This document shows positions 1-64,000 of a stretch of DNA of 64,000 nucleotides, piece after piece (within the stretch, counting starts at the first letter, position 1; the number at the start of each line of letters is the position of its first letter). Position numbers and translations under genes: made by a program. Origin of the DNA: an uncultured Chlorobiaceae bacterium. GTDB lineage: Bacteria; Bacteroidota; Chlorobiia; Chlorobiales; Chlorobiaceae. Below the pieces are notes generated by a model. That model searched no databases. It saw only the letters and a program-made list of their open reading frames with translations, and was not told the origin of the DNA. The DNA lies in assembly GCA_903843305.1 (NCBI GenBank), contig CAIMPI010000033.1:1-64000 (forward strand), written 5' to 3'.

Positions 1-49
1 AACCGTCTGATTCGTAGTCAGATACTCTATCCAGTTGAGCTACGGGTGC
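1..49 (-). tRNA. tRNA-Arg (ACG), 3' part cut off by the window edge
   Basis: On the minus strand the 5' acceptor strand GCACCCG is followed by a D arm and an anticodon stem TCTGA/TCAGA enclosing loop CTACGAA, which gives anticodon ACG (Arg, CGN codons). The T arm and 3' acceptor lie before base 1. It is the last of three tRNA genes read in the same direction. Confidence 0.9.
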
Positions 50-58
50 ATTTGTTTG

Positions 59-132
59 TAGCGTGTACGGGATTCGAACCCGTGATCTTCGCCTTGAGAG
101 GGCGATGTCCTGGGCCACTAGACGAACACGCC
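59..132 (-). tRNA. tRNA-Glu (CTC)
   Basis: The minus strand folds as a full cloverleaf. The acceptor begins GGCGTGT, the anticodon stem TCGCC/GGCGA encloses loop CTCTCAA (anticodon CTC), and a T loop GTTCGAATC is present. The first acceptor pair would be a G-U wobble. It lies between tRNA-Arg and the CAT tRNA in a three-gene cluster. CCA is not encoded. Confidence 0.88.
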
Positions 133-165
133 AGGTATTTTATTTAGTCATCCATACACAATCTG

Positions 166-239
166 TGGGCCCTGTAGGACTTGAACCTACGACCCAGCGA
201 TTATGAGTCGCTTGCTCTGACCAACTGAGCTAAGGGCCC
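166..239 (-). tRNA. tRNA with CAT anticodon (Ile2 more likely than elongator Met)
   Basis: The minus strand has acceptor GGGCCCT/AGGGCCC, anticodon stem AGCGA/TCGCT and loop CTCATAA (anticodon CAT). The anticodon stem and loop resemble bacterial tRNA-Ile2, whose C34 is changed to lysidine by TilS so that it reads AUA, more than elongator tRNA-Met. This is judged from remembered family sequences. The U-less initiator features (A1:C72 mismatch) are absent, so it is not the initiator. Confidence 0.85.
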
Positions 240-322
240 TCAATGCTTAGCTTTAAAGGCTTGTCAATATAATGCTTCGTTTATTATTTCCAAAAATAAT
301 AATCTTCTTTTTCTCGGGAAGC

Positions 323-1594
323 TTAAAATTCGTTGTATTTTTCGCGGATGATTTGTGCTCCAAGACTGTTAAGTTTGATTTCGATTTTCTCGTATCCTCT
401 GTCAAGGTGATAGACTCTCAGTACTTCAGTCGTACCCTTAGCGACAAGTCCGGCAAGAACAAGACTTGCTGATGCTCTAAGATCGGTTGACATAACTTTT
501 GTTCCTGAGAGGATTTGTGGTCCGTGAACAATCGCCTGGTTTTTGTGGATTTCGATATGGCCGCCGAGTCGGTTCAGTTCGGGAATATGGTTGAACCGTT
601 CATGATAGACCTTGTCTGTAATATGGCTAATCCCATCTGCCTGGGTCATCAGAGCAATCCATTGTGCCTGCATGTCGGTCGGAAAAGCCGGGTAAGGTTT
701 CGCTGTGACATCCGTAGGGAGAAGTTTTTGCGGACTTTTCAGTGTAATGCTGTTTTCGGTTGTTTCTATGCTGCAGCCTGCATGAATAAATTTTTTCAGC
801 ACAGCTTTCATTTGTTCGGGTTCAACACTGTTTACCGTAATATCTCCTCCGGTTATGGCTGCCGCAGCAAGAAGTGTTCCTGCTTCAATTCTGTCAAAAA
901 CGTTATGAAATTCAATGGCGTTGAGAGAATTGGTGCCCTTTATTTCCAGCTCGGTTGTTCCCGTTCCCTTGATCGTTGCCCCCATGGCTATGAGAAATTT
1001 GCAGAGCGTCTCAATTTCAGGTTCTGCGGCAGCATTGCTGATCGTTGTAGTTCCTTCTGCAAGTACGGCAGCCATCAGAGCGTTTCCTGTAGCCCCGACT
1101 GACGACACAGGAAAGTCGATATGTCCCCCTTGTAATTTTCCTTCCGGAATTGTAGCGTCGATAAACCCGGTTTCAATGGTGATTGTAGCTCCGAGCTTTT
1201 TCATAGCCATTAAATGAAGGTCAATCGGCCTTGGGCCAAAAGCACAGCCACCGGGAAGAGAGACCCTTGCATGGCCGAACCGTGCCAGCATTGGTCCAAG
1301 CACATAGATTGAGGCCCTCATTTTTTTTACAAGTTCATAAGGAGCCTGAACACTTTTCACGTTTTGGGACGAAATTTGCAGGGTGTTGCCTGAAAAAGCT
1401 GTTTCTGCTCCAAGATGCCGCAGGAGTTGTGTAAAAGTCGAGATATCCTTCAGGTCCGGGATGCGATGAAGGGAAAAGGTTCCGTTTCCGGTGAGCAGGG
1501 TAGCGGCAATGATCGGCAGAGAAGTATTTTTTGATCCTGATGCGGTTATGCTGCCGGATATTCGGCGCCCGCCTCTTATGACAAGTTTGTCCAT
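323..1594 (-). CDS. murA: UDP-N-acetylglucosamine 1-carboxyvinyltransferase MurA
   Basis: MurA transfers enolpyruvate from PEP to UDP-GlcNAc, the first committed step of peptidoglycan synthesis in the cytoplasm. The 423-residue product has the usual family length. Lys22 in the SKN motif and Cys117 in [11 protein letters not shown] match the catalytic Lys and the fosfomycin-target Cys. I chose the ATG at 1594 because the protein then begins MDKLVIRGG, a typical MurA start. An in-frame upstream ATG at 1654 would add 20 residues that look like translated leader. The gene is read towards the tRNA cluster and is divergent from the EnvC-like gene at 1791. Confidence 0.95.
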
Positions 1595-1790
1595 GTAACT
1601 TGATACGCTGATGAAAAAACGATATTTACAATTATTTCGGGTGATGAAAAACAAATTATTTTTTTCTCTGACCGTTTGCGAAGAAAAGATTTTATCCTTT
1701 ACCTTAAACGGAGTTTTTTACTGTTTTCAATGTTTTTTTCTAACCAATTTTAATCGTAAGGTATTTGAATTTTAATACCCGAGGTTTTTT

Positions 1791-3275
1791 ATGAACGATA
1801 TTGTTTCCCCTGGTTTTTTTGATAGAGTGTTGCGAAAGGCAGCAGTTCTTTTCTTGTCTTTATTCTTTTTTGTGTTTGTTCTCTCCCTTTCAGTGGTTGC
1901 AGCTCCTCCTGTAAATAGCGAAATATCAAGGATTATGAAAGAGCGAGCAGCAGTCGAGCAGAACCTCCAGAGCTTGAAACAACAACTCAGGGAGTATCAG
2001 TCAAAACTGAACCTGACAACTCGCAAGGAGTCGCAGTCGTTTAAGGCATTGGAAAATATCCGCACCCAGATTATAGTTCTGGAAAAAATTATCAGTCAAA
2101 ATCAGAGCTATCTTGAGAAGCTTGATGCTGATATCGAACAACTGCGAGAAAAGCTTCAGGGTAATCGGGAGATTTACAACAGGGTTTCTGATGATTTCCG
2201 CAGAACGGCAGTTTCAGTGTATAAATATGGTGGAAATCGGGATGTCGAGCATGTTTTTGGTGCCGGTTCGGTTAACAGTGCTCTGGTGAGAGCGCAATAT
2301 ATGGGATTTTTTACAAGGGCAGTTCGCCGTAACGTCACTGAATTACAGCAAGTTGCCGTTAAACTTGAAAATAATCGCATTGAGCTGGAGCAAAGCTATC
2401 AGCAAAAAGCTGCAATGGTCAAGGAGCAGGAACGTCAGTTACAAACATGGGCTTCAAGTAAAAAAGAAAAAGAGGCGCTTCTTGACCGATTACAAAAAAA
2501 CAAGCAGGAATATGCTGCACAGCTTGTGGTTGTACAGCAAAAACGAAAGAAACTGCAATCGAGGATAGAGTCGTTGATTCTTGCAGAACAACGTGCGGTA
2601 GAGGCTGAGCATGAACGCCAGAGGAAAATTTTTGAATCAAAACGTCTTGAGATGCAGCGTGCGCTTGCAAAGAAGGAAAAATCGGAAAGAATGGCGACAA
2701 GTATAACGAATAAAGAGAGGATTGCGGCGAAAAAAGCGCAATTAAAGAAAACAGAAAAAGTGCCTTTGGGAGCTCCTGAAAAAGCACCATTGACAACACC
2801 AACTGAAAAAAAGGTTGTTGTCCCTGTGCCCCCTAATGGGGATTCACCTGAGCTTGAAAGAGTTTCTGCGGATTTTGACAATGCGTCAGGTTCACTGCCG
2901 TGGCCCGTCAAAAGCGGTGTTGTAGCTCAAAAATTTGGTTCTGTTGAGGACAAGGATCTTAAAATTGTTACCACCAATAACGGAATTGATATTTCCGTTC
3001 CGGCTAATACCCCGGTAAGGGCCGTTTCCGGAGGAAAAGTAGTACAGATTGCTTTTCTTCCCACTTTTGGTAATATCGTTATTATCCGCCATCCTAAGTC
3101 TTACCTTACGGTTTATGCGAATCTTGGCCAGTTGAATGTGGTTAAGGACGATCTGATAAAATCACAACAACTGTTGGGAGTGTCAGGCAAAATGACTGAA
3201 GGCGGATCTGTTGTGCATTTTGAGATATGGAAAGGTCGAGTCAAGCAGAACCCCGAAAAATGGCTTAAACGATAA
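1791..3275 (+). CDS. EnvC-like murein hydrolase activator (coiled coil plus degenerate M23/LytM domain)
   Basis: This is probably a periplasmic protein that activates cell-wall amidases during division. An N-terminal hydrophobic segment (about residues 15-37, ending VVAAPP) acts as signal or anchor. It is followed by a long Lys/Glu/Gln-rich coiled coil (about 40-330), a Pro/Lys linker, and a C-terminal LytM domain from about 390. The LytM metal ligands are partly lost: NNGID replaces the usual HxGxD and YANL replaces HxxxH-type residues, while VHFEIW remains. That is the pattern of non-catalytic EnvC activators rather than active endopeptidases. Only 5 bases separate it from the next gene, so the two are probably cotranscribed. 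Confidence 0.85.
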   Translation: MNDIVSPGFFDRVLRKAAVLFLSLFFFVFVLSLSVVAAPPVNSEISRIMKERAAVEQNLQSLKQQLREYQSKLNLTTRKESQSFKALENIRTQIIVLEKIISQNQSYLEKLDADIEQLREKLQGNREIYNRVSDDFRRTAVSVYKYGGNRDVEHVFGAGSVNSALVRAQYMGFFTRAVRRNVTELQQVAVKLENNRIELEQSYQQKAAMVKEQERQLQTWASSKKEKEALLDRLQKNKQEYAAQLVVVQQKRKKLQSRIESLILAEQRAVEAEHERQRKIFESKRLEMQRALAKKEKSERMATSITNKERIAAKKAQLKKTEKVPLGAPEKAPLTTPTEKKVVVPVPPNGDSPELERVSADFDNASGSLPWPVKSGVVAQKFGSVEDKDLKIVTTNNGIDISVPANTPVRAVSGGKVVQIAFLPTFGNIVIIRHPKSYLTVYANLGQLNVVKDDLIKSQQLLGVSGKMTEGGSVVHFEIWKGRVKQNPEKWLKR

Positions 3276-3280
3276 TTTTT

Positions 3281-3835
3281 ATGGGTGTTAAAGAACTTTT
3301 TTCTGCGATATTCACACTGTTGTTCCGCAACAGCATCTTGTGGCATGATCAAAAAGAGGTGCTTTCTGGCAAGGAAGGTAATGTGTTAACGGAATACGCC
3401 GTTCCAGTTATTGCACTTGTTCAGCTTGCGAAGTTTCCCCTGATCGGAGTGCCCCAGCCCGCCATGTTTTTTGCTCTTACCAATTTTCTTATTGATGTTG
3501 TTGTACTCTATCTTCTGGGAGGGGGCGTGGAATACTTGCTTGCACGAGAACAATCGGAGAGTTTCAAGGCCAGGGTGCTTACTGTTATCTGTTATTCGAT
3601 GACCCCTGTATGGCTGGGCGAACTTTTTTATTTTACAGGTCACTGGAGTGGTTTTTTCGCCTTTCTCGCAATCACTTATACTCTTGTAATCGGTAGAAAC
3701 GGTTTGATTTTGATGTTAAATCTCGAACCTGAAGTTTTTCGTGCGGCGCTAAGAAAAACGGCTCTTTTTGTTGTGGTGCTCAATACGTTAGCTTTTCTGC
3801 TGATCAGTGCAGCGATGCGGTTGTTCAACTTTTAG
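3281..3835 (+). CDS. Yip1-family membrane protein
   Basis: This 184-residue protein has about five hydrophobic segments and no soluble domain. Layout and length fit the bacterial Yip1 (PF04893-type) family, whose role is not established. It begins 5 bases after the EnvC-like gene and ends 12 bases before nadE, so the three genes probably share a transcript. Family assignment is by overall resemblance, since no catalytic motif exists to confirm it. Confidence 0.65.
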   Translation: MGVKELFSAIFTLLFRNSILWHDQKEVLSGKEGNVLTEYAVPVIALVQLAKFPLIGVPQPAMFFALTNFLIDVVVLYLLGGGVEYLLAREQSESFKARVLTVICYSMTPVWLGELFYFTGHWSGFFAFLAITYTLVIGRNGLILMLNLEPEVFRAALRKTALFVVVLNTLAFLLISAAMRLFNF

Positions 3836-3847
3836 ACTTGTACCATT

Positions 3848-4681
3848 ATGAAGGTTCAGGATCTCCATCTCGATTACCGTATCGTTGAGGATATTCTCAA
3901 GGCTTTTCTGTTTAATGAAATTCGCAAGTTCGGATTCAGTTCAATTGTTCTCGGCCTTTCAGGTGGCATAGATTCCGCTGTGGTGTGTGAGCTTGCCGTC
4001 CGTGCTCTTGGTTCAAAAAATGTTCTTGCGCTCATGATGCCATACTCCTCAAGCAGTCCGGAAAGTATTGAACATGCTGAGCTCATGATCAGAAAGCTTG
4101 GAATTCGATCTGAAGAGCTCTCCATTACTCCGGTTGTAGATGCCTTCTTTTCGTTGGTTCCAAAAGATCAGTTGCTGAGAAGGGGAAATATTATGGCCCG
4201 AACACGGATGGTGTTTCTGTATGATGTTTCTGCAAGAGATGGGCGACTCGTTGCAGGAACAAGCAATAAAACTGAGTTACTTCTCGGGTATGGTACCCTC
4301 TTTGGAGATATGGCTTCAGCCGTCAATCCAATTGGGGATCTCTATAAAACCCAAATAAGGGGACTTGCCCGTCATCTTTGTATTCCGGAACCTCTCATTG
4401 TCAAATCACCATCAGCCGATCTTTGGGAAGGGCAGAGTGATGAGGAAGACCTCGGGTTCAGCTATGAAGCTGTTGACCTGTTGCTTTATATGATGCTTGA
4501 AAAGCGGATGGATAAACAGGCCATTCTCAGCGAAGGAGTTTCAGAACCCTTTTATGACCGGGTCAGAAAGATGGTTGTCCGGAACCAGTACAAAAGGATG
4601 ATGCCTGTTATAGCAAAGATTTCTGCAAGAACCCCCGGGATTGATTTCCGCTATGCAAGAGATTGGCAGGAGGTGAGGTAG
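3848..4681 (+). CDS. nadE: NH3-dependent NAD+ synthetase
   Basis: NadE amidates nicotinic acid adenine dinucleotide to NAD+ using ATP, the last step of NAD synthesis. The P-loop-type pyrophosphate motif SGGIDS is at residues 38-43. GTSNKTE and the segment [15 protein letters not shown] match the conserved ATP and deamido-NAD contacts. At 277 residues it is the short, ammonia-dependent form without the CN-hydrolase glutaminase domain. It is convergent with nadB, so two NAD genes lie side by side, with nadA 14 kb away. Confidence 0.94.
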
Positions 4682-4697
4682 GGGAGCCTTGTTCTTT

Positions 4698-4729
4698 GCT
4701 ACCAACATGCCGCCCCTCCAGGGCTTGAA
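4698..4729 (+). repeat. Dispersed palindromic repeat, copy 1
   Basis: The 32-base core reads GCTACCAACATGCCGCCCCT followed by CCAGGGCTTGAA. It sits between the convergent nadE and nadB genes. The CCCT/AGGG part can form a short hairpin. Three further copies occur at 60859, 61382 and 61428 (the last inverted), so this is a dispersed family rather than a simple local terminator. Flanking bases (CCTTGTTCTTT before the core) are shared with the copy at 61382. Confidence 0.75.
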
Positions 4730-4761
4730 TTCTCAAAGAAGGCACTTTTATTGAATTCTTT

Positions 4762-6357
4762 CTAAAACGACCTTAACACCGTGTCTTTAAGAAAATGTTT
4801 ATCGTCTTTTTCAGGATAATCGGTGGTATAATGCAGTCCTCTTGATTCCCGGCGTTTCATGGCACTTTCGATGATAAGACTTGCCACCTTGATGATATTT
4901 CTCAGTTCAAGAATTTGTGTTGTGATCTTTGTCTTTTTAAAGTAGGACTCAGTTTCCTCTTTGAGAAAATCAATCCGTCTCTTCGCACGCTGCAGGCGGA
5001 GGTCACTGCGAACAATACCGACATAGTCGTTCATGACCTGCTGTGCTTCACGCTTATTGTGAGATACCAGAATCCACTCCTCTGGATTGACGGTTCCTGT
5101 ATCGTCCCAGTCTGGAAAGTCGACAGTGTTGTCAAGATGCTGCAGCTTTTTGCTGATATCAAGAGATGACCTCCAGGCAAATACAAGAGCTTCAAGCAGA
5201 GAGTTGCTTGCAAGGCGGTTTGCTCCGTGAACACCGGTGCAACTTGTTTCTCCGCAGGCATAGAGGCGTTCAATGGTGGTTTTTCCCTTGCTGTCAGTTC
5301 GTATACCGCCGCATGAATAGTGTGCTGCAGGCACAACTGGGATCATTTCCCTGGTCATGTCAATTCCGTAACTGAGACAGGTTTCGTAGATATTCGGAAA
5401 ATGTTCTTTTGTTTTTTCTGGCTCGATATGGGTTACATCAAGGAAAACGCAATCTTCGCCGCTTTTTTTTATTTCCGAGTCGATGGCTCTGGCAACAATA
5501 TCCCTTGGTGCAAGGTTCTGCCGCTTGTCATACTTGTGCATGAATTCCTGGCCGTTTTTCAGTTTCAGAATTCCACCAAATCCTCGTACGGCCTCGGAAA
5601 TCAGAAATGAGTCCGCTTTTGGATGGTAGAGCGAAGTTGGATGAAACTGGATGAACTCCATGTTGGCAATTTCAGCTCCAGCGCGGTATCCCATGGCAAC
5701 GCCGTCTCCTGTGGCAATCTCCGGGTTGGTGGTATAGGGGTAGACGTGCCCGAGACCGCCAGACGCAAGCATGGTAATTTTTGCAAGGATTTTTATCGGT
5801 TTTCGCTGTTTCGTATCAAGCACGTAGGCCCCATAACAGGTAATGTCGTTTGTTTTGATGCCGAGATGATGCTCCGTAAGCAGTTCAATGGCAAAATGGT
5901 GTTCAAGCAGAGTAATATTGGGATGGCTGTTGATTCGATCGAGCAGCGCAGTTTCAACCTCCCGCCCTGTCAGATCCTGTGCATGGACGATGCGGCTTCT
6001 TGAGTGGCCCCCTTCCTTGCCGAGGTGTAGATGTTCATGGTCAGATGTGGTAAAGTTCACGCCAAGTTCCATGAGGCGCTCAATGTGCTGAGGACCTTCT
6101 TTGACCATGATGGAGACCATCTCCAGGTTGCACAGGCCAGCACCGGCATCAAGGGTGTCAGCAATATGCAGTTCCGTACTGTCATTGCTGTCAATCGTGG
6201 CGGCTATGCCCCCCTGCGCCCAGTTTGTATTGGATGTGGAACTCTCTTTTTTTGTTATGATTGTAACTTTGGCGTACTCTGCTATATGAACAGCAAAATA
6301 GAGGCCCCCGATGCCGCTGCCAATTACCAGGACATCAGTTTTGATCGATTCCGTCAT
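4762..6357 (-). CDS. nadB: L-aspartate oxidase
   Basis: NadB oxidises L-aspartate to iminoaspartate, which NadA condenses with dihydroxyacetone phosphate to quinolinate. The FAD dinucleotide motif GSGIGG is near residues 13-18. The flavoprotein motifs [16 protein letters not shown]-like HYSCGGI and the substrate-loop region around [17 protein letters not shown] are all present. The length of 531 residues is normal for the family. It lies 41 bases downstream of pdaD on the same strand and is probably cotranscribed with it. In anaerobes fumarate can serve as the electron acceptor. Confidence 0.95.
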
Positions 6358-6398
6358 AGTATCCCGCGTTCAACTTCAGTGAAGCAGAAGAATTGTTA

Positions 6399-6944
6399 TT
6401 ACGGAAGGAGAACAGCGCATGAAATAACCGTTGTCCAGAGACCGTTTTCCCCCTCTGCAGACTGGGTAATGTTATAAGAGTTAATGATTTTACCGCTCAT
6501 TTTGTAAATACCTTCGCGTTCGTCCCAGTCTTTGTTTGGATCAAATTCAATGCCAAGGGTTGTTGCAAGCATCGTTGCTGCAAGATCTTCGGCATACTCA
6601 CCAGAATGTTCGGCAGATTCTCCGAAAGGGTGGTGTTCCGACAGATAGCCGTATTGTGTTTCATCAGCAGGAATAGCGACACCGACTGATGCAGCAATAA
6701 GACGGTTGAATTCATTCGTTGAGTTTCGTGCCATGACAGCAAAAGTAATCTGTCCTGGAGAGAGATGTTTTAACCCCTCTTCGACGGTGATGCGCTCACA
6801 GTGAGGAGGAAAAATACTTGATACGGTAACCAGGTTGCATTTTTCAATTTTGGCCTCTCTCAGGGCAAGCTCGAATGAGGAGAGATATTCCTTGTGCCTT
6901 CCCACACCTTTGGTGAAAAATACTTTAGATGGGACAAATGACAA
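6399..6944 (-). CDS. pdaD: Pyruvoyl-dependent arginine decarboxylase (TTG start)
   Basis: This enzyme decarboxylates arginine to agmatine, a putrescine precursor. It is made as a proenzyme that self-cleaves between two serines to give the pyruvoyl group. The TVSSIFPP segment places that pair at Ser42-Ser43, matching the PdaD family. The 181-residue length is typical. No ATG is available. The TTG at 6944 is preceded seven bases upstream by a strong GGAGG, which fixes the start. It is immediately upstream of nadB on the same strand and 1.3 kb from the homospermidine genes, which suggests a local polyamine neighbourhood. Confidence 0.92.
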
Positions 6945-7203
6945 TGCCGTTCCTCCGGATTAAAGTGTTGTTCAAAGCGTTTATACTACTGAAATTGAGG
7001 AATTATAGAAAAAGCAGTCTCATTGGGGACGCTTCAGAATTCGGAAAAAAGTGTACAACGTTAAATTGGTTTACTCACTAAACGCTCAGCCAGCAAATAC
7101 TAAGAATAAATACATAAGGGCAACTACCCTCCCGAAGAGAAATGGCATCATCATCATAAGAAAGCCAACAAAGATAATTTTATTTTCATAATGGTCAAAT
7201 CGG

Positions 7204-7842
7204 CTAACTATCTGTCAGAACATCAGCTCCCCCGGAACGAGGCTCAGAAGGCGGCTGAAACTGCACCGGAGCTTCAGCGATTTTCCGGAAAAGCCTGATG
7301 CGGAAGAGATGCTGAGGCCAGTTCAGCAAAAATGTTGCAAGCGCCTCCCACACCGAAACCCATGCCACAATGGTAAGCCCTTCAGCAAAAACAGTGTTGA
7401 GAAATGAGGGAGTGCCATTAACAGCAAAGAGATGATTGACCCATAAAGAGAGGGCGAGAATGATGATACCAATAACGAGAAGCGTTGCTGCAGTTCTCAG
7501 CATTTTGTTCATCGCTCCAAGTTCGAGTTCCCGCTGGTAGATAAAAAATTTATGGACACTGGTACGTACCCGCAGCATAAACTCTTCGGAAGGATAACAC
7601 TCAAACATAAAGCGGATCACAAAATCAACCCGTCCTATTTCACGCACACACTCTGTGAGATAATAGGTAAGATCTTCATCAAGATCCTTTTTGTGGTATG
7701 GAGCTGTTTTGTCGAAATTCTCATAAAGATCCTCAACACGCCTTGCCGCCACATCAACGATAACAAGACCATCAACGGTATGCTCGTAGCGGTCAACTAT
7801 TTTTTTGGGCACTGGTAACAAAGTATGTTGGTGGAATAACAA
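7204..7842 (-). CDS. Conserved-looking membrane protein of unknown function
   Basis: This 212-residue protein is not recognised. The N-terminal half (to about residue 105) is soluble and acidic or basic, with regular helices and several His, Tyr and Glu residues. It is followed by two strong membrane segments near residues 115-135 and 150-172, then a basic stretch (HLFRIRLFRK) and a Pro-rich tail. The positive residues after the second membrane segment suggest that both ends face the cytoplasm. It stands alone between pdaD and the divergent homospermidine synthase gene. Confidence 0.6.
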   Translation of the reverse strand: MLFHQHTLLPVPKKIVDRYEHTVDGLVIVDVAARRVEDLYENFDKTAPYHKKDLDEDLTYYLTECVREIGRVDFVIRFMFECYPSEEFMLRVRTSVHKFFIYQRELELGAMNKMLRTAATLLVIGIIILALSLWVNHLFAVNGTPSFLNTVFAEGLTIVAWVSVWEALATFLLNWPQHLFRIRLFRKIAEAPVQFQPPSEPRSGGADVLTDS

Positions 7843-8261
7843 TTTATTACTTTAAAAACGTAATTGCATATATTTTACCTACTCACAAGAAAACGGCCTT
7901 TTTTTCGGATAATGAGACAAAGTCCCTTCGATCCAGAGCTGGTAACTATGGTAATCAAGCGAGGCAGGTTTTGCAATTAGTGTATGTTAAAACCATGCAA
8001 ACCTTTTGTAGACGGGTAATTTTACTTTGAGTTTCCGTTTCTGATAAAGTACCTTATCGAACTATTGAAAATCATTAAAATTAATGACTTGGCAAGATCC
8101 GTTTTTTGATAGCCCCTATACTCTATAAAATCAGCTCATTTATACATCATTGCATTGCGGTTTGCATAATTATAATTAACTCTTAAGTGAATATTATCCA
8201 TCCGATAAAAAATCAAAAATTATATACATTAAGCTTTTATCTAAAAATAAAGTGAAAAATC
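7843..8261. other. AT-rich divergent intergenic region
   Basis: About 420 bases separate the membrane protein from homospermidine synthase. No reading frame or RNA fold is convincing. It should hold both divergent promoters. One candidate for the plus strand is listed separately. Confidence 0.5.
8150..8176 (+). promoter_or_regulatory. Candidate sigma-70-type promoter for homospermidine synthase
   Basis: TTGCAT at 8150-8155 and a perfect TATAAT at 8171-8176 are separated by 15 bases, about 85 bases before the GTG start. The short spacer makes this tentative. Confidence 0.35.
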
Positions 8262-9719
8262 GTGATTAATTTTAACAAAAAAATACTCATTATTGGATTT
8301 GGCTCTGTATCTCAGTGTACCGTTCCTGTTCTTTTTAAACACATCAATGTCGATTATACTCATGTCACTATTATGGATTTTGAGGATATTCGTGAAAAAG
8401 TATCACTGTGGACAGCATTGGGCGTTACCTATATTAATCATCAAATAACACCGTATAATATAGCACAAACCCTTGCTGCTTATGTTGCAGAGGGCGATTT
8501 GATCATAGATTTAGCTTGGAATATCGATTGCTGCGACATTCTCCAATGGTGTCATGATCATGGTGTCCTCTATATGAACACCTCGGTAGAAGTGTGGGAT
8601 CCTTATACAGGGGTTGAGACTCGGCATCCTACGGAAAGAACACTGTACTGGCGGCATATGAACATCCGCCGCATGACTTCACAGTGGCAAGATAAAGGTG
8701 TCACTGCGGTGCTTGAGCATGGCGCCAATCCCGGATTGATATCGCATTTTACCAAACAAGGATTACTTGATATTGCCAATGCAGTCATTGCCCGGAACAA
8801 GGTCGGCCCTGCTCAAGCCGAAATTATTAAAGAGTTAGCTGAAAAAAGAATCTTTAATGAGCTGGCTATGGAGCTTGGCGTAAAAGTGATTCACTGCTCT
8901 GAAAGGGACACGCAAATCTCTGACGTCCCAAAACAGGTTGACGAGTTTGTCAATACCTGGAGTGTCGAGGGATTCCGTGAAGAGGGTATGACAACGGCTG
9001 AAATGGGTTGGGGAACACATGAAAAAGAGCTTCCACAATTTGCCTATACCCATCAGGAAGGACCACAAAACCAGATTTGTCTTGCCAAAATGGGTATGAA
9101 TACCTGGGTGTGCTCCTGGGTGCCTGATTATGATATACGTGGCATGGTAGTCCGCCATGGCGAGGCTTTTACGATTTCAGACTACCTTACTGTCTCTAAA
9201 GAGGGGCAAGCCATATACCGTCCGACGGTACATTACGCCTATTGTCCGAGTGACGCCGCTATTACCTCTCTGCATGAGCTGCGTGGTTATGATTACAGAC
9301 TTCAGTCCAATTTCAGGATCATGAATGATGAGATCACCAAGGGTTCTGATATTCTTGGTGCATTACTGATGGGTCATCCTTTTAATTCCTGGTGGACAGG
9401 TTCCGACCTGAGTATAGAACAATCCAGGGCGCTGATACCTCATCAGAATGCTACCACGATGCAGGTAGCAATATCGGTGGTCGCAGCCTGTATGTGGATG
9501 ATAGAAAATCCTGACAGGGGTGTTGTTGTACCAGATAATATCGATCATGAGTATATCCTTGGAATTGCAAAACCTTATCTTGGCAACTTCATATCAAAAG
9601 CTTCCGATTGGACACCTTTAAAATACAATCCCAACTATTTTGAAGGGTTTAACACCCCTGATATTGATGAAAAGGATCCCTGGCAGTTCAAGAACTTCCT
9701 TATTACCGATAATGATTAA
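8262..9719 (+). CDS. hss: Homospermidine synthase (GTG start)
   Basis: Hss makes sym-homospermidine from putrescine (two putrescines, or putrescine plus spermidine) using NAD+ as a transient redox cofactor. The N-terminal Rossmann motif GFGSVSQ lies near residues 12-18. The overall fold type is that of saccharopine dehydrogenase-like enzymes, and 485 residues is the usual size. HGANPGLISHFTKQGL and the HPFNSWWTGSDL region are characteristic of bacterial Hss as I recall them. The only sensible start is the GTG at 8262. It is 15 bases upstream of a type III PLP decarboxylase that could supply putrescine. Confidence 0.9.
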   Translation: MINFNKKILIIGFGSVSQCTVPVLFKHINVDYTHVTIMDFEDIREKVSLWTALGVTYINHQITPYNIAQTLAAYVAEGDLIIDLAWNIDCCDILQWCHDHGVLYMNTSVEVWDPYTGVETRHPTERTLYWRHMNIRRMTSQWQDKGVTAVLEHGANPGLISHFTKQGLLDIANAVIARNKVGPAQAEIIKELAEKRIFNELAMELGVKVIHCSERDTQISDVPKQVDEFVNTWSVEGFREEGMTTAEMGWGTHEKELPQFAYTHQEGPQNQICLAKMGMNTWVCSWVPDYDIRGMVVRHGEAFTISDYLTVSKEGQAIYRPTVHYAYCPSDAAITSLHELRGYDYRLQSNFRIMNDEITKGSDILGALLMGHPFNSWWTGSDLSIEQSRALIPHQNATTMQVAISVVAACMWMIENPDRGVVVPDNIDHEYILGIAKPYLGNFISKASDWTPLKYNPNYFEGFNTPDIDEKDPWQFKNFLITDND

Positions 9720-9734
9720 AACAGGATAGACCTT

Positions 9735-10874
9735 ATGGTAGTTCAAAATTTAAAACAACTGGCTTTAGAGCATGGTACACCTTTGTTTGTGGTAGACCAC
9801 GAAGTTTTGCGTGCCAATTACCGTGAGTTTAAGCAGCATCTTCCAAGAGTTCAGGCCTATTTCGCTGTTAAAGCAAACTCAGATGCTGAAATAGTTAAAA
9901 CTTTCTACAACGCTGGTGCCAGTTTTGATGTCGCATCAATGCCCGAGTTTCTTAATGTCTATGAAAATATTAAAAGTCTGACGCCTGAAGAGCAACAGGA
10001 TTTTATCTGGGATAAAATCATCTATGCAAATCCGATAAAGCCTATACCGACGTTAAAGGAGCTGGACCATTATAAGCCACTGGTCACTTTTGATAATGAA
10101 GATGAAATAGCGAAAATCGCTACCTACGCACCGAATACGGGTCTTATTTTACGAATAAAAGTCCCTAATACTGGAGCGATGGTAGAGCTTTCTTCCAAAT
10201 TCGGCGCAGATCCTGGAGAAGCTGTTGATCTTATAGACAAAGCTTTTAAGAGAGGACTGGTGGTTGAAGGTTTAAGCTTCCATGTCGGCAGTCAATGCAC
10301 AAATTTCCAGAATTATATTCAAGCCCTTAATCTGGCAGCTAATATTTTCAAGGAATCGTGGGAAAGGGGGTATAAGGAGGTAAAAATTCTTGATATTGGC
10401 GGCGGTTTTCCCGCTCCTTACGACAAAAATGTAAAACCTTTTGCTGAACTTGCACTAATGCTCAATTCCGAATTTGACAGACTGTTTCCGCCCGACATTG
10501 AAATAATAGCAGAACCAGGAAGATTTTTAGTGGCAACTGCCGCGTGGGTCGTGATGGAGATTATTGGCACAGCGTATCGTGACGGTAAAAGATGTTATTA
10601 CGTCAATGACGGGGTTTATCATACTTTTTCAGGGATTATCTTTGATCATTGCGAATATTCTTTAAAATCCTTCAAAGTGGGCAATGAAAAAATGTGTGCT
10701 GTTTATGGCCCCACCTGTGACGCTCTCGACACGATCACTCTGGCCAATCTTTTACCCACAGACCTTGCGATTGGGGATTTACTCTACAGTGAAAATATTG
10801 GAGCCTACAGTCACGCGTCATCGACTTTCTTTAATGGTTTTCCCCCTGCAAAGGTTTTGCATATAAATCAATAG
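9735..10874 (+). CDS. Ornithine/lysine decarboxylase-like PLP enzyme (fold type III)
   Basis: It probably decarboxylates ornithine to putrescine for the adjacent homospermidine synthase. The PLP lysine is Lys46 in AVKANSD. Other ODC signatures follow in order: SFDVAS, HVGSQC, GGGFPAPY (phosphate loop), EPGRF and GPTCDALD, whose Cys and Asp reach the substrate in eukaryotic-type ODC. At 379 residues it is the short alanine-racemase-fold type, not the large PLP fold type I enzyme. AGGATAG precedes the ATG. Substrate choice between ornithine, lysine and carboxynorspermidine cannot be settled by eye, but the GPTCD motif and the Hss neighbour favour ornithine. Confidence 0.85.
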   Translation: MVVQNLKQLALEHGTPLFVVDHEVLRANYREFKQHLPRVQAYFAVKANSDAEIVKTFYNAGASFDVASMPEFLNVYENIKSLTPEEQQDFIWDKIIYANPIKPIPTLKELDHYKPLVTFDNEDEIAKIATYAPNTGLILRIKVPNTGAMVELSSKFGADPGEAVDLIDKAFKRGLVVEGLSFHVGSQCTNFQNYIQALNLAANIFKESWERGYKEVKILDIGGGFPAPYDKNVKPFAELALMLNSEFDRLFPPDIEIIAEPGRFLVATAAWVVMEIIGTAYRDGKRCYYVNDGVYHTFSGIIFDHCEYSLKSFKVGNEKMCAVYGPTCDALDTITLANLLPTDLAIGDLLYSENIGAYSHASSTFFNGFPPAKVLHINQ

Positions 10875-10891
10875 TTTTTGTTTGATTATTC

Positions 10892-10907
10892 AGGCGCTGC
10901 AGAGAGC
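10892..10907. terminator. Short GC hairpin between convergent genes
   Basis: GCGCT and AGCGC enclose a 6-base loop between the decarboxylase stop and the tyrS stop. There is no clear T-run directly after it on either strand, so it is a weak candidate. Confidence 0.3.
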
Positions 10908-10917
10908 GCATTCAAAA

Positions 10918-12129
10918 TTATTTTTTTGCGGCGACTTTAAAAAACTTTCTTTTTCCAGCCCTGATTATTTTTGGCTCACTGAAGAGCTCAATCTCCTCAG
11001 TGAGCTTTTCTATTTTTCTGTCATCAACAGTCACTGAATTTTGCTGGATCATCCGACGGGCTTCGCTTTTTGAAACAGCAGCTCCAAGGGTTACCAGAAG
11101 GTCAATTATTGGAATGGATTGCAGGTCAAGTTCAAAAAGTTCAAGGTTGTCAGGTGCTTTTTTATGTACAAAGAGCAGATCGAAGTGGTGCTCAGCGTTC
11201 TCTGCCTCTTCCTGCGAAAAATAGGATGCCACTATTTGCCTTGCCAAGGCTCGTTTGGCTTTTCTCGGGTTGTCATTGATTTGCCCGAGAATTTCACTGA
11301 CGGCAGATTCGCCTTGCGGGAGCAGAAGTTTCGAGTATGTGTCAATGAGTGTATCGGGAATGGAGAGAGCTTTGCCGTACATGTCGGCAGGGGAGTCATT
11401 GAAACAGATCGCATTGCCGAGTGATTTCGACATTTTTTCTCCACCTGCGGTGCCCACAAGCAATGGCATGGTAATGCAGACCTGTGGAGTTATTCCATAC
11501 TCTCTTTGCAGATCTCTTCCGACCAGGAGGTTAAATTTTTGGTCGGTTCCACCAAGTTCAACATCATTTTTCAGGTGTACCGAATCCATTCCCTGGGCAA
11601 GGGGGTAGAGGAACTCATGAATGGAAATTGATTCTTGTGCACGATACCTTCGCTCGAAATCGTCACGTTCGAGCATCCGCGCCACGGTGTAGTGGCTTGC
11701 AAGGCGGACAACATCAGCAAATCCCATGTTTCCAAGCCAGTCGGAGTTGTAACAGATGGTTGTCTTTTCTGGATCAAGAATTTTTGATGCCTGTTCGAAG
11801 TAACTCTTGCCGTTTTCCCGAGCCTCTTCGGCTGAAAGCTGCGGCCTCGTTTTGCTTTTTCCCGAAGGGTCCCCGATCATAGCCGTAAAGTCGCCGATGA
11901 TCAGAATGGCTTGATGGCCGAGATCCTGGAACTCCCGGAGTTTTCGGAGTACCACTGAATGACCGAGATGCAAGTCAGGTCTTGATGGATCAGCCCCAAG
12001 CTTTATTTTGAGAGGGGAGTTTGTCTTAAAGCTATGGAGAAGTTTTTGTTCAAGTTCGTTAACGCTGATAATCTCCACAACATTACCAGTGATAATATCA
12101 AGCTGCTCCTGTACGGCTGGAAAACCCAT
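10918..12129 (-). CDS. tyrS: Tyrosyl-tRNA synthetase
   Basis: It charges tRNA-Tyr. The class I signatures are HLGH at residues 54-57 (HIGH motif) and KMSKS at 232-236. A C-terminal S4-like RNA-binding domain (from about residue 335) includes [18 protein letters not shown]. The 403-residue length and S4 domain fit the second bacterial type, TyrZ-like. It is the last gene of the minus-strand run from mreC, 19 bases after smpB. Confidence 0.95.
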
Positions 12130-12148
12130 GAATTTCTTGTTTTTTCTA

Positions 12149-12622
12149 TTAGTATTGCTTTTTGATCTGCTCCATCTGCCGCTGGTTTTCCCGCTTTTTG
12201 ATAGTTTCTCGTTTATCGTAGAGCTTTTTGCCTTTCGCTATGGCAAGGTCAATTTTCAGCAGACCTTTCGAGTTGAAAAATGCTTTGAGTGGTACCAGAG
12301 TCAGTCCCTTTTCGTTGATTTTAGTCTGGATTTTCTGGATCTCCTTTTTGTGCAACAGCAGTTTTCGGCTTCGTTTCGCCTCAATCATCTCCATCCGATT
12401 ATGCTCGTAGGGGGTGATCTGCATGTTTTCGAGCCACACCTCATTATGGTGAATGATGGCAAAGCTGTCGCTCAGGCTGGCATGACCGAGGCGCACCGAC
12501 TTTACCTCGCTGCCGAAGAGCTGAATACCAGTAACTATGGTATCAAGAATTTCAAACTCGTAACGGGCCTTTCTGTTCTGAATGGCCTGAGCGTATTGTG
12601 GAATATGTTGCTTTTTCGACAC
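12149..12622 (-). CDS. smpB: SsrA-binding protein SmpB
   Basis: SmpB carries tmRNA to stalled ribosomes for trans-translation. The 157-residue protein contains [10 protein letters not shown] near the start, GSEVKSVR and the [12 protein letters not shown] tail, which are hallmarks of the family. The C-terminal tail is basic, as needed for decoding-centre binding. It lies 10 bases after the FAD oxidase gene, in the same minus-strand run. No tmRNA gene was seen in the window. Confidence 0.96.
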
Positions 12623-12632
12623 GGTTTAGCGT

Positions 12633-14120
12633 TCAATGTGTTTCATTTTCCAAATATGCGACAGGAACAAGATTTCCGATATTGAGTACCAAAAATGGAT
12701 CCAGACATTTTTTTATTCGTACCATCTCTCTTATGCCGCTTTCATGATACATGTCGACCAGGTATTCAGTCTTGAGCTTGCCTATGCCGTGCTCGGCGGA
12801 GAGTGTTCCCCCCAACGCAAACGTCTTGTTGATGAATTCCCGGTAAAGACCCTTTGCTCGCACAAATTCTTCCCTGTTCCGAGGCAGGATATTCAGGTGC
12901 ACGTGTGCATTGCCGATATGACCGAAAATAATATAGACAAAGCCATGTTGTTCGCAAGAGTTCCTGTAAAAATCAAACAGTTCCCGAAATGCTTTGTCAG
13001 GTACGGCCATGTCCGTGCTGATTTTGCTCTCTTGTTGTTTACTGAGCCATTCATTGACAAGAAGCGGCAATGTGTGACGAAATTCGCGTAACCGTGTCTG
13101 CTCCTCGCGATCGAGTGCCATCCAGGATTCGTCAATCATGGCGTTGCAGGATTCCATTTGCTCAAAGAGTTTGTCTAAATCGCCTTCTTCAGTTGCCAGT
13201 GATGTCTCCAGCTCAATAAAAATGGCACCTTGACTGTCAGAGGGTATTTCCGGATATTTGTCCGCAAGAAATACGAGTGAATTTTTATCAAAAAACTCTA
13301 TTGCTCTTGGGGAAAGAGGGTAAGGCTTATCTTTCAGCAGATTGTTGAATTTGAAGAGATCGTCAAGATTCCTGAAGTAAACCAGGCAGGATATGACGGC
13401 TTCTGAAAGTGGAATCAGCATAAGATCGGCTTCGGCAATTATGCCGAGTGTACCTTCTGATCCGATAAAAAGATCGACAAGGTCCATACCCTCCTCTGAA
13501 AAATATCCTGCATTGTGCTTTGAGGTTTCAGGCATACAGTATTGAGGTCGTTGAAAGACAATATTTCCAGCCAATGGAAGAGTGAGTCGAAACATGCCAC
13601 TCTTGTCGGCCAGATATCTCCCTCGTGAAAGGTCAAGGATGTCGCCTTGGGGAAGGACGACAAGAATTCTTGAGATGTGCTTTCTGGTAGGGCCGTACTT
13701 GAAACTTCTTGCTCCTGAAGAGTTGTTCGCTATGGTACTGCCGATAAAACAAAGCTTTTCAGTTGGATCCGGGGGATAAAACCATCCGCACTGCTCTGCT
13801 TTTTTCTGGACATTATCAAGAAGAGCACCACTCTGTACAGTCAGGGAGGCCGTTTTACTGGAGATCTGAACCGGTTCACTGATACGATCAAGCTTCTGCA
13901 TCGAAATGACATAGTCTCCCATAGGGATTCTTCCGCCAGTTGTTCCTGTACCGTTTCCGGCAATGGTGAAACGGCGGTGCTCCTGAACCGCCCTTTTGAG
14001 CAGTTCGGAAAGTTCATCTACTGTTTCAGGGAAAAAAACTCCAGGAGTATGGCCACTCTTTATATTACTGGTATCCTCAAGAAATCCCTTGATTGAAGCC
14101 TGATCGTTTTTATAAATCAT
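12633..14120 (-). CDS. FAD-linked oxidase (GlcD / D-lactate dehydrogenase family)
   Basis: This is a flavoprotein that oxidises a 2-hydroxy acid such as glycolate or D-lactate. The N-terminal PCMH-type FAD domain shows [13 protein letters not shown] and [15 protein letters not shown], with [17 protein letters not shown] and [15 protein letters not shown] further on. The C-terminal FAD-oxidase domain ends with [13 protein letters not shown], whose His is typical of GlcD-like enzymes. No C-terminal Fe-S domain is present (495 residues). It overlaps the mrdA stop codon by 4 bases (ATGA type), which implies translational coupling. The substrate is not determined by the sequence. Confidence 0.85.
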
Positions 14121-16036
14121 TCTACAGCATTTCCTGTGTTGTTCTCAATGGTTGTCTCTGTGGCAGGTTCGGTGGTTTGCGCAGGTTTTTCAGGTTGAAC
14201 TGCGGAAGAGCTTTCAGTACTATCTGGTTGTGCTTCGACTTTGGAAGCTTTTATCCCGCCTGGAACCAGGGAAACGGTTTTTTCCCTGCCTTTAATAAAG
14301 TATTTGATAAGTTCACGGGCAATAGGGGCTGAAATGGCTCCGCCGAAACCTGCATTTTCAACCAGTACAGCCAGAGCGATTTTGGGATTTTCCACAGGTG
14401 CAAAAGCAATAAACCATGCATGATCTTTGCCATGGGGATTTTGTGCGGTTCCGGTTTTTCCGGCAACAGTGACACCCGGGACATTTGCGAGTGTTCCTGT
14501 CCCTTGAAGCACGACACCCCTCATGCCATCATGGATGAGGTCGAAGGATGATTTTGAAATCGGAAGCTGCTGTTTTTCATAGGTGAACGGGATATATTTA
14601 CCGGTTCCCGTGTCCCGGTATCCATTGACGATATGAGGCTGGTAGAGAGTTCCGTTATTGGCAATAGTCGCAGCATAAGTCGCAAGCTGTACCGGCGTTG
14701 TGCCGAGTTCACCTTGTCCAATAGCAAGGCTTACCAGATATCCTTTTGTCCATCTGTTCTCGCCATAGCGTTTATTGTAATAATCGGCTGATGGCAGGAG
14801 CCCTGAGCGTTCGCCAGGCAGGTCTATACCGGTTTTTTCTCCAAAACCAAACATGGTGCCGTATTTTGTCCAGTTTTCAAATCCGACATTAAAAATAAGG
14901 TTATAAAAATAGACATTGGATGAAACGGTAATAGCATTTCTCATATCAACCCATCCGTGACCCTTGCCTTCGTTACTGAGAAATCGTCTGTTTCCGTAAA
15001 TGAAGACACCATTGTCGAGTATTTTTTTTCCCGGATCAATACTTTTTTCCTCAAGAGCAGCTATGGCAAGAATCATTTTGTAGACGGAACCAGGCGGATA
15101 AACTGCTTGAACCGTACGGTTAAAAAGCGGTTTTTGGGGAGAGGTAATAATATCGTTCCATCCTTTGCGGTTGGTAGAACCGTTAAAGATATCAAGATCA
15201 TAGTCAGGAGCGCTTGCAAGAGCAAGAACACCTCCATTTGAAGGGTCAATGGCTACAACAGCCCCCGATTTTCCGGTTTTTTTAAGCAATTGTTCGGCAA
15301 GTTGCTGTAATCCACCGTCAATGGAGAGGTAGAGATCATCGCCCTTTATGGAAGAGATATCACTTTTCCCCTTATCGTATTTTCCGGCATCTTTTCCTCG
15401 GGGAGTAACCATTTCAAACCGTGCGCCTTTTTGTCCTTTCAGCAGTTCTTCATAAAACTTTTCCAGGCCACTGAATCCAATTTTGTCATCTTGAGCGTAT
15501 CCTTGATCGGCAAGCTCCTCAAGTTTTTCCTTCGATATAAAACGTAAATAGCCGAACAGATGAGCGCCATGCAGAGAATCAGGATACATTCTCTTGTTAT
15601 CTGTATCTATAATTACACCGGGAAGTTGCCAGAGATTCTCGGTGAGCCTTGCTATTGCAATGGAGTTCAGGTTGTGGCTTACGGCTACTGCCGAAAAACG
15701 GTTGAACTCATATCCTTTTCTGATTTCCTCAGCCAGTTCATCCGTTGGCTTTTGTATAAGCCATGCAAGATAAGCTGTTTTGGCTTTTCTGAACTCCGAA
15801 GGAATGACTTTTACCGTATAAAGTGGCTGATTGTCGACAATGACGACGCCGTTCCGGTCAATCATGCGTCCTCTTGGAGGCTGAACCCAGATTCTGCGGA
15901 TGCTGTTCGAAGCTGAAATTGATCCAAGCTGCTTAAAATTAAGCACTTGCAGATAAAAAAGTCTACCAAAAAGTATTGTAAAAACAGTTAGTACAAAAAG
16001 TGTTACAAGAGTTGAGCTTCGCTGAAGTTTATCCAT
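14117..16036 (-). CDS. mrdA: Penicillin-binding protein 2 (elongasome transpeptidase)
   Basis: It crosslinks peptidoglycan during lateral wall growth, working with RodA and MreBCD. A single N-terminal membrane segment (about 10-30) is followed by the PBP dimerisation domain. The transpeptidase domain has the serine motif S317-V-Y-K320, SSN at 372-374 and KTG at 527-529. The C-terminal 60 residues are rich in Glu, Ser and Thr and probably disordered. It begins 3 bases after mreD, placing it in a classic mreC-mreD-mrdA cluster. rodA is not in the next position, which instead holds the FAD oxidase. Confidence 0.95.
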
Positions 16037-16039
16037 CGT

Positions 16040-16531
16040 TCAGTCGGCAAGTGATTTTTTCAAAAAAAACCAGTTAAGGATAACAGCAAGAATAACGGTA
16101 AAGAGAGATTCGAGAAGGCCGAGAACAACTATCCGATAAACAGGTGACAGGCCTTGAGGATTGAATCCTGCTGCGATGACGGTATTGGCACAGAATCCGG
16201 CAATAACAACAGCGCTGAAGAATCTTCTTTGTTTTTGTTTTGCTGTTGCATGACTGTCTTCAGGGACATGAAAATAACCAGCGATAAACCCTTCAACAGT
16301 TCTTGCAAGCATAATCAGTCCCATGTTTCCTGATAAAATACCTGTAAGAATACCGCCCATAAACCCAAAACTGGTGCTGGTTTTCTGACCGAATTTTACG
16401 GCAAGAAAGGCAATAAAAATTGTGATGGCATCAGGGGATACATTAAAGAGAGTAAGTCGGGACAAGCCAAACTCCTGTACCAATGAAATGATGCAAAGCA
16501 AAACTATTGAGAGAGAGAGTTTTGTTGTCAC
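16040..16531 (-). CDS. mreD: Rod shape-determining protein MreD
   Basis: A 163-residue integral membrane protein with about five hydrophobic segments, typical of MreD. It has no catalytic motif. It lies between mreC (16 bases upstream) and mrdA (3 bases downstream), and this position supports the call more than the sequence does. It forms part of the complex that links MreB filaments to the wall-synthesis enzymes. Confidence 0.85.
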   Translation of the reverse strand: MTTKLSLSIVLLCIISLVQEFGLSRLTLFNVSPDAITIFIAFLAVKFGQKTSTSFGFMGGILTGILSGNMGLIMLARTVEGFIAGYFHVPEDSHATAKQKQRRFFSAVVIAGFCANTVIAAGFNPQGLSPVYRIVVLGLLESLFTVILAVILNWFFLKKSLAD

Positions 16532-16547
16532 AAGTCAGTATTTAGTA

Positions 16548-17390
16548 TTAAAAGAACTGCTCATTGAGTGTACTGTCGGAAGTGATTTGGACTTTTTCTG
16601 GTTCTATTTTCAGCGGCGCAACCAGTACCTGGGAAAGGGAGGAAAAATCAACAGCAAGCCAGACGTCGACGGTATAGAAGAGTTTATCAGGTATGATTCG
16701 GACTACTTTCCCTACAGGAATGCCGCGTATCGAAAAAGTACTGAAGTCAGAAGTGACGATCCGTTCGTTAAGCTTAAGGTGGCTGCTTATGGGAATGTGT
16801 TCAACCTGGGCGATAAACTCTTTGCCTCCACTCCAAGAGAGGAGACCCATGCAGTTTGATGAGTCAGATACAACGCTGACCTTGAAATCCGTGTTTATAA
16901 CAGGCATAACCTTCGCATAGTGCTCCGAAACGGCAATCACCCTGCCTACCAGCCCTTCTGGTACCAGAACGGTCATGTCTTTTTTGATCCCGTTTTTCCA
17001 TCCAGCATTGATCAGTAGCATGTTGTCCCGATCGCTGAATTTGCGGTCAACAACCCTTGCCATGATAAACCCTGACGCATTGAATGTGCTGTCATTCAGT
17101 ATTTTCGTGCGGTTTCGTTCATCAATCGCCGAAGTTTCAACGTGCAGTAATCTGGTAAGCAGCTCAGTGTTGACTCGCATCAAGCGGTCATTTTCGTTAC
17201 TCAGGTTAAACAGCCAAGTGAGATTCATCAGTTTTTCATTGATGAAGGAGCTGAACTCCAAGCCATTTGTGCGCAGTTTAGTTAGCGTCGCCTCATTCTG
17301 AAGTCTCATAAAAAGAAATGCGATGCCGCAATAGATCACAAAAAGCAGGTAGGTATTGTACTTAAAAAAAAAGGTGAAAAACTTCCGCAC
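16548..17390 (-). CDS. mreC: Rod shape-determining protein MreC (GTG start)
   Basis: MreC is a periplasmic scaffold that activates PBP2. The 280-residue protein has one N-terminal membrane segment (about residues 12-29), a coiled coil, and a beta-rich MreC domain containing DRKFSDRDNMLLINAGWKNG and GLVGRVIAVSEHYAKVM. The start is a GTG at 17390. It is the first gene of the minus-strand cell-shape run, with its promoter presumably in the repeat-bearing gap before it. Confidence 0.93.
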   Translation of the reverse strand: MRKFFTFFFKYNTYLLFVIYCGIAFLFMRLQNEATLTKLRTNGLEFSSFINEKLMNLTWLFNLSNENDRLMRVNTELLTRLLHVETSAIDERNRTKILNDSTFNASGFIMARVVDRKFSDRDNMLLINAGWKNGIKKDMTVLVPEGLVGRVIAVSEHYAKVMPVINTDFKVSVVSDSSNCMGLLSWSGGKEFIAQVEHIPISSHLKLNERIVTSDFSTFSIRGIPVGKVVRIIPDKLFYTVDVWLAVDFSSLSQVLVAPLKIEPEKVQITSDSTLNEQFF

Positions 17391-17603
17391 GGTTCATATT
17401 CCAGTTTCTTTATTACATTTTCTTCATAAAACACAAGGGAAGAACTGCCAATATTGTCAAGAGAAAACTAATGGCCCAAAAGATAAATATAATAGTATAA
17501 ATGCAGGCAGTGAAAACATTAGGTAAATTCTGAGAAGAGAAATAAAATAATCCTCATAATTTATTAGCCTCCCCGCTGCGCTTTGAGCTGCGCGACCGCA
17601 AGT

Positions 17604-17702
17604 GCTGCGCCTCGATACGCGCTTTGCGCTACTCGGCGACCGGATTTGATGGATTGGTCAGATCGCCGGTCGCTGAGTAGGCCGAAGGCCGTATCGAAGC
17701 GG
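17604..17702. repeat. Palindromic 99-bp repeat, unit 1
   Basis: The left arm contains CTCGATACGCGCTTTGCGCT then ACTCGGCGACCGG. The right arm contains CCGGTCGCTGAGTAGGCCG then AAGGCCGTATCGAAG, the near-reverse complement. A 20-base centre (about ATTTGATGGATTGGTCAGAT) separates them. Each arm also carries its own small hairpin (GCGCTTTGCGC and GGCCGAAGGCC). The design resembles REP/BIME-type or small MITE elements. Confidence 0.85.
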
Positions 17703-17740
17703 CCTTTCTGTGGTCGGTGTGTTATACGAAATTATGGCGT

Positions 17741-17839
17741 GCTGCGCCTCGATACGCGCTTTGCGCTACTCGGCGACCGGATTTGGTGGATTGGTCATAT
17801 CATCGGTCGCCGAGTAGGCCGAAGGCCGTATCGAAGCGC
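17741..17839. repeat. Palindromic 99-bp repeat, unit 2
   Basis: Nearly identical to unit 1 and in the same orientation, starting 137 bases later. Differences are concentrated in the centre (ATTTGGTGGATTGGTCATAT) and in a few arm bases such as CGCCGAG for CGCTGAG. The 38 bases between units are not part of the palindrome. A tandem pair in the same direction suggests duplication or repeated insertion. Confidence 0.85.
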
Positions 17840-18033
17840 CCTCGCAGCCGCTCGCCACAATTTTGTAACTGCCCTCTCGTTCAAAAGCAAAGCCGGAATA
17901 AGCTGCTTTTGCTATAGAACAATTCATTATCTATCTTACCAGATTACGGCCGCCTCGAACTGATGACTTTTACAGGATTTGTTCCGTTGATGGTTTTTGC
18001 GATTGTTAACTTACTTAACATAGAGTGGATAGA

Positions 18034-18420
18034 ATGCCTGCTGCAAATATAATAGATAAATTTATTGTTGTTGGTGATAGAGTTTTAATCAAGCCTAAAT
18101 CTCGGGGCGAAAGAACAAAATCGGGTATTTATCTTCCTCCAGGAGTTCAGGAAAAGGAAAAAATCCAGACAGGATATATTATAAAAACCGGACCTGGTTA
18201 TCCTGTAGGCCCACCTCCCGAGTCTGACGAGCCATGGAAAGAGAGGGTTTCTGCAGCTCAGTACATTCCTTTGCAGGCGAAAGTCGGTGATATGGCTATT
18301 TTTATTCAGAACAGCTCTTATGAGATTGAATACGAAGATGAGCGTTATCTTATTGTTCCGAATTCGGCTATTCTGCTTTTGATCAGGGAGGATGACGATC
18401 TGGACTACTATCTCCGATAA
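18034..18420 (+). CDS. GroES-like co-chaperonin homologue
   Basis: This 128-residue protein has the Cpn10 fold pattern: GDRVLIKPKSRGERTKSGIYLPP near the start (mobile-loop region), KVGDMAIFIQNSSYEIEYEDERYLIV, and a final LLIRE beta strand. It is longer than normal GroES (about 95 residues) because of an insertion around GYPVGPPPESDEPWKERV and an acidic DDDLDYYLR tail. It is not next to groEL. I prefer the ATG at 18034; a GTG at 18025 would add three residues. It may be a specialised co-chaperone rather than the housekeeping GroES. Confidence 0.75.
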   Translation: MPAANIIDKFIVVGDRVLIKPKSRGERTKSGIYLPPGVQEKEKIQTGYIIKTGPGYPVGPPPESDEPWKERVSAAQYIPLQAKVGDMAIFIQNSSYEIEYEDERYLIVPNSAILLLIREDDDLDYYLR

Positions 18421-18465
18421 AAACTATACGTATATTCTTTTTTGAAAATTGGTTAACTGAAAACC

Positions 18466-19434
18466 ATGGCCAGAGATTTTGCTTCAAACAGTGCTTCTTT
18501 GGGCAGTCATTCGCATGAAGAGCTTTCCAGGCGGATCAATGAGCTAAAAAAGGAGATGAATGCTCTTGTTCTGGCTCACTATTATACCGTTCCTGAAATA
18601 CAGCAGGTTGCTGATATTGTTGGCGACAGTCTGGCTCTTGCTCGTGCCGCCGAAAAAAACGATGCCGACGTTATTGTTTTTGCCGGTGTCTATTTTATGG
18701 CTGAAACTGCAAAAATTCTCAATCCCTCCAAACTTGTGCTGATGCCTGATGCGTTTGCCGGTTGTCCTCTTGCCGACAGTTGTCCGGCAGAAGAGTTCAA
18801 AAGATTCAAGGAGCAGTTTCCAGAAGCAATCGTCATTACTTATATCAATTCCACGGCTGAAATCAAGGCACTGTCGGACATCACCTGCACTTCTTCAAAT
18901 GCCGAGCAGATCATTCGTCAGATTCCAGCGGGGCAGAAGATCATTTTTGGTCCTGACAGAAACCTCGGGGGTTATATTGCAAGAAAACTTGGTCGGGAGA
19001 TGATTCTCTGGCCAGGCTTCTGTTATGTTCATGATGCTTTTTCTGAACCCTTTATTCTCAAGGCATGCGCTGAACATCCTGATGCAGAGCTCATAGCTCA
19101 TCCCGAATGCAGGGAAGAAGTGCTTCGTCATGCCGCCTTTACGGGGTCAACCCAGGCGTTGTTGCAGTATACTGTTTCAAGCTCGGCCAAAAAGTTTATT
19201 GTTGCCACTGAACCAGGCATTCTCTATGAAATGCAGAGACGTTCTCCGGAAAAAACCTTTATTCCTGCACCACGGGATCCGGATAATCCCCGGAGTGTCT
19301 GTACACAGATGAAGCAGAATACTCTTGAAAAGCTCTACCAGTGCATGTTGGACCGAAAACCCGCGATTGTTATTGACGAAACGCTTCGACTTGCTTCACT
19401 TGGTTCTATCAGGAGAATGCTTGAAATGTCGTGA
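18466..19434 (+). CDS. nadA: Quinolinate synthase A
   Basis: NadA condenses iminoaspartate (made by NadB) with dihydroxyacetone phosphate to quinolinate, using one [4Fe-4S] cluster. The family motifs [34 protein letters not shown] and VCTQMKQN are visible, and cysteines for the cluster lie in [16 protein letters not shown] and VCTQM. The length of 322 residues is typical of the NadA type without extra domains. It lies 45 bases after the GroES-like gene and 11 bases before a pentapeptide protein. Confidence 0.95.
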
Positions 19435-19445
19435 TGATATAAATT

Positions 19446-20534
19446 ATGGCTGATTCTGAACATCTTATGCTTCTCAAACAGGGTGTCACTACCTGGAACC
19501 TGTGGCGCCAGGAGCATACGAATATCCGTCCCGATTTTCGTGATGCTCTCCTTACAGGGATGGATTTGCGTAGTGCCAACCTTGCTGCTGCGGATCTTAG
19601 TGGCGCAAACCTCGCGAAAGCCAATCTTCGTGAAGCCAATCTTACGGAAGCGGATTTACGGGGTGCCGATCTGCGGGGAACAGATCTCAGCAGAGCCAGA
19701 CTCACTGGTGTCAATTTCAGTAAAAGTACTATTGATATTTTTACAATCTATCGCGATGTTAAAGGGTGCGATATTGGCGTTAACGGACTCTACTCGCCTC
19801 TTACCGATTCCGCAGCCCTTTTGAGAATTGATCCTCCAGGGAACTCCATGCAGGGGGCTAACGCGGATGCCGTCATCGAAAGTCTCCGGCATGCCCGCAA
19901 GCTTCACACCTTTTCTCTTCTGCTTGCAGGGATTGCCATGCTCTTTATCGTTATCAAACCGAAGACCATCACGTTGCCCTATCTTTCCGGATCATTCAAA
20001 TTTGATGATCTCAGTTACTCTTTTCTGGCCATGATTCTATCCACCGTGCTTCTGAGCCAGGTCTCCTCCTTTATTGATTCCGCTTTGCAAGGGGCTCATT
20101 ATCTCAAGGATCGAAGGTCTGCCATGTTGGTAGGTCATTTTCCCTGGCTTCTCTCAAAGTATGAAAGTGAAGATTCAAACCGGCGCCAGTCAAAAATCAT
20201 GCGTTTTTTTCTCGTTTTTCATCCGGTTATCTACCTCTATTTTTTAATGAAATGGGATGTGCTTTTCAGCGGGAACTGGGCAGACCTCATGCAACACTAT
20301 CAGGAGATACCGGTTGTTTTCGGAGAGTATATGTTACCAGTGTTCTATATTATCCTGATTACGCTGTGCATTCATATTTTCCGTCTTTCAGAAGGGTTTC
20401 AGAAGCCCATCCTTTTCGATACACAAACAGAACGCGGACGTCATTCCGACATGGAACGCCTTGCCGAAGCTGTCGAAAAACAGGCATCACGAACAGCAGA
20501 GCTGGTTGAGCTTATGCGTAACAGGGAAGGGTGA
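19446..20534 (+). CDS. Pentapeptide-repeat membrane protein
   Basis: The 362-residue protein starts with about 40 soluble residues ([15 protein letters not shown]). These are followed by about ten A(D/N)Lxx repeats (roughly 38-95) such as [19 protein letters not shown], which form a right-handed square helix. Four hydrophobic segments follow (about 155-172, 182-202, 250-266 and 288-308), ending in a charged cytoplasmic tail rich in Glu and Arg. The function is unknown. It begins 11 bases after nadA and overlaps the next frame, so it is in the nadA transcript unit. The architecture resembles the gene at 62774, with soluble repeats and membrane part in the opposite order. Confidence 0.8.
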
Positions 20535-20575
20535 TCAGAGACGCCTATCCCCCTCACCATCAAATGCGGCAAATC

Positions 20576-21985
20576 ATGAAAATAATTTCATACATCATTC
20601 GTATAGGTTTGTTCGCCTTCATCACGATGTCAGCTTTCAATCCTGCCTTTGGCCGTAGTACTTCATCAATTCGCAGTAAGGCAAAAAAAACACATAGCAT
20701 AAGTAAAGCCAGGAAGTCGAGTCGCAGACATGCGGACAGGCCGGTACTGCGTAAAAAGCATGGCAGAGGTAAGGCCGGTTTGACAAGAAGTACTCCGCCC
20801 TATAAGGCAGAGAGTCTGAATAATCAGCCACCCCTGTATGAGCAGGTCAAGTATGCTGAAGTCGAGCCACGTTATCGCAGTGAGCTGGCAATTCGGGAAA
20901 AAAAGTATGGCAGTGAACATCCCTTTGTGGCTACAAGCCTGAACAACCTGGCGTTAGTACTGAAAATGCAGGGGAAGTATAGTGAGGCTGAGCCGCTTTA
21001 TCGTCGTGCGCTGGCAATTCGGGAAAAACAGTTGGGCAAAGAACATCCCCTGGTTGCTACAAGTCTGAATAACTTGGCGTTACTGCTGAAAATGCAGGGG
21101 AAGTATGCTGAAGCCGAGCCACTCTATCGTCATGCGCTGGCAATCCGTGAAAAACAGCAGGGTATCGGAGATCCACTTGTAGCCACGAGCCTGAACAATC
21201 TTGCGGATTTGCTGCAAGCCCAAGGCAAGTATGCCGAGGCCGATCCTCTCTATCGACGCACGCTGGAGATAGATGAAAAATGGCTGGGTGCCGATCATCC
21301 CGATGTGGCAACTGATCTGAACAACCTTGCCTCATTGCTCCAGGATCAGGGCAAGTATGCCGAAGCTGAGCCACTCTATCGCCGATCGCTGAAGATCAGG
21401 GAAAAACAGTTGGGCAGCGAACATCCCGATGTGGCACAGAGCATGAACAATCTGGCAGAATTGTTGCAGGATCAGGGCAAGCATAGTGAGGCCGAGCCGC
21501 TTTATCGCCGTGCGCTTGCGATTCGGGAAAAACAGTTAAGCGCCGAACATCCTGATGTGGCAACGAGTCTGAACAATCTTGCATCATTTTTGAATATGCA
21601 GGGAAAGTATGCTGAAGCTGAACCACTTTTTCGTCGTTCGCTGGCGATCAGGGAAAAGCTGTTTGCCAGTGAACATCCCTTGGTGGCCATGAGTCTGAAC
21701 AATCTTGCGGTATTGCAGCAAGCGCAGGGTAAGTATGCCGAAGCTGAACCACTCTATCGCCGTTCGCTGGCGATCCGGGAAAAGCTGTTTGGCAAGGAAC
21801 ATCCCCTGGTGGCAATAAGTCTGAACAATCTTGCGGGATTGCAGCAAGCGCAGGGAAAAAACGCTGAAGCTGAGCAGCTTTATCTTCGTGCGCTGGCAAT
21901 CGACGAAAAAGTGCTGGGTAAAGATCATCCGCAAACCAAAAACATTAGAAATAATTATAACGTACTTTCAAAGAAATTGAAATAG
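20576..21985 (+). CDS. Secreted TPR protein with near-identical 42-residue repeats
   Basis: A signal-peptide-like start (MKIISYIIRIGLFAFITMSA, then FNPAFG) is followed by a basic linker and about eight kinesin-light-chain-type TPR units of 42 residues with the core LYRRALAIREKQLG and LNNLAxLLxxQGKYAEAEP. The repeats are similar at DNA level too (126-base period). It should bind a protein partner in the periplasm or at the surface. I chose the ATG at 20576 because it gives a clean signal peptide. A GTG at 20531 overlaps the previous stop and would add 15 residues. The partner cannot be inferred. Confidence 0.82.
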   Translation: MKIISYIIRIGLFAFITMSAFNPAFGRSTSSIRSKAKKTHSISKARKSSRRHADRPVLRKKHGRGKAGLTRSTPPYKAESLNNQPPLYEQVKYAEVEPRYRSELAIREKKYGSEHPFVATSLNNLALVLKMQGKYSEAEPLYRRALAIREKQLGKEHPLVATSLNNLALLLKMQGKYAEAEPLYRHALAIREKQQGIGDPLVATSLNNLADLLQAQGKYAEADPLYRRTLEIDEKWLGADHPDVATDLNNLASLLQDQGKYAEAEPLYRRSLKIREKQLGSEHPDVAQSMNNLAELLQDQGKHSEAEPLYRRALAIREKQLSAEHPDVATSLNNLASFLNMQGKYAEAEPLFRRSLAIREKLFASEHPLVAMSLNNLAVLQQAQGKYAEAEPLYRRSLAIREKLFGKEHPLVAISLNNLAGLQQAQGKNAEAEQLYLRALAIDEKVLGKDHPQTKNIRNNYNVLSKKLK

Positions 21986-22030
21986 AGCGGAACGCAAATA
22001 TTTTTTAAACCTGCAGCAGATTGCAAAATC

Positions 22031-22933
22031 ATGCGTCCGGTACCATTTTTAGCTACCATCAGCTTCAGCCTTTTTCTCTGCTTTCTTCTGCTTGCAGGTT
22101 GCCAGAGAAACGACAAGTCAGACGGCTATGGTAACTTTGAGTCCACAGAAATCATTGTATCCTCTGAAGCTAACGGCAAGCTGGAACTGCTCGACGTTGA
22201 AGAGGGGAGACGAATGGCAGCAGGCAGTGTGGCTGCTGTTGTCGATACCACACAACTGCACTATACCCGCAATCAGCTTCAGGCGGAACGTGAGTCGCTT
22301 GTTGCAAAGCAGCCAAGCCTTGGCGCCCGGATTGGGGTGCTGCTTGAAGAGCGGCGCAACATAAAGCGCGACTATGAGCGCTACCGGAGGCTGGTGAACG
22401 AGGGAGCAGTTCCATCAAAACAGCTTGAGGATATTGAAAACCGGCTCAGCGTTATCGACAAACAGATTGGCTCTCTCGAAACCGAAAATCCCGGTATTGC
22501 AGGGGAGATCAGCGCCAAAGAGGCCCGCATAGCGCAGCTTGAGGATCAGATAAGCAAGAGCGTGGTCCGCAATCCGGTTGACGGCGTTGTCTTGACCAGA
22601 TATGCTGAAAGGGGTGAGTTGACCTCCTACGGCAAACCTCTCTATAAAATTGCCGACCTTCAGACCATGTTTTTGAGAGTTTACCTGAGCGGCGCCCAGG
22701 TGCCGCAGGTGAGGATTGGCGAGGAGGTTGAGGTGCTGACTGATGGCAGCAAGAGCCGGAAAGGCATAATCACCTGGATCTCTGCAAAGGCTGAGTTTAC
22801 CCCAAAAATTATCCAGACAAGGGAAGATCGGGTGAACATGGTCTATGCCGTGAAGGTACAGGTCAACAATCAGGATGGTCGTCTTAAAATCGGGATGCCC
22901 GGAGAGATGAGGTTGCTGAAGCGTGGCTCATGA
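22031..22933 (+). CDS. HlyD-type periplasmic adaptor lipoprotein of an ABC exporter
   Basis: A 300-residue membrane-fusion protein. A lipobox LLLAGC near residues 20-25 predicts a lipid-anchored periplasmic protein. A biotinyl-lipoyl-like half motif, a helical hairpin (about 75-175) and a second lipoyl half (NPVDGVVLTRYAERGEL) follow. It resembles YbhG of the YbhGFSR exporter. Its stop overlaps the start of the first ATPase by 4 bases. With the next four genes it forms a complete exporter operon. Confidence 0.87.
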   Translation: MRPVPFLATISFSLFLCFLLLAGCQRNDKSDGYGNFESTEIIVSSEANGKLELLDVEEGRRMAAGSVAAVVDTTQLHYTRNQLQAERESLVAKQPSLGARIGVLLEERRNIKRDYERYRRLVNEGAVPSKQLEDIENRLSVIDKQIGSLETENPGIAGEISAKEARIAQLEDQISKSVVRNPVDGVVLTRYAERGELTSYGKPLYKIADLQTMFLRVYLSGAQVPQVRIGEEVEVLTDGSKSRKGIITWISAKAEFTPKIIQTREDRVNMVYAVKVQVNNQDGRLKIGMPGEMRLLKRGS

Positions 22934-23862
22934 AAGATGCGGTGCTTATCGCCAGTGTCGGGAAGCGATTTGGTGCTGTTCAGGCGCTTCAGGAGGTGAA
23001 CCTTTCTGTTGGCGAAGGGGAGCTGTTCGGCTTTATCGGCGCTGACGGGGCGGGGAAAACCACCCTTTTCCGGATTCTGGTAACACTGCTGCTTCCCGAT
23101 GAGGGGAGAGCAGAGGTGCTCGGACTTGATGTGGTGCGCTCCTACCGCGATATTCGCAAGCGCATAGGCTACATGCCGGGCAAATTTTCCCTCTATCCTG
23201 ATCTGAGCGTCGAAGAGAATCTCCGCTTTTTTGCCTCGGTTTTTGGCACGACGGTTGAAAAAAATTATGAGCTGATTCGCGATATCTACAGCCAGCTTGA
23301 GCCCTTCAAAACGAGACGGGCGGGCAAGCTGTCGGGCGGAATGAAGCAGAAGCTTGCCCTCTCCTGCGCGCTGGTGCATCGGCCAGAGGTGCTTTTTCTT
23401 GATGAACCGACAACTGGTGTCGATGCCGTATCACGCAAGGAGTTCTGGCAGATGCTCGGTCGCCTCAGGGAGCAGGGGATGACTATTCTCGTTTCGACAC
23501 CATACATGGATGAAGCGGTGCTCTGCGATCGCATAGCCTTCATGCAGGAGGGGAGGATGCTTGCTCTTGATACCCCGACGGGCATTACCACCCTCTTCCG
23601 TAAACCGCTCTTTGCCATTCGTGCAAGGGAAACATGGCGGCTGCTCTGCGTCTTGCGAGTATCTCCTCATGCGGCATCCGTCTATGCCTTCGGCATTGCC
23701 CTGCACTATACCGACAATCGCCCCTCAATCAGGGCAGATGAACTGCTTGCTGCTCTTCAGGCTGATGGGTTTACGGATGTCTCGGTTTCGGTGATTCAGC
23801 CGGGCATTGAAGATACCTTTATCGCGCTCATGGAAGAGAAACAGGGTGCTGCCGATGAGTGA
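22930..23862 (+). CDS. ABC transporter ATP-binding protein (first of two)
   Basis: The Walker A motif is GADGAGKTT (the usual GxxGxGKS/T with Asp for Asn), the signature is LSGGMKQK, and Walker B is VLFLDEPTTGVD. The C-terminal part past residue 215 is a typical drug-exporter extension. ATP binding and hydrolysis drive a dimer of the two permeases. The first 4 bases overlap the adaptor gene, so the two are coupled. Confidence 0.9.
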   Translation: MKDAVLIASVGKRFGAVQALQEVNLSVGEGELFGFIGADGAGKTTLFRILVTLLLPDEGRAEVLGLDVVRSYRDIRKRIGYMPGKFSLYPDLSVEENLRFFASVFGTTVEKNYELIRDIYSQLEPFKTRRAGKLSGGMKQKLALSCALVHRPEVLFLDEPTTGVDAVSRKEFWQMLGRLREQGMTILVSTPYMDEAVLCDRIAFMQEGRMLALDTPTGITTLFRKPLFAIRARETWRLLCVLRVSPHAASVYAFGIALHYTDNRPSIRADELLAALQADGFTDVSVSVIQPGIEDTFIALMEEKQGAADE

Positions 23863-24592
23863 GCCAGTGATTCATACCGACAAACTGACCAAGCGGTTTG
23901 GCGATTTTATCGCGGTTGATGCACTGTCACTCACTATCTCGGGCGGAGAGATTTTCGGTTTTCTCGGTGCGAACGGGGCAGGCAAAACCACGGCAATCAG
24001 AATGTTGACCGGTCTTCTTGCCCCCACTTCCGGCAAGGCCACGGTTGCAGGATTCGATCTCTATACCGGTGCAGAGGGGGTGAAACGGAATATCGGCTAC
24101 ATGAGCCAGCGCTTCTCCCTCTACGACGACCTGACGGTGCGAGAGAACATTCGTTTCTTTGCAGGTATTTACGGCCTCACCAATCAGGCAATCAAGGAGA
24201 AGAGCCGCCAACTGCTTGACTCGCTCAAACTGGTGGCGGTTGCTGATACACGGCTTGCGTCGCTCCCCCTTGGCTGGAAACAGAAGCTCGCCTTCTCCGT
24301 CGCCATCCTGCATGAGCCAAAGATTGTCTTTCTTGATGAGCCGACCGGCGGTGTCGATCCGGTGACAAGACGTCGCTTCTGGGACATGATCTATGAAGCT
24401 TCAGAGCGGGGATTAACCATCTTTGTCACCACCCACTACATGGACGAGGCCGAATATTGCGACAGTCTCTGCATCATGGTGGATGGCAAGGTAGCGGCGC
24501 TTGACCGACCGGATGCGATGAAGCGGCATTTCGGGGTGGAGAGCATGAATGAGGTGTTTATTCAGCTTGCCAGACCGAACCAAACGGAGTGA
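23855..24592 (+). CDS. ABC transporter ATP-binding protein (second of two)
   Basis: Starting at ATG 23855 (MSEPVIHTDKLTKRFG), which overlaps the first ATPase by 8 bases. Walker A is GANGAGKTT and Walker B is IVFLDEPTGGVD. The signature region is LPLGWKQKLAFS: the C-loop LSGGQ is replaced by LPLGW, which is seen in YbhF-type second domains. In YbhF the two nucleotide-binding domains are fused; here they are separate genes. A start further upstream at 23807 is in frame, but the ATPase fold begins at the chosen ATG. Confidence 0.88.
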   Translation: MSEPVIHTDKLTKRFGDFIAVDALSLTISGGEIFGFLGANGAGKTTAIRMLTGLLAPTSGKATVAGFDLYTGAEGVKRNIGYMSQRFSLYDDLTVRENIRFFAGIYGLTNQAIKEKSRQLLDSLKLVAVADTRLASLPLGWKQKLAFSVAILHEPKIVFLDEPTGGVDPVTRRRFWDMIYEASERGLTIFVTTHYMDEAEYCDSLCIMVDGKVAALDRPDAMKRHFGVESMNEVFIQLARPNQTE

Positions 24593-24597
24593 AGGGA

Positions 24598-25698
24598 ATG
24601 CACAGTTTTCGAGGCTTTCTGCTCAAGGAGTTTTATCACATTTTTCGTGACCGCAGAACGGTGGCCATACTCTTCGGGATGCCGCTTATCCAGTTGCTTC
24701 TCTTTGGTTTCGCCATTCGCAACGAGATTCAGGAGGTTAATCTCGGAATATACGACCAGTCGCATGATGCTGTAACCCGAGAGATTATCGACAAGCTTGC
24801 TTCTTCGGGCTATTTTGTCATGACGCAGGAGCTGCACTCCATAGCGGAGATTGAGCATGCTTTTGCTGAGGGGAGCATTGCTGAAGCGATTGTTTTCGGG
24901 CCGGGCTTTGCTGCACGCATGTTACGGGAGGGGAGGGTAACCGTTCAGGTCGTGACCGACGGATCGAACCCCAACGTTTCGAAAATTATCACCGGCTATA
25001 CCGCTTCGGTCTTGCAGGATTACCGGAACACGGCACTCAGAACGGCAGAGGTGGGCGTTGAAGCCGTGCCGCTTATGATGTTCAACCCTGAGCTGAAAAG
25101 TGTATACCTCTTTGTGCCGGGTTTGATGGCGCTTATTCTCATGCTGGTCTCAGCGCTGATGACCTCCATCAGCATTACACGAGAGAAAGAGAGCGGCACC
25201 ATGGAGGTGCTGCTGGTGTCGTCGCTCAGGCCGGTGGAGATCATTATCGGCAAGGTTGTGCCCTATTTTCTGCTCTCCTTCGTTAATGTGGTGACGGTGG
25301 TAGCGCTCGCCTCCTTTGTCTTCGGTGTGCCCTGCAGGGGGAGTGTCCTACTGCTCATGCTCGAATCGCTGCTCTTTATTGTGACGGCGCTTTCGCTCGG
25401 TATCTTTATCTCCACCATTACCAGCTCACAGCAGGTGGCCATGATGATATCCCTTGCAGGGCTGCTGCTACCGACGATCCTCCTTTCGGGCTTTATTTTT
25501 CCCGTGGCGAGCATGCCGTTGCCTCTGCGGATAATCAGCAACCTCATTCCGGCAAAATGGTACCTGATCATTGTCAGGGGGATCATGCTGAAAGGGACAA
25601 GCTTTGGCTATATCTGGAAAGAGACACTTGTGCTTGCCGTGATGGCGACGGTGCTGATGGCGGCAAGTATCAAAAAGTTCAAGACAAGGCTTCAATAG
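24598..25698 (+). CDS. ABC-2 type exporter permease (first)
   Basis: A 366-residue ABC-2 permease with one N-terminal membrane helix, a large extracytoplasmic domain (about 45-170), then five C-terminal membrane helices. ITREKESGTMEVLLVSSLRPVEI is the typical ABC-2 coupling-helix segment. I chose ATG 24598. A GTG at 24589 overlaps the preceding stop and would add three residues. Partner of the permease at 25721, resembling YbhS/YbhR. Confidence 0.88.
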   Translation: MHSFRGFLLKEFYHIFRDRRTVAILFGMPLIQLLLFGFAIRNEIQEVNLGIYDQSHDAVTREIIDKLASSGYFVMTQELHSIAEIEHAFAEGSIAEAIVFGPGFAARMLREGRVTVQVVTDGSNPNVSKIITGYTASVLQDYRNTALRTAEVGVEAVPLMMFNPELKSVYLFVPGLMALILMLVSALMTSISITREKESGTMEVLLVSSLRPVEIIIGKVVPYFLLSFVNVVTVVALASFVFGVPCRGSVLLLMLESLLFIVTALSLGIFISTITSSQQVAMMISLAGLLLPTILLSGFIFPVASMPLPLRIISNLIPAKWYLIIVRGIMLKGTSFGYIWKETLVLAVMATVLMAASIKKFKTRLQ

Positions 25699-25720
25699 CG
25701 GTAAACAGGGGAGCAGGCCG

Positions 25721-26842
25721 ATGCGTACGATATGGTTTCTGCTGCAGAAAGAGTTCCTGCAGATATTCCGCAACCGGGGCATGTTGCCGATTATCATTAT
25801 CATGCCCTTTATTCAACTGGTGATCCTCTCCAACGCTGCAACCTTCGACGTCAAACAGGTGCCCCTGCACCTGCAAGACAGGGATCGCTCGACCCTCTCT
25901 GAAAAGCTGGTGAAACGATTCACCGCCTCAGACTATTTTCGTCTGACAGGCTACTCCTTTTCTGATCGAGAGAGCATTGGGGAGTTGCTCAGGAGGAACG
26001 CCGACCTTGTGCTCGTTATTCCGCATGACTTTGAGCGCGACCTCACCACAACCGGCCATGCCAAAGTGCAACTGATGATAAATGCCGAAGACGGCTTTTC
26101 AGCAGGCGTTATCCAGGCTTATGCCAGTGAGATTATCGGAACCTTCAACCGAGAGGAACTTCCGAAATCAGGAGTTAACGCCACCGTTCAGGCTCCGCCG
26201 GAGATCGGCATCATCTCTTCAGGGTGGTACAATCCCGAACTTGAGTACACCCATTACATGGTGCCGGGTATCCTCGTCATTCTGGTCACTCTCATCGGTC
26301 TCTTTCTCTCAGGCATGAACGTGGTGCGGGAGAGGGAGATCGGCACTATCGACCAGATCAACGTCACCCCGATCAAGCGCTATCAGTTTATCACCGGCAA
26401 ACTGCTTCCACTCTGGATTATCGGACTTGCCGAGATGAGCATCGGATTGCTGATTGCCCGTCTCCTCTTTCATGTTCCTATGCTTGGCAGTTACTGGCTG
26501 ATCTACCTTGTTTCAGCCATCTACATGCTCGTTGTGCTCGGCATGGGGCTCTTTATTTCCACCATCACCGAAACCCAGCAACAGGCCATGTTTGTGGCAT
26601 GGTTCTTCATGGTCATCTTCACCCTGATGAGCGGCCTCTTTACCGCCATAGAAAGTATGCCTCATTGGGCACAAACCATGACTCTGCTCAACCCCGTCAG
26701 ACACTTCGTCGACATCATGCGCCGCGTCATGCTGAAAGGGTCAGGATTGATGGAGATCCGGGCGCAGTTGCTCTGGCTGATTGGTTATGCCGTGGTGATG
26801 GTGACGCTGGCGGTGAACCGGTATCGGAAGGTGGCGGTGTGA
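25721..26842 (+). CDS. ABC-2 type exporter permease (second)
   Basis: The 373-residue paralogue of the previous permease. It has one N-terminal helix (PIIIIMPFIQLVIL), a periplasmic domain, then about five helices, with VVREREIGTIDQINVTPIKR as the coupling segment. It completes the adaptor-ATPase-ATPase-permease-permease operon. The substrate cannot be told; the family exports drugs, dyes or lipophilic compounds. It is convergent with the unknown gene at 26862. Confidence 0.88.
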   Translation: MRTIWFLLQKEFLQIFRNRGMLPIIIIMPFIQLVILSNAATFDVKQVPLHLQDRDRSTLSEKLVKRFTASDYFRLTGYSFSDRESIGELLRRNADLVLVIPHDFERDLTTTGHAKVQLMINAEDGFSAGVIQAYASEIIGTFNREELPKSGVNATVQAPPEIGIISSGWYNPELEYTHYMVPGILVILVTLIGLFLSGMNVVREREIGTIDQINVTPIKRYQFITGKLLPLWIIGLAEMSIGLLIARLLFHVPMLGSYWLIYLVSAIYMLVVLGMGLFISTITETQQQAMFVAWFFMVIFTLMSGLFTAIESMPHWAQTMTLLNPVRHFVDIMRRVMLKGSGLMEIRAQLLWLIGYAVVMVTLAVNRYRKVAV

Positions 26843-26861
26843 GCGGAGGTCAATTACCGAT

Positions 26862-27284
26862 TTACGACGCATCGATCTGACGAAGAATTTCGAGCAGTGA
26901 ACCAGACGTTGACAGCTTCTCCTCGTCGGTGGCGGAATTGTAAAATGCGATAATTGCCTTGCCGCCGATACCAATCGGGGGATACTTCTTTTCGGCAAGC
27001 ATTGGCATCAGAGCAAGGAATTTGGACACACCCTCTCTGTCCATACCGTTGATTCTACTGACGACATCTTCGGCGATACCGGCAGAGGCAGCCTCGTCCA
27101 GACCTGCAACGTAAGCGGCGCTCTGCACGGCACCGTACTGAAAACCAAGCACAGCAAAAACGATATCCCTGTTCGTGCTGCTTTCGAGTCCAGCCGGGCA
27201 TTGCCCGATCGCTTCAGCAAGGAACTGCAGTGACATTTTCGTTACTGCCTCGATGTTTTCTTCAGAATTGTTATGCATAACCAT
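26862..27284 (-). CDS. Small soluble protein of unknown function
   Basis: A 140-residue, Ala-rich, mainly helical protein that I do not recognise. No signal peptide, no Cys pair and no metal motif stand out. It lies 33 bases downstream of rubrerythrin on the same strand and could be cotranscribed with it. The frame is uninterrupted and the composition protein-like, which supports it being a real gene. Confidence 0.55.
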   Translation of the reverse strand: MVMHNNSEENIEAVTKMSLQFLAEAIGQCPAGLESSTNRDIVFAVLGFQYGAVQSAAYVAGLDEAASAGIAEDVVSRINGMDREGVSKFLALMPMLAEKKYPPIGIGGKAIIAFYNSATDEEKLSTSGSLLEILRQIDAS

Positions 27285-27317
27285 TAATTCTGTACCATGA
27301 AATGACCGGGGTTCTGT

Positions 27318-27818
27318 TTAGCCGATTTCAATGAACTTGCTTCCTGGAACATTGCAGATGGGACAGGTGTCCGGTATAGTGTTCTCGACGGTGTTACCGC
27401 AGACTGGACAGATGTATATCTTCCCTGCGGGCAGGTCTCTGCCGCCTTGTACGGCTTCAAGTGCTTTTGCGTAGAGCCCGTGATGGATCTCTTCTACAGC
27501 CAACGCATTCTTGATGGAAAACTCGGCCGGTTTGTTGCCTTCCTGCTGTGCTTCAACAAGATAGTTGGGATACATCTCGGTAAATTCAAATTCTTCGCCC
27601 TTGATGGCTTCCTGAAGGTTTTCAGCGGTGCTTTTTATTCCCCCCATCACACGAAGGTGCGCAAGGGCGTGGACGGTTTCCGCTTCAGATGCGGCGCGAA
27701 AGAGCTTTGCTACCTGGAGCATTCCTTCTTCTTCCGCTTTTTTCGCAAACGCAAGATATTTCCGGTTTGCCTGACTTTCTCCTGCGAAAGCGTTTTGCAG
27801 ATTTTCCATTGTTGACAT
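27318..27818 (-). CDS. Rubrerythrin
   Basis: A 166-residue non-haem di-iron peroxidase that removes hydrogen peroxide in anaerobes. The ferritin-like domain shows GESQANRKYLAFA, EAETVHALAHLRV and AVEEIHHGLYAKAL, giving the di-iron ligands. The C-terminal rubredoxin domain has CPVCGNTV and CPICNVPG for one Fe(Cys)4 site. AAGGAG sits about 10 bases before the ATG at 27818. The double rubredoxin fusion immediately upstream suggests an electron donor chain. Confidence 0.95.
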   Translation of the reverse strand: MSTMENLQNAFAGESQANRKYLAFAKKAEEEGMLQVAKLFRAASEAETVHALAHLRVMGGIKSTAENLQEAIKGEEFEFTEMYPNYLVEAQQEGNKPAEFSIKNALAVEEIHHGLYAKALEAVQGGRDLPAGKIYICPVCGNTVENTIPDTCPICNVPGSKFIEIG

Positions 27819-27846
27819 GGTGTTTTTCTCCTTGGGGTTTTATGCC

Positions 27847-27868
27847 TCTCCCTGTTCTTGTCGGGAGA
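27847..27868. other. Small hairpin between the rubredoxin fusion and rubrerythrin
   Basis: TCTCCC and GGGAGA enclose a 10-base loop, directly after the fusion gene on the minus strand. No T-run follows, so it is more likely an RNA-stability or attenuation element than a terminator. It could set the ratio of the two proteins. Confidence 0.3.
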
Positions 27869-27878
27869 TTACGGTTGA

Positions 27879-29468
27879 TTAGACGTGCTCAATAGAGGTA
27901 TGATTGGAAATTTCGGAATTGGTGGTACATAAATCAGCCGTCGAGAGATGGTGAACATTATCATTGCCGGTCAGGCGTGCAAAGTCCCGGAGCTCTTCGG
28001 TGACGGCTTTGAAAAAGTTTGCGACGCGGACGGCGGATTTATCGACATCCAGACGGGAACGAAGGGCCGGATCCTGCGTGGCGATGCCGACGGGACATTT
28101 GCCGGTATTGCAGATACGGTACTGCTGACAACCTGCAGCCATCATGGCCGCAGTCCCGACGGCTATGGCATCGGCCCCCATTGCCAGCGCCTTGGCGAAG
28201 TCTGAAGAGATGCGCAGGCCACCGGTAATAATCAGGGAAACGGTATCGGCCCCTCTCGAATCAAGTATTTTTCTTGCTCTTGCCAGAGCGAAAATGGTTG
28301 GCACTGACGTAGCGTTTTTGACAACTTTGGGAGAAGCGCCAGTTCCACCTGCCCGGCCGTCAATAGTGATGAAATCCACACCCGCATAGAGAGCTATATC
28401 GATATCTTCTTCGATATGGCCAGCCGCAAGCTTGATGCCAATTGGTTTCCCCCCAGTTCTCAGTCGCAAATGAGTGACCGTGGCTTTCAGATCCTCTTTT
28501 GAGCGGATGTCGGGGAAGTGCGAAGGGCTGATGATATCTTGTCCCTCCCGACATCCCCGGATTGCAGCGATTTCACGGGTTACCTTGCTCCCCGGAAGAT
28601 GCCCTCCCATTCCGGGTTTTGCGGACTGTCCGATTTTGATTTCCACGGCATCGACCAGCTTCAGGTTCTCGTCGGTTACACTGTATTTGTTGGGAACATA
28701 TTCGAAAATGTAACGGTACGAGGCCGCAAGTGATTCAGGCAGAATACCCCCTTCACCCGAGCACATGGCTGTTTTTGCCTGCGCGCTGCCTTTGGCAAGA
28801 GCGAGCTTTGCTTCTCTCGACAACGCGCCGAAGGAGATATGGGAGACAAAAACCGGAGTTTCGAGCATGAGTGGGAAGGCTGCAGCAGGACCAATCAGCG
28901 TTTGTGTGGCAACCGACTGTGTTTTGTTGAGCGGCATTTTTGCAAGCTGCGCACCTTTAATGAGGATTTCATCCCAGGAGAAGGTGGGAATGCGTGTCCG
29001 CATAGGTTCGATAATCGACTTTCCCGTCATGGCAAGGCGGTGGATATCTGCCATGTTGACCTCGAAATCGTCGGCCAGCCGTCGCCATTCCCCTAGGTAT
29101 TCTTCTCCCGAACCTGTTTCAGCGCCTATCGAGAGGGCTGCTGGCCGGTTGGATGCTGCAAGGCTGAAGCTCTTTTTGCCTGAGCCGCAGACAGGACATG
29201 TCCAGTTGTCAGGAAGAGCTGACCACAGGGTGCCTTCTTTTGCTTCATTATAGGCATAGGAGCAGAGAGTGCATTCATAGATGTTTGTGGAAACGGATTC
29301 GCTTTTGACTGCCGGAACCACGGGTTGTTGTTCTTTCAGCGGGATAAATGAGGATTTTGGCGAGCCGCAGACTGGGCATATCCAGTCATTCGGGAGGGCC
29401 TCCCATGCGACGGATTCTTTGTTTTCATCGTAAATATACGAGCATAGCCCACATTGCCATTTTGCCAT
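27879..29468 (-). CDS. Double-rubredoxin / FMN glutamate-synthase-type fusion protein
   Basis: The 529-residue protein has two N-terminal rubredoxin domains (about 3-45, CGLCSY...CPVCG; and about 62-105, CTLCSY...CPVCG), each with four Cys for one Fe. These are joined to a GltB-type FMN/Fe-S synthase domain (about 140-529). That domain shows GEGGILPES, GQSAKPGMGGHLPG, IDGRAGGTGASP, VGTAAMMAAGCQQYRICN and CPVGIATQDP, matching the FMN pocket and 3Fe-4S cysteines of glutamate synthase. The glutamine amidotransferase and FAD subunits are absent. It may use rubredoxin-delivered electrons. It lies upstream of rubrerythrin, separated by 60 bases. The substrate is uncertain, since such stand-alone domains are not always glutamate synthases. 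Confidence 0.88.
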   Translation of the reverse strand: MAKWQCGLCSYIYDENKESVAWEALPNDWICPVCGSPKSSFIPLKEQQPVVPAVKSESVSTNIYECTLCSYAYNEAKEGTLWSALPDNWTCPVCGSGKKSFSLAASNRPAALSIGAETGSGEEYLGEWRRLADDFEVNMADIHRLAMTGKSIIEPMRTRIPTFSWDEILIKGAQLAKMPLNKTQSVATQTLIGPAAAFPLMLETPVFVSHISFGALSREAKLALAKGSAQAKTAMCSGEGGILPESLAASYRYIFEYVPNKYSVTDENLKLVDAVEIKIGQSAKPGMGGHLPGSKVTREIAAIRGCREGQDIISPSHFPDIRSKEDLKATVTHLRLRTGGKPIGIKLAAGHIEEDIDIALYAGVDFITIDGRAGGTGASPKVVKNATSVPTIFALARARKILDSRGADTVSLIITGGLRISSDFAKALAMGADAIAVGTAAMMAAGCQQYRICNTGKCPVGIATQDPALRSRLDVDKSAVRVANFFKAVTEELRDFARLTGNDNVHHLSTADLCTTNSEISNHTSIEHV

Positions 29469-29610
29469 ACAAATCGGTAGATGATATGATTACTGCAAAA
29501 TATGATTGATTATTATAATAGGAATTTTTCCTGATTGAGATCAGGAAAAGAGGCTTCTTTTTTTCATCGACATATCATTGCTATCTGCCCTCGAAAGAGA
29601 AGCTGATACG

Positions 29611-31410
29611 CTAACTGGAAGAATCTACAGCATTTTTGTCTCTCGCCCTCCTCAACACCACACTGAACACTGACCCGTGGTTGACGCGCGAGCGAACCTC
29701 AATGTCGCCTTTGTGCCCCAGAACAATATGCTTGACAATCGAGAGCCCAAGACCTGTTCCGCCGTGCTGGCGTGAGCGAGCCTTGTCCACTCTGTAAAAT
29801 CGCTCAAAGATACGTTCAAGGTCATGCTTTGCTATACCGATTCCGTTATCTTCAACCTCCAGTCGGACGTCATCCCCACTTCTGAACGCTGTAATTCTGA
29901 TTCTGCCATTGCGGTCGTCTACATATTTAATAGCGTTATCGAGGAGGTTTCGGATAACAATGTCGAGATAACGGGCATCGGCATAGACAAGTGGCAGTTC
30001 ATCGGCTATCTTGATATCTAACCGGATCTGTTTTTTCTCAATAGAAGGCTTCAGCAGCTCAACAGATTCCATAAGAACAGTTTTCAGGTCAATAGGTGCG
30101 AATTGGTAATCAATGTACCCTGATTCAATTTTGGAGAGGTCAAGCACGTCATTGACAAGTGCCGTAAGCTGTTCACTTGCCTGCAAGATAATCTTCAGGA
30201 ACGGTGTGGCATGTTTTGGATCATCCATAGCCCCTTCGAGCAGCGTTTCGGTATAGCCGCTGATAACAGTGAGCGGAGTACGGAGTTCGTGTGACACACT
30301 TGAGACAAAATCACGTCGTATTTTTTCGAGGTTGCGGAGCTTTGTGATATCGTTGAGGACAAAAACTGTTCCTTCGAATCTGTTCTCTTTTATGAGTGGC
30401 ATGGAGCTGATCTGCATGATGCGTTCACCTTTTATGGTCATCAGCGACATCTCCTCTTTAAGTAAGGTGATATGGGTAGTGTGTACCTTGGTAAACAGCT
30501 CCTGAAGCTTTTTATCCGAAAGGTGCCTGATTGGACGAGATTTGAACATGGCGCCTTCAATCTGGAACATTCTTGATGCTGCGGGATTGACAAGGATAAT
30601 GTCACCGGAAGCGTCAGTGACAATGATCGCTTCACGGATGCCCGAAAAAACGGCTTGGTACCACTCTTCACTGCGTCGCATTGTTGTTATCTTGTCAGCC
30701 ATGTCAGTGATGGCTCGTGCAAGCGTTCCAATCTCGTCGTGACGGTGGAAGAGGGCTGTGGCGGCTGACAAATCACCCTCTTTTTTGTGTTTTATCGTTT
30801 CGGCAAGCGTGCGTAGTGGGCGAGTAATAATAATGCTTGCAAGAAAACCTGCGGCTATGGCAAATATAAGAACAAGCAAGAGTGCCTCTGCGATCTCTTT
30901 CTGCACTGCACCCTCAAATATTTTAATATCATAGAGTGGTTTACTGAATCGAAGGATCGCGCACGGTTCAGGTACTCCGACAGGTACTGCCATATAAAGT
31001 GAATACTCTTGTACCGTGTGGCTGAAGCGGGTATTTTCACCATACCCCTTTACAAGTGCTTCTTTTACCTCTGCTCTTTGGCGGTGGTTCTCAACAGTGG
31101 TAAGCTTATTCTGCGGAACCGAAGAGTCAGAGAGCACCCTGCCGTCAAGATCAATCAGAGTCACCCGAATGTCAAGTGTTCGTGCGATCTGTTTAATCCA
31201 TGCACTGGTATTTGAAGTTCTTGTCCATCCCTTTGGCTGTTGTTCAAGAATCTGCTTGTTAAGCAGAAGTTCCCGGTGAAGCTCTTTTCTGGTTGCTGTG
31301 GAGACTATTTCTATCAATTGGTTGCTTATTGAGAAATAGCTGATGAGCATGGCAAAAAAAATAATCAATCCGGTAGCGATACCGAATTTGAACGAGAGTT
31401 TAACCTGCAT
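29611..31410 (-). CDS. PhoR-like sensor histidine kinase, no adjacent response regulator
   Basis: From ATG 31410 the protein has 599 residues. A first membrane helix (about 9-26), an extracytoplasmic sensor domain (30-170), a second helix (175-195), HAMP (197-245) and PAS (250-355) precede the HisKA domain with [10 protein letters not shown] (phospho-accepting His374) and HATPase_c with NLLDNAIKY and [13 protein letters not shown]. The closest general type is PhoR/VicK. Its start overlaps the parA stop by 11 bases; an in-frame TTG at 31431 is a poorer choice. No response regulator gene is adjacent, so its partner is elsewhere. Pst/PhoU genes 4 kb away make phosphate the likely signal, but this is inference. 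Confidence 0.88.
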
Positions 31411-32164
31411 GGTTGTCACCCGGCAATTCAAACTGCGCGTTCACTTCCTCCCAGAGGTTCCGGTAAGCTTTAGACGCAGCAGAGTTTGGCAGAACCGCAT
31501 TGAGTGGAGAACGGTAGATACCCATTTTTTCAACTTCGGAATTGTAAGGAATCGTTTGGGAGAGAAAGCCGTGAGTATTGCTGAATTCATCGAGAATGTC
31601 GCGATGCAGCTTTTTCTGTTTTTCGACCATGGAAAAAAATGGGCGAATTTTCGAGCTATCGAGTTTGTTGGCTTCAAAAAAGTCTTTCAACTGAATGAAC
31701 GTACGAATTGACAAGGTTGTGGGAATCAAAGGCACCAGAATAAGATCGGAGGCGGCAAAGACACTTTCAGAGAGCAGTGTCAGATTTGGTGGGCAGTCAA
31801 GAAAGATAAACCGATAGTCATCGCTTAGTTCCTCAAGGTTTTTCTTGAGTTTTTTTTGAGGCTTTTTCTCTTCAGCCAGTTCGATATCAAGATTACGGTA
31901 CGACAAGTCGGAGGGAAGCAGGTCAAGATTTGCGAAATCTGTTGCTTTGATATTGCGATATATTTTTTTGTTCCCTTTAAGAAATTTATCGCTGTTGTAC
32001 TTCTTTGAAGCGGTAATCCTGAAATAGTAGGAGCTTGCTCCCTGTGGATCAAGATCACAGATTAGTATCGGGGGATAAAACAGAGAAGAAAGGTAGGAGA
32101 GGTTGACTGCCGCAGCCGTTTTTCCAACACCTCCCTTGATACTGTACAGGGCTATTGTTTTCAT
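31400..32164 (-). CDS. ParA/MinD-type ATPase
   Basis: A 254-residue P-loop ATPase. The deviant Walker [14 protein letters not shown] (Lys10, Lys15) and Walker [14 protein letters not shown] match the ParA family, and [29 protein letters not shown] is the usual A-prime/B segment. No N-terminal helix-turn-helix is present, so it is the small chromosome-independent kind used for cargo positioning rather than plasmid-type ParA with HTH. No ParB or parS is nearby. It is 2 bases after the CHAD gene and overlaps the kinase gene, so all three are one operon. The likely cargo may be polyphosphate bound by CHAD. Confidence 0.88.
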
Positions 32165-32166
32165 GG

Positions 32167-33732
32167 TCAGGTGCTCGTTAAAAGGTCGTGAAACAGTTGA
32201 ATGGTTTGTTCATGGTCAAACGATCTGAAGGTTTTGTGGAACTTGAGACGAGCCTCTTCCTTTTTTTGAAAAAGAATAGCCATAAGGCCGCCTGTTGATG
32301 CGGCAAGTAACTTGTCCTGGGGCATCAATGTAAGCTGTTCATGCAAAAAAAGAAGTTGAACGCTAAAATCAACAAAGTCACCAAGATTTTCCTGCAGTTC
32401 CTTCATTTGCCGGATAAAAGGGGTAATAGTTTTATGTGGAAAAATCGAAGCGAAAAACTCAAGCAGATAGCGGAGTTTCTTGCAGTCGATGCGCAATCCA
32501 TGAAGTTCTGCATCAGTTGTTTCTTTGCTGATAAGACGGCCGCGGCGGATTACTTTTTTCCACGCTTTTCTTATAGTTTCTACGGCAATACTCCTGGTGG
32601 AAAGGGAGGCATTTGTTATCTGTTCGGGTTCAGGATGCGACGGGCGGTTGAGATATGCTTCCCACTCTTCAAGAAATGATTTGTATGAATCGGATGAAAG
32701 ATAACGGGAAAATTGTCTGTGCAGCATTTTTCGGGATGAGGCAATGTTATCGAAAAATATCTTCAGTGACGGCTGAAGGGCAGGGGGAAGATAGTGGAAA
32801 TAGGTTGCCTGCTGGAGAAGATAGACATCCCTGTCGCGCAATTCATTGGTTCGTTTGCAGAGATCTCTGAAACAGTTGAGATAATATGAAGTTTCACTGG
32901 GCTCAAAAACACCCTTAAGCTGTTTGAGTATTGAACGGGTCCGACGTATGGCGACCCGATAATCATGCAGAAACTCGGAATCGATATTTTTGGTTATTCC
33001 CTCCTCATTGAGACGCATGACCGAAAAAGTGAATTGCAGCAGACGTCGGGCGCTTTCATGAATGGGAGTATCAGGATCGAGAGTGAGACGGATTTTCGAA
33101 GAGTAGTGCTGAGCAGTATGTCCAGCATTATGCATCATCAGCTCAAAGAGTTGTTTGAAATCAAGAATACTTTCAACATTTTTGTTGTCAGCTAAAGACT
33201 TTCCAACTTGTGCTATTTTATCCTCATATCCTCTGTAAGGAGAAATGGCGAAATAATACGTGAAGGGTTCTTTACCATGACTTCCGTGAAGGAATAATGA
33301 TTCCGATGTCAGGATAGCAATAGTTTTTTCGTTTTCGTCAAGCATCCGGTATGAAGTAATGTGAGCATCAAGGGAGCAAAGCTTCATGAATGCCCTGATA
33401 GTGCTGCATGTGCAAAGTTCTTCTCTCAGTTTGCAGGGTGGAAGAGTGTCTGAGAAAAAAAAGGAGGGGCTCGGCGTGAATGGCAGTGAGGTTATTTCAT
33501 GGCCGGTATTAAGATCTACAAGGGAAATATTTTTCTTATTTTTTACAATGACTATGTCTCTGTCGAAAGCTTGCCATTCAAAAGTATCATAGAAATCACG
33601 TCGTTCTTTCGATAATGCAAGTGCTTTAAGTCGCCATTCTGCAGGCAGATATTGAAGAATGTTTTCGGGCAACGACTCGACTGAAGCGGCATGACTTAGT
33701 TTGAAATATACTGTTTTCGTAGTGGCGCTCAT
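32167..33732 (-). CDS. CHAD-domain protein with an N-terminal regulatory-like domain
   Basis: CHAD (conserved histidine alpha-helical domain) proteins bind polyphosphate through rows of basic residues. The C-terminal two-thirds (about 220-521) is a helical, Arg/Lys/His-rich region with [21 protein letters not shown] and [17 protein letters not shown], which are the CHAD signatures. The N-terminal part (LSLLD-like [18 protein letters not shown], then a CYTH-like stretch around [23 protein letters not shown]) resembles domains often placed before CHAD. It heads an operon with ParA and a PhoR-like kinase. The 2-base gap to parA implies coupled synthesis. Confidence 0.85.
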
Positions 33733-33802
33733 CCGCGACTGGAGTTAAATGGATCAATCCATCAGAAATATCATATTATTGTCCTTGATATCAAAGAGCA
33801 CA

Positions 33803-34468
33803 TTACCTTGCCGGAGTAAAATATTGCTTAATAAGTTCTGAGGGATGATGAATCAGGGCTTTTGCTCCGCATTCAACAAGTTCGCTTTCGGGTCGGAACC
33901 CCCAGAGAACCCCGAGAGGGAACATTCCCGCTCTTGTTGCGGTCAGCATATCAATGCCGCTGTCTCCGACATAGAGAATGGATGAAGGTTTTTCTCCAAG
34001 CATCCTTGCGACAAGCAAGGCGCCTTCTGGATCTGGTTTATGAGCTATGCCGCTGTGATGGCCCATGACCACGTCAAACTTCCACTCCTTCATCAGGAAT
34101 TCTGCACAGAGGCGGGTGAAGTGATCGGCTTTGTTCGAAAGAATAGCCATTTTTATTCCTTGTTCTGCAATACGGTCAAGCATGGCACTAATGCCAGGGT
34201 ATGGTCGTGAGTTCACATTCCAGTTGTTGGCATAGTGTGCCATAAATTCCGGCAGAAGAAGGTCAATGGTTTCTGGCGTGCCCACTCCTTCTGGAAGTGC
34301 TTTTCTGACTAATTCCCGTATTCCGTGTCCTACAAGAAAACGACACTCATCAATAGAATGCACCGGATAATCGTGCAGGGCAAGCACCGTATTGAGTGTA
34401 TTGACAAGGTCCTGGAGGGTATCAAGCAGGGTTCCGTCCAGGTCGAAAATAACAGCATTGTAGGTCAT
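33803..34468 (-). CDS. gph: HAD-superfamily phosphatase, phosphoglycolate phosphatase type
   Basis: A 221-residue HAD hydrolase. Motif I is DLDGTLLDT near residue 9, motif II is ILSNKADH, motif III covers HKPDPEGALL, and motif IV is YVGDSGIDML. A cap domain sits between motifs I and II. The closest group is phosphoglycolate phosphatase (Gph), though HAD substrate range is broad. It is convergent or downstream of the chlorosome protein gene, from which a hairpin separates it. Confidence 0.75.
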   Translation of the reverse strand: MTYNAVIFDLDGTLLDTLQDLVNTLNTVLALHDYPVHSIDECRFLVGHGIRELVRKALPEGVGTPETIDLLLPEFMAHYANNWNVNSRPYPGISAMLDRIAEQGIKMAILSNKADHFTRLCAEFLMKEWKFDVVMGHHSGIAHKPDPEGALLVARMLGEKPSSILYVGDSGIDMLTATRAGMFPLGVLWGFRPESELVECGAKALIHHPSELIKQYFTPAR

Positions 34469-34530
34469 GAGGATTATCCTCTGGTTTCGAATGATTTGAA
34501 ATTATTTTGTGGCTTGCTGAAATGACATAA

Positions 34531-34568
34531 AAAAAGCACCCTATACCAGAGGCATAGAGTGCTTTTTG
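34531..34568. terminator. Bidirectional terminator between gph and the chlorosome protein
   Basis: AAAAAGCAC C CTAT pairs with ATAG A GTGCTTTTT around a 9-base loop. There is an A-run on one side and a T-run on the other, so it can stop transcripts from either strand. It ends the chlorosome-protein message. Confidence 0.75.
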
Positions 34569-34585
34569 AGATCAAAGGAAGCAGC

Positions 34586-34810
34586 TTACTTTTTAGGAGC
34601 AATTGCCGATGATATACTCTGCAATATTTGTCCAAAAGTGTTTGTTGCACTTCCGACAAGATCAATTGCTGTTTTAGCAAGTGGCTCGACAATCTGTGCT
34701 GTAGCCTTGACTCCGCTGGTCACGAGTTCAACCTGCTGCTGGGCAAGTTTACCTGCGGTATCAAGAAGGTTGTTGAGCGCTACCGAGAAATCATTTGTTT
34801 CGTTTGCCAT
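34586..34810 (-). CDS. Chlorosome envelope protein, CsmB/CsmF type
   Basis: A 74-residue protein with alternating hydrophobic and amphipathic helices (FSVALNNLLDTAGKLAQQQ, then EPLAKTAIDLVGSATNTF) that resembles the CsmB/CsmF group of chlorosome envelope proteins of green sulfur bacteria in length, start (MANETND) and end (SAIAPKK). These proteins sit on the chlorosome surface, the bacteriochlorophyll antenna. It is a single gene with its own terminator, as expected for an abundant structural protein. I cannot tell CsmB from CsmF by eye, so no symbol is given. It is the best organism marker in the window. Confidence 0.72.
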   Translation of the reverse strand: MANETNDFSVALNNLLDTAGKLAQQQVELVTSGVKATAQIVEPLAKTAIDLVGSATNTFGQILQSISSAIAPKK

Positions 34811-34964
34811 GGATGTTATTATTTAATAGTTATGGATTAAGAATGTTGTTAGATAAAAAATTTCTTTCCAGAATCAAGCATTGGGATAATGCTGAGAACA
34901 GCAACTTATCAAGTTTAAAGTAACTTACTAAAATAAAGTAATAGATACCAACAGAAAACTTTGT

Positions 34965-34981
34965 GCTTAACGGAGTTAAGC
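34965..34981. promoter_or_regulatory. Perfect palindrome upstream of pstS
   Basis: GCTTAAC GGA GTTAAGC is a 7-bp perfect inverted repeat about 65 bases before the pstS ATG. It is a candidate operator. It is not the classical enterobacterial Pho box, and its role in this phylum is not known to me. Confidence 0.35.
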
Positions 34982-35046
34982 CGATTCCATTTCAAAGTTA
35001 ACCTGCTGGTGATTATCTTTATCGGAATTAAACAATTTCCTGAACT

Positions 35047-35859
35047 ATGATGAAAAAACTTCTGCTGCTTGTTATTCTTCTTGCTTTTGCCGTCACAGGA
35101 ACTGCAGATGCTGCCGGGAAGACTATTGTGTTGGACGGTTCTACTACTGTTGGTCCTGTTGCGAAATCTTTCGCAACCTATTTCACTAAAAAATATGGTA
35201 TTCGTGTCACAGTGAGCGAGTCGGGCAGTGGTAATGGTGCAAAAAGCCTGATTAACGGTTCATGCACGATTGCTGCAATGTCGCGTGCCATGAAAGATGC
35301 TGAGATTGCGGCAGCCAGGAAAAAAGGCGTAAATCCTGTTGCACATGTTATTGCTTTTGACGGTCTTGCCATGGTTGTCCATCCGGCAAACCCTGTTCGT
35401 GCACTTTCAAAAGCTCAGATCAGCAGTATTTATCGTGGTACCATTACCAACTGGAAAGAGGTTGGAGGCGCCAATGCCCGTATTGTTGTTATTCAGCGTG
35501 AATCCAACAGTGGGACTCAGGATTCCTTCAAAGAACTGGTTACCGGCAAGAGTATGCAGATTACAGGAAATGCTGAAACCCAGTCGAGTAACGGCGCTGT
35601 AAAAACAAGAGTCAGCACAACTCCTTCCGCCATCGGTTTTCTTGGCTTGGGGTTTGTTGATAGTTCCGTAAAGGTTATTGCTGTAAATAGTGTTTTGCCC
35701 AGTGTTAAAACGGTAAAAAATGGCTCCTATACGGTAACGAGACCGCTCTATCTTTATACTAATGGTCAGCCATCAGGGTCGGTCAGACAGTTTATCGATT
35801 TACCGAACACTGTTGAAGGAAAAGCGATGATAAGTGAACTTGGTTTTGTTAACCGTTGA
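35047..35859 (+). CDS. pstS: Phosphate-binding protein PstS
   Basis: The periplasmic phosphate-binding subunit of the high-affinity phosphate importer. A signal peptide (MMKKLLLLVILLAFAVTG) is followed by DGSTTVGPVAKSFA, SGSGNGAKSLINGSC and QRESNSGTQDSF, which make the phosphate-binding loops. The 270-residue length is normal. A hairpin with a T-rich tail follows it, so pstS may be made in excess over pstCAB. The next ATG at 35050 is an equally possible start. Confidence 0.92.
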   Translation: MMKKLLLLVILLAFAVTGTADAAGKTIVLDGSTTVGPVAKSFATYFTKKYGIRVTVSESGSGNGAKSLINGSCTIAAMSRAMKDAEIAAARKKGVNPVAHVIAFDGLAMVVHPANPVRALSKAQISSIYRGTITNWKEVGGANARIVVIQRESNSGTQDSFKELVTGKSMQITGNAETQSSNGAVKTRVSTTPSAIGFLGLGFVDSSVKVIAVNSVLPSVKTVKNGSYTVTRPLYLYTNGQPSGSVRQFIDLPNTVEGKAMISELGFVNR

Positions 35860-35896
35860 GATTGTTTTTTCGCTTTGAGCTATCATTATTCATATA

Positions 35897-35930
35897 AAAC
35901 CGGTTGACCAATTAACCGGTTTTTGTTTTT
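35897..35930 (+). terminator. Terminator or attenuator after pstS
   Basis: AAAACCGGTT pairs with AACCGGTTTT over a short loop, followed by TTTTGTTTTT. It lies between pstS and pstC. It would allow strong pstS expression with less read-through into pstCAB. Confidence 0.7.
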
Positions 35931-36072
35931 ACTATTTATTACAAATGTTTCATACTTGTAACATAACCGGTGTAGGTTTCTATCCTGAAAGCCCATAGAT
36001 TAACGTCATCAAAATTAAGTCACGGGGATGCTGAGGGAAACTGGTAATTGAGAAAAGAAATTATTCAAAACT

Positions 36073-37236
36073 ATGGCTGAAGAGAGTGTAGGGGAGCGTA
36101 ACCGTTCGAATGCCTTTGTGGTAACCGCTCGGAAACGCGCCATGCAGAAGGTTGCAAAAACAGCCGGAGAAGGGGTGCTCTTTTCGGTAGCCTTGTTTGT
36201 GGCTGTTATAGTCCTTTTTATTTTCTACTTCGTGGCACGCGATGCCGTTCCTTTTTTTCAGATCCGCGGATTCAGCGAATTTTTTACCAGTACCAACTGG
36301 TATCCTGCCGATGAGCCGGGCGAGTTTGGTGCTCTGGCCATTATTTACGGCAGCTTGATGGTGACACTCGGTTCTGCAATGATTGCTGTACCCATGGGGG
36401 TTGCCGCCGCAATATGCCTCAGCGATATTCTTCCTTTTTCGATTCGGCAGTACGCCAAGCCCGTCATTGAAATGCTTGCTGCAATTCCTTCGGTAGCATT
36501 CGGCTTTTTTGCCCTCGTTGTTCTGGCTCCACTTATGCAGGATCATGGCGGCCCTATGCTGATGTGGGCCTGGTGGATTCTCGTTTCACCCTTTCTGCTT
36601 CTTGCCGTGATTGTCATTTCCGATCTTTTGACTACCAACATCAAGGATGAGAAGCGTCGTCAGCAACGGCACTGGATGTTGTTGATTGTTCTTGGCCTCT
36701 TCTCGATTTTTCTCTTGTTCAAGGTTGGTTCTGTGCTGAATGGCATCCAGATTCTGACTGGTACCAACGCACTGAATGTTTCTATTATACTGAGCTTTAT
36801 GGCACTGCCGACTATTGTAAGTGTTTCCGAAGATGCTCTGCAGGCTGTAGGGCGAGACATTCGTGAGGGTAGTTATGCACTTGGAGCCACAAGGGCTGAA
36901 ACGATCATTAAAACTATTCTTCCGGCAGCAAGCAGCGGTATTCTTGCGGCGGTCATTCTCGGTATTATGCGTGCTCTCGGTGAAACGATGGTAGTCTGGA
37001 TGGCTTCGGGCAACTCCTCACATATTCCTGAGCCTTGGTTCAACTACCTCGAAGCAATCCGTACACTGACGGCGACCATTGCCGGTGATATGGGCGAAGC
37101 CGACCAGGTGACCGGATCTGCCCGTTTTCATGTCCTGTTTGCCATGGGTCTGCTGCTCCTGATTATCAGTTTTATCAGCAATCTTGTAAGTGAGAGAATT
37201 GTGGTTCGCCAGCGTAAAATTCTGTCCGGTCAGTAA
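36073..37236 (+). CDS. pstC: Phosphate ABC transporter permease PstC
   Basis: A 387-residue membrane permease. About six or more membrane helices and the EAA-like loop ALGATRAETIIKTILPAASSG identify it as PstC. The N-terminal segment is longer than usual. ATG at 36073 starts MAEESVGERN, a soluble extension before the first helix. It is first in pstC-pstA-pstB-phoU. Confidence 0.9.
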   Translation: MAEESVGERNRSNAFVVTARKRAMQKVAKTAGEGVLFSVALFVAVIVLFIFYFVARDAVPFFQIRGFSEFFTSTNWYPADEPGEFGALAIIYGSLMVTLGSAMIAVPMGVAAAICLSDILPFSIRQYAKPVIEMLAAIPSVAFGFFALVVLAPLMQDHGGPMLMWAWWILVSPFLLLAVIVISDLLTTNIKDEKRRQQRHWMLLIVLGLFSIFLLFKVGSVLNGIQILTGTNALNVSIILSFMALPTIVSVSEDALQAVGRDIREGSYALGATRAETIIKTILPAASSGILAAVILGIMRALGETMVVWMASGNSSHIPEPWFNYLEAIRTLTATIAGDMGEADQVTGSARFHVLFAMGLLLLIISFISNLVSERIVVRQRKILSGQ

Positions 37237-37260
37237 TATTTGCCCATCAACCCCTTTGTT

Positions 37261-38607
37261 ATGAATATCGGAACCAGGAAAATACTTGATCGTTCGTTTA
37301 CCGCTGTTGGCATCGGCTCAATCGTTGTCATGGCTTTGGCCCTGATGATTGTTGTTGTGCCGATAGTCTACAATGGAATCGGGGCAGTATTTTTTACCGG
37401 TACGGTTGAACATCGCAAAATGTTGCATGCAGAATTCAAGAGGGGCGACAGTCAAGATCTTTCAAGTGAGGTTGCCTCATCAGATCGATACCGGGCTAAA
37501 GTATACGATATGCTTACTGGTTTTGAGGCAGAACTTGAAGCAATGGCGCCCGAAAAAAAGGCTGAATACCAGTCGAAATATTCCCAGGTACGAACAGCCT
37601 TGCAGGCACTGCTTGGTCCCCTGCCGGGTGATCCTGAACCGATGCTGACAAGGTTCAAATACGGCCAGACCCGATGGGAGAAAGCGGAGGAAAAGTTGCA
37701 TGACCTGCTCTATGAGTCAAAGTGGGATAATTCCAATCCCAATGTAATGAGCAATGAGTACTTTGTAAGCCGTGCCATTGGCTTTGAGGGCACCTCTCTT
37801 GTCAAGCTCTTTCCTTATGTCAAAGACAATCTTGAGAACATGCTCCTTCCCGAGTTTACTGTCTATTGGGGATTTATCACAGACAGCTCTGTTGATTCGC
37901 ACTTTTTCGGCGGAATCTGGCCTGAAATTCAGGGTACCTTTTTTCTTGCCATCGGTGCGATGCTTTTCGCTTTTCCTCTCGGTGTTGTTGCTGCGGTTTA
38001 TTTTACCGAATATGCCAGGCCGGGTTTTTTAAACAGTATGCTGCGCAGTGCCAACAGCACTCTTGCTGGTGTACCGAGTATTGTTTTTGGTATGTTCGGC
38101 CTTGCTTTTTTTATCAATACCATGAAAGTTTCCGAATCAAAAAGTGTGATTGCCGGTGCGCTGACGCTTGCCATTATGATTCTTCCGACCATTATACGTG
38201 CAGCCGAAGAGGCCATTCTTGCGGTACCTAAAACGTACAGAGAGGCATCGCTCAGCCTTGGTTCCACCAAATGGAATACTATAGCGACCGTTATTCTTCC
38301 GGCAGCGCTTCCCGGTATCCTGACAGGCGGAGTTATAAGCCTTGGCAGGGCAGCAGGCGAAACAGCGCCAATTATTTTTACAGCGGCAGTCAGCGTTGGT
38401 TCGGCGATTGGTCTTGCTGATGTTTTTTCGTCTCCGACACCAGCTCTTTCATGGAACATTTATAATCTTGCCAGTGAACATGAAGCGGCAACTCAAATTC
38501 GCCATGTTCAGTATGGCATGGTGCTCGCACTGGTCACTATTGTGCTGTTGCTGAACTTGTCAGCGATTGTTCTGCGGGCTCGTATTTCCAAAAAATTAAA
38601 AGGCTAA
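37261..38607 (+). CDS. pstA: Phosphate ABC transporter permease PstA with a large periplasmic insertion
   Basis: From ATG 37261 the protein has 448 residues, about 150 more than ordinary PstA. The extra part is between the first membrane helix (about residues 18-45) and the second (near 220): a charged, helix-forming region (about 50-205) with no transport motif. The EAA loop (SLGSTKWNTIATVILPAALPG) and the other helices are normal. An in-frame TTG at 37240 would add seven residues. The insertion may contact PstS or another periplasmic partner. Start of pstB follows after 6 bases. Confidence 0.88.
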   Translation: MNIGTRKILDRSFTAVGIGSIVVMALALMIVVVPIVYNGIGAVFFTGTVEHRKMLHAEFKRGDSQDLSSEVASSDRYRAKVYDMLTGFEAELEAMAPEKKAEYQSKYSQVRTALQALLGPLPGDPEPMLTRFKYGQTRWEKAEEKLHDLLYESKWDNSNPNVMSNEYFVSRAIGFEGTSLVKLFPYVKDNLENMLLPEFTVYWGFITDSSVDSHFFGGIWPEIQGTFFLAIGAMLFAFPLGVVAAVYFTEYARPGFLNSMLRSANSTLAGVPSIVFGMFGLAFFINTMKVSESKSVIAGALTLAIMILPTIIRAAEEAILAVPKTYREASLSLGSTKWNTIATVILPAALPGILTGGVISLGRAAGETAPIIFTAAVSVGSAIGLADVFSSPTPALSWNIYNLASEHEAATQIRHVQYGMVLALVTIVLLLNLSAIVLRARISKKLKG

Positions 38608-38613
38608 CAACCA

Positions 38614-39474
38614 ATGCTCATGACAACTGATGTGAGAAAAACTTCAGAAAGTCTGCCTGGACAGAAAGCAACACGGGAGATCTATCTCCCTCCTCAACGA
38701 AGTTCAATAACCGGAGGAGGAACTGCTCATATCGCGGCCAAGGAATTTTCCGTCTATTACGGTGAGTTCGAAGCCGTAAAGAAAGTCAGCGCAGATATTC
38801 TCTCAAAATATGTGACTGCAATTATCGGACCGAGCGGTTGTGGCAAGAGCACTTTTTTACGTGCCATAAATCGGATGAACGATCTTATTCCAAGCTGTCA
38901 TACCACAGGCGCTCTGCTTTTTGACGGTGAGGACGTCTATGGCAAATTCACTGATGAAGTATTGCTGCGCAAGAAAGTCGGCATGGTTTTTCAGAAACCA
39001 AATCCGTTTCCGAAATCAATTTTTGACAATATTGCATACGGGCCCCGTCTGCACGGAGTAAACGACAAGAAAAAACTGATGGAAATTGTTGAGCGCAGTC
39101 TGAGAAAAGCCGCAATATGGGATGAAGTCTGTGACCGTCTCGACAAGAATGCACTCGGTCTTAGTGGTGGTCAGCAGCAGAGGCTTTGCGTAGCCCGTAC
39201 GCTTGCCGTTGAGCCTGAAGTGCTCCTGCTTGACGAACCTACTTCTGCTCTTGATCCCAAAGCCACAGCAAAAATTGAAGATCTTATTCAGGAATTGAGA
39301 GGAAGTTATACCATCATGATTGTTACGCACAACATGCAGCAGGCATCAAGGGTATCAGACTCTACAATGTTTTTCTATGAAGGAATTCTTGTTGAACATG
39401 CGTCGACCGCGCACCTTTTTACCAATCCGAAAGACCCGATGACGGAAGATTATATCACCGGAAGATTCAGCTAA
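38614..39474 (+). CDS. pstB: Phosphate ABC transporter ATP-binding protein PstB
   Basis: The ATPase of the Pst importer. Walker [11 protein letters not shown]-loop [15 protein letters not shown], signature LSGGQQQR and Walker [13 protein letters not shown] are intact, in the order typical of PstB (the KPNPFPKSI segment is diagnostic). The first 45 residues before the domain are an N-terminal extension. Length is 286 residues. It sits between pstA and phoU. Confidence 0.95.
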
Positions 39475-39492
39475 CGAAACCATAGTAATGTT

Positions 39493-40179
39493 ATGTCATC
39501 ACGCCCGGTTCATGAGCTTATAAAAGAACTTTCGCAGGTTCTTGTTCAACTCTCCGAAAAAGTAGTGGAGAATTTGTTTAATGCCCTGCATGTGGTGAAA
39601 CATCAGGATGAACAAGGTGCACGCCAGATCAGGTTTATCGATCATGAAATTGATGTGGCTGAGGTCAATCTTGAAGAGCGTTGTCTGGCATTTCTTGCTC
39701 TTCAGCAGCCAGTAGCAAGAGATCTGCGTACCATCGTCACCATTATCAAGATTAACGATGACCTTGAACGTATCGGTGATCTGGCAGTTCATATTATTGA
39801 CCGTATGTTGGACATCAGTCCCGAACTACTCAAATCGTTTGCCTTTGAGGATATGGGCATGCATGCCGCCGATATGGTTAAAAAGTCGATTGAGGCATTC
39901 ATCTCAAAAGACCGTATGCTTGCAGATCAGGTTTGTGCCCTTGATGAACAGATTGATATGATGCATCGTTCGGCCTTTAAAAAAGTGACACTATTAATGA
40001 AAGACCCGGATTCGGATGTCGATCAGCTCATAGCGGCCTTGAGCATCTCAAGATATATCGAACGAATGGCTGACCATGCGTCAAGAATTGCCCATGAAGT
40101 CATTTATCTCGTGACGGGCGAAATTGTTCGCCATAAGGGAGGATTTTACGAAAAGCTTATAGAGTCGCTTAAAGAGTAG
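39493..40179 (+). CDS. phoU: Phosphate transport regulator PhoU
   Basis: A 228-residue, all-helical protein made of two PhoU three-helix units. The metal-binding E/D-rich repeats LLxD-like EVNLEERCLAFLALQQPVARDLRTI and ISRYIERMADHASRIAHEV are the family signatures. PhoU links PstB to the PhoR kinase and represses the Pho response when phosphate is plentiful. It lies 18 bases after pstB, in the same operon. Confidence 0.95.
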   Translation: MSSRPVHELIKELSQVLVQLSEKVVENLFNALHVVKHQDEQGARQIRFIDHEIDVAEVNLEERCLAFLALQQPVARDLRTIVTIIKINDDLERIGDLAVHIIDRMLDISPELLKSFAFEDMGMHAADMVKKSIEAFISKDRMLADQVCALDEQIDMMHRSAFKKVTLLMKDPDSDVDQLIAALSISRYIERMADHASRIAHEVIYLVTGEIVRHKGGFYEKLIESLKE

Positions 40180-40208
40180 CGGGGAGTAGCGGGTTTTTTG
40201 TTTTTTTC

Positions 40209-40238
40209 TTGCATTTAACCTTGCAGGTCTGCTAAATT
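40209..40238 (+). promoter_or_regulatory. Candidate promoter for the PhoU-like gene
   Basis: TTGCAT at 40209-40214 and TAAATT at 40233-40238 are separated by 18 bases and lie 48 bases before the ATG. The match to sigma-70 boxes is partial. Confidence 0.3.
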
Positions 40239-40285
40239 AAGGTCACTTTGTATCTTTTAAATCATAAGCATGGTGTTTGAACTCT

Positions 40286-41017
40286 ATGGCTAACCTGTTA
40301 GGAAAAATTTTCGGTGATTCACCGAAAACAGCAGAAACCCCGCAAGCTTTTACTATCAAGATTGATCCGGCAAAATTCGCTCTTTCCACGAAACCCCATG
40401 GAACAATCTATGTGCAGCTTGAATCACTCAAGCAGAAGCTTACCAAACTTTCATCGAATGTTGAGAATAACCTGATGCTCAGCATCAGGGCATCAACGAA
40501 GGGAAATATTGAGCTTGCTTCTTCAGCCTTCAAGTTTGATGAGGCCTATATCAGGAAAGGGAAGTTTGAGGTTGAATATCTTACCCTTGCCTACGCATCC
40601 TTTCAGAATCTGGGCGCAGAAGATCTCAAGGCTATCAAATATGCCAGGATGATTCTTAAGGATCTTGAAAGACTTGCCCAGTTGGCGCTTAATATTGCCG
40701 ATAAGGCAGAGTATGTCAAGTTTGCAAATGTTGAGGATCTGCACAAGGATGAGTATGGACTAAAGCCGATGGGTGATATAACGGCGGAAATGATCAAAAA
40801 AGCGGTTGAGGCTTTTGTGAGCGGTAACTCGAAGCATGCAAGTGAAACCCTTGTGATGATGCATGAGATTCAGGCGCTTTATGACAGTGCGCTTGCAAAA
40901 ATCAAGGCATCAGTTAACGATCAGAACATTACAAATCTTACCGGAGTCCTTTCGATTATTGAACATGTCAAGGCTTCGGCAGATATTTCCTGTTCAATTG
41001 CCAGTAATTTCTGCTGA
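40286..41017 (+). CDS. Second PhoU-like protein
   Basis: A 243-residue helical protein whose layout resembles PhoU (two helical units, DLERLAQLALNIADKAEYV in the position of the PhoU ERxxDHA segment), but with less complete metal motifs. I call it PhoU-like from length, helicity and position behind phoU rather than from a strict signature. ATG at 40286 (MANLLGKIFG) is preferred; a TTG at 40277 would add three residues. It has its own candidate promoter and a strong terminator after it, so it may be a single-gene unit. Confidence 0.65.
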   Translation: MANLLGKIFGDSPKTAETPQAFTIKIDPAKFALSTKPHGTIYVQLESLKQKLTKLSSNVENNLMLSIRASTKGNIELASSAFKFDEAYIRKGKFEVEYLTLAYASFQNLGAEDLKAIKYARMILKDLERLAQLALNIADKAEYVKFANVEDLHKDEYGLKPMGDITAEMIKKAVEAFVSGNSKHASETLVMMHEIQALYDSALAKIKASVNDQNITNLTGVLSIIEHVKASADISCSIASNFC

Positions 41018-41038
41018 CGTAGTTCTCGTTTTATGATT

Positions 41039-41074
41039 AACAAAAAAAGCGAGCTTCGGTTCGCTTTTTTTGTT
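41039..41074. terminator. Strong bidirectional intrinsic terminator
   Basis: AACAAAAAAAGCGA pairs with TCGCTTTTTTTGTT around an 8-base loop. It has an A-run on one side and a T-run on the other. It separates the phosphate genes from the efflux operon. Confidence 0.9.
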
Positions 41075-41114
41075 ATCGTACAGCTTGCTCTCATTTATCG
41101 TCGAATTCCTGACA

Positions 41115-42191
41115 ATGAAGAAAAAACATAAATTTGTTTTATTTGCGCTTTTGATGCTGCTTCTTTTGGGTTTGTTCTGGCAGACCCAGCGTCGTGAATC
41201 GCACAAAAAAATTGAAAAAAAGGTTATTGACCGTATTCCAGTCTCGATTGCCCAGGTCTCGAAAGCTGCCGTTCCCGACAGTTTCAGTATTGTAGGGACT
41301 GTTGAGGCTTTAAGGGAGGCGGATATTTTTTCCGAATCTGCAGGTTTGGTTCGCAAGGTTTCGGTAGAACCGGGAGAGCATAAAAATGCCGGAGAGGCAT
41401 TGCTGATTCTTGATAATGAACTTGCCTCTGCCCGACAGAGAAAGGCTGATGCACACTATAGACAGGCCAAACGAGATGTTGATCGCTACAGAAATCTCTA
41501 CAGTGAAGGCGCGGTGCCACTTTCAGCTTATGAAACAGTTCAGTTGCAGCTTGAAGAGGCCAAAGCGGAGTTCATTGCATCTGGTCGAAAACAGAGTGAT
41601 ACAAGAGTCAAGGCTCCTTTTTCCGGAGTCATAACCTCTCGTCTTGTGGAACAGGGAGAACTCGTGAACGAAGGCATGAAGGTTGCCCATATCGTTGATA
41701 TGTCGAGAGTAAAGGTTATCATCTTTGTGCCCGAAAAAGAGATGATGCGTTTTGTGGAAGGTACCTCCCTGACGGTTACAAGCGATCTCTTCCCTCGAGA
41801 GTATTTCAGTGGCAAGGTAGGTTCAGTGAGCGACAAGTCGGGTCGTGATCATACCTACAGGGTAGAAGTACTGTTGCAGAATACCGGTAAAGCCAGCTTC
41901 AGGTCAGGGATGTTTGCCAGGGTACTTTTTGCGGGTAAAGAGAAGCGCGAGGCAGTTCTGGTACCTCGTGTTGCACTGGTTTCAGGGATAAGAAACCCTG
42001 AACTTTTTGTTGTCCGTCATGGCAAGGCTTTTTTGAAGTCCTTTATTGCCGGGGTCGAGCTGCAGAAGCATCTTGAAGTTCTCGGTGGACTAACCCCTGG
42101 CGACAGTGTGGTAATAAGTGGCCAGAACGAGCTTCATGACGGGGCTGAGGTTCTTGTTATCGAGCAGAAGAAGAATTCAGTTTTACCATGA
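41115..42191 (+). CDS. RND efflux periplasmic adaptor (membrane fusion protein)
   Basis: A 358-residue HlyD/AcrA-family adaptor. The N-terminal anchor helix (KFVLFALLMLLLLGLF) is followed by a lipoyl half (ADIFSESAGLVRKVSVEPGE), a helical hairpin (about 95-145), and the second half (KAPFSGVITSRLVEQGELV) before the beta-barrel and membrane-proximal domains. The ATG at 41115 gives MKKKHK and a clean signal anchor; the upstream frame starting at 41070 would include terminator bases. Its stop overlaps the pump start by 4 bases. No outer-membrane TolC gene is adjacent. Confidence 0.9.
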   Translation: MKKKHKFVLFALLMLLLLGLFWQTQRRESHKKIEKKVIDRIPVSIAQVSKAAVPDSFSIVGTVEALREADIFSESAGLVRKVSVEPGEHKNAGEALLILDNELASARQRKADAHYRQAKRDVDRYRNLYSEGAVPLSAYETVQLQLEEAKAEFIASGRKQSDTRVKAPFSGVITSRLVEQGELVNEGMKVAHIVDMSRVKVIIFVPEKEMMRFVEGTSLTVTSDLFPREYFSGKVGSVSDKSGRDHTYRVEVLLQNTGKASFRSGMFARVLFAGKEKREAVLVPRVALVSGIRNPELFVVRHGKAFLKSFIAGVELQKHLEVLGGLTPGDSVVISGQNELHDGAEVLVIEQKKNSVLP

Positions 42192-45100
42192 CGCTGACAG
42201 AGCTCTCCATAAAAAGGCCGACGCTTATTGTTGTGCTTTTTACCGTTCTGGGTATTCTCGGTCTCTTCAGCTACCAGCAGTTGCAGTATGAGCTGCTGCC
42301 GAAAATGACTCCGCCTGTTGTTACTGTCTCTATTCGCTATCCCGGGGCTGCACCGGGAGAGGTTGAGACATCGCTGACCAAACCAGTTGAGGAAGCTGTT
42401 TCAGCCATTGAAAAAATCTCATCCATAACTTCGACCTCGACAGAAGGTCTCTCTGTTGTCGCTATTGAGTTTTCCAATTCAGCCAATATTGAAAAAGCGC
42501 TGCAGGACGCTCAGCGTAAGATCAATGAGGTGCGCGATCGGTTTCCCAACGAAGCAAAGGCTCCAGTTATTACCCGATTTGCACTCGACGAGGTTCCTGT
42601 GCTTCGTATCGGTGCAACCTCATCATTGCCGGATGCAGAGTTTTACCAATTGCTGAAGGATGATATAAAGCCTCTGCTTTCAAGTGTTGAAGGGGTTGGG
42701 CAAGTATATCTGGTTGGAGGACGTGAGCGGGAAATCAGGGTCAATATTGATCTGGCCAAGCTTCAGAGTTATGGCTTGACCGTGTCGGATGTATTCAAGG
42801 AAGTTGGCAAGGCCAACAGTGATTTTCCAACCGGCAAAATCGACGATAGTGACAAACAGTTTGTTGTCAGGCTTGCTGGCAAGTTTACCAGCCTTGAGGA
42901 ACTGAAAAATCTTGTCTTGCGCTCATCTTCCTCGGGAACTGTTGCGCTAAGGGATGTTGCTGAAGTTGAGGATGGTTTCAAGGAGATTACAACACTTACA
43001 AGGGTAAATGGGCAAAGTGCTGTCGGTATTATGGTCATGAAGCAGAGCGATGCCAACACGGTTGACGTCAGTCGGCTAACAAGGATAGCACTGGCAAAGC
43101 TTCAACAACTCTACAGCACGCATCACCTCCACTTTGATATTGCACAGGATGCTTCGACCTTTACACTTGAAGCTGTTACCGCAGTACAGCACGATCTTTT
43201 CCTTGCCATCCTGCTTGTTGCACTCGTTATGATGCTCTTTTTGCATAGTCTGCGCAACTCACTGATTGTTCTTGTTTCCATTCCAACCTCTCTCGTTACG
43301 ACCTTTATAGGGATGTACCTTTTTGGTTTCTCTCTTAACCTCATGACACTGCTCTCACTGTCACTGGTAATTGGTGTACTGGTAGATGACTCTATTGTTG
43401 TGCTTGAAAATATCTATCGCCATCTTGAACGCGGCGAAGAACCACGAAATGCGGCCCTCGCCGGCCGAAATGAGATTGGTTTTACTGCACTTTCCATTAC
43501 GCTGGTTGATGTGGTTGTTTTTCTGCCGCTCTCACTGATCAGCGGTATTGTTGGCAATATTCTGAGGGAGTTTTCCATTGTGATGGTGCTCTCAACTTTA
43601 GTGAGCCTTTTTGTCTCTTTTACCCTGACTCCCTTGCTTGCATCGCGCTTTTCCACTGTTGAAAAGTTGACTGGAAAAAATGTTTTAGAAAAATTTGCCA
43701 TTGGGTTTGAAGCCAACTTCCTGCGTATGCGCCAGGCCTATCTCGATCTTCTTAAGTGGAGCCTGCGCAATCCTCGAAAAGTGTTTTTTAGTGCAATGCT
43801 CCTGCTGTTTGCCTCTTTTATGCTTCCATTTTTCGGCTTTATCGGTGGTGAGTTTATTTCCGTGTCTGATCGTGGCGAGTTTGCAGTCAAACTGGAACTT
43901 GAACCCGGAACCACTCTTGAAGAGACCAACCGCCTTACCCGGAGTGTGGAACGTCGTCTCAGTGCAATGGCTGAGGTGAAGAAGGTTATGGTTAATGTTG
44001 GGGCTTCAAGCGAAGGCTTTTTCAACCAGAATGCTGACAATATTTCTGAACTTAACGTAAGCCTGTCTCCCAAGGAAGAGCGTACGAGATCTACAGACAA
44101 CATTATGCAGGCAGTCCGTGTAAATCTGCAAGATATTGCGGGCCTCAAAGCAAGCATCAATCCTATCGGAATTTTCGGAACAGCCAATGAAACGCCTGTC
44201 GCCGTTATTATCAGTGGTACATTGAGAAGTCAGGTGACCCGTGTGGCTGAAGCATTAAGAGACAGCCTCAAAACCATTTCAGGAACAGCCGACATAAAAT
44301 TGACTTCACAAATCGGGAGTCCTGAAATGCGTGTTATTGTCGATCGTGAAAAAATGGCCACCTTCGGGATCTCTATTGCCGATGTCGGAGCTGCCCTGCG
44401 GACGGCTTATGCTGGAGATGAAACTGGCAAATACCGTGATAGAGGAGATGAATACGATATCAGGGTCATGCTCGACAAATATTATCGCAAGGATACTTCA
44501 ACGCTTTCCGAGATCACCTTTCGCACTCCGCAGGGAGATCTTGTACGTCTCGGTCAGTTTGTCACCTTTGAACAGGACAGAGGGTATACGCAGTTGCAGC
44601 GGAAGGATCGAAACAATGCCGTATGGGTCAAAGCCCAGGCCGTTGGTCGTCCAGTCGGCAGTATCGGGAAGGAGATTGAGCGTGTCATGGCTAATCTGAA
44701 AAAAAGTGCCGTCATGCCTTCGACGGTGAACTATGCTTATGAGTCGGATCTCAAGAGGCAAGGCGAGTCAAACTCATCCCTTCTGCTCTCTTTTCTTGTT
44801 GCCATTATCTTTGTTTATCTTATCATGGTTGCCTTGTATGACTCCTATATCTGGCCGATGGTGGTCATGTTCTCAATACCTCTTGCCATTATCGGGGCAC
44901 TTTTTGCTCTTGCCCTTACCGGTAAGTCATTGAGTATTTTCACTATTCTCGGTATCATAATGCTTATAGGTCTTGTGGGAAAAAACGCTATTCTACTGGT
45001 AGATTTCATCAACAAGTTTCGCGAAGAGGGAATGGAACTCTCTGCGGCGATCAATGAAGCAGCAAAAGAGAGGTTGCGCCCTATTCTCATGACAACGTTT

Positions 45101-45298
45101 ACACTGATTTTCGGGCTTCTCCCTATTGCGCTTTCTCAAAGCTCGGGCTCTGAATGGAAATCCGGTCTTTCCGTGGCTCTTGTCGGTGGTCTCTTCAGTT
45201 CGATGTTTCTGACACTGCTGGTTATTCCAGTCGTTTATGTCTGGTTCGACACTATGCGAAGCAAATTTTCAAGTCTGAAACGCAAGCGGTCGGTGTAG
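42188..45298 (+). CDS. RND-family efflux pump (AcrB/MexB type)
   Basis: The inner-membrane pump of the tripartite efflux system, 1036 residues, with 12 membrane helices and two large periplasmic loops. The proton-relay Asp pair is D400-D401 in GVLVDDSIVVLENIYRH, and the second half repeats the pattern with GLVGKNAILLVDFINKFREEG. SISYPGAAPGEVE-like RYPGAAPGEVE is an N-terminal hallmark of the family. It is coupled to the adaptor gene by a 4-base overlap. Substrates cannot be told from sequence. Confidence 0.95.
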   Translation: MTLTELSIKRPTLIVVLFTVLGILGLFSYQQLQYELLPKMTPPVVTVSIRYPGAAPGEVETSLTKPVEEAVSAIEKISSITSTSTEGLSVVAIEFSNSANIEKALQDAQRKINEVRDRFPNEAKAPVITRFALDEVPVLRIGATSSLPDAEFYQLLKDDIKPLLSSVEGVGQVYLVGGREREIRVNIDLAKLQSYGLTVSDVFKEVGKANSDFPTGKIDDSDKQFVVRLAGKFTSLEELKNLVLRSSSSGTVALRDVAEVEDGFKEITTLTRVNGQSAVGIMVMKQSDANTVDVSRLTRIALAKLQQLYSTHHLHFDIAQDASTFTLEAVTAVQHDLFLAILLVALVMMLFLHSLRNSLIVLVSIPTSLVTTFIGMYLFGFSLNLMTLLSLSLVIGVLVDDSIVVLENIYRHLERGEEPRNAALAGRNEIGFTALSITLVDVVVFLPLSLISGIVGNILREFSIVMVLSTLVSLFVSFTLTPLLASRFSTVEKLTGKNVLEKFAIGFEANFLRMRQAYLDLLKWSLRNPRKVFFSAMLLLFASFMLPFFGFIGGEFISVSDRGEFAVKLELEPGTTLEETNRLTRSVERRLSAMAEVKKVMVNVGASSEGFFNQNADNISELNVSLSPKEERTRSTDNIMQAVRVNLQDIAGLKASINPIGIFGTANETPVAVIISGTLRSQVTRVAEALRDSLKTISGTADIKLTSQIGSPEMRVIVDREKMATFGISIADVGAALRTAYAGDETGKYRDRGDEYDIRVMLDKYYRKDTSTLSEITFRTPQGDLVRLGQFVTFEQDRGYTQLQRKDRNNAVWVKAQAVGRPVGSIGKEIERVMANLKKSAVMPSTVNYAYESDLKRQGESNSSLLLSFLVAIIFVYLIMVALYDSYIWPMVVMFSIPLAIIGALFALALTGKSLSIFTILGIIMLIGLVGKNAILLVDFINKFREEGMELSAAINEAAKERLRPILMTTFTLIFGLLPIALSQSSGSEWKSGLSVALVGGLFSSMFLTLLVIPVVYVWFDTMRSKFSSLKRKRSV

Positions 45299-45334
45299 CT
45301 ATTTTTTGCAATTATTTAAACAGAGAGGCAGGCA

Positions 45335-45751
45335 ATGCGTTTTTTCTCAAACCAGACTTTGACTCTGCTGTTGTGTCGGGCCGCACTTGCCTTATCATGG
45401 ATTTATCAAGGAGCTGTTCCTAAAATAGTCTGTCAGAGCAGGGGAGAAATAGACTTGCTTGGTCATGTCATTCCGGTCTATCAGTGGGCGTGTGAAGCTC
45501 TCCTGTGGATGGGGGCGGCTGAGATACTCTTTGGGCTTTTTTTGCTTGTAGCCCGATGGAGCTGGGTATTCTGGTTAAATGTGGCGGCTTTAGTCGGGCT
45601 TCTTTGCTTTGTAGCCCTGTTTGAGCCAACAATGTTTTTGTTGCCATTCAATCCCCTGACCTTGAATGTTTCGTTGATTGCACTCTCAGTGATTGCCGTT
45701 TTGGAATTGAAAAATAATAACCCTGACTTGAATGAAACTGCACCATTTTGA
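45335..45751 (+). CDS. DoxX-like small membrane protein
   Basis: A 138-residue protein with four hydrophobic segments. Length and layout resemble the DoxX-like family of small membrane proteins. RAALALSWIYQGAVPK near the start and EILFGLFLL are in keeping with that group. The function is unsettled. It overlaps the next gene by 20 bases, so the two are probably coupled. Confidence 0.6.
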   Translation: MRFFSNQTLTLLLCRAALALSWIYQGAVPKIVCQSRGEIDLLGHVIPVYQWACEALLWMGAAEILFGLFLLVARWSWVFWLNVAALVGLLCFVALFEPTMFLLPFNPLTLNVSLIALSVIAVLELKNNNPDLNETAPF

Positions 45752-47003
45752 TGGAGAGCTGAGCAGCGTTGCAAGGCTTTTCCTCTCTCTTTCGGTCACA
45801 GTGATTGCTCTTGCATCTTTTTTGGGAGCGGCAGGAGCTGTTATGGGCAATATGTTTCTGCTGAAGCTTCATCCCTATCTCTTTTTTATCGGATTTGGCA
45901 ACCTTGCCATACTCATTCTTAACCGCTACTTGACTGCTGCAATCTATCCTGAACTTAAGATCGATCCATCAAAGCAGTTGCGCTACATTTATGCCGTTCT
46001 GCTTTCTCTCGTTATGATTACTGTTGCAGTATCCATGGATTTGCCGCTACTGAAGGCCATGACAGGTTTGCTTCTCATGATTGTTGTCGCCGGGCCCTTG
46101 AGAGAGATCTTCACCACGCTTTCAATTCCAAAAATCTGGAACGAAGTTTCAGTGCGTTACTACATTTTTGATGTTCTTTTTCTGCTCGTTGCCAACCTTG
46201 GGCTTTTTACCCTTGGCCTTAAAGAGGCATTTCCTGATCAGAAAATTATTCCCTTTTTTGTGACACAGTCCTCCTACTTTCTGGGCTCTTCATTTCCACT
46301 CAGTATCAGTGTGATGGGTTTCCTCTATACTTACGCATGGAGCAGGTCATCCAAACGTGAACTGGCAAAACGGCTTTTCAGCATCTGGTTTTATATTTTT
46401 GTTGGTGGGGTTCTCTTATTTCTGATCGTTATTCTTGCCGAGTATTATCTTGGCATGATGCTGATCAGCCATTTTTTGTTGTTTGGTGTGATGGGGTTGC
46501 TTGGCAGTTTCGCCATTTATCTCTACAACTTTTTTCATAATAAATTTCACCACCCGGCTCTTGCTTTTCTGTTGAGCGGTCTGGCTCTTCTTTTTGCGAC
46601 AAGCGGTTACGGTATCATGAATATCTTCTTTCTGAAGGGGATTCATTTTGGTACAGTGCCTCCCTTGCGTTTCGACAGAATGTGGATTTATCACTCCCAT
46701 ACTCATGCGGCCTTGCTCGGCTGGATTACCTTTTCCTTTATCGGTATGATTTATATTGTCATTCCATCAATTGTCCGATCAAACTCTCTTGAAACCCTCA
46801 GAAGCGCGACAGCACTTTCAGCACTGCTTGGTGAGCCGGTCATGAATAAAGCGTTCAAACAGCTTACTGTGATGCTTCTTTCGGCTACAGCGATTTTGTT
46901 GGGATTTTTCCTGGACAATAATCTTTTGCTTGGAGTTGCGGGTTTTTGCTATGGATGTTCTGTCTATTATTTGTCTTTCAATCTTCAGCATGAAATGAAA
47001 TAA
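45732..47003 (+). CDS. Polytopic membrane protein, possibly haem-copper oxidase-like
   Basis: A 423-residue protein with about 11-12 hydrophobic segments. Two His-rich spots stand out: [14 protein letters not shown] (about residues 41-54) and [21 protein letters not shown] (about 321-341). The pattern resembles COX1/NnrS-like families in which His residues ligate haem or copper, but the full set of COX1 ligands is not visible. It overlaps the DoxX-like gene. A role in haem-based electron transfer or gas handling is inference. Confidence 0.5.
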
Positions 47004-47025
47004 TGTCTTTGAAGAGGATAACGTT

Positions 47026-47907
47026 ATGGGTTCACTGAATCGACCGTATGTGACGGTTACAATACCTATGTACAATAATGCCTTATTTATCCTTGAGACG
47101 ATAAATTCAGTGCTTGCGCAGACGTTTACCGATTTTGAGCTTTTGATATATGATGATCATTCGACCGATGCTTCCTACGATATTGCGGCGTCATTGACCG
47201 ACTCGCGCATAAAGCTTTTCAGAAATCCAGAAAACCTCGGGCCAGCGGGAAACTGGAACAGGGCGATAAGCAAGGTCAGAGGGAAGTATGTCAAGCTTGT
47301 ATGTGGTGATGACCTTCTTTTTCCGGAATGTCTTGAAAAACAGGTAAAGGTTTTTGACGACCCTCAAAATGCTGGAGTAAGTCTCGTCAGCAGTCAGCGG
47401 ACCATTATTGATCCTGCCGGAAAAACACTCATCAAAAAGGTGAATTTTGTTGATGGAGGTCGCAAGGAACCTGTTGATGTTATCAGGAAAATCGTTCGCA
47501 TAGGCACCAACATTATTGGTGAGCCCGTCTGTGGCCTTTATCCGGCAGATTTGATTTCCAAAATCAGCGGGTATAGTGCCGTTGTGCCCTACACCATTGA
47601 TCTGGATTTCTGGATACAGATACTCGAGCATGGCGATCTTTTTGTTATCGACGAATCACTGTGTGCTTTTCGTATCTCAGACTTCTCGTGGTCTTCAAGG
47701 ATCGGTGAGCTCCGTTATCAGCAATTTATGGAGTTTATGGAACAGGCTTCAGCAGATGAAAGTCATGGAGTTACTGATCTTGATCTGTTTATCGGAAAAA
47801 TCAATTGTGCACTACAGTCGATGACTAGTCTTATGGGGTTCAAGCTTTTTGCATCATCAACTTCCGTAGGAAAAGATAAAGAAAGTAACGGGTCAAGGGA
47901 GGGTTAG
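47026..47907 (+). CDS. Family 2 glycosyltransferase
   Basis: A GT-A fold transferase of 293 residues. The nucleotide-sugar-binding start ([21 protein letters not shown]), DDHSTD and the DxD-type motif [12 protein letters not shown] are visible. The final 30 residues are variable. No membrane segments are present. It probably acts on cell-surface polysaccharide; the donor and acceptor are unknown. It follows the membrane protein by 22 bases. Confidence 0.85.
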
Positions 47908-47982
47908 AGTGTCCCGGTAAAAGGGAAGAACCCTTTAGAAGGAGAGATTTTTTTTACAATGCATTAAAATTTAGATAATTAT

Positions 47983-48348
47983 ATGCAACTCACGGCAAAG
48001 CTTGCGGCAATTCTTCCTGAACAGAGTGGTACAGGAAAAAACGGGGTATGGAGAAAGCAGGACATAATTGTTGAAACCGAGGGACAGTATCCTAAAAAAG
48101 TTTGTATTTCCCTGTGGGGCGACAAGTTCGACAAAAATTTGCTGAAGCAGGGATCCAGGCTCACGATTTCATTTGATATTGAAAGCAGAGAGTTCAACGG
48201 AAAGTGGTACACCGATGTCAAGGCATGGAAGATTGAAGGAGTTAATCAGCCGGATACCTCCTATTCCCAAGAACCTGGAGCATGGGAACCACCGGTTTTT
48301 GAGAGTCAGGGCCAGAGTGTTATTGCGAATGACGATTGCCCATTCTGA
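47983..48348 (+). CDS. DUF3127-type OB-fold protein with SSB-like acidic tail
   Basis: This 121-residue protein has an OB-fold-like beta pattern (LTAKLAAILPEQSG, WRKQDIIVETEGQYPKKVCIS, WYTDVKAWKIEGV) and matches the DUF3127 group of Bacteroidetes/Chlorobi as I recall it. Its C-terminus reads NDDCPF, close to the DDDIPF tip of single-stranded-DNA-binding protein, which recruits repair enzymes. The middle linker is Pro/Glu/Gln-rich, as in SSB. An exonuclease gene begins 40 bases downstream. An SSB-like role is inference. Confidence 0.75.
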   Translation: MQLTAKLAAILPEQSGTGKNGVWRKQDIIVETEGQYPKKVCISLWGDKFDKNLLKQGSRLTISFDIESREFNGKWYTDVKAWKIEGVNQPDTSYSQEPGAWEPPVFESQGQSVIANDDCPF

Positions 48349-48388
48349 TAGTATTGCTCAGCGGTTCCAGTTTTTTTTATTGCGCAGT

Positions 48389-48961
48389 ATGTACCTTTTT
48401 TTTGACACAGAAACCACAGGGTTACCCCGTAACTGGCGTGCACCAGTGACCGATATTGATAACTGGCCAAGGCTGGTGCAGTTAGCTTTTCTCTCTTTTG
48501 ATGATGATGGCAAGAACATATCTTCCGGCGACTATATCATCAAACCGGAAGGCTTTCTGATCCCGTCAAGTGCTTCACGCATTCATGGAATTTCTACGAA
48601 GAGAGCAAATGCTGAAGGGCAGTCTTTAAAGGCAGTGCTTCAGATATTTCAGGATTTTACAGCGGAGGCTCGGGTTCTTGTAGCGCACAACATAAGCTTT
48701 GATGAAAAGATTGTGGGCAGTGAACTGATAAGAGCCGGAATGTCCAATATCCTCCAATCCAAAAAGAGAATATGTACAATGGAACGCAGCACAGATTTTT
48801 GTGCTCTTAAAGGCCCTTATGGCAATAAATGGCCCAAATTAAGTGAACTGCACCAGATATTGTTTGGTACGGGATTCGACGAAATGCATAATGCGGCTCA
48901 CGATGTTCAGGCAACAGCGAAATGTTTCTGGGAAATGAAGAGAAGAGGAATTATAGAATAG
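48389..48961 (+). CDS. DEDDh-type 3'-5' exonuclease
   Basis: A 190-residue DnaQ-type exonuclease. ExoI motif FDTETTGL gives Asp6 and Glu8; ExoII is VAHNISFDEKIV and ExoIII is HDVQATAKC with the catalytic His and Asp. I chose the ATG at 48389 because it starts MYLFFDTETTG directly; the in-frame sequence before it overlaps the previous gene. It lies 40 bases after the OB-fold protein and overlaps no other gene. Confidence 0.88.
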   Translation: MYLFFDTETTGLPRNWRAPVTDIDNWPRLVQLAFLSFDDDGKNISSGDYIIKPEGFLIPSSASRIHGISTKRANAEGQSLKAVLQIFQDFTAEARVLVAHNISFDEKIVGSELIRAGMSNILQSKKRICTMERSTDFCALKGPYGNKWPKLSELHQILFGTGFDEMHNAAHDVQATAKCFWEMKRRGIIE

Positions 48962-48984
48962 TATTGGTAAACATAGAGACTATC

Positions 48985-49743
48985 ATGCGCCTTTTTGAGA
49001 AAATTGCACTCGTCACAGGAGCGGCCGGAGGAATCGGCCGGGCAGTAGCCCTCTGTTTTGCGGCAGAAGGAGCTGCTGTTATTGCCAGCGATATCAATGT
49101 TACTGGATGTGCAGAAACCGTTAAACTCCTTGAAGGAAGGGGGGGGAGCGGTATGTCGGTGCAGGCCGATGTAACGCGGGAGGAAGAGATAGAGTTGCTC
49201 TACCATCAGATAGCCGAGCGGTATGGAAAACTTGATATTGTAGTGAACATTGCCGGTGGCGACAATGAACCGTCGGCCGATGTTGATGAGATTGACTACA
49301 TGAAAATGAGTGCCAATCTTGACCTGAACCTCAAATCATGCATTATCTCTTGTCGTGAAGCCGCCCGGATGATGAAGCTGCAAGGGTTCGGAAAAATTGT
49401 AAATATGAGCTCGTTGGCTTATCGGGGAAGTCCGAACCAGTTTTCCTACTCAGCGGCCAAAGGTGGCATTTACTCATTTACCCGTTCGCTTGCCATGTCG
49501 CTTGGTCGTCATGGTATAACGGTCAATGCTCTTGCTCCGGCTCTTGTTGAAGTTCCAGCTTTTGTCAAGGCTCTCGGTCTCGAACGGTGGGAGATGCTCC
49601 GCAATGAGTGCGCACAGCGCTATCCACTTGGTCGTGTCGCAACACCCGAAGATGTTGCCCGATGCGCTCTTTTTCTTGCTTCCGATGATGCCGCTTTTAT
49701 TACAGGGCAGATTATCGAAATTTCCGGGGGGGCGAGGCTTTGA
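48985..49743 (+). CDS. Short-chain dehydrogenase/reductase
   Basis: A 252-residue classical SDR. The NAD(P)-binding TGAAGGIG (residues 11-18), NIAGG, the catalytic Ser (NMSSLAYRG) and YSAAK Tyr-Lys pair, and the GITVNALAPALVEV segment are all visible. The ATG at 48985 (MRLFEKIALVTG) fits a normal SDR start. Substrate unknown; FabG-like or sugar/alcohol oxidoreductase are both possible. Confidence 0.88.
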   Translation: MRLFEKIALVTGAAGGIGRAVALCFAAEGAAVIASDINVTGCAETVKLLEGRGGSGMSVQADVTREEEIELLYHQIAERYGKLDIVVNIAGGDNEPSADVDEIDYMKMSANLDLNLKSCIISCREAARMMKLQGFGKIVNMSSLAYRGSPNQFSYSAAKGGIYSFTRSLAMSLGRHGITVNALAPALVEVPAFVKALGLERWEMLRNECAQRYPLGRVATPEDVARCALFLASDDAAFITGQIIEISGGARL

Positions 49744-49827
49744 TTGTGATTATCATTCCTGAAATCAATAATTTCAGCACGTTACCTGCTTGATGTACGT
49801 CAACATTCCTGTACCCCAAGCTTTTAT

Positions 49828-49870
49828 AATGATGTCCACTTACAAGTATAGGAACATCATTATTTATTTA
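49828..49870 (+). terminator. Candidate terminator after the SDR gene
   Basis: AATGATGTCC pairs with GGAACATCATT (one bulge) around a 13-base loop, followed by ATTTATTTAT on the plus strand. It lies between the SDR gene and the converging gene at 49864. Confidence 0.45.
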
Positions 49871-50316
49871 TCCATAACAACTTCTACATCAATAATATCA
49901 GCATTGCCATTAAAAGAGCTTATCAGTTTCTGAAAGGCTTGATGCCCGGAGTGGACTGATACTTGTTGGATGTTGGGGTAGGCTTTATCAAGTTTAACCG
50001 TGATCACTCCTTCCTGAGGAACATGTATTCTTTTGTCAATAATCCCTGTCGGATTTGTGGAAACGGCGCCTTTGGGAAGCAATCTCACATAAACCGACTT
50101 GGCATTGCCCGATAGCCTGATTCTTAGTTGCTCGTCTTTAATAAAGTCACGAGGTTGCTTCAAGTTCATATAGCTGGCATACCACACTTTTCCACCAAAT
50201 GACGTACCACCCTCAGCTGATGAAATATCCCCTGCAAGGGGCTCCGCGCAAACCGCGATATAACCCAAAAGAGTGATTATGGCTAAAATTACAATGGTGA
50301 AAATGTTTTTCATCAT
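49864..50316 (-). CDS. Secreted small protein, paralogue A
   Basis: A 150-residue exported protein of unknown function. It has a signal peptide (MMKNIFTIVILAIITLLGYI, cut after VCA near residue 25), then a beta-rich domain with FGGKVWYASYM, VYVRLLPKGA, IDKRIHVP and VSVHSGHQAF. No Cys in the mature part and no catalytic motif are seen. A strong AAAGGAG lies before the double ATG at 50316/50313. The paralogue at 50583 shares all these motifs. Confidence 0.75.
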   Translation of the reverse strand: MMKNIFTIVILAIITLLGYIAVCAEPLAGDISSAEGGTSFGGKVWYASYMNLKQPRDFIKDEQLRIRLSGNAKSVYVRLLPKGAVSTNPTGIIDKRIHVPQEGVITVKLDKAYPNIQQVSVHSGHQAFQKLISSFNGNADIIDVEVVMDK

Positions 50317-50582
50317 AAGAGACTCCTTTCCATTATTATCCGGCAAAAATGAAAAAGCCCGAGAACTCTTGAAAAACAACAATACTGCATGCGACTACAA
50401 GCAACACTTGCACTCGTAAAAGAACTTTAAACTATGGTTAATATTACAAAATTATTTGGAGAGCCGCTAAAATTTTTTGTAATATGGTATCCTCCAAGTA
50501 AAAAGGCTGTTTTTTATTAGGAATTATTCTAAGGTAGCAATGCTTCACTCAGTACGAATAGATCAGTGATTGAGAGATTGTG

Positions 50583-51038
50583 TTATTTCTCCATTGAAAC
50601 ATCGATACTGAAAATATCTGACTGATCGTTAAATGGACTGATTCGTTTTCCAAACGCTTCTCGTCCAGAATGGACAGATACTTGCTCGATGTTCGGATGG
50701 TCACTCTCAAGTGTTACAATGATCACTCTTTCATGAGGGACATGAATTTTTTTGTCAATCATTCCCACTGGAGTTGTAGCATCAGCCCCTTTTGGTAACA
50801 ATCTGACATACACCCACTTGGCATCGCCTCGTAGCGTAATCTTTAGTTGCTCACCCTTCACAAAGTTACGAGGTGTGGTCAAGTGCATATAGCTGGAATA
50901 CCACAGGTTTCCACCAAATGAATTGGTTCCCCCGCTTAAGACAGTAATTTTTCCTTCAAGGGGCTCAGCATAACCCGGCAGGGTGCACAGTAGAGTTACT
51001 GTGGCGAAAATTACAATAGCGAAAATGTTTTTCATCAT
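50583..51038 (-). CDS. Secreted small protein, paralogue B
   Basis: A 151-residue paralogue of the gene at 49864 with the same signal peptide (MMKNIFAIVI), FGGNLWYSSYM, WVYVRLLPKGA, IDKKIHVPHE and VSVHSGREAF. The Shine-Dalgarno region (GGAAAGGAGTTTCTC) matches paralogue A almost exactly. The two are in tandem on the minus strand, 267 bases apart, so they arose by duplication. It follows the GH65 gene with 42 bases between them. Unknown function. Confidence 0.75.
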   Translation of the reverse strand: MMKNIFAIVIFATVTLLCTLPGYAEPLEGKITVLSGGTNSFGGNLWYSSYMHLTTPRNFVKGEQLKITLRGDAKWVYVRLLPKGADATTPVGMIDKKIHVPHERVIIVTLESDHPNIEQVSVHSGREAFGKRISPFNDQSDIFSIDVSMEK

Positions 51039-51079
51039 GAGAAACTCCTTTCCTACTCTTCCATTTTCTTGATTGATTT

Positions 51080-53452
51080 TTATGAGGTACAATAAGGCAA
51101 ATCATAGCTCTGATTGGTAACGAGAGTGTATGCTTTTTTGTAGAGGTTAAGCAGGATCGATTGTTCTCTCTCTGATGAAATCAAGATTTTAATTTTATCA
51201 TGATAAACCGTAACGGCAACCATTCTTTCTTTCCATTGTACCCTGAATGACAGGTTTTCCCATTTTTTCGGCAGCCATGGTTTCAGTACCAGCCTGTCCG
51301 ATTTGATTGAAAGCCCGCCGAATCCATAAACAACAGTCTGCCATGTACCTCCAACGGCTGCGGCATGAATGCCAAGCGCGGTGTTTTCATGGATGTTTTC
51401 CAGATCGAACAGAGCTGTTTTCATGAAATATCTGTATGCATTTGAACGCCGGCCAGCAGCCATGCCCGTCATGGCATACATGCAGTGGCTCAGGGAGGAT
51501 TTATGGACTGTACGTTTTTCGTAAAAATCAAAATTTGCAATCTTTTCCTCGTCGGTGAATGAATTAGGAAAGAGCAGCATCATTGCAAGGACATCGGCTT
51601 GTTTTATCAACTGTGTCGACTGAATGTTGCGATAATTGACTCCTGAAGGCAGTAGAGGGCGGTTCTTCCGGTCGAATGCTTCGATGACATAATCCCTGAG
51701 CGCGAAATAGCCGTCGAACTGTTCATAAAGCCTGGTTTCGGGATTATAATTCAGCTTCAAATTTCGGGAGATGACCAACCATGTATCAACCTCTTCTTTT
51801 CTCAACCCAATCTTTTCAACAAGTTTATCGAGGAAGGGGGCATTGTTTTTGTGCATATATGTGTAGAGCAGGAACGCACGTTTTAAATGCCAGCGTACCA
51901 TGAAATTTGTATAGGCATTGTTATTGATGTGTTCATGAAATTCGTCAGGGCCAATAACACACCTGATTTCATAAATTTTGCCGTTCTTGACAACTCTCGA
52001 TGCCCAGAATTGGGCAGTGAGAAAAACCATCTCGAGCCCATAGTCGAGCAAGAATTGCTCATCGCCCGTAACACGGTAGTACTTTTCTGCACCGTAGATA
52101 ACATCTGAAACAATATGGTCCTCCTCCATTCCTGTATAAATAAATCGTATCGTCCGTTCAAGTTTTGTTGCGAACCTCGGGGTTACATCCTCACCGGTTG
52201 TTGCGGATTCCCATGCATACTTGGCGCCGAGGTACCCCTTCATAAGCGCATTTTTCTTTGCCCCGTCGATAGTTTGGTACCTGTAAAGGAGCATGTTGCG
52301 GGCAGTCTGAGGAAAATTGTAGATATAAAACGGAAGGATGAATATTTCTGTATCCCAGAAAATATGGCCGAGATAACCCTCGGAACTCAGGAATTTTGCG
52401 CCTATGCTGGCGGGTCTTGTTGGGCTGTTTATCAGAAGCTGATAGATATTATAACGCAACGCATGCTGGGCTTTTTCATCACCATTGATAACGATATCTG
52501 CCTGCTGCCATTTCTTCTCCCACGCATTGAGATGGGAATGCAATTCAGTATTGATGCCTCTCCGAATGTAGGATTTCAGCTTGCCAATAGTTCTCAAGAA
52601 CATCGCGCTTCCCTCTATTTCCCGGCTTGTAAGGACAACGGCAAGCTTTTCAAAAACATAGGATTTCCCTTTTTCGACATGGATGGTGATTTCGTTGGTA
52701 AACTTCTCCCCGTAGATCCTTGGTTCAATCTGGTGATTTTCGAGCGCAGGGGAGATAAGCTTCCAGGAGGCTGCTTCAGAAATACGAATTCCGCGTTCAC
52801 GTGTTTTCATCTCAAGATACATGAATGTTTTGCCTCGTTCGATTCTTTCGAGATGAAGGTGTTTGAGTGTTTCGCGAGGAAAATACCCCCTGTTGCAAAC
52901 GTCACCGTTAAGCCCGGTGAAAACTCGTATTGGTCCGGAAAAATTTTTTGGCGTGATTTTAACAAGCATATAACCCAAGTGATCATCGTGCATGAAGACC
53001 AGGCGGATGGTCTCGAACGTTATGATTTTTCCCTGGGGGTCTTTAAAGGTAGTTCTGCGATGGAGAGTGCCTTTTCTCAAATCAAGAACCTGCTCATGAA
53101 AGATGGCTTCGCAGGTCGAGTGGCAGAATTTCTGCCCCTCGACCCAGACAGAAACATCTGTCCACATAGGACATTTGACAAGTTCTTCAACAGCGGCTTC
53201 AGACTTGTCGTAAATCCCGCTGATATACATACCTCCACAATGTCCGTCAGGCAATTCTTCAAGGCTTCCCCGAATATTAAGGTAGCCGTTCCCAATGGTC
53301 AGCAGTGATTCGTTAACCTGAATGCTTTTTTCGGAATTCCGGAATCCCTTGCGTCTCAATAACCACTCTTCAGGAGAAAGCGATAGCAATTCTTCAGTAA
53401 CAGAAGTAATTGTATCTTTACTTTTGAAATAACCTCGTTCCATAAAACACAC
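51080..53452 (-). CDS. Glycoside hydrolase family 65 phosphorylase
   Basis: A 790-residue GH65 enzyme (maltose, trehalose or kojibiose phosphorylase type). Such enzymes split an alpha-glucosidic disaccharide with phosphate to give beta-glucose 1-phosphate and glucose. The N-terminal beta-sandwich includes GNGYLNIRGSLEE; the (alpha/alpha)6 catalytic domain has HIFWDTEIFILPF (sugar-binding) and GPDEFHEHINNNAYTNF, where Glu in GPDE is the general acid. The exact disaccharide cannot be determined. ATG at 53452 starts MCFMERG; the second Met at residue 4 is another choice. It could be part of a storage-sugar pathway. Confidence 0.9.
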   Translation of the reverse strand: MCFMERGYFKSKDTITSVTEELLSLSPEEWLLRRKGFRNSEKSIQVNESLLTIGNGYLNIRGSLEELPDGHCGGMYISGIYDKSEAAVEELVKCPMWTDVSVWVEGQKFCHSTCEAIFHEQVLDLRKGTLHRRTTFKDPQGKIITFETIRLVFMHDDHLGYMLVKITPKNFSGPIRVFTGLNGDVCNRGYFPRETLKHLHLERIERGKTFMYLEMKTRERGIRISEAASWKLISPALENHQIEPRIYGEKFTNEITIHVEKGKSYVFEKLAVVLTSREIEGSAMFLRTIGKLKSYIRRGINTELHSHLNAWEKKWQQADIVINGDEKAQHALRYNIYQLLINSPTRPASIGAKFLSSEGYLGHIFWDTEIFILPFYIYNFPQTARNMLLYRYQTIDGAKKNALMKGYLGAKYAWESATTGEDVTPRFATKLERTIRFIYTGMEEDHIVSDVIYGAEKYYRVTGDEQFLLDYGLEMVFLTAQFWASRVVKNGKIYEIRCVIGPDEFHEHINNNAYTNFMVRWHLKRAFLLYTYMHKNNAPFLDKLVEKIGLRKEEVDTWLVISRNLKLNYNPETRLYEQFDGYFALRDYVIEAFDRKNRPLLPSGVNYRNIQSTQLIKQADVLAMMLLFPNSFTDEEKIANFDFYEKRTVHKSSLSHCMYAMTGMAAGRRSNAYRYFMKTALFDLENIHENTALGIHAAAVGGTWQTVVYGFGGLSIKSDRLVLKPWLPKKWENLSFRVQWKERMVAVTVYHDKIKILISSEREQSILLNLYKKAYTLVTNQSYDLPYCTS

Positions 53453-53918
53453 TCCGTGTGTTTATTAATTAACCCGATGTGAGGGTAAAAAAAGTTGCCA
53501 AAATTCAGTACCCTTAAAGGAATATAGTGCCATTATCCAACGTTAATTAAACATTGTGCTGAGTCTAAAAAATCCTGAAAGTCATAAATAAGCAGGATAA
53601 TAGAAGAGTCACATCACTTTAGCTGCTCATGAGAATGGAATTCGATTCTTTGACACAGCTAATATTTATAGTGATTGGAGAGTTAAAAAATTCAAAGTAA
53701 GACTATAAAAAAGCATAACCAATCTTTGGATTCCTGATGACGAAAAGAGAGAATTGATATTCTGTCCAACTCTCTCTTTGGTCATCGATTAAAGAATCAA
53801 TAAGCAATACTTATACCTGTTTCATGGCTGAGGTAGATGTTGAGAACCCTGAATGCCGATATCTAATCTATGCCAATTGCAGTAGTAATGGTGTTGATGT
53901 CTTTCTAACGGTTTACGC
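53453..53918. other. AT-rich gene-free region
   Basis: About 470 bases between the GH65 start and the beta-barrel gene stop. It must hold the GH65 promoter. Apart from the hairpin at 53735, nothing was recognised. Confidence 0.5.
53735..53786. repeat. Inverted repeat
   Basis: GATGAC...AAAGAGAGA pairs with TCTCTCTTT...GTCATC around a 19-base loop, with one or two mismatches. No T-run follows on either strand. It may be an RNA-processing signal or operator for the GH65 side, or a terminator for the beta-barrel gene. Confidence 0.5.
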
Positions 53919-54491
53919 TTAAATTCCAAATCTTAAGCCAACAAGGGCGCTGTTGCTTGACAGGCGACTCTGGCTACCATTACTCAACGTGAATTCCGCC
54001 GTTGAGAAGTAACGATAACGGGCATCAAGCGTCACACCTTTGGATATTGGTATCGCAACACCGGCACCAAGCTGATAAGCAAAGACACTGTCATGCTCGG
54101 ACCATCCCCCAAAGCCTGGAAACCTGAGGTCCTCAAATTGAACCCGAGCAGCACCTGCACCAGCAGTAAGATATGGCTTGACGCCTGATCCGGAAGGGAT
54201 GTAATAATAGGCGTTGGCTAAAACAGACCAAGTCTCGATATCTCCATTGTAATTAGAACTATTAGTCTGATAGCCCAGTTCACCTTCAAGGCGGTAGCAA
54301 TGTTCTTTTATCCCTATTGCGCCGAGCGCAGTGAGGCCGTTATTCATGCCATATTTGACACCTCCATTCTTGATATCGTTCATCCAGGAGCTTCCAATAT
54401 TCCCGCTAATGTAAGTCTGTCCCGCTGATGCAGGGGAAGCGCAGAAACCGGTTACTAATGCGGCTGCGAGTAGTGAATAACTTTTTTTCAT
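53919..54491 (-). CDS. Outer-membrane beta-barrel protein
   Basis: A 190-residue protein. A signal peptide (MKKSYSLLAAALVTGFCASP, then ASA) is followed by alternating amphipathic strands with aromatic residues and a terminal hydrophobic residue after GLRFG. YLTAGAGAARVQF and ARYRYFSTAEFTL suit an 8-stranded OmpA/OmpX-type barrel. ATG at 54491 is preferred to the longer frame from 54524. Function unknown; surface adhesion or stability are common for such small barrels. Confidence 0.75.
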   Translation of the reverse strand: MKKSYSLLAAALVTGFCASPASAGQTYISGNIGSSWMNDIKNGGVKYGMNNGLTALGAIGIKEHCYRLEGELGYQTNSSNYNGDIETWSVLANAYYYIPSGSGVKPYLTAGAGAARVQFEDLRFPGFGGWSEHDSVFAYQLGAGVAIPISKGVTLDARYRYFSTAEFTLSNGSQSRLSSNSALVGLRFGI

Positions 54492-54524
54492 GGTTTTTTC
54501 ATGGTTTTTATTAATAAAGCTCAA

Positions 54525-54887
54525 GCTTTGATTTGACCTATATGATTTAACTGACTCTACCGACGAAGTGTTACCTGACTATTATGAAAGAGACATTACA
54601 TAGAACAATTTATTTCATAAATAAATTCCACAAAACAGTATTTTACTCTATCGCTTTAAAAAACAATGCAATAGAAAATGCAAAACTAATTTTTTCTTAA
54701 AAGACAAACCAAAAAAACTAATAAAACTGAACATTAAACACTTTTCCTTATTTTAAAGGATACAAAAATTGAGTGATAAATAATAATTAACTTTGTTAAA
54801 CAAAGCTATAAAGACAAAAAATCTCCCGAACTCTTTATTCGCCACCCCTGAAAAGGCACACCCAATCAGAGAGTATGTTCTCGGTCA
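54525..54887. other. AT-rich gene-free region
   Basis: About 360 bases of low-GC DNA upstream of the beta-barrel gene and downstream of the DUF4405 gene stop. No ORF, RNA or clear repeat was recognised. Confidence 0.5.
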
Positions 54888-55382
54888 TCATAGAGGTCTC
54901 AACGGTGTTGCTCTCCCATCAACACCATCGAATTTTGTACTGCCTCTCTGCTGACTATCCGGCGGTTGCGTTGTTTTACCTTCCCAAGATTTTGAAATGC
55001 TTTTACCAAACTCAAGGATTCCCGAAAACGGCTGGACGTTGTAGTATGTCCCGAACCCGAAAAGAAGAGAGAGTATTATAATGACAAGGAGTTCTCCGGG
55101 GCTTCTCAATCCAACCGTAGCTTTTGTGTTCAAGTAGGAGAAGAACACCTTCCAGTTACTAATGAAAAGGTGAAACAGAGAGGTCAAAGAAAAGGCAAAT
55201 CCAAAAATAATGTGCTGGTTTTGCCACTCGGATTTTGTAAGGCCGATCAAACGCCACACCGTTGCCTTGGGACCTCGTCCGGAAGGTCCGATATAGAGGA
55301 TCACTCCTGAAACCAGAACCATGAAAAAAAAGAGGAACAGCCCGAAGCTTATAAAAATCCGCCAATTGAAAGATTTGTTCAT
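54888..55382 (-). CDS. DUF4405-type membrane protein (cytochrome b-like fold)
   Basis: A 164-residue protein with four hydrophobic segments. His residues in the helices (NQHIIFGFAFS and SLFHLFISN) are spaced as in di-haem cytochrome b-like proteins, which is the usual description of DUF4405. No haem-c motif. The stop is followed by AT-rich DNA. Its ATG overlaps the stop of the small ORF upstream by 4 bases, suggesting coupled translation. A role in electron transfer is inference. Confidence 0.7.
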   Translation of the reverse strand: MNKSFNWRIFISFGLFLFFFMVLVSGVILYIGPSGRGPKATVWRLIGLTKSEWQNQHIIFGFAFSLTSLFHLFISNWKVFFSYLNTKATVGLRSPGELLVIIILSLLFGFGTYYNVQPFSGILEFGKSISKSWEGKTTQPPDSQQRGSTKFDGVDGRATPLRPL

Positions 55383-55525
55383 TGTGTACTCTCCTGATAA
55401 AAAATTATCCGCTGATTCCGGTCATTGTCATTCATACTGTCATCAGTTAGCCATCGGAAAACATCTTCCTCCGAATCAGCGGAAAACGCTTGCTCCATTC
55501 TGGAGTAGTGGAGTTGATAATGCAT
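55379..55525 (-). CDS. Possible 48-residue protein coupled to the DUF4405 gene
   Basis: A short frame from ATG 55525 encodes MHYQLHYSRMEQAFSADSEE and on to FYQESTQ, 48 residues, acidic, with no membrane segment. AAAAGGA sits 9-10 bases before the ATG. Its stop overlaps the DUF4405 ATG (ATGA), a typical coupled arrangement. It could be a small partner or a leader peptide. Its product is not recognised, so it may also be a fortuitous frame. Confidence 0.45.
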   Translation of the reverse strand: MHYQLHYSRMEQAFSADSEEDVFRWLTDDSMNDNDRNQRIIFYQESTQ

Positions 55526-56368
55526 GATTACAGATCCTTTTAATCTGAATTGATGAATTGGCACTCTCTTGGTCGAGTACCGTCGAACTACAACTTGGAA
55601 GGGGAAGGATGCTGTGTATACTGCCTTTTTCTTATAGATAAACACCAATGAGCTTTACTTCTTCTGATAACGCTTTAAAAAATAATGCTATACAATAAAA
55701 ATCATTAATCAGATAAAAAGAAAAATAAAATCATTAATAAAATATCTGTTTTTATATACAAAGCACACTTGCATTATTTATAATAATACGGAAAATTTAA
55801 TAGCTTTAACAAATAAAGTTATTAAATAACAAAAAATATTTAAGGATATAGCTATTTAGCGCTTTGAGGATTATAAGCCTTGAATAGGCAATACGTCAGT
55901 AGCTCTTTGAGCACGGCCAAACAAAGCCGATTGTCGGGCTTTTGCTTTATCTGCAATAAATATAAATGGTTATAATCAAGAATGGCTGCACTCGAAAAAC
56001 ACAAGGCAACCCCGCGAAGTTGCCAAGGATGTTTCGTGTTTCAATGCCGTTGCTATTTGATTATCGCTGCCCCTGGCTGATTTGTGCTTGTCTGACATAC
56101 AATATAGCGTCTTGACATGATACTATAATGGTTTGTGCTTTATGGGGAAAAGCACGTGATAATATAGACAAGGGTTTTGGATTTGCAGGGAAAGAGAGAT
56201 ATCGCTTTCCTTTTTTCCTCCAAAATCTTCAATCTTTCTATCTGGTTTGTTACTTTATATCCATAAAAACAAAGCGTTGTAACACAAACAACCCGGGACA
56301 CTGTGAATTCAGCGACGATTGCTTCCGGCGAGATCCCTCCTGTCCCCCATTTGAGCTGGAAATAAAAA
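55526..56368. other. Long AT-rich gene-free region
   Basis: About 840 bases without a convincing gene. The open frame at 55526-55648 before the small ORF lacks a good start. The region holds a hairpin at 55923 and should contain the OprB-type porin promoter. Composition is lower in GC than in the flanking genes, suggesting relaxed constraint or a past insertion. Confidence 0.5.
55923..55942 (+). terminator. Weak terminator-like hairpin
   Basis: AAAGCC pairs with GGCTTT around an 8-base loop, followed by TTGCTTTATCT. No gene ends nearby on the plus strand, so it could end an unrecognised small transcript or be incidental. Confidence 0.3.
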
Positions 56369-56380
56369 TTGAGTATTTCA

Positions 56381-57733
56381 ATGTTTAGTGATCGAAGCGC
56401 TGTTTCTGGAGAATTTCGCAGGAAGAGAGGCCTTTCAAGTGGACATCGCTTTTTCGATTGGGATAAGAATGTCGGGTATTGGTTGGCCAGCAAATTCTTT
56501 CAATGCTGCCGGGTCATTATAGCAAGTTTTTGTTTTGTCGCGGTTTTGTATGCTTATGACCTGAACGCTGTAGCGTCTGCGGCAAGCAAACCGAAAAGTT
56601 GGCTCGAGTGGGAGCAGCTCACAGGCGACTGGGGTGGCGGACGTGCAGCTCTCGCAGATCGTGGTGTTTCGCCTTACATGACTTGGACGTCGCAGATTAC
56701 TCACAGTCTCCATGGTGGTTTGCGTTCTGGCACAGATGTGGAAGGAGTAGTCGAGTTCGGTGCCGATTTCGATCTTCAGAAACTGGGTGCCTGGAACGGG
56801 GCGACGATCCATACCAGCGGATTCTGGATTCAGGATAACAACGATCCCTCCGCTGACTTTGTCGGCAACTTTGACGAGGTGAGCAATCTTGCGGCGCTGC
56901 GAAGTGTGAGATTTTATCAGGCTTATGTGAAGCAGAACTTTTTTGCTGGCAAGTTGATCGCAAAATTAGGGCAGCTCGCGCTTGACGACGACTTTATGAT
57001 TTCCTCTCAGTCGTCCATGTTCGTGAATGCCTCGTTCGGTTCATTGCCCGTTCTTTCGGCGAACACGAAGGCGCCGATTTACCCGTTGGGCGCTCTCGGC
57101 GTTTGGGCGCAGATGAATTTCACCAGTGCGTTCCGGTTGCAAATGGGCGTCTATGACGGGAATGCTGGAACTCAGACCAGTAACCGCGATGGGTTCGACT
57201 ATTCCCTGAGCAATCGCCAGGGTGCGGCCATTATGACTGAGTTTGGACTGGATGGAGGTTCAGGTACCTACAAACTTGGTGCTTTGTTCCACACTGGCGA
57301 ATTTACGGATTACCGAAACGGCGATACGCGATCAGGCAATTACGCGTTATATTTTGTGCTTGATCAGATGCTGACAGGCAATCGTGATACACCAACGCTG
57401 GGAGTGTTCCTGCGTAGTGGCCTGAGTCCGCTGGTTGGGTGCAACGAGGTCGACTGGTATGTTGATGCAGGAATTACCGATCGAGGTCTCTTCAATGGTG
57501 ACCGTATTGGAATCGGTTTCAGTCATTCCAGCTTTGCCGGAGCTTTTGTCGAGTCGCAAAGCAACTCTGGAGCCCCTGTGACTGATGCTGAATCGGTGAT
57601 TGAACTGAGCTATCAGAAACAAATTACGCACTGGAGCATGATTCAGCCAGATTTACAGTATGTCATCAATCCGCAGAATGCGGCAGCCCACAACGCTCTG
57701 GTGGCTGCTCTTCGTATGAAACTCAGCTTTTAG
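56381..57733 (+). CDS. OprB-type carbohydrate-selective porin
   Basis: A 450-residue outer-membrane porin. The OprB signature SWLEWEQLTGDWGGGRAALADRG (about residues 74-96) and repeated beta strands ending in the C-terminal MKLSF fit the family. The first 45 residues before the signal-like helix (VIIASFCFVAVLYAY) are unusual, so the true start may be further in. ATG 56381 is preferred to TTG 56369. OprB porins take up glucose or other sugars in proteobacteria; a photoautotroph using one is unusual. Confidence 0.85.
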   Translation: MFSDRSAVSGEFRRKRGLSSGHRFFDWDKNVGYWLASKFFQCCRVIIASFCFVAVLYAYDLNAVASAASKPKSWLEWEQLTGDWGGGRAALADRGVSPYMTWTSQITHSLHGGLRSGTDVEGVVEFGADFDLQKLGAWNGATIHTSGFWIQDNNDPSADFVGNFDEVSNLAALRSVRFYQAYVKQNFFAGKLIAKLGQLALDDDFMISSQSSMFVNASFGSLPVLSANTKAPIYPLGALGVWAQMNFTSAFRLQMGVYDGNAGTQTSNRDGFDYSLSNRQGAAIMTEFGLDGGSGTYKLGALFHTGEFTDYRNGDTRSGNYALYFVLDQMLTGNRDTPTLGVFLRSGLSPLVGCNEVDWYVDAGITDRGLFNGDRIGIGFSHSSFAGAFVESQSNSGAPVTDAESVIELSYQKQITHWSMIQPDLQYVINPQNAAAHNALVAALRMKLSF

Positions 57734-57736
57734 ACC

Positions 57737-58150
57737 ATGTTGCAGATTACCAGTACCATTGCCATCCCTGATGACGAAATTGAACTCCAGACCATGCGAG
57801 CGCAGGGGGCGGGCGGCCAGAATGTCAACAAGGTCGAAACCGCTGTGCATCTGCGTTTTGACATCAAAGCCTCATCACTCCCCGATGATTTTCTTGAAAA
57901 ACTGCTGCTTCTGAAAGATCATCGCCTCTCGAAGGATGGCGTAATCATCATCAAAGCGCAACGGTACCGTTCACAGGAGAAAAACCGGACGGATGCCATA
58001 TTACGCCTGCAAGCGCTGCTTCAGCGAGCTGCTCAACCCGTCAAAAAACGCAAAGCCACATCACCGACGAAAAGCTCGAAGGAGCGACGCATCGAGAGCA
58101 AGGTGAAACGAGGAGCCGTGAAGGCAACAAGAGGGCCGGTGGATTATTGA
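57737..58150 (+). CDS. arfB: Alternative ribosome-rescue factor (class I release-factor-like)
   Basis: A 137-residue hydrolase of the YaeJ/ArfB family. It releases nascent peptides from ribosomes stalled without a stop codon. GGQ is at residues 26-28 in AQGAGGQNVNK, and the basic C-terminal tail (about 100-137, KKRKATSP...) is needed to bind the mRNA channel. It lies 3 bases after the porin stop and could share its transcript. It backs up SmpB/tmRNA, whose smpB is at 12.1 kb. Confidence 0.93.
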   Translation: MLQITSTIAIPDDEIELQTMRAQGAGGQNVNKVETAVHLRFDIKASSLPDDFLEKLLLLKDHRLSKDGVIIIKAQRYRSQEKNRTDAILRLQALLQRAAQPVKKRKATSPTKSSKERRIESKVKRGAVKATRGPVDY

Positions 58151-58171
58151 TGGCCCCATTGGAATAACTTT

Positions 58172-60715
<2,544 letters not shown>

Positions 60716-60858
60716 GTCTTTTATCCTTCACAGTCTGCAGTTTTATCAAAAAAGCACGGAATTTTCTTTTCGTGTTATTTGATTCTGTATTACTGAAGTT
60801 TGCCCCCTGCGCTCTTCATAACCCCCACTGCGCTCTGAATCGGGAGGACTTTTTTGTC

Positions 60859-60890
60859 GCTACCAACATCCCGTCCCTCCGGGGCTTGAA
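60859..60890 (+). repeat. Dispersed palindromic repeat, copy 2
   Basis: Core CGCTACCAACATCCCGTCCC followed by TCCGGGGCTTGAA, the same orientation as the copy at 4698 and about 85% identical in the core. Confidence 0.75.
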
Positions 60891-61267
60891 AACAATGTGC
60901 ATTTCCTAAAGTGCCGTAGGTATGACATCTTGGTAGAAATCTTATTGAATTGTTCCCCAGGAAACACCTTCTAACCCCTTTTATTCTTAGTATGATACAA
61001 TTTATTTTACAACACAGTTACAATACAATAAGTTTTCAGCCCTTTCAAAAGTCCTTATCCCTTGGGTATTCCTCTTTTCATCAACAAGCAAGAAGCCTTT
61101 TCCCGTCGTTCAGGGTGCTCCAATAGCTGCTGAGGGAACAAGTTTGGTTGGTGAGCGGTGAAAAATTTTGTAGAATGATGTGTGTTAAGTGCTCTGAAAA
61201 ACTCTTTTTTTATGACATTGCTCGACACTCAATCCTCTGAGATGTTGAGGGGAACCAATTGGTAATA

Positions 61268-61313
61268 TCCAGCGGCTTGGTTTTATGGCAGGCGAGATTT
61301 CTGTACCTGAGAA
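61268..61313 (+). pseudogene. Fragment of a Phd-type antitoxin gene
   Basis: In frame this stretch encodes QRLGFMAGEISVPE, nearly the same as QRLGFMAGQISVPE in the gene at 62502; about 40 of 43 bases match. Both ends diverge at once, and no start, DNA-binding part or toxin remain. It is a remnant of a second antitoxin copy. Confidence 0.75.
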
Positions 61314-61381
61314 ACTCATTTTGAAATGCCACTCCAGTCCGTGGGGCCACAAAAAAAGAAGGAGGGTGGCCTTGTTCTTTT

Positions 61382-61412
61382 CTACCAACATCTCATCCCT
61401 ACGGGATTTCAG
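61382..61412 (+). repeat. Dispersed palindromic repeat, copy 3
   Basis: Core CTACCAACATCTCATCCCTA followed by CGGGATTTCAG, with the same CCTTGTTCTTT flank as copy 1. The CCCTACGGG centre is palindromic, with compensating changes (CCC/GGG kept while the arms differ). Confidence 0.7.
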
Positions 61413-61427
61413 AAAATGCTCTTTGTT

Positions 61428-61459
61428 TTCCAGCCCCTGCGGGGCGGCATATTGGTAGC
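61428..61459 (-). repeat. Dispersed palindromic repeat, copy 4 (inverted)
   Basis: On the minus strand it reads GCTACCAATATGCCGCCCCG followed by CAGGGGCTGGAA, inverted relative to copy 3, which lies 15 bases away. Copies 3 and 4 therefore form a larger inverted pair, as in BIME-type composites. Confidence 0.75.
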
Positions 61460-61868
61460 AAAAAAACCCTTTCTCCCTCTCTTTTTCGGAGGTAGAAGTG
61501 GCATGTCAAAAAGAGTTTCTCAGGAAGGATTGCGAATCCACAATGAAGGTTTTTCAACGAGTAAAGTTTGTCTTTTGCATTGAAAAGTTGGTAAATGACT
61601 ATATTTCCTGCAACTGTTTTCAGGTTTACCTCTGAAGAACAACTTGACGCCGATTTATGCCCAAGCTATTTCCTTCCCTGAATTGCATCAGGAGCAAGGT
61701 TTGATGCAGAACCTCGAAACAGCTACTTTTTGTAAGGTATCGCTTATATTACTTTTTAAAAGCTGCTGAAAGCTTTTTCATTAGGGTTAATTCAAGAGAG
61801 CCTGTTTTTGGCCTGCACGTCAGGCAGAACAAGGAGTAGTTGCTCAACATAATCGTAAAGAGATCGTC

Positions 61869-62093
61869 ATGAAGACTCATACTGTTTCTGTATTTGATCT
61901 GACTCCACCAGAGAAGCTGCAGTTGGTTGAAGATCTCTGGGATGATCTGGCCGCCACACCGGCAGATGTTCCTCTCTATGAATGGCAGAAAAAAGAGTTG
62001 GCTCGTCGAAAGGCTAACCTGATGAACAACCCGGCGTCAGGACTTTCCTGGGCAGAGGTAAAACTCAAAGTACGTAGTCGTTATGTCCTATAA
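61869..62093 (+). CDS. Type II antitoxin, addiction-module component family
   Basis: A 74-residue acidic protein. The sequence LTPPEKLQLVEDLWDDLAATP and LSWAEVKLKVRSRY matches the small addiction-module component family (TIGR02574-type) that pairs with ParE/RelE toxins. It overlaps the toxin gene by 11 bases, the usual arrangement. It should wrap around and neutralise the toxin. Confidence 0.85.
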   Translation: MKTHTVSVFDLTPPEKLQLVEDLWDDLAATPADVPLYEWQKKELARRKANLMNNPASGLSWAEVKLKVRSRYVL

Positions 62094-62382
62094 TCTGATA
62101 ATCGCCCCGGAGGCACAAAAGGATGTTGATGATGCGTATTGGTGGTATGAAGATCGTCGTACCGGTTTGGGAGAGGAGTTCCTTGGTTGTGTGGATGTTT
62201 GTGTTCAGACAATTTGCCGCATCCCGGATCTCTATCCTGTAGTCCATGAGCATTATCGCCGGGCATTAGTGAGGCGGTTTCCCTATTCTGTTTTTTACGA
62301 GTTCACTCCTGAAAGTGTCACTATTTACAGCATTTTCCACTCGTCCCGAGATCCAAAGAAGTGGCACACTCTTTTGAAGTGA
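62083..62382 (+). CDS. ParE/RelE-family toxin
   Basis: A 99-residue toxin with the ParE/RelE fold. The N-terminal YNLIIAPEAQKDVDDAYWWY, the middle LVRRFPYSVFYEF and the C-terminal IFHSSRDPKKW fit the ParE-like group. The Arg in the RRFPYSVFYE segment and RDPxxW ending are typical. The pair 61869-62382 appears complete and probably active. Confidence 0.88.
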   Translation: MSYNLIIAPEAQKDVDDAYWWYEDRRTGLGEEFLGCVDVCVQTICRIPDLYPVVHEHYRRALVRRFPYSVFYEFTPESVTIYSIFHSSRDPKKWHTLLK

Positions 62383-62501
62383 TAGCGCAACTTTCCAAAG
62401 AGACAGAAAAAATTTGGTTCAAGAATTCCTCCTGCAAATCGTATTGAAAAGCTTTCTATTTCTTCAACCAGTCATATTCCACTTGAACAGGAGTGACAAT
62501 A

Positions 62502-62774
62502 ATGATACCGAAGATGCAGACCGTCACACTTCAAGATGCGGAAACCCAACTTGCCCGACTGGTTGAACAGGCCGCTCGTGGTGAAGCTTTTATTATCAGC
62601 AAGGCAGGGCGACCAATGGTTAAAGTGATACCCTTCGATACCACAATTGATCATGTCCAGCGGCTTGGTTTTATGGCAGGACAGATTTCTGTTCCTGAAG
62701 ATTTTGGGGTAGTAGCGAGATTGCCGCATTATTTGTTTGAGATAGTAACCGCGATTATTGAACTCACACCCTGA
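62502..62774 (+). pseudogene. Phd/YefM-type antitoxin with a C-terminal frameshift
   Basis: From ATG 62502 (AGGAG lies about 8 bases upstream) the first 68 residues match Phd-type antitoxins: LQDAETQLARLVEQAARGEA, VKVIPFD and RLGFMAGQISVPEDF. Normal homologues continue DRMGSxEIxxLF. Here the read frame instead gives GVVARLPHYLFEIV, while the neighbouring frame encodes GSSEIAALFV and a stop at 62738-62740. A deletion of a few bases near 62705 thus shifted the frame. The toxin (PIN/VapC type) normally following is absent. The first base of the next gene overlaps its stop. Confidence 0.8.
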
Positions 62775-64000
62775 TGCCCAACAAAATCTGGACAAGAATC
62801 ACCGACCGTAACAGGTGGCCCCGCAACTGGTGGTACCCTTTGCCCAAAAAGGATGGCCGTCATTCTGAGGTAGTCAAGATGCTGCATGAGAGCCATTCAA
62901 AAGCGATCAATAAAACAATGCTCTCGATTCTTGCGGTTGGGTTGTATTGTTTGCTGGCGGTTTTCAGTGCGTCCGACAAATCACTGATCGTTACAAGCAG
63001 TTCCATTCAGACACCGTTGGTTGGCACCTCTATCTCTTTTGTGGCATTTCTGAGAGTCGCGCCCATTCTTCTTGTTATTCTGACAGTCTATCTTCACATC
63101 TTTTATGGTGAATGGCTGCGACTTGAAAATAAGCGTATGGAGCTGAACATACCTTTGGCTAATACTGGTGAACCAACCATAGAGAGTTTGCCAACTATTT
63201 TCAGTATCACTGACCGTCGTCTGCCCCGTTTTGTCACCACCTTTATCTTTTACTGGTTTGTGCCGTTGATCTTGTGCATCATGGCCAATAAGACGTTTGC
63301 TCTCAAAGAGTTGATTCTTAAGATGTTCTATTTTGCCTCTGTCGTGACGCTCTCCCTTCTTTTTTTGCAGATTAATCGTTGTCCCGAAAGTAAACGGTTC
63401 TGGCGGAATGCCCCACGCTGGATACTTCTCGCTCTGCTTGTTGCGTTTATGGGTTACTTCCCCTCTGTTTCCGACTCATTCCGCAGGCCATTGAATCTCC
63501 AGCGGGAAGATCTTCATGAAGCGTGGCTGCAAGGGCTTGATTTGACCGGCGCCGACATGAGTAACGCCAATCTGAAAGGGGCGAATCTTCGGATGGCCCA
63601 GCTTTCAGGAGTTTCCCTGATCGGAGCCAATCTTCAGGGAACAAACCTCAGAGGAGCCAGTCTCAAGAAGGCTCATCTCAATGATGCCAATTTTCAGGGA
63701 GCCAATCTTGGGGGGGCTGATCTTACAGAAGCAGACCTTTTTTCTGCCAATTTCAGGGAGGTAAAGGAGATGGAGCCCTATCGAATTAAAACTGCTGAAA
63801 ATTGGAATCGCGCTTTTTACAGTAATGAGTTCATTTCGATCTTTAAACTTTCTCCAACCCACAATGAAGACCTCGAAAAAATTGGTAATTACTATGGTGG
63901 TGGGAAAATAGCTTATATCTTTCAGCCAGGTGATAAGGGTTATGTTGACGGGGAACGGCATGGCCTGATTGCCGCTGAAGCTGATCTGCCTGGAGGTTAC
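62774..64000 (+). CDS. Pentapeptide-repeat membrane protein with a DUF1566-like C-terminus (runs off the window)
   Basis: The frame opens at ATG 62774 (overlapping the previous stop, ATGA) and is still open after 409 residues. About 50 basic/aromatic residues (RNRWPRNWWYP-like) are followed by five membrane segments (about 55-72, 93-115, 158-175, 185-205 and 217-232). Then comes a pentapeptide block of about twelve repeats (240-320) such as ANLKGANLRMAQLSG and GANLQGTNLRGAS. A linker leads to YYGGGKIAYIFQPGDKGYV and HGLIAAEADLPGG, which matches the first part of DUF1566-type domains. The rest lies beyond the window. Function unknown. Confidence 0.8.
   Translation, partial: MPNKIWTRITDRNRWPRNWWYPLPKKDGRHSEVVKMLHESHSKAINKTMLSILAVGLYCLLAVFSASDKSLIVTSSSIQTPLVGTSISFVAFLRVAPILLVILTVYLHIFYGEWLRLENKRMELNIPLANTGEPTIESLPTIFSITDRRLPRFVTTFIFYWFVPLILCIMANKTFALKELILKMFYFASVVTLSLLFLQINRCPESKRFWRNAPRWILLALLVAFMGYFPSVSDSFRRPLNLQREDLHEAWLQGLDLTGADMSNANLKGANLRMAQLSGVSLIGANLQGTNLRGASLKKAHLNDANFQGANLGGADLTEADLFSANFREVKEMEPYRIKTAENWNRAFYSNEFISIFKLSPTHNEDLEKIGNYYGGGKIAYIFQPGDKGYVDGERHGLIAAEADLPGGY

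Follow-up and report, generated by a model that had tools for sequence, protein, structure and literature searches.

A conserved CHAD-ParA gene pair as a candidate module for positioning polyphosphate granules in Chlorobiaceae and other lineages

ATPases of the ParA/MinD family position cargos in the cell by way of adaptors that couple ATPase and cargo and are often encoded adjacently, and their known partners usually have a charged, disordered N-terminus (PMC10241942). Polyphosphate (polyP) granules occur widely, and some bacteria space them or pass them on in an ordered way, but no energy-driven machine that positions them is known. A 2025 review names only AlgP for polyP granules, names no ATPase, and states that it 'remains to be seen' whether their positioning requires energy expenditure (PMC13052382); in the literature searched, ParA and polyP granule terms occurred together in that review only. 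The CHAD protein of Chlorobaculum tepidum (CtCHAD) has been crystallized with bound polyP (PDB 6qva), and mutation of its residues H253, R256, R260 and R296 weakened polyP binding (PMC6537752). In Acidithiobacillus, a folD-ppk-parA-CHAD arrangement was published in 2024 as a highly conserved genomic context, with no role for ParA beyond plasmid partition (PMC10892726).

In this study, we follow up the prediction that a CHAD gene, a ParA-type ATPase gene and a PhoR-like kinase gene of an uncultured Chlorobiaceae bacterium form one system for positioning polyP granules and sensing phosphate. We find that, in green sulfur bacteria and in many microbes unrelated to them, the ParA gene lies almost always directly behind the gene of the polyP-gripping protein, which makes the pair a strong contender for the machine, so far missing, by which cells place polyP granules or share them out. 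The kinase, in contrast, is an ordinary phosphate sensor and no part of the mechanism.

The locus and its two proteins

The window, that is the whole stretch of DNA analysed, comprises 64,000 nucleotides (assembly GCA_903843305.1, contig CAIMPI010000033.1) from a genome of 2.59 Mb. Its relevant features are the following.

29526..29549, minus strand: terminator-like hairpin just 3' of the kinase gene, a consensus match only
29611..31410 (ATG start), minus strand: PhoR-type histidine kinase gene (Pfam HAMP, PAS, HisKA, HATPase)
31400..32164, minus strand: ParA gene, 254 aa, PF13614, a small ParA-type ATPase without N-terminal HTH
32117..32137, minus strand: deviant Walker A motif KGGVGKT, ParA residues 10-16, with signature lysine K10
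32167..33732, minus strand: CHAD gene, 521 aa, PF05235 at E=1.6e-51, proposed polyphosphate (granule) adaptor
32167..33117, minus strand: CHAD domain, with polyP-contact residues H256, R259, R263 and R299
33118..33732, minus strand: N-terminal ~205 residues of the CHAD protein, a degenerate TTM/CYTH-like domain in which the ExExK motif is absent
33803..34468, minus strand: HAD-family phosphatase gene (PF13419), upstream of CHAD
35047..40179, plus strand: divergent Pst transporter genes and phoU, context only

Open reading frame coordinates and Pfam domains bear out the predicted placement of the CHAD, ParA and kinase genes, and the sequence contains both the 2-base gap between CHAD and ParA (TGA-CC-ATG) and the 11-base overlap between the end of ParA and the kinase ATG (ATGCAGGTTAA); an alternative kinase start is a TTG at 31431. 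The original prediction was likewise right that the ParA protein has no HTH region, that no ParB gene accompanies it (no ParB-like gene was recognised beside the CHAD-ParA pair in the loci mapped), and that no response-regulator gene adjoins the kinase gene in the window. The Pst/PhoU genes to which it pointed do lie nearby, at 35-40 kb on the opposite strand, PstS, PstC and PhoU being called by domain search and PstA and PstB by position and homologous loci. Missing from it were the HAD phosphatase gene, 70 bases from CHAD on the same strand, and the hairpin after the kinase, which probably marks the end of the operon.

The CHAD domain scores 176 bits against PF05235, compared with a curated cut-off of 25.6, and is 52% identical to CtCHAD (PDB 6qv7/6qva) over 313 columns. 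In the alignment, window residues H256, R259, R263 and R299 correspond to CtCHAD H253, R256, R260 and R296, and none of these polyP-contact positions varies among the 53 CHADs checked, 37 from Chlorobiaceae and 16 from elsewhere. The C. tepidum orthologue is a proven polyP binder. One genome (G137) encodes a CHAD that matches PDB 3e0s, the C. tepidum CHAD, at 100%; its gene order is HAD-PPK1-LRR-CHAD-ParA, and its CHAD-ParA gap is 2 bases, the same as in the window. The HAD phosphatase is a conserved member of this order in Chlorobaculum.

In the AlphaFold model of the CHAD protein, made singly (pLDDT 88), the N-terminal part has ygiF (5a60), thiamine triphosphatases and TTM enzymes as its Foldseek matches, and because the ExExK motif is absent it is probably non-catalytic. 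Its first 30 residues are neither basic nor long and disordered, and carry a net charge of about 0 in Chlorobiaceae and a mostly negative one elsewhere.

The ParA protein has the catalytic signatures of its family. KGGVGKT, DLDxQG and the Walker B aspartate D123 are invariant in 22/22 aligned sequences from several phyla, the conserved positions being K10, K15, T16, D37, D39 and D123. It falls below every NCBIfam cut-off (best score 66 against a cut-off of 180) and has a weak Pfam match to CBP_BcsQ (E=1.4e-6). Modelled singly, it reaches a pLDDT of 83; the best structure matches are a Soj-NrdR model and Soj 1wcv (TM ~0.8), and the fold resembles those of Soj, ParA and McdA in the structure search. 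Some basic residues of its C-terminal region, K184 and K/R213, are conserved. The genome has a separate Soj-type gene (G000:C16), and in a tree the loci of the present ParA form one clade, weakly resolved inside, that lies far from the genome's own Soj.

Conservation of the pair

Among 37 close relatives, namely the window genome and 36 of the same genus, CHAD and ParA are each found in 36, and the same 36 genomes carry both; the sole genome without CHAD (G004, 85% complete) is also without ParA. The two genes are directly adjacent in nearly all of this set, and they have been kept together at no fewer than three unrelated chromosomal sites. The older site has BMP-family (PnrA-like) and CBS/DUF294 genes and lies near PPK1, and the pair is found elsewhere with PhoU-LRR, with PPK1-LRR-PhoA and, in the window's clade, with Pst-HAD, a grouping of sites with which the CHAD tree agrees. 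Six Chlorobiaceae loci lack a CHAD gene next to ParA; in three of the genomes concerned (G005, G016 and G033) CHAD is located elsewhere, in a PhoU-LRR-CHAD-PPK1 operon, with ParA alone at the older site. CHAD but not this ParA occurs in the order-level relatives G038 and G041.

The ParA alignment, used as the sole query against ~85,000 species genomes, gave at least 543 relatives, of which the best 80 loci were analysed and 79 were assessable; one locus (L156), in which the ParA frame is disturbed, was read separately. In 72 of these 79 loci, from the best 80 of at least 543, the cargo-binding protein and putative adaptor CHAD is encoded directly upstream of the ATPase on the same strand; in one further locus CHAD lies at a distance of 503 bases, the remaining six are without it, and a 4-base ATGA stop/start overlap between the two genes is common. 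Since the loci were fetched by ParA similarity alone, this recurrence places CHAD-ParA adjacency far beyond chance. Within the same best 80, the 16 loci from outside Chlorobiaceae have CHAD upstream in every case, directly so in 15, and come from KSB1, Dadabacteria, Desulfobacterota, Deferribacteres, Gemmatimonadota, Verrucomicrobiota and one Methanophagales archaeon. Genes for PPK1, SixA, Ppx/GppA and a small CYTH protein lie beside them, and on Paracoccus plasmids the gene order is CHAD-ParA-CYTH-NUDIX. The pair is thus usually accompanied by polyP genes: PPK1, PhoU and Pst, and elsewhere Ppx, SixA and CYTH. The adjacency envisaged in Chlorobiaceae and other groups is conserved, and this ParA is present in 36/36 CHAD-bearing genomes of the close-relative set.

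Among 394 genomes drawn from the phylum, 79 Chlorobiaceae and eight further genomes encode this ParA. The order SixA-CHAD-ParA is found in one of these eight; another six, from a single Chitinophagaceae-like family at ~45% identity, lack CHAD next to ParA, and in three of the six CHAD is undetectable anywhere in the genome. Samples at lower identity likewise contain Chitinophagaceae-like and some plasmid ParAs without CHAD. Because the Chitinophagaceae-like branch has no CHAD neighbour, the association is to be described as near-obligate in the closer ParA subfamily and not universal in distant branches. Natural CHAD-ParA fusions were considered and rejected, the long frames in G065, G197, G281, G369 and G376 being separate genes.

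A proposed positioning module and its alternatives

The genomic pattern argues strongly for a functional link between ParA and CHAD, and it is very likely that the pair is involved with polyP. ATP-driven handling of polyP by ParA through CHAD is the best explanation, because a conserved pair is tied to polyP genes and the CHAD orthologue binds polyP. We consider it reasonably probable that the two genes form a module of the ParA type, with polyP, most likely as granules, as the cargo that it positions or partitions. The fuller proposal, that a dedicated ParA-type ATPase both positions and partitions granules via a CHAD adaptor and represents a new ParA cargo class in several bacterial phyla and an archaeon, is narrowly favoured. 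CHAD binds polyP and is the most constant neighbour, and a model with CHAD as adaptor and the granule as cargo is therefore the best one. The conserved pair, its polyP genes and the polyP-binding orthologue thus support the original prediction in part, whereas positioning or segregation of granules itself is an inference.

In such a mechanism, CHAD coats or is tethered to polyP, as demonstrated for its orthologue, and ParA, whose deviant-Walker ATPase motifs are intact, would associate with the nucleoid as an ATP-bound dimer. Granule-borne CHAD would then contact ParA and stimulate its release, so that granules would be distributed over the length of the nucleoid and divided among the daughter cells, much as McdA/McdB acts on carboxysomes. 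The weak point of the model is the N-terminus of CHAD, which is not a basic, disordered tail such as the known activators of ParA carry.

That feature also fits the main rival, a regulator of polyP synthesis or granule assembly, which we regard as unlikely and still worth serious consideration. ParA would here assist CHAD in polyP metabolism and not in position, assembling, regulating or recruiting a PPK1/CHAD complex and setting granule number, size or chain turnover, as BcsQ, a MinD/ParA relative that acts on cellulose synthase, does for its enzyme. The linkage involves the enzymes (PPK1, Ppx, SixA, CYTH) no less than the binder, and the BcsQ precedent is echoed by the weak CBP_BcsQ match. 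However, the immediate partner of ParA is a non-enzymatic polyP-binding protein and not PPK1, ParA remains at the older site where CHAD adjoins PPK1 without it, and sequence and structure searches both put ParA closest to Soj/ParA.

The strictly invariant ATPase motifs argue for turnover and make it improbable that CHAD and ParA passively tether the granule to the nucleoid, for storage or for protection from stress, or that polyP regulates chromosome organisation by ParA, in either case without active transport, even though in other bacteria the nucleoid-binding proteins AlgP, PhaM, PhaF and PhaH position polyP and PHB granules without a known ATPase (PMC13052382).

The original prediction further held that the kinase ties granule positioning to phosphate state, so that CHAD, ParA and PhoR would be a single sensing and positioning unit in which the kinase reads phosphate or granule state. 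The tight gene order, with its 11-base overlap, and the nearby pst-phoU genes speak for such a unit, but the distribution of the kinase largely refutes it and we hold it to be very improbable. In six of the genomes checked (G003, G012, G014, G021, G024 and G028) the kinase orthologue overlaps or abuts PhoB and not ParA, and no kinase adjoins CHAD-ParA in the close relatives G014, G018 and G028. The predicted three-gene adjacency accordingly survives in relatives for CHAD and ParA, whereas the kinase adjoins ParA in no clade other than that of the window. PhoB in that clade is stranded on another contig: it is separate from the kinase in the window genome (G000), where it lies near PPK1, PhoU and an LRR gene, and in G006, G023 and G029. 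The kinase is the PhoR of a PhoB-PhoR pair, placed beside ParA by rearrangement, and its separation from PhoB explains the missing adjacent response regulator. As a core part of the system it was rejected on synteny and on the PhoB pairing of its orthologues.

Finally, the reading of ParA as a stray gene of plasmid or chromosome partition, unlinked to CHAD, has next to no probability, and a partition remnant was rejected, for CHAD adjacency recurs in several phyla, no ParB-like gene was recognised beside the pair in the loci mapped and the genome has its separate Soj-type gene, even if annotation pipelines label such genes ParA family protein and the ATPase fold is that of Soj.

Comparison with known systems

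The claim that no system with this gene order had been described was nearly right: the ppk-parA-CHAD order was noted in Acidithiobacillus in 2024, with no functional proposal. That cluster, compared here by its description only, is alike in having ParA and CHAD genes conserved beside ppk; it differs in including folD, and its synteny was noted during a test of copper resistance. What is known is thus the Acidithiobacillus synteny, and what is new is a candidate cargo, polyP, for a known type of ATPase system.

CtCHAD (PDB 6qv7, 6qva, 3e0s) is the orthologue of the window CHAD and is encoded 2 bases before the same ParA. In the accessible part of PMC6537752, however, it is studied only as a polyP-binding module and its ParA partner is unmentioned. 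With the pair, both an ATPase and a putative adaptor can be named, the structure of the latter with polyP bound is solved and the organism is in culture, so that the question of energy-driven granule positioning becomes directly testable.

AlgP of Pseudomonas aeruginosa resembles the proposed module in its effect, being required for even spacing of polyP granules on the nucleoid (PMC9239181, PMC13052382), but it is a histone H1-like DNA-binding protein without an ATPase and is unrelated to CHAD or ParA. McdA/McdB also encodes a ParA-type ATPase together with a cargo-bound adaptor, for an organelle-like cargo, the carboxysome, and the McdA fold was recovered in the structure search with ParA. 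The present pair, for which positioning is a prediction, differs in that the activating N-terminal peptide is not seen on CHAD and in having CHAD, unrelated to McdB, as the putative adaptor and polyP as the putative cargo; if the proposal is true, a polymer that is neither DNA nor protein would be added to the cargos of the ParA family.

LRR-like protein and a second CHAD operon

Many Chlorobiaceae, C. tepidum and the genome of the window (contig G000:C35) among them, have a gene for a leucine-rich-repeat (LRR)-like protein beside PPK1, PhoU and CHAD; named examples from among the loci that carry it are:

L035:6964-8127, LRR-like protein gene
L053:978-2084, LRR-like protein gene
L074:8074-9126, LRR-like protein gene

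The protein, about 350-390 aa in length and apparently cytosolic, is built of many ~20-residue LRR-like repeats with regularly spaced cysteines (DCSGNQLTSL). It might serve as a scaffold for the granule, or be the actual adaptor of ParA. A second type of operon, with the order PhoU-LRR-CHAD-PPK1 and without ParA, is found at loci L049, L050, L051, L053, L057 and L019. Both this operon and the CHAD-ParA pair are present in genomes G008 and G030, which suggests that their two CHAD copies are each specialised.

Genes beyond the kinase

Past the kinase gene, on the far side of the terminator-like hairpin, further genes lie on the same strand:

within window 26862-29468 (-), glutamate-synthase-domain protein with a rubredoxin domain
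within window 26862-29468 (-), rubrerythrin
within window 26862-29468 (-), 140-aa protein with no Pfam match

Polyamine and storage-polymer hints

A pyruvoyl-dependent arginine decarboxylase gene adjoins PPK1-PhoU at L035 (2833-3378) and at five other Chlorobiaceae loci, perhaps linking polyamines to polyphosphate. ParA relatives with about 45% identity to the window-type ParA and no CHAD neighbour occur at L196-L201, in genomes whose family we guess to be Chitinophagaceae-like (G062, G127, G159, G181, G311 and G384), and in several of these loci the relative adjoins an esterase-like gene. On the Marinobacter plasmid pMAQU02 (L220), a ParA relative (38%) lies <4 kb from phbB, a gene of PHB biosynthesis, which may hint at a link between a ParA and another storage polymer.
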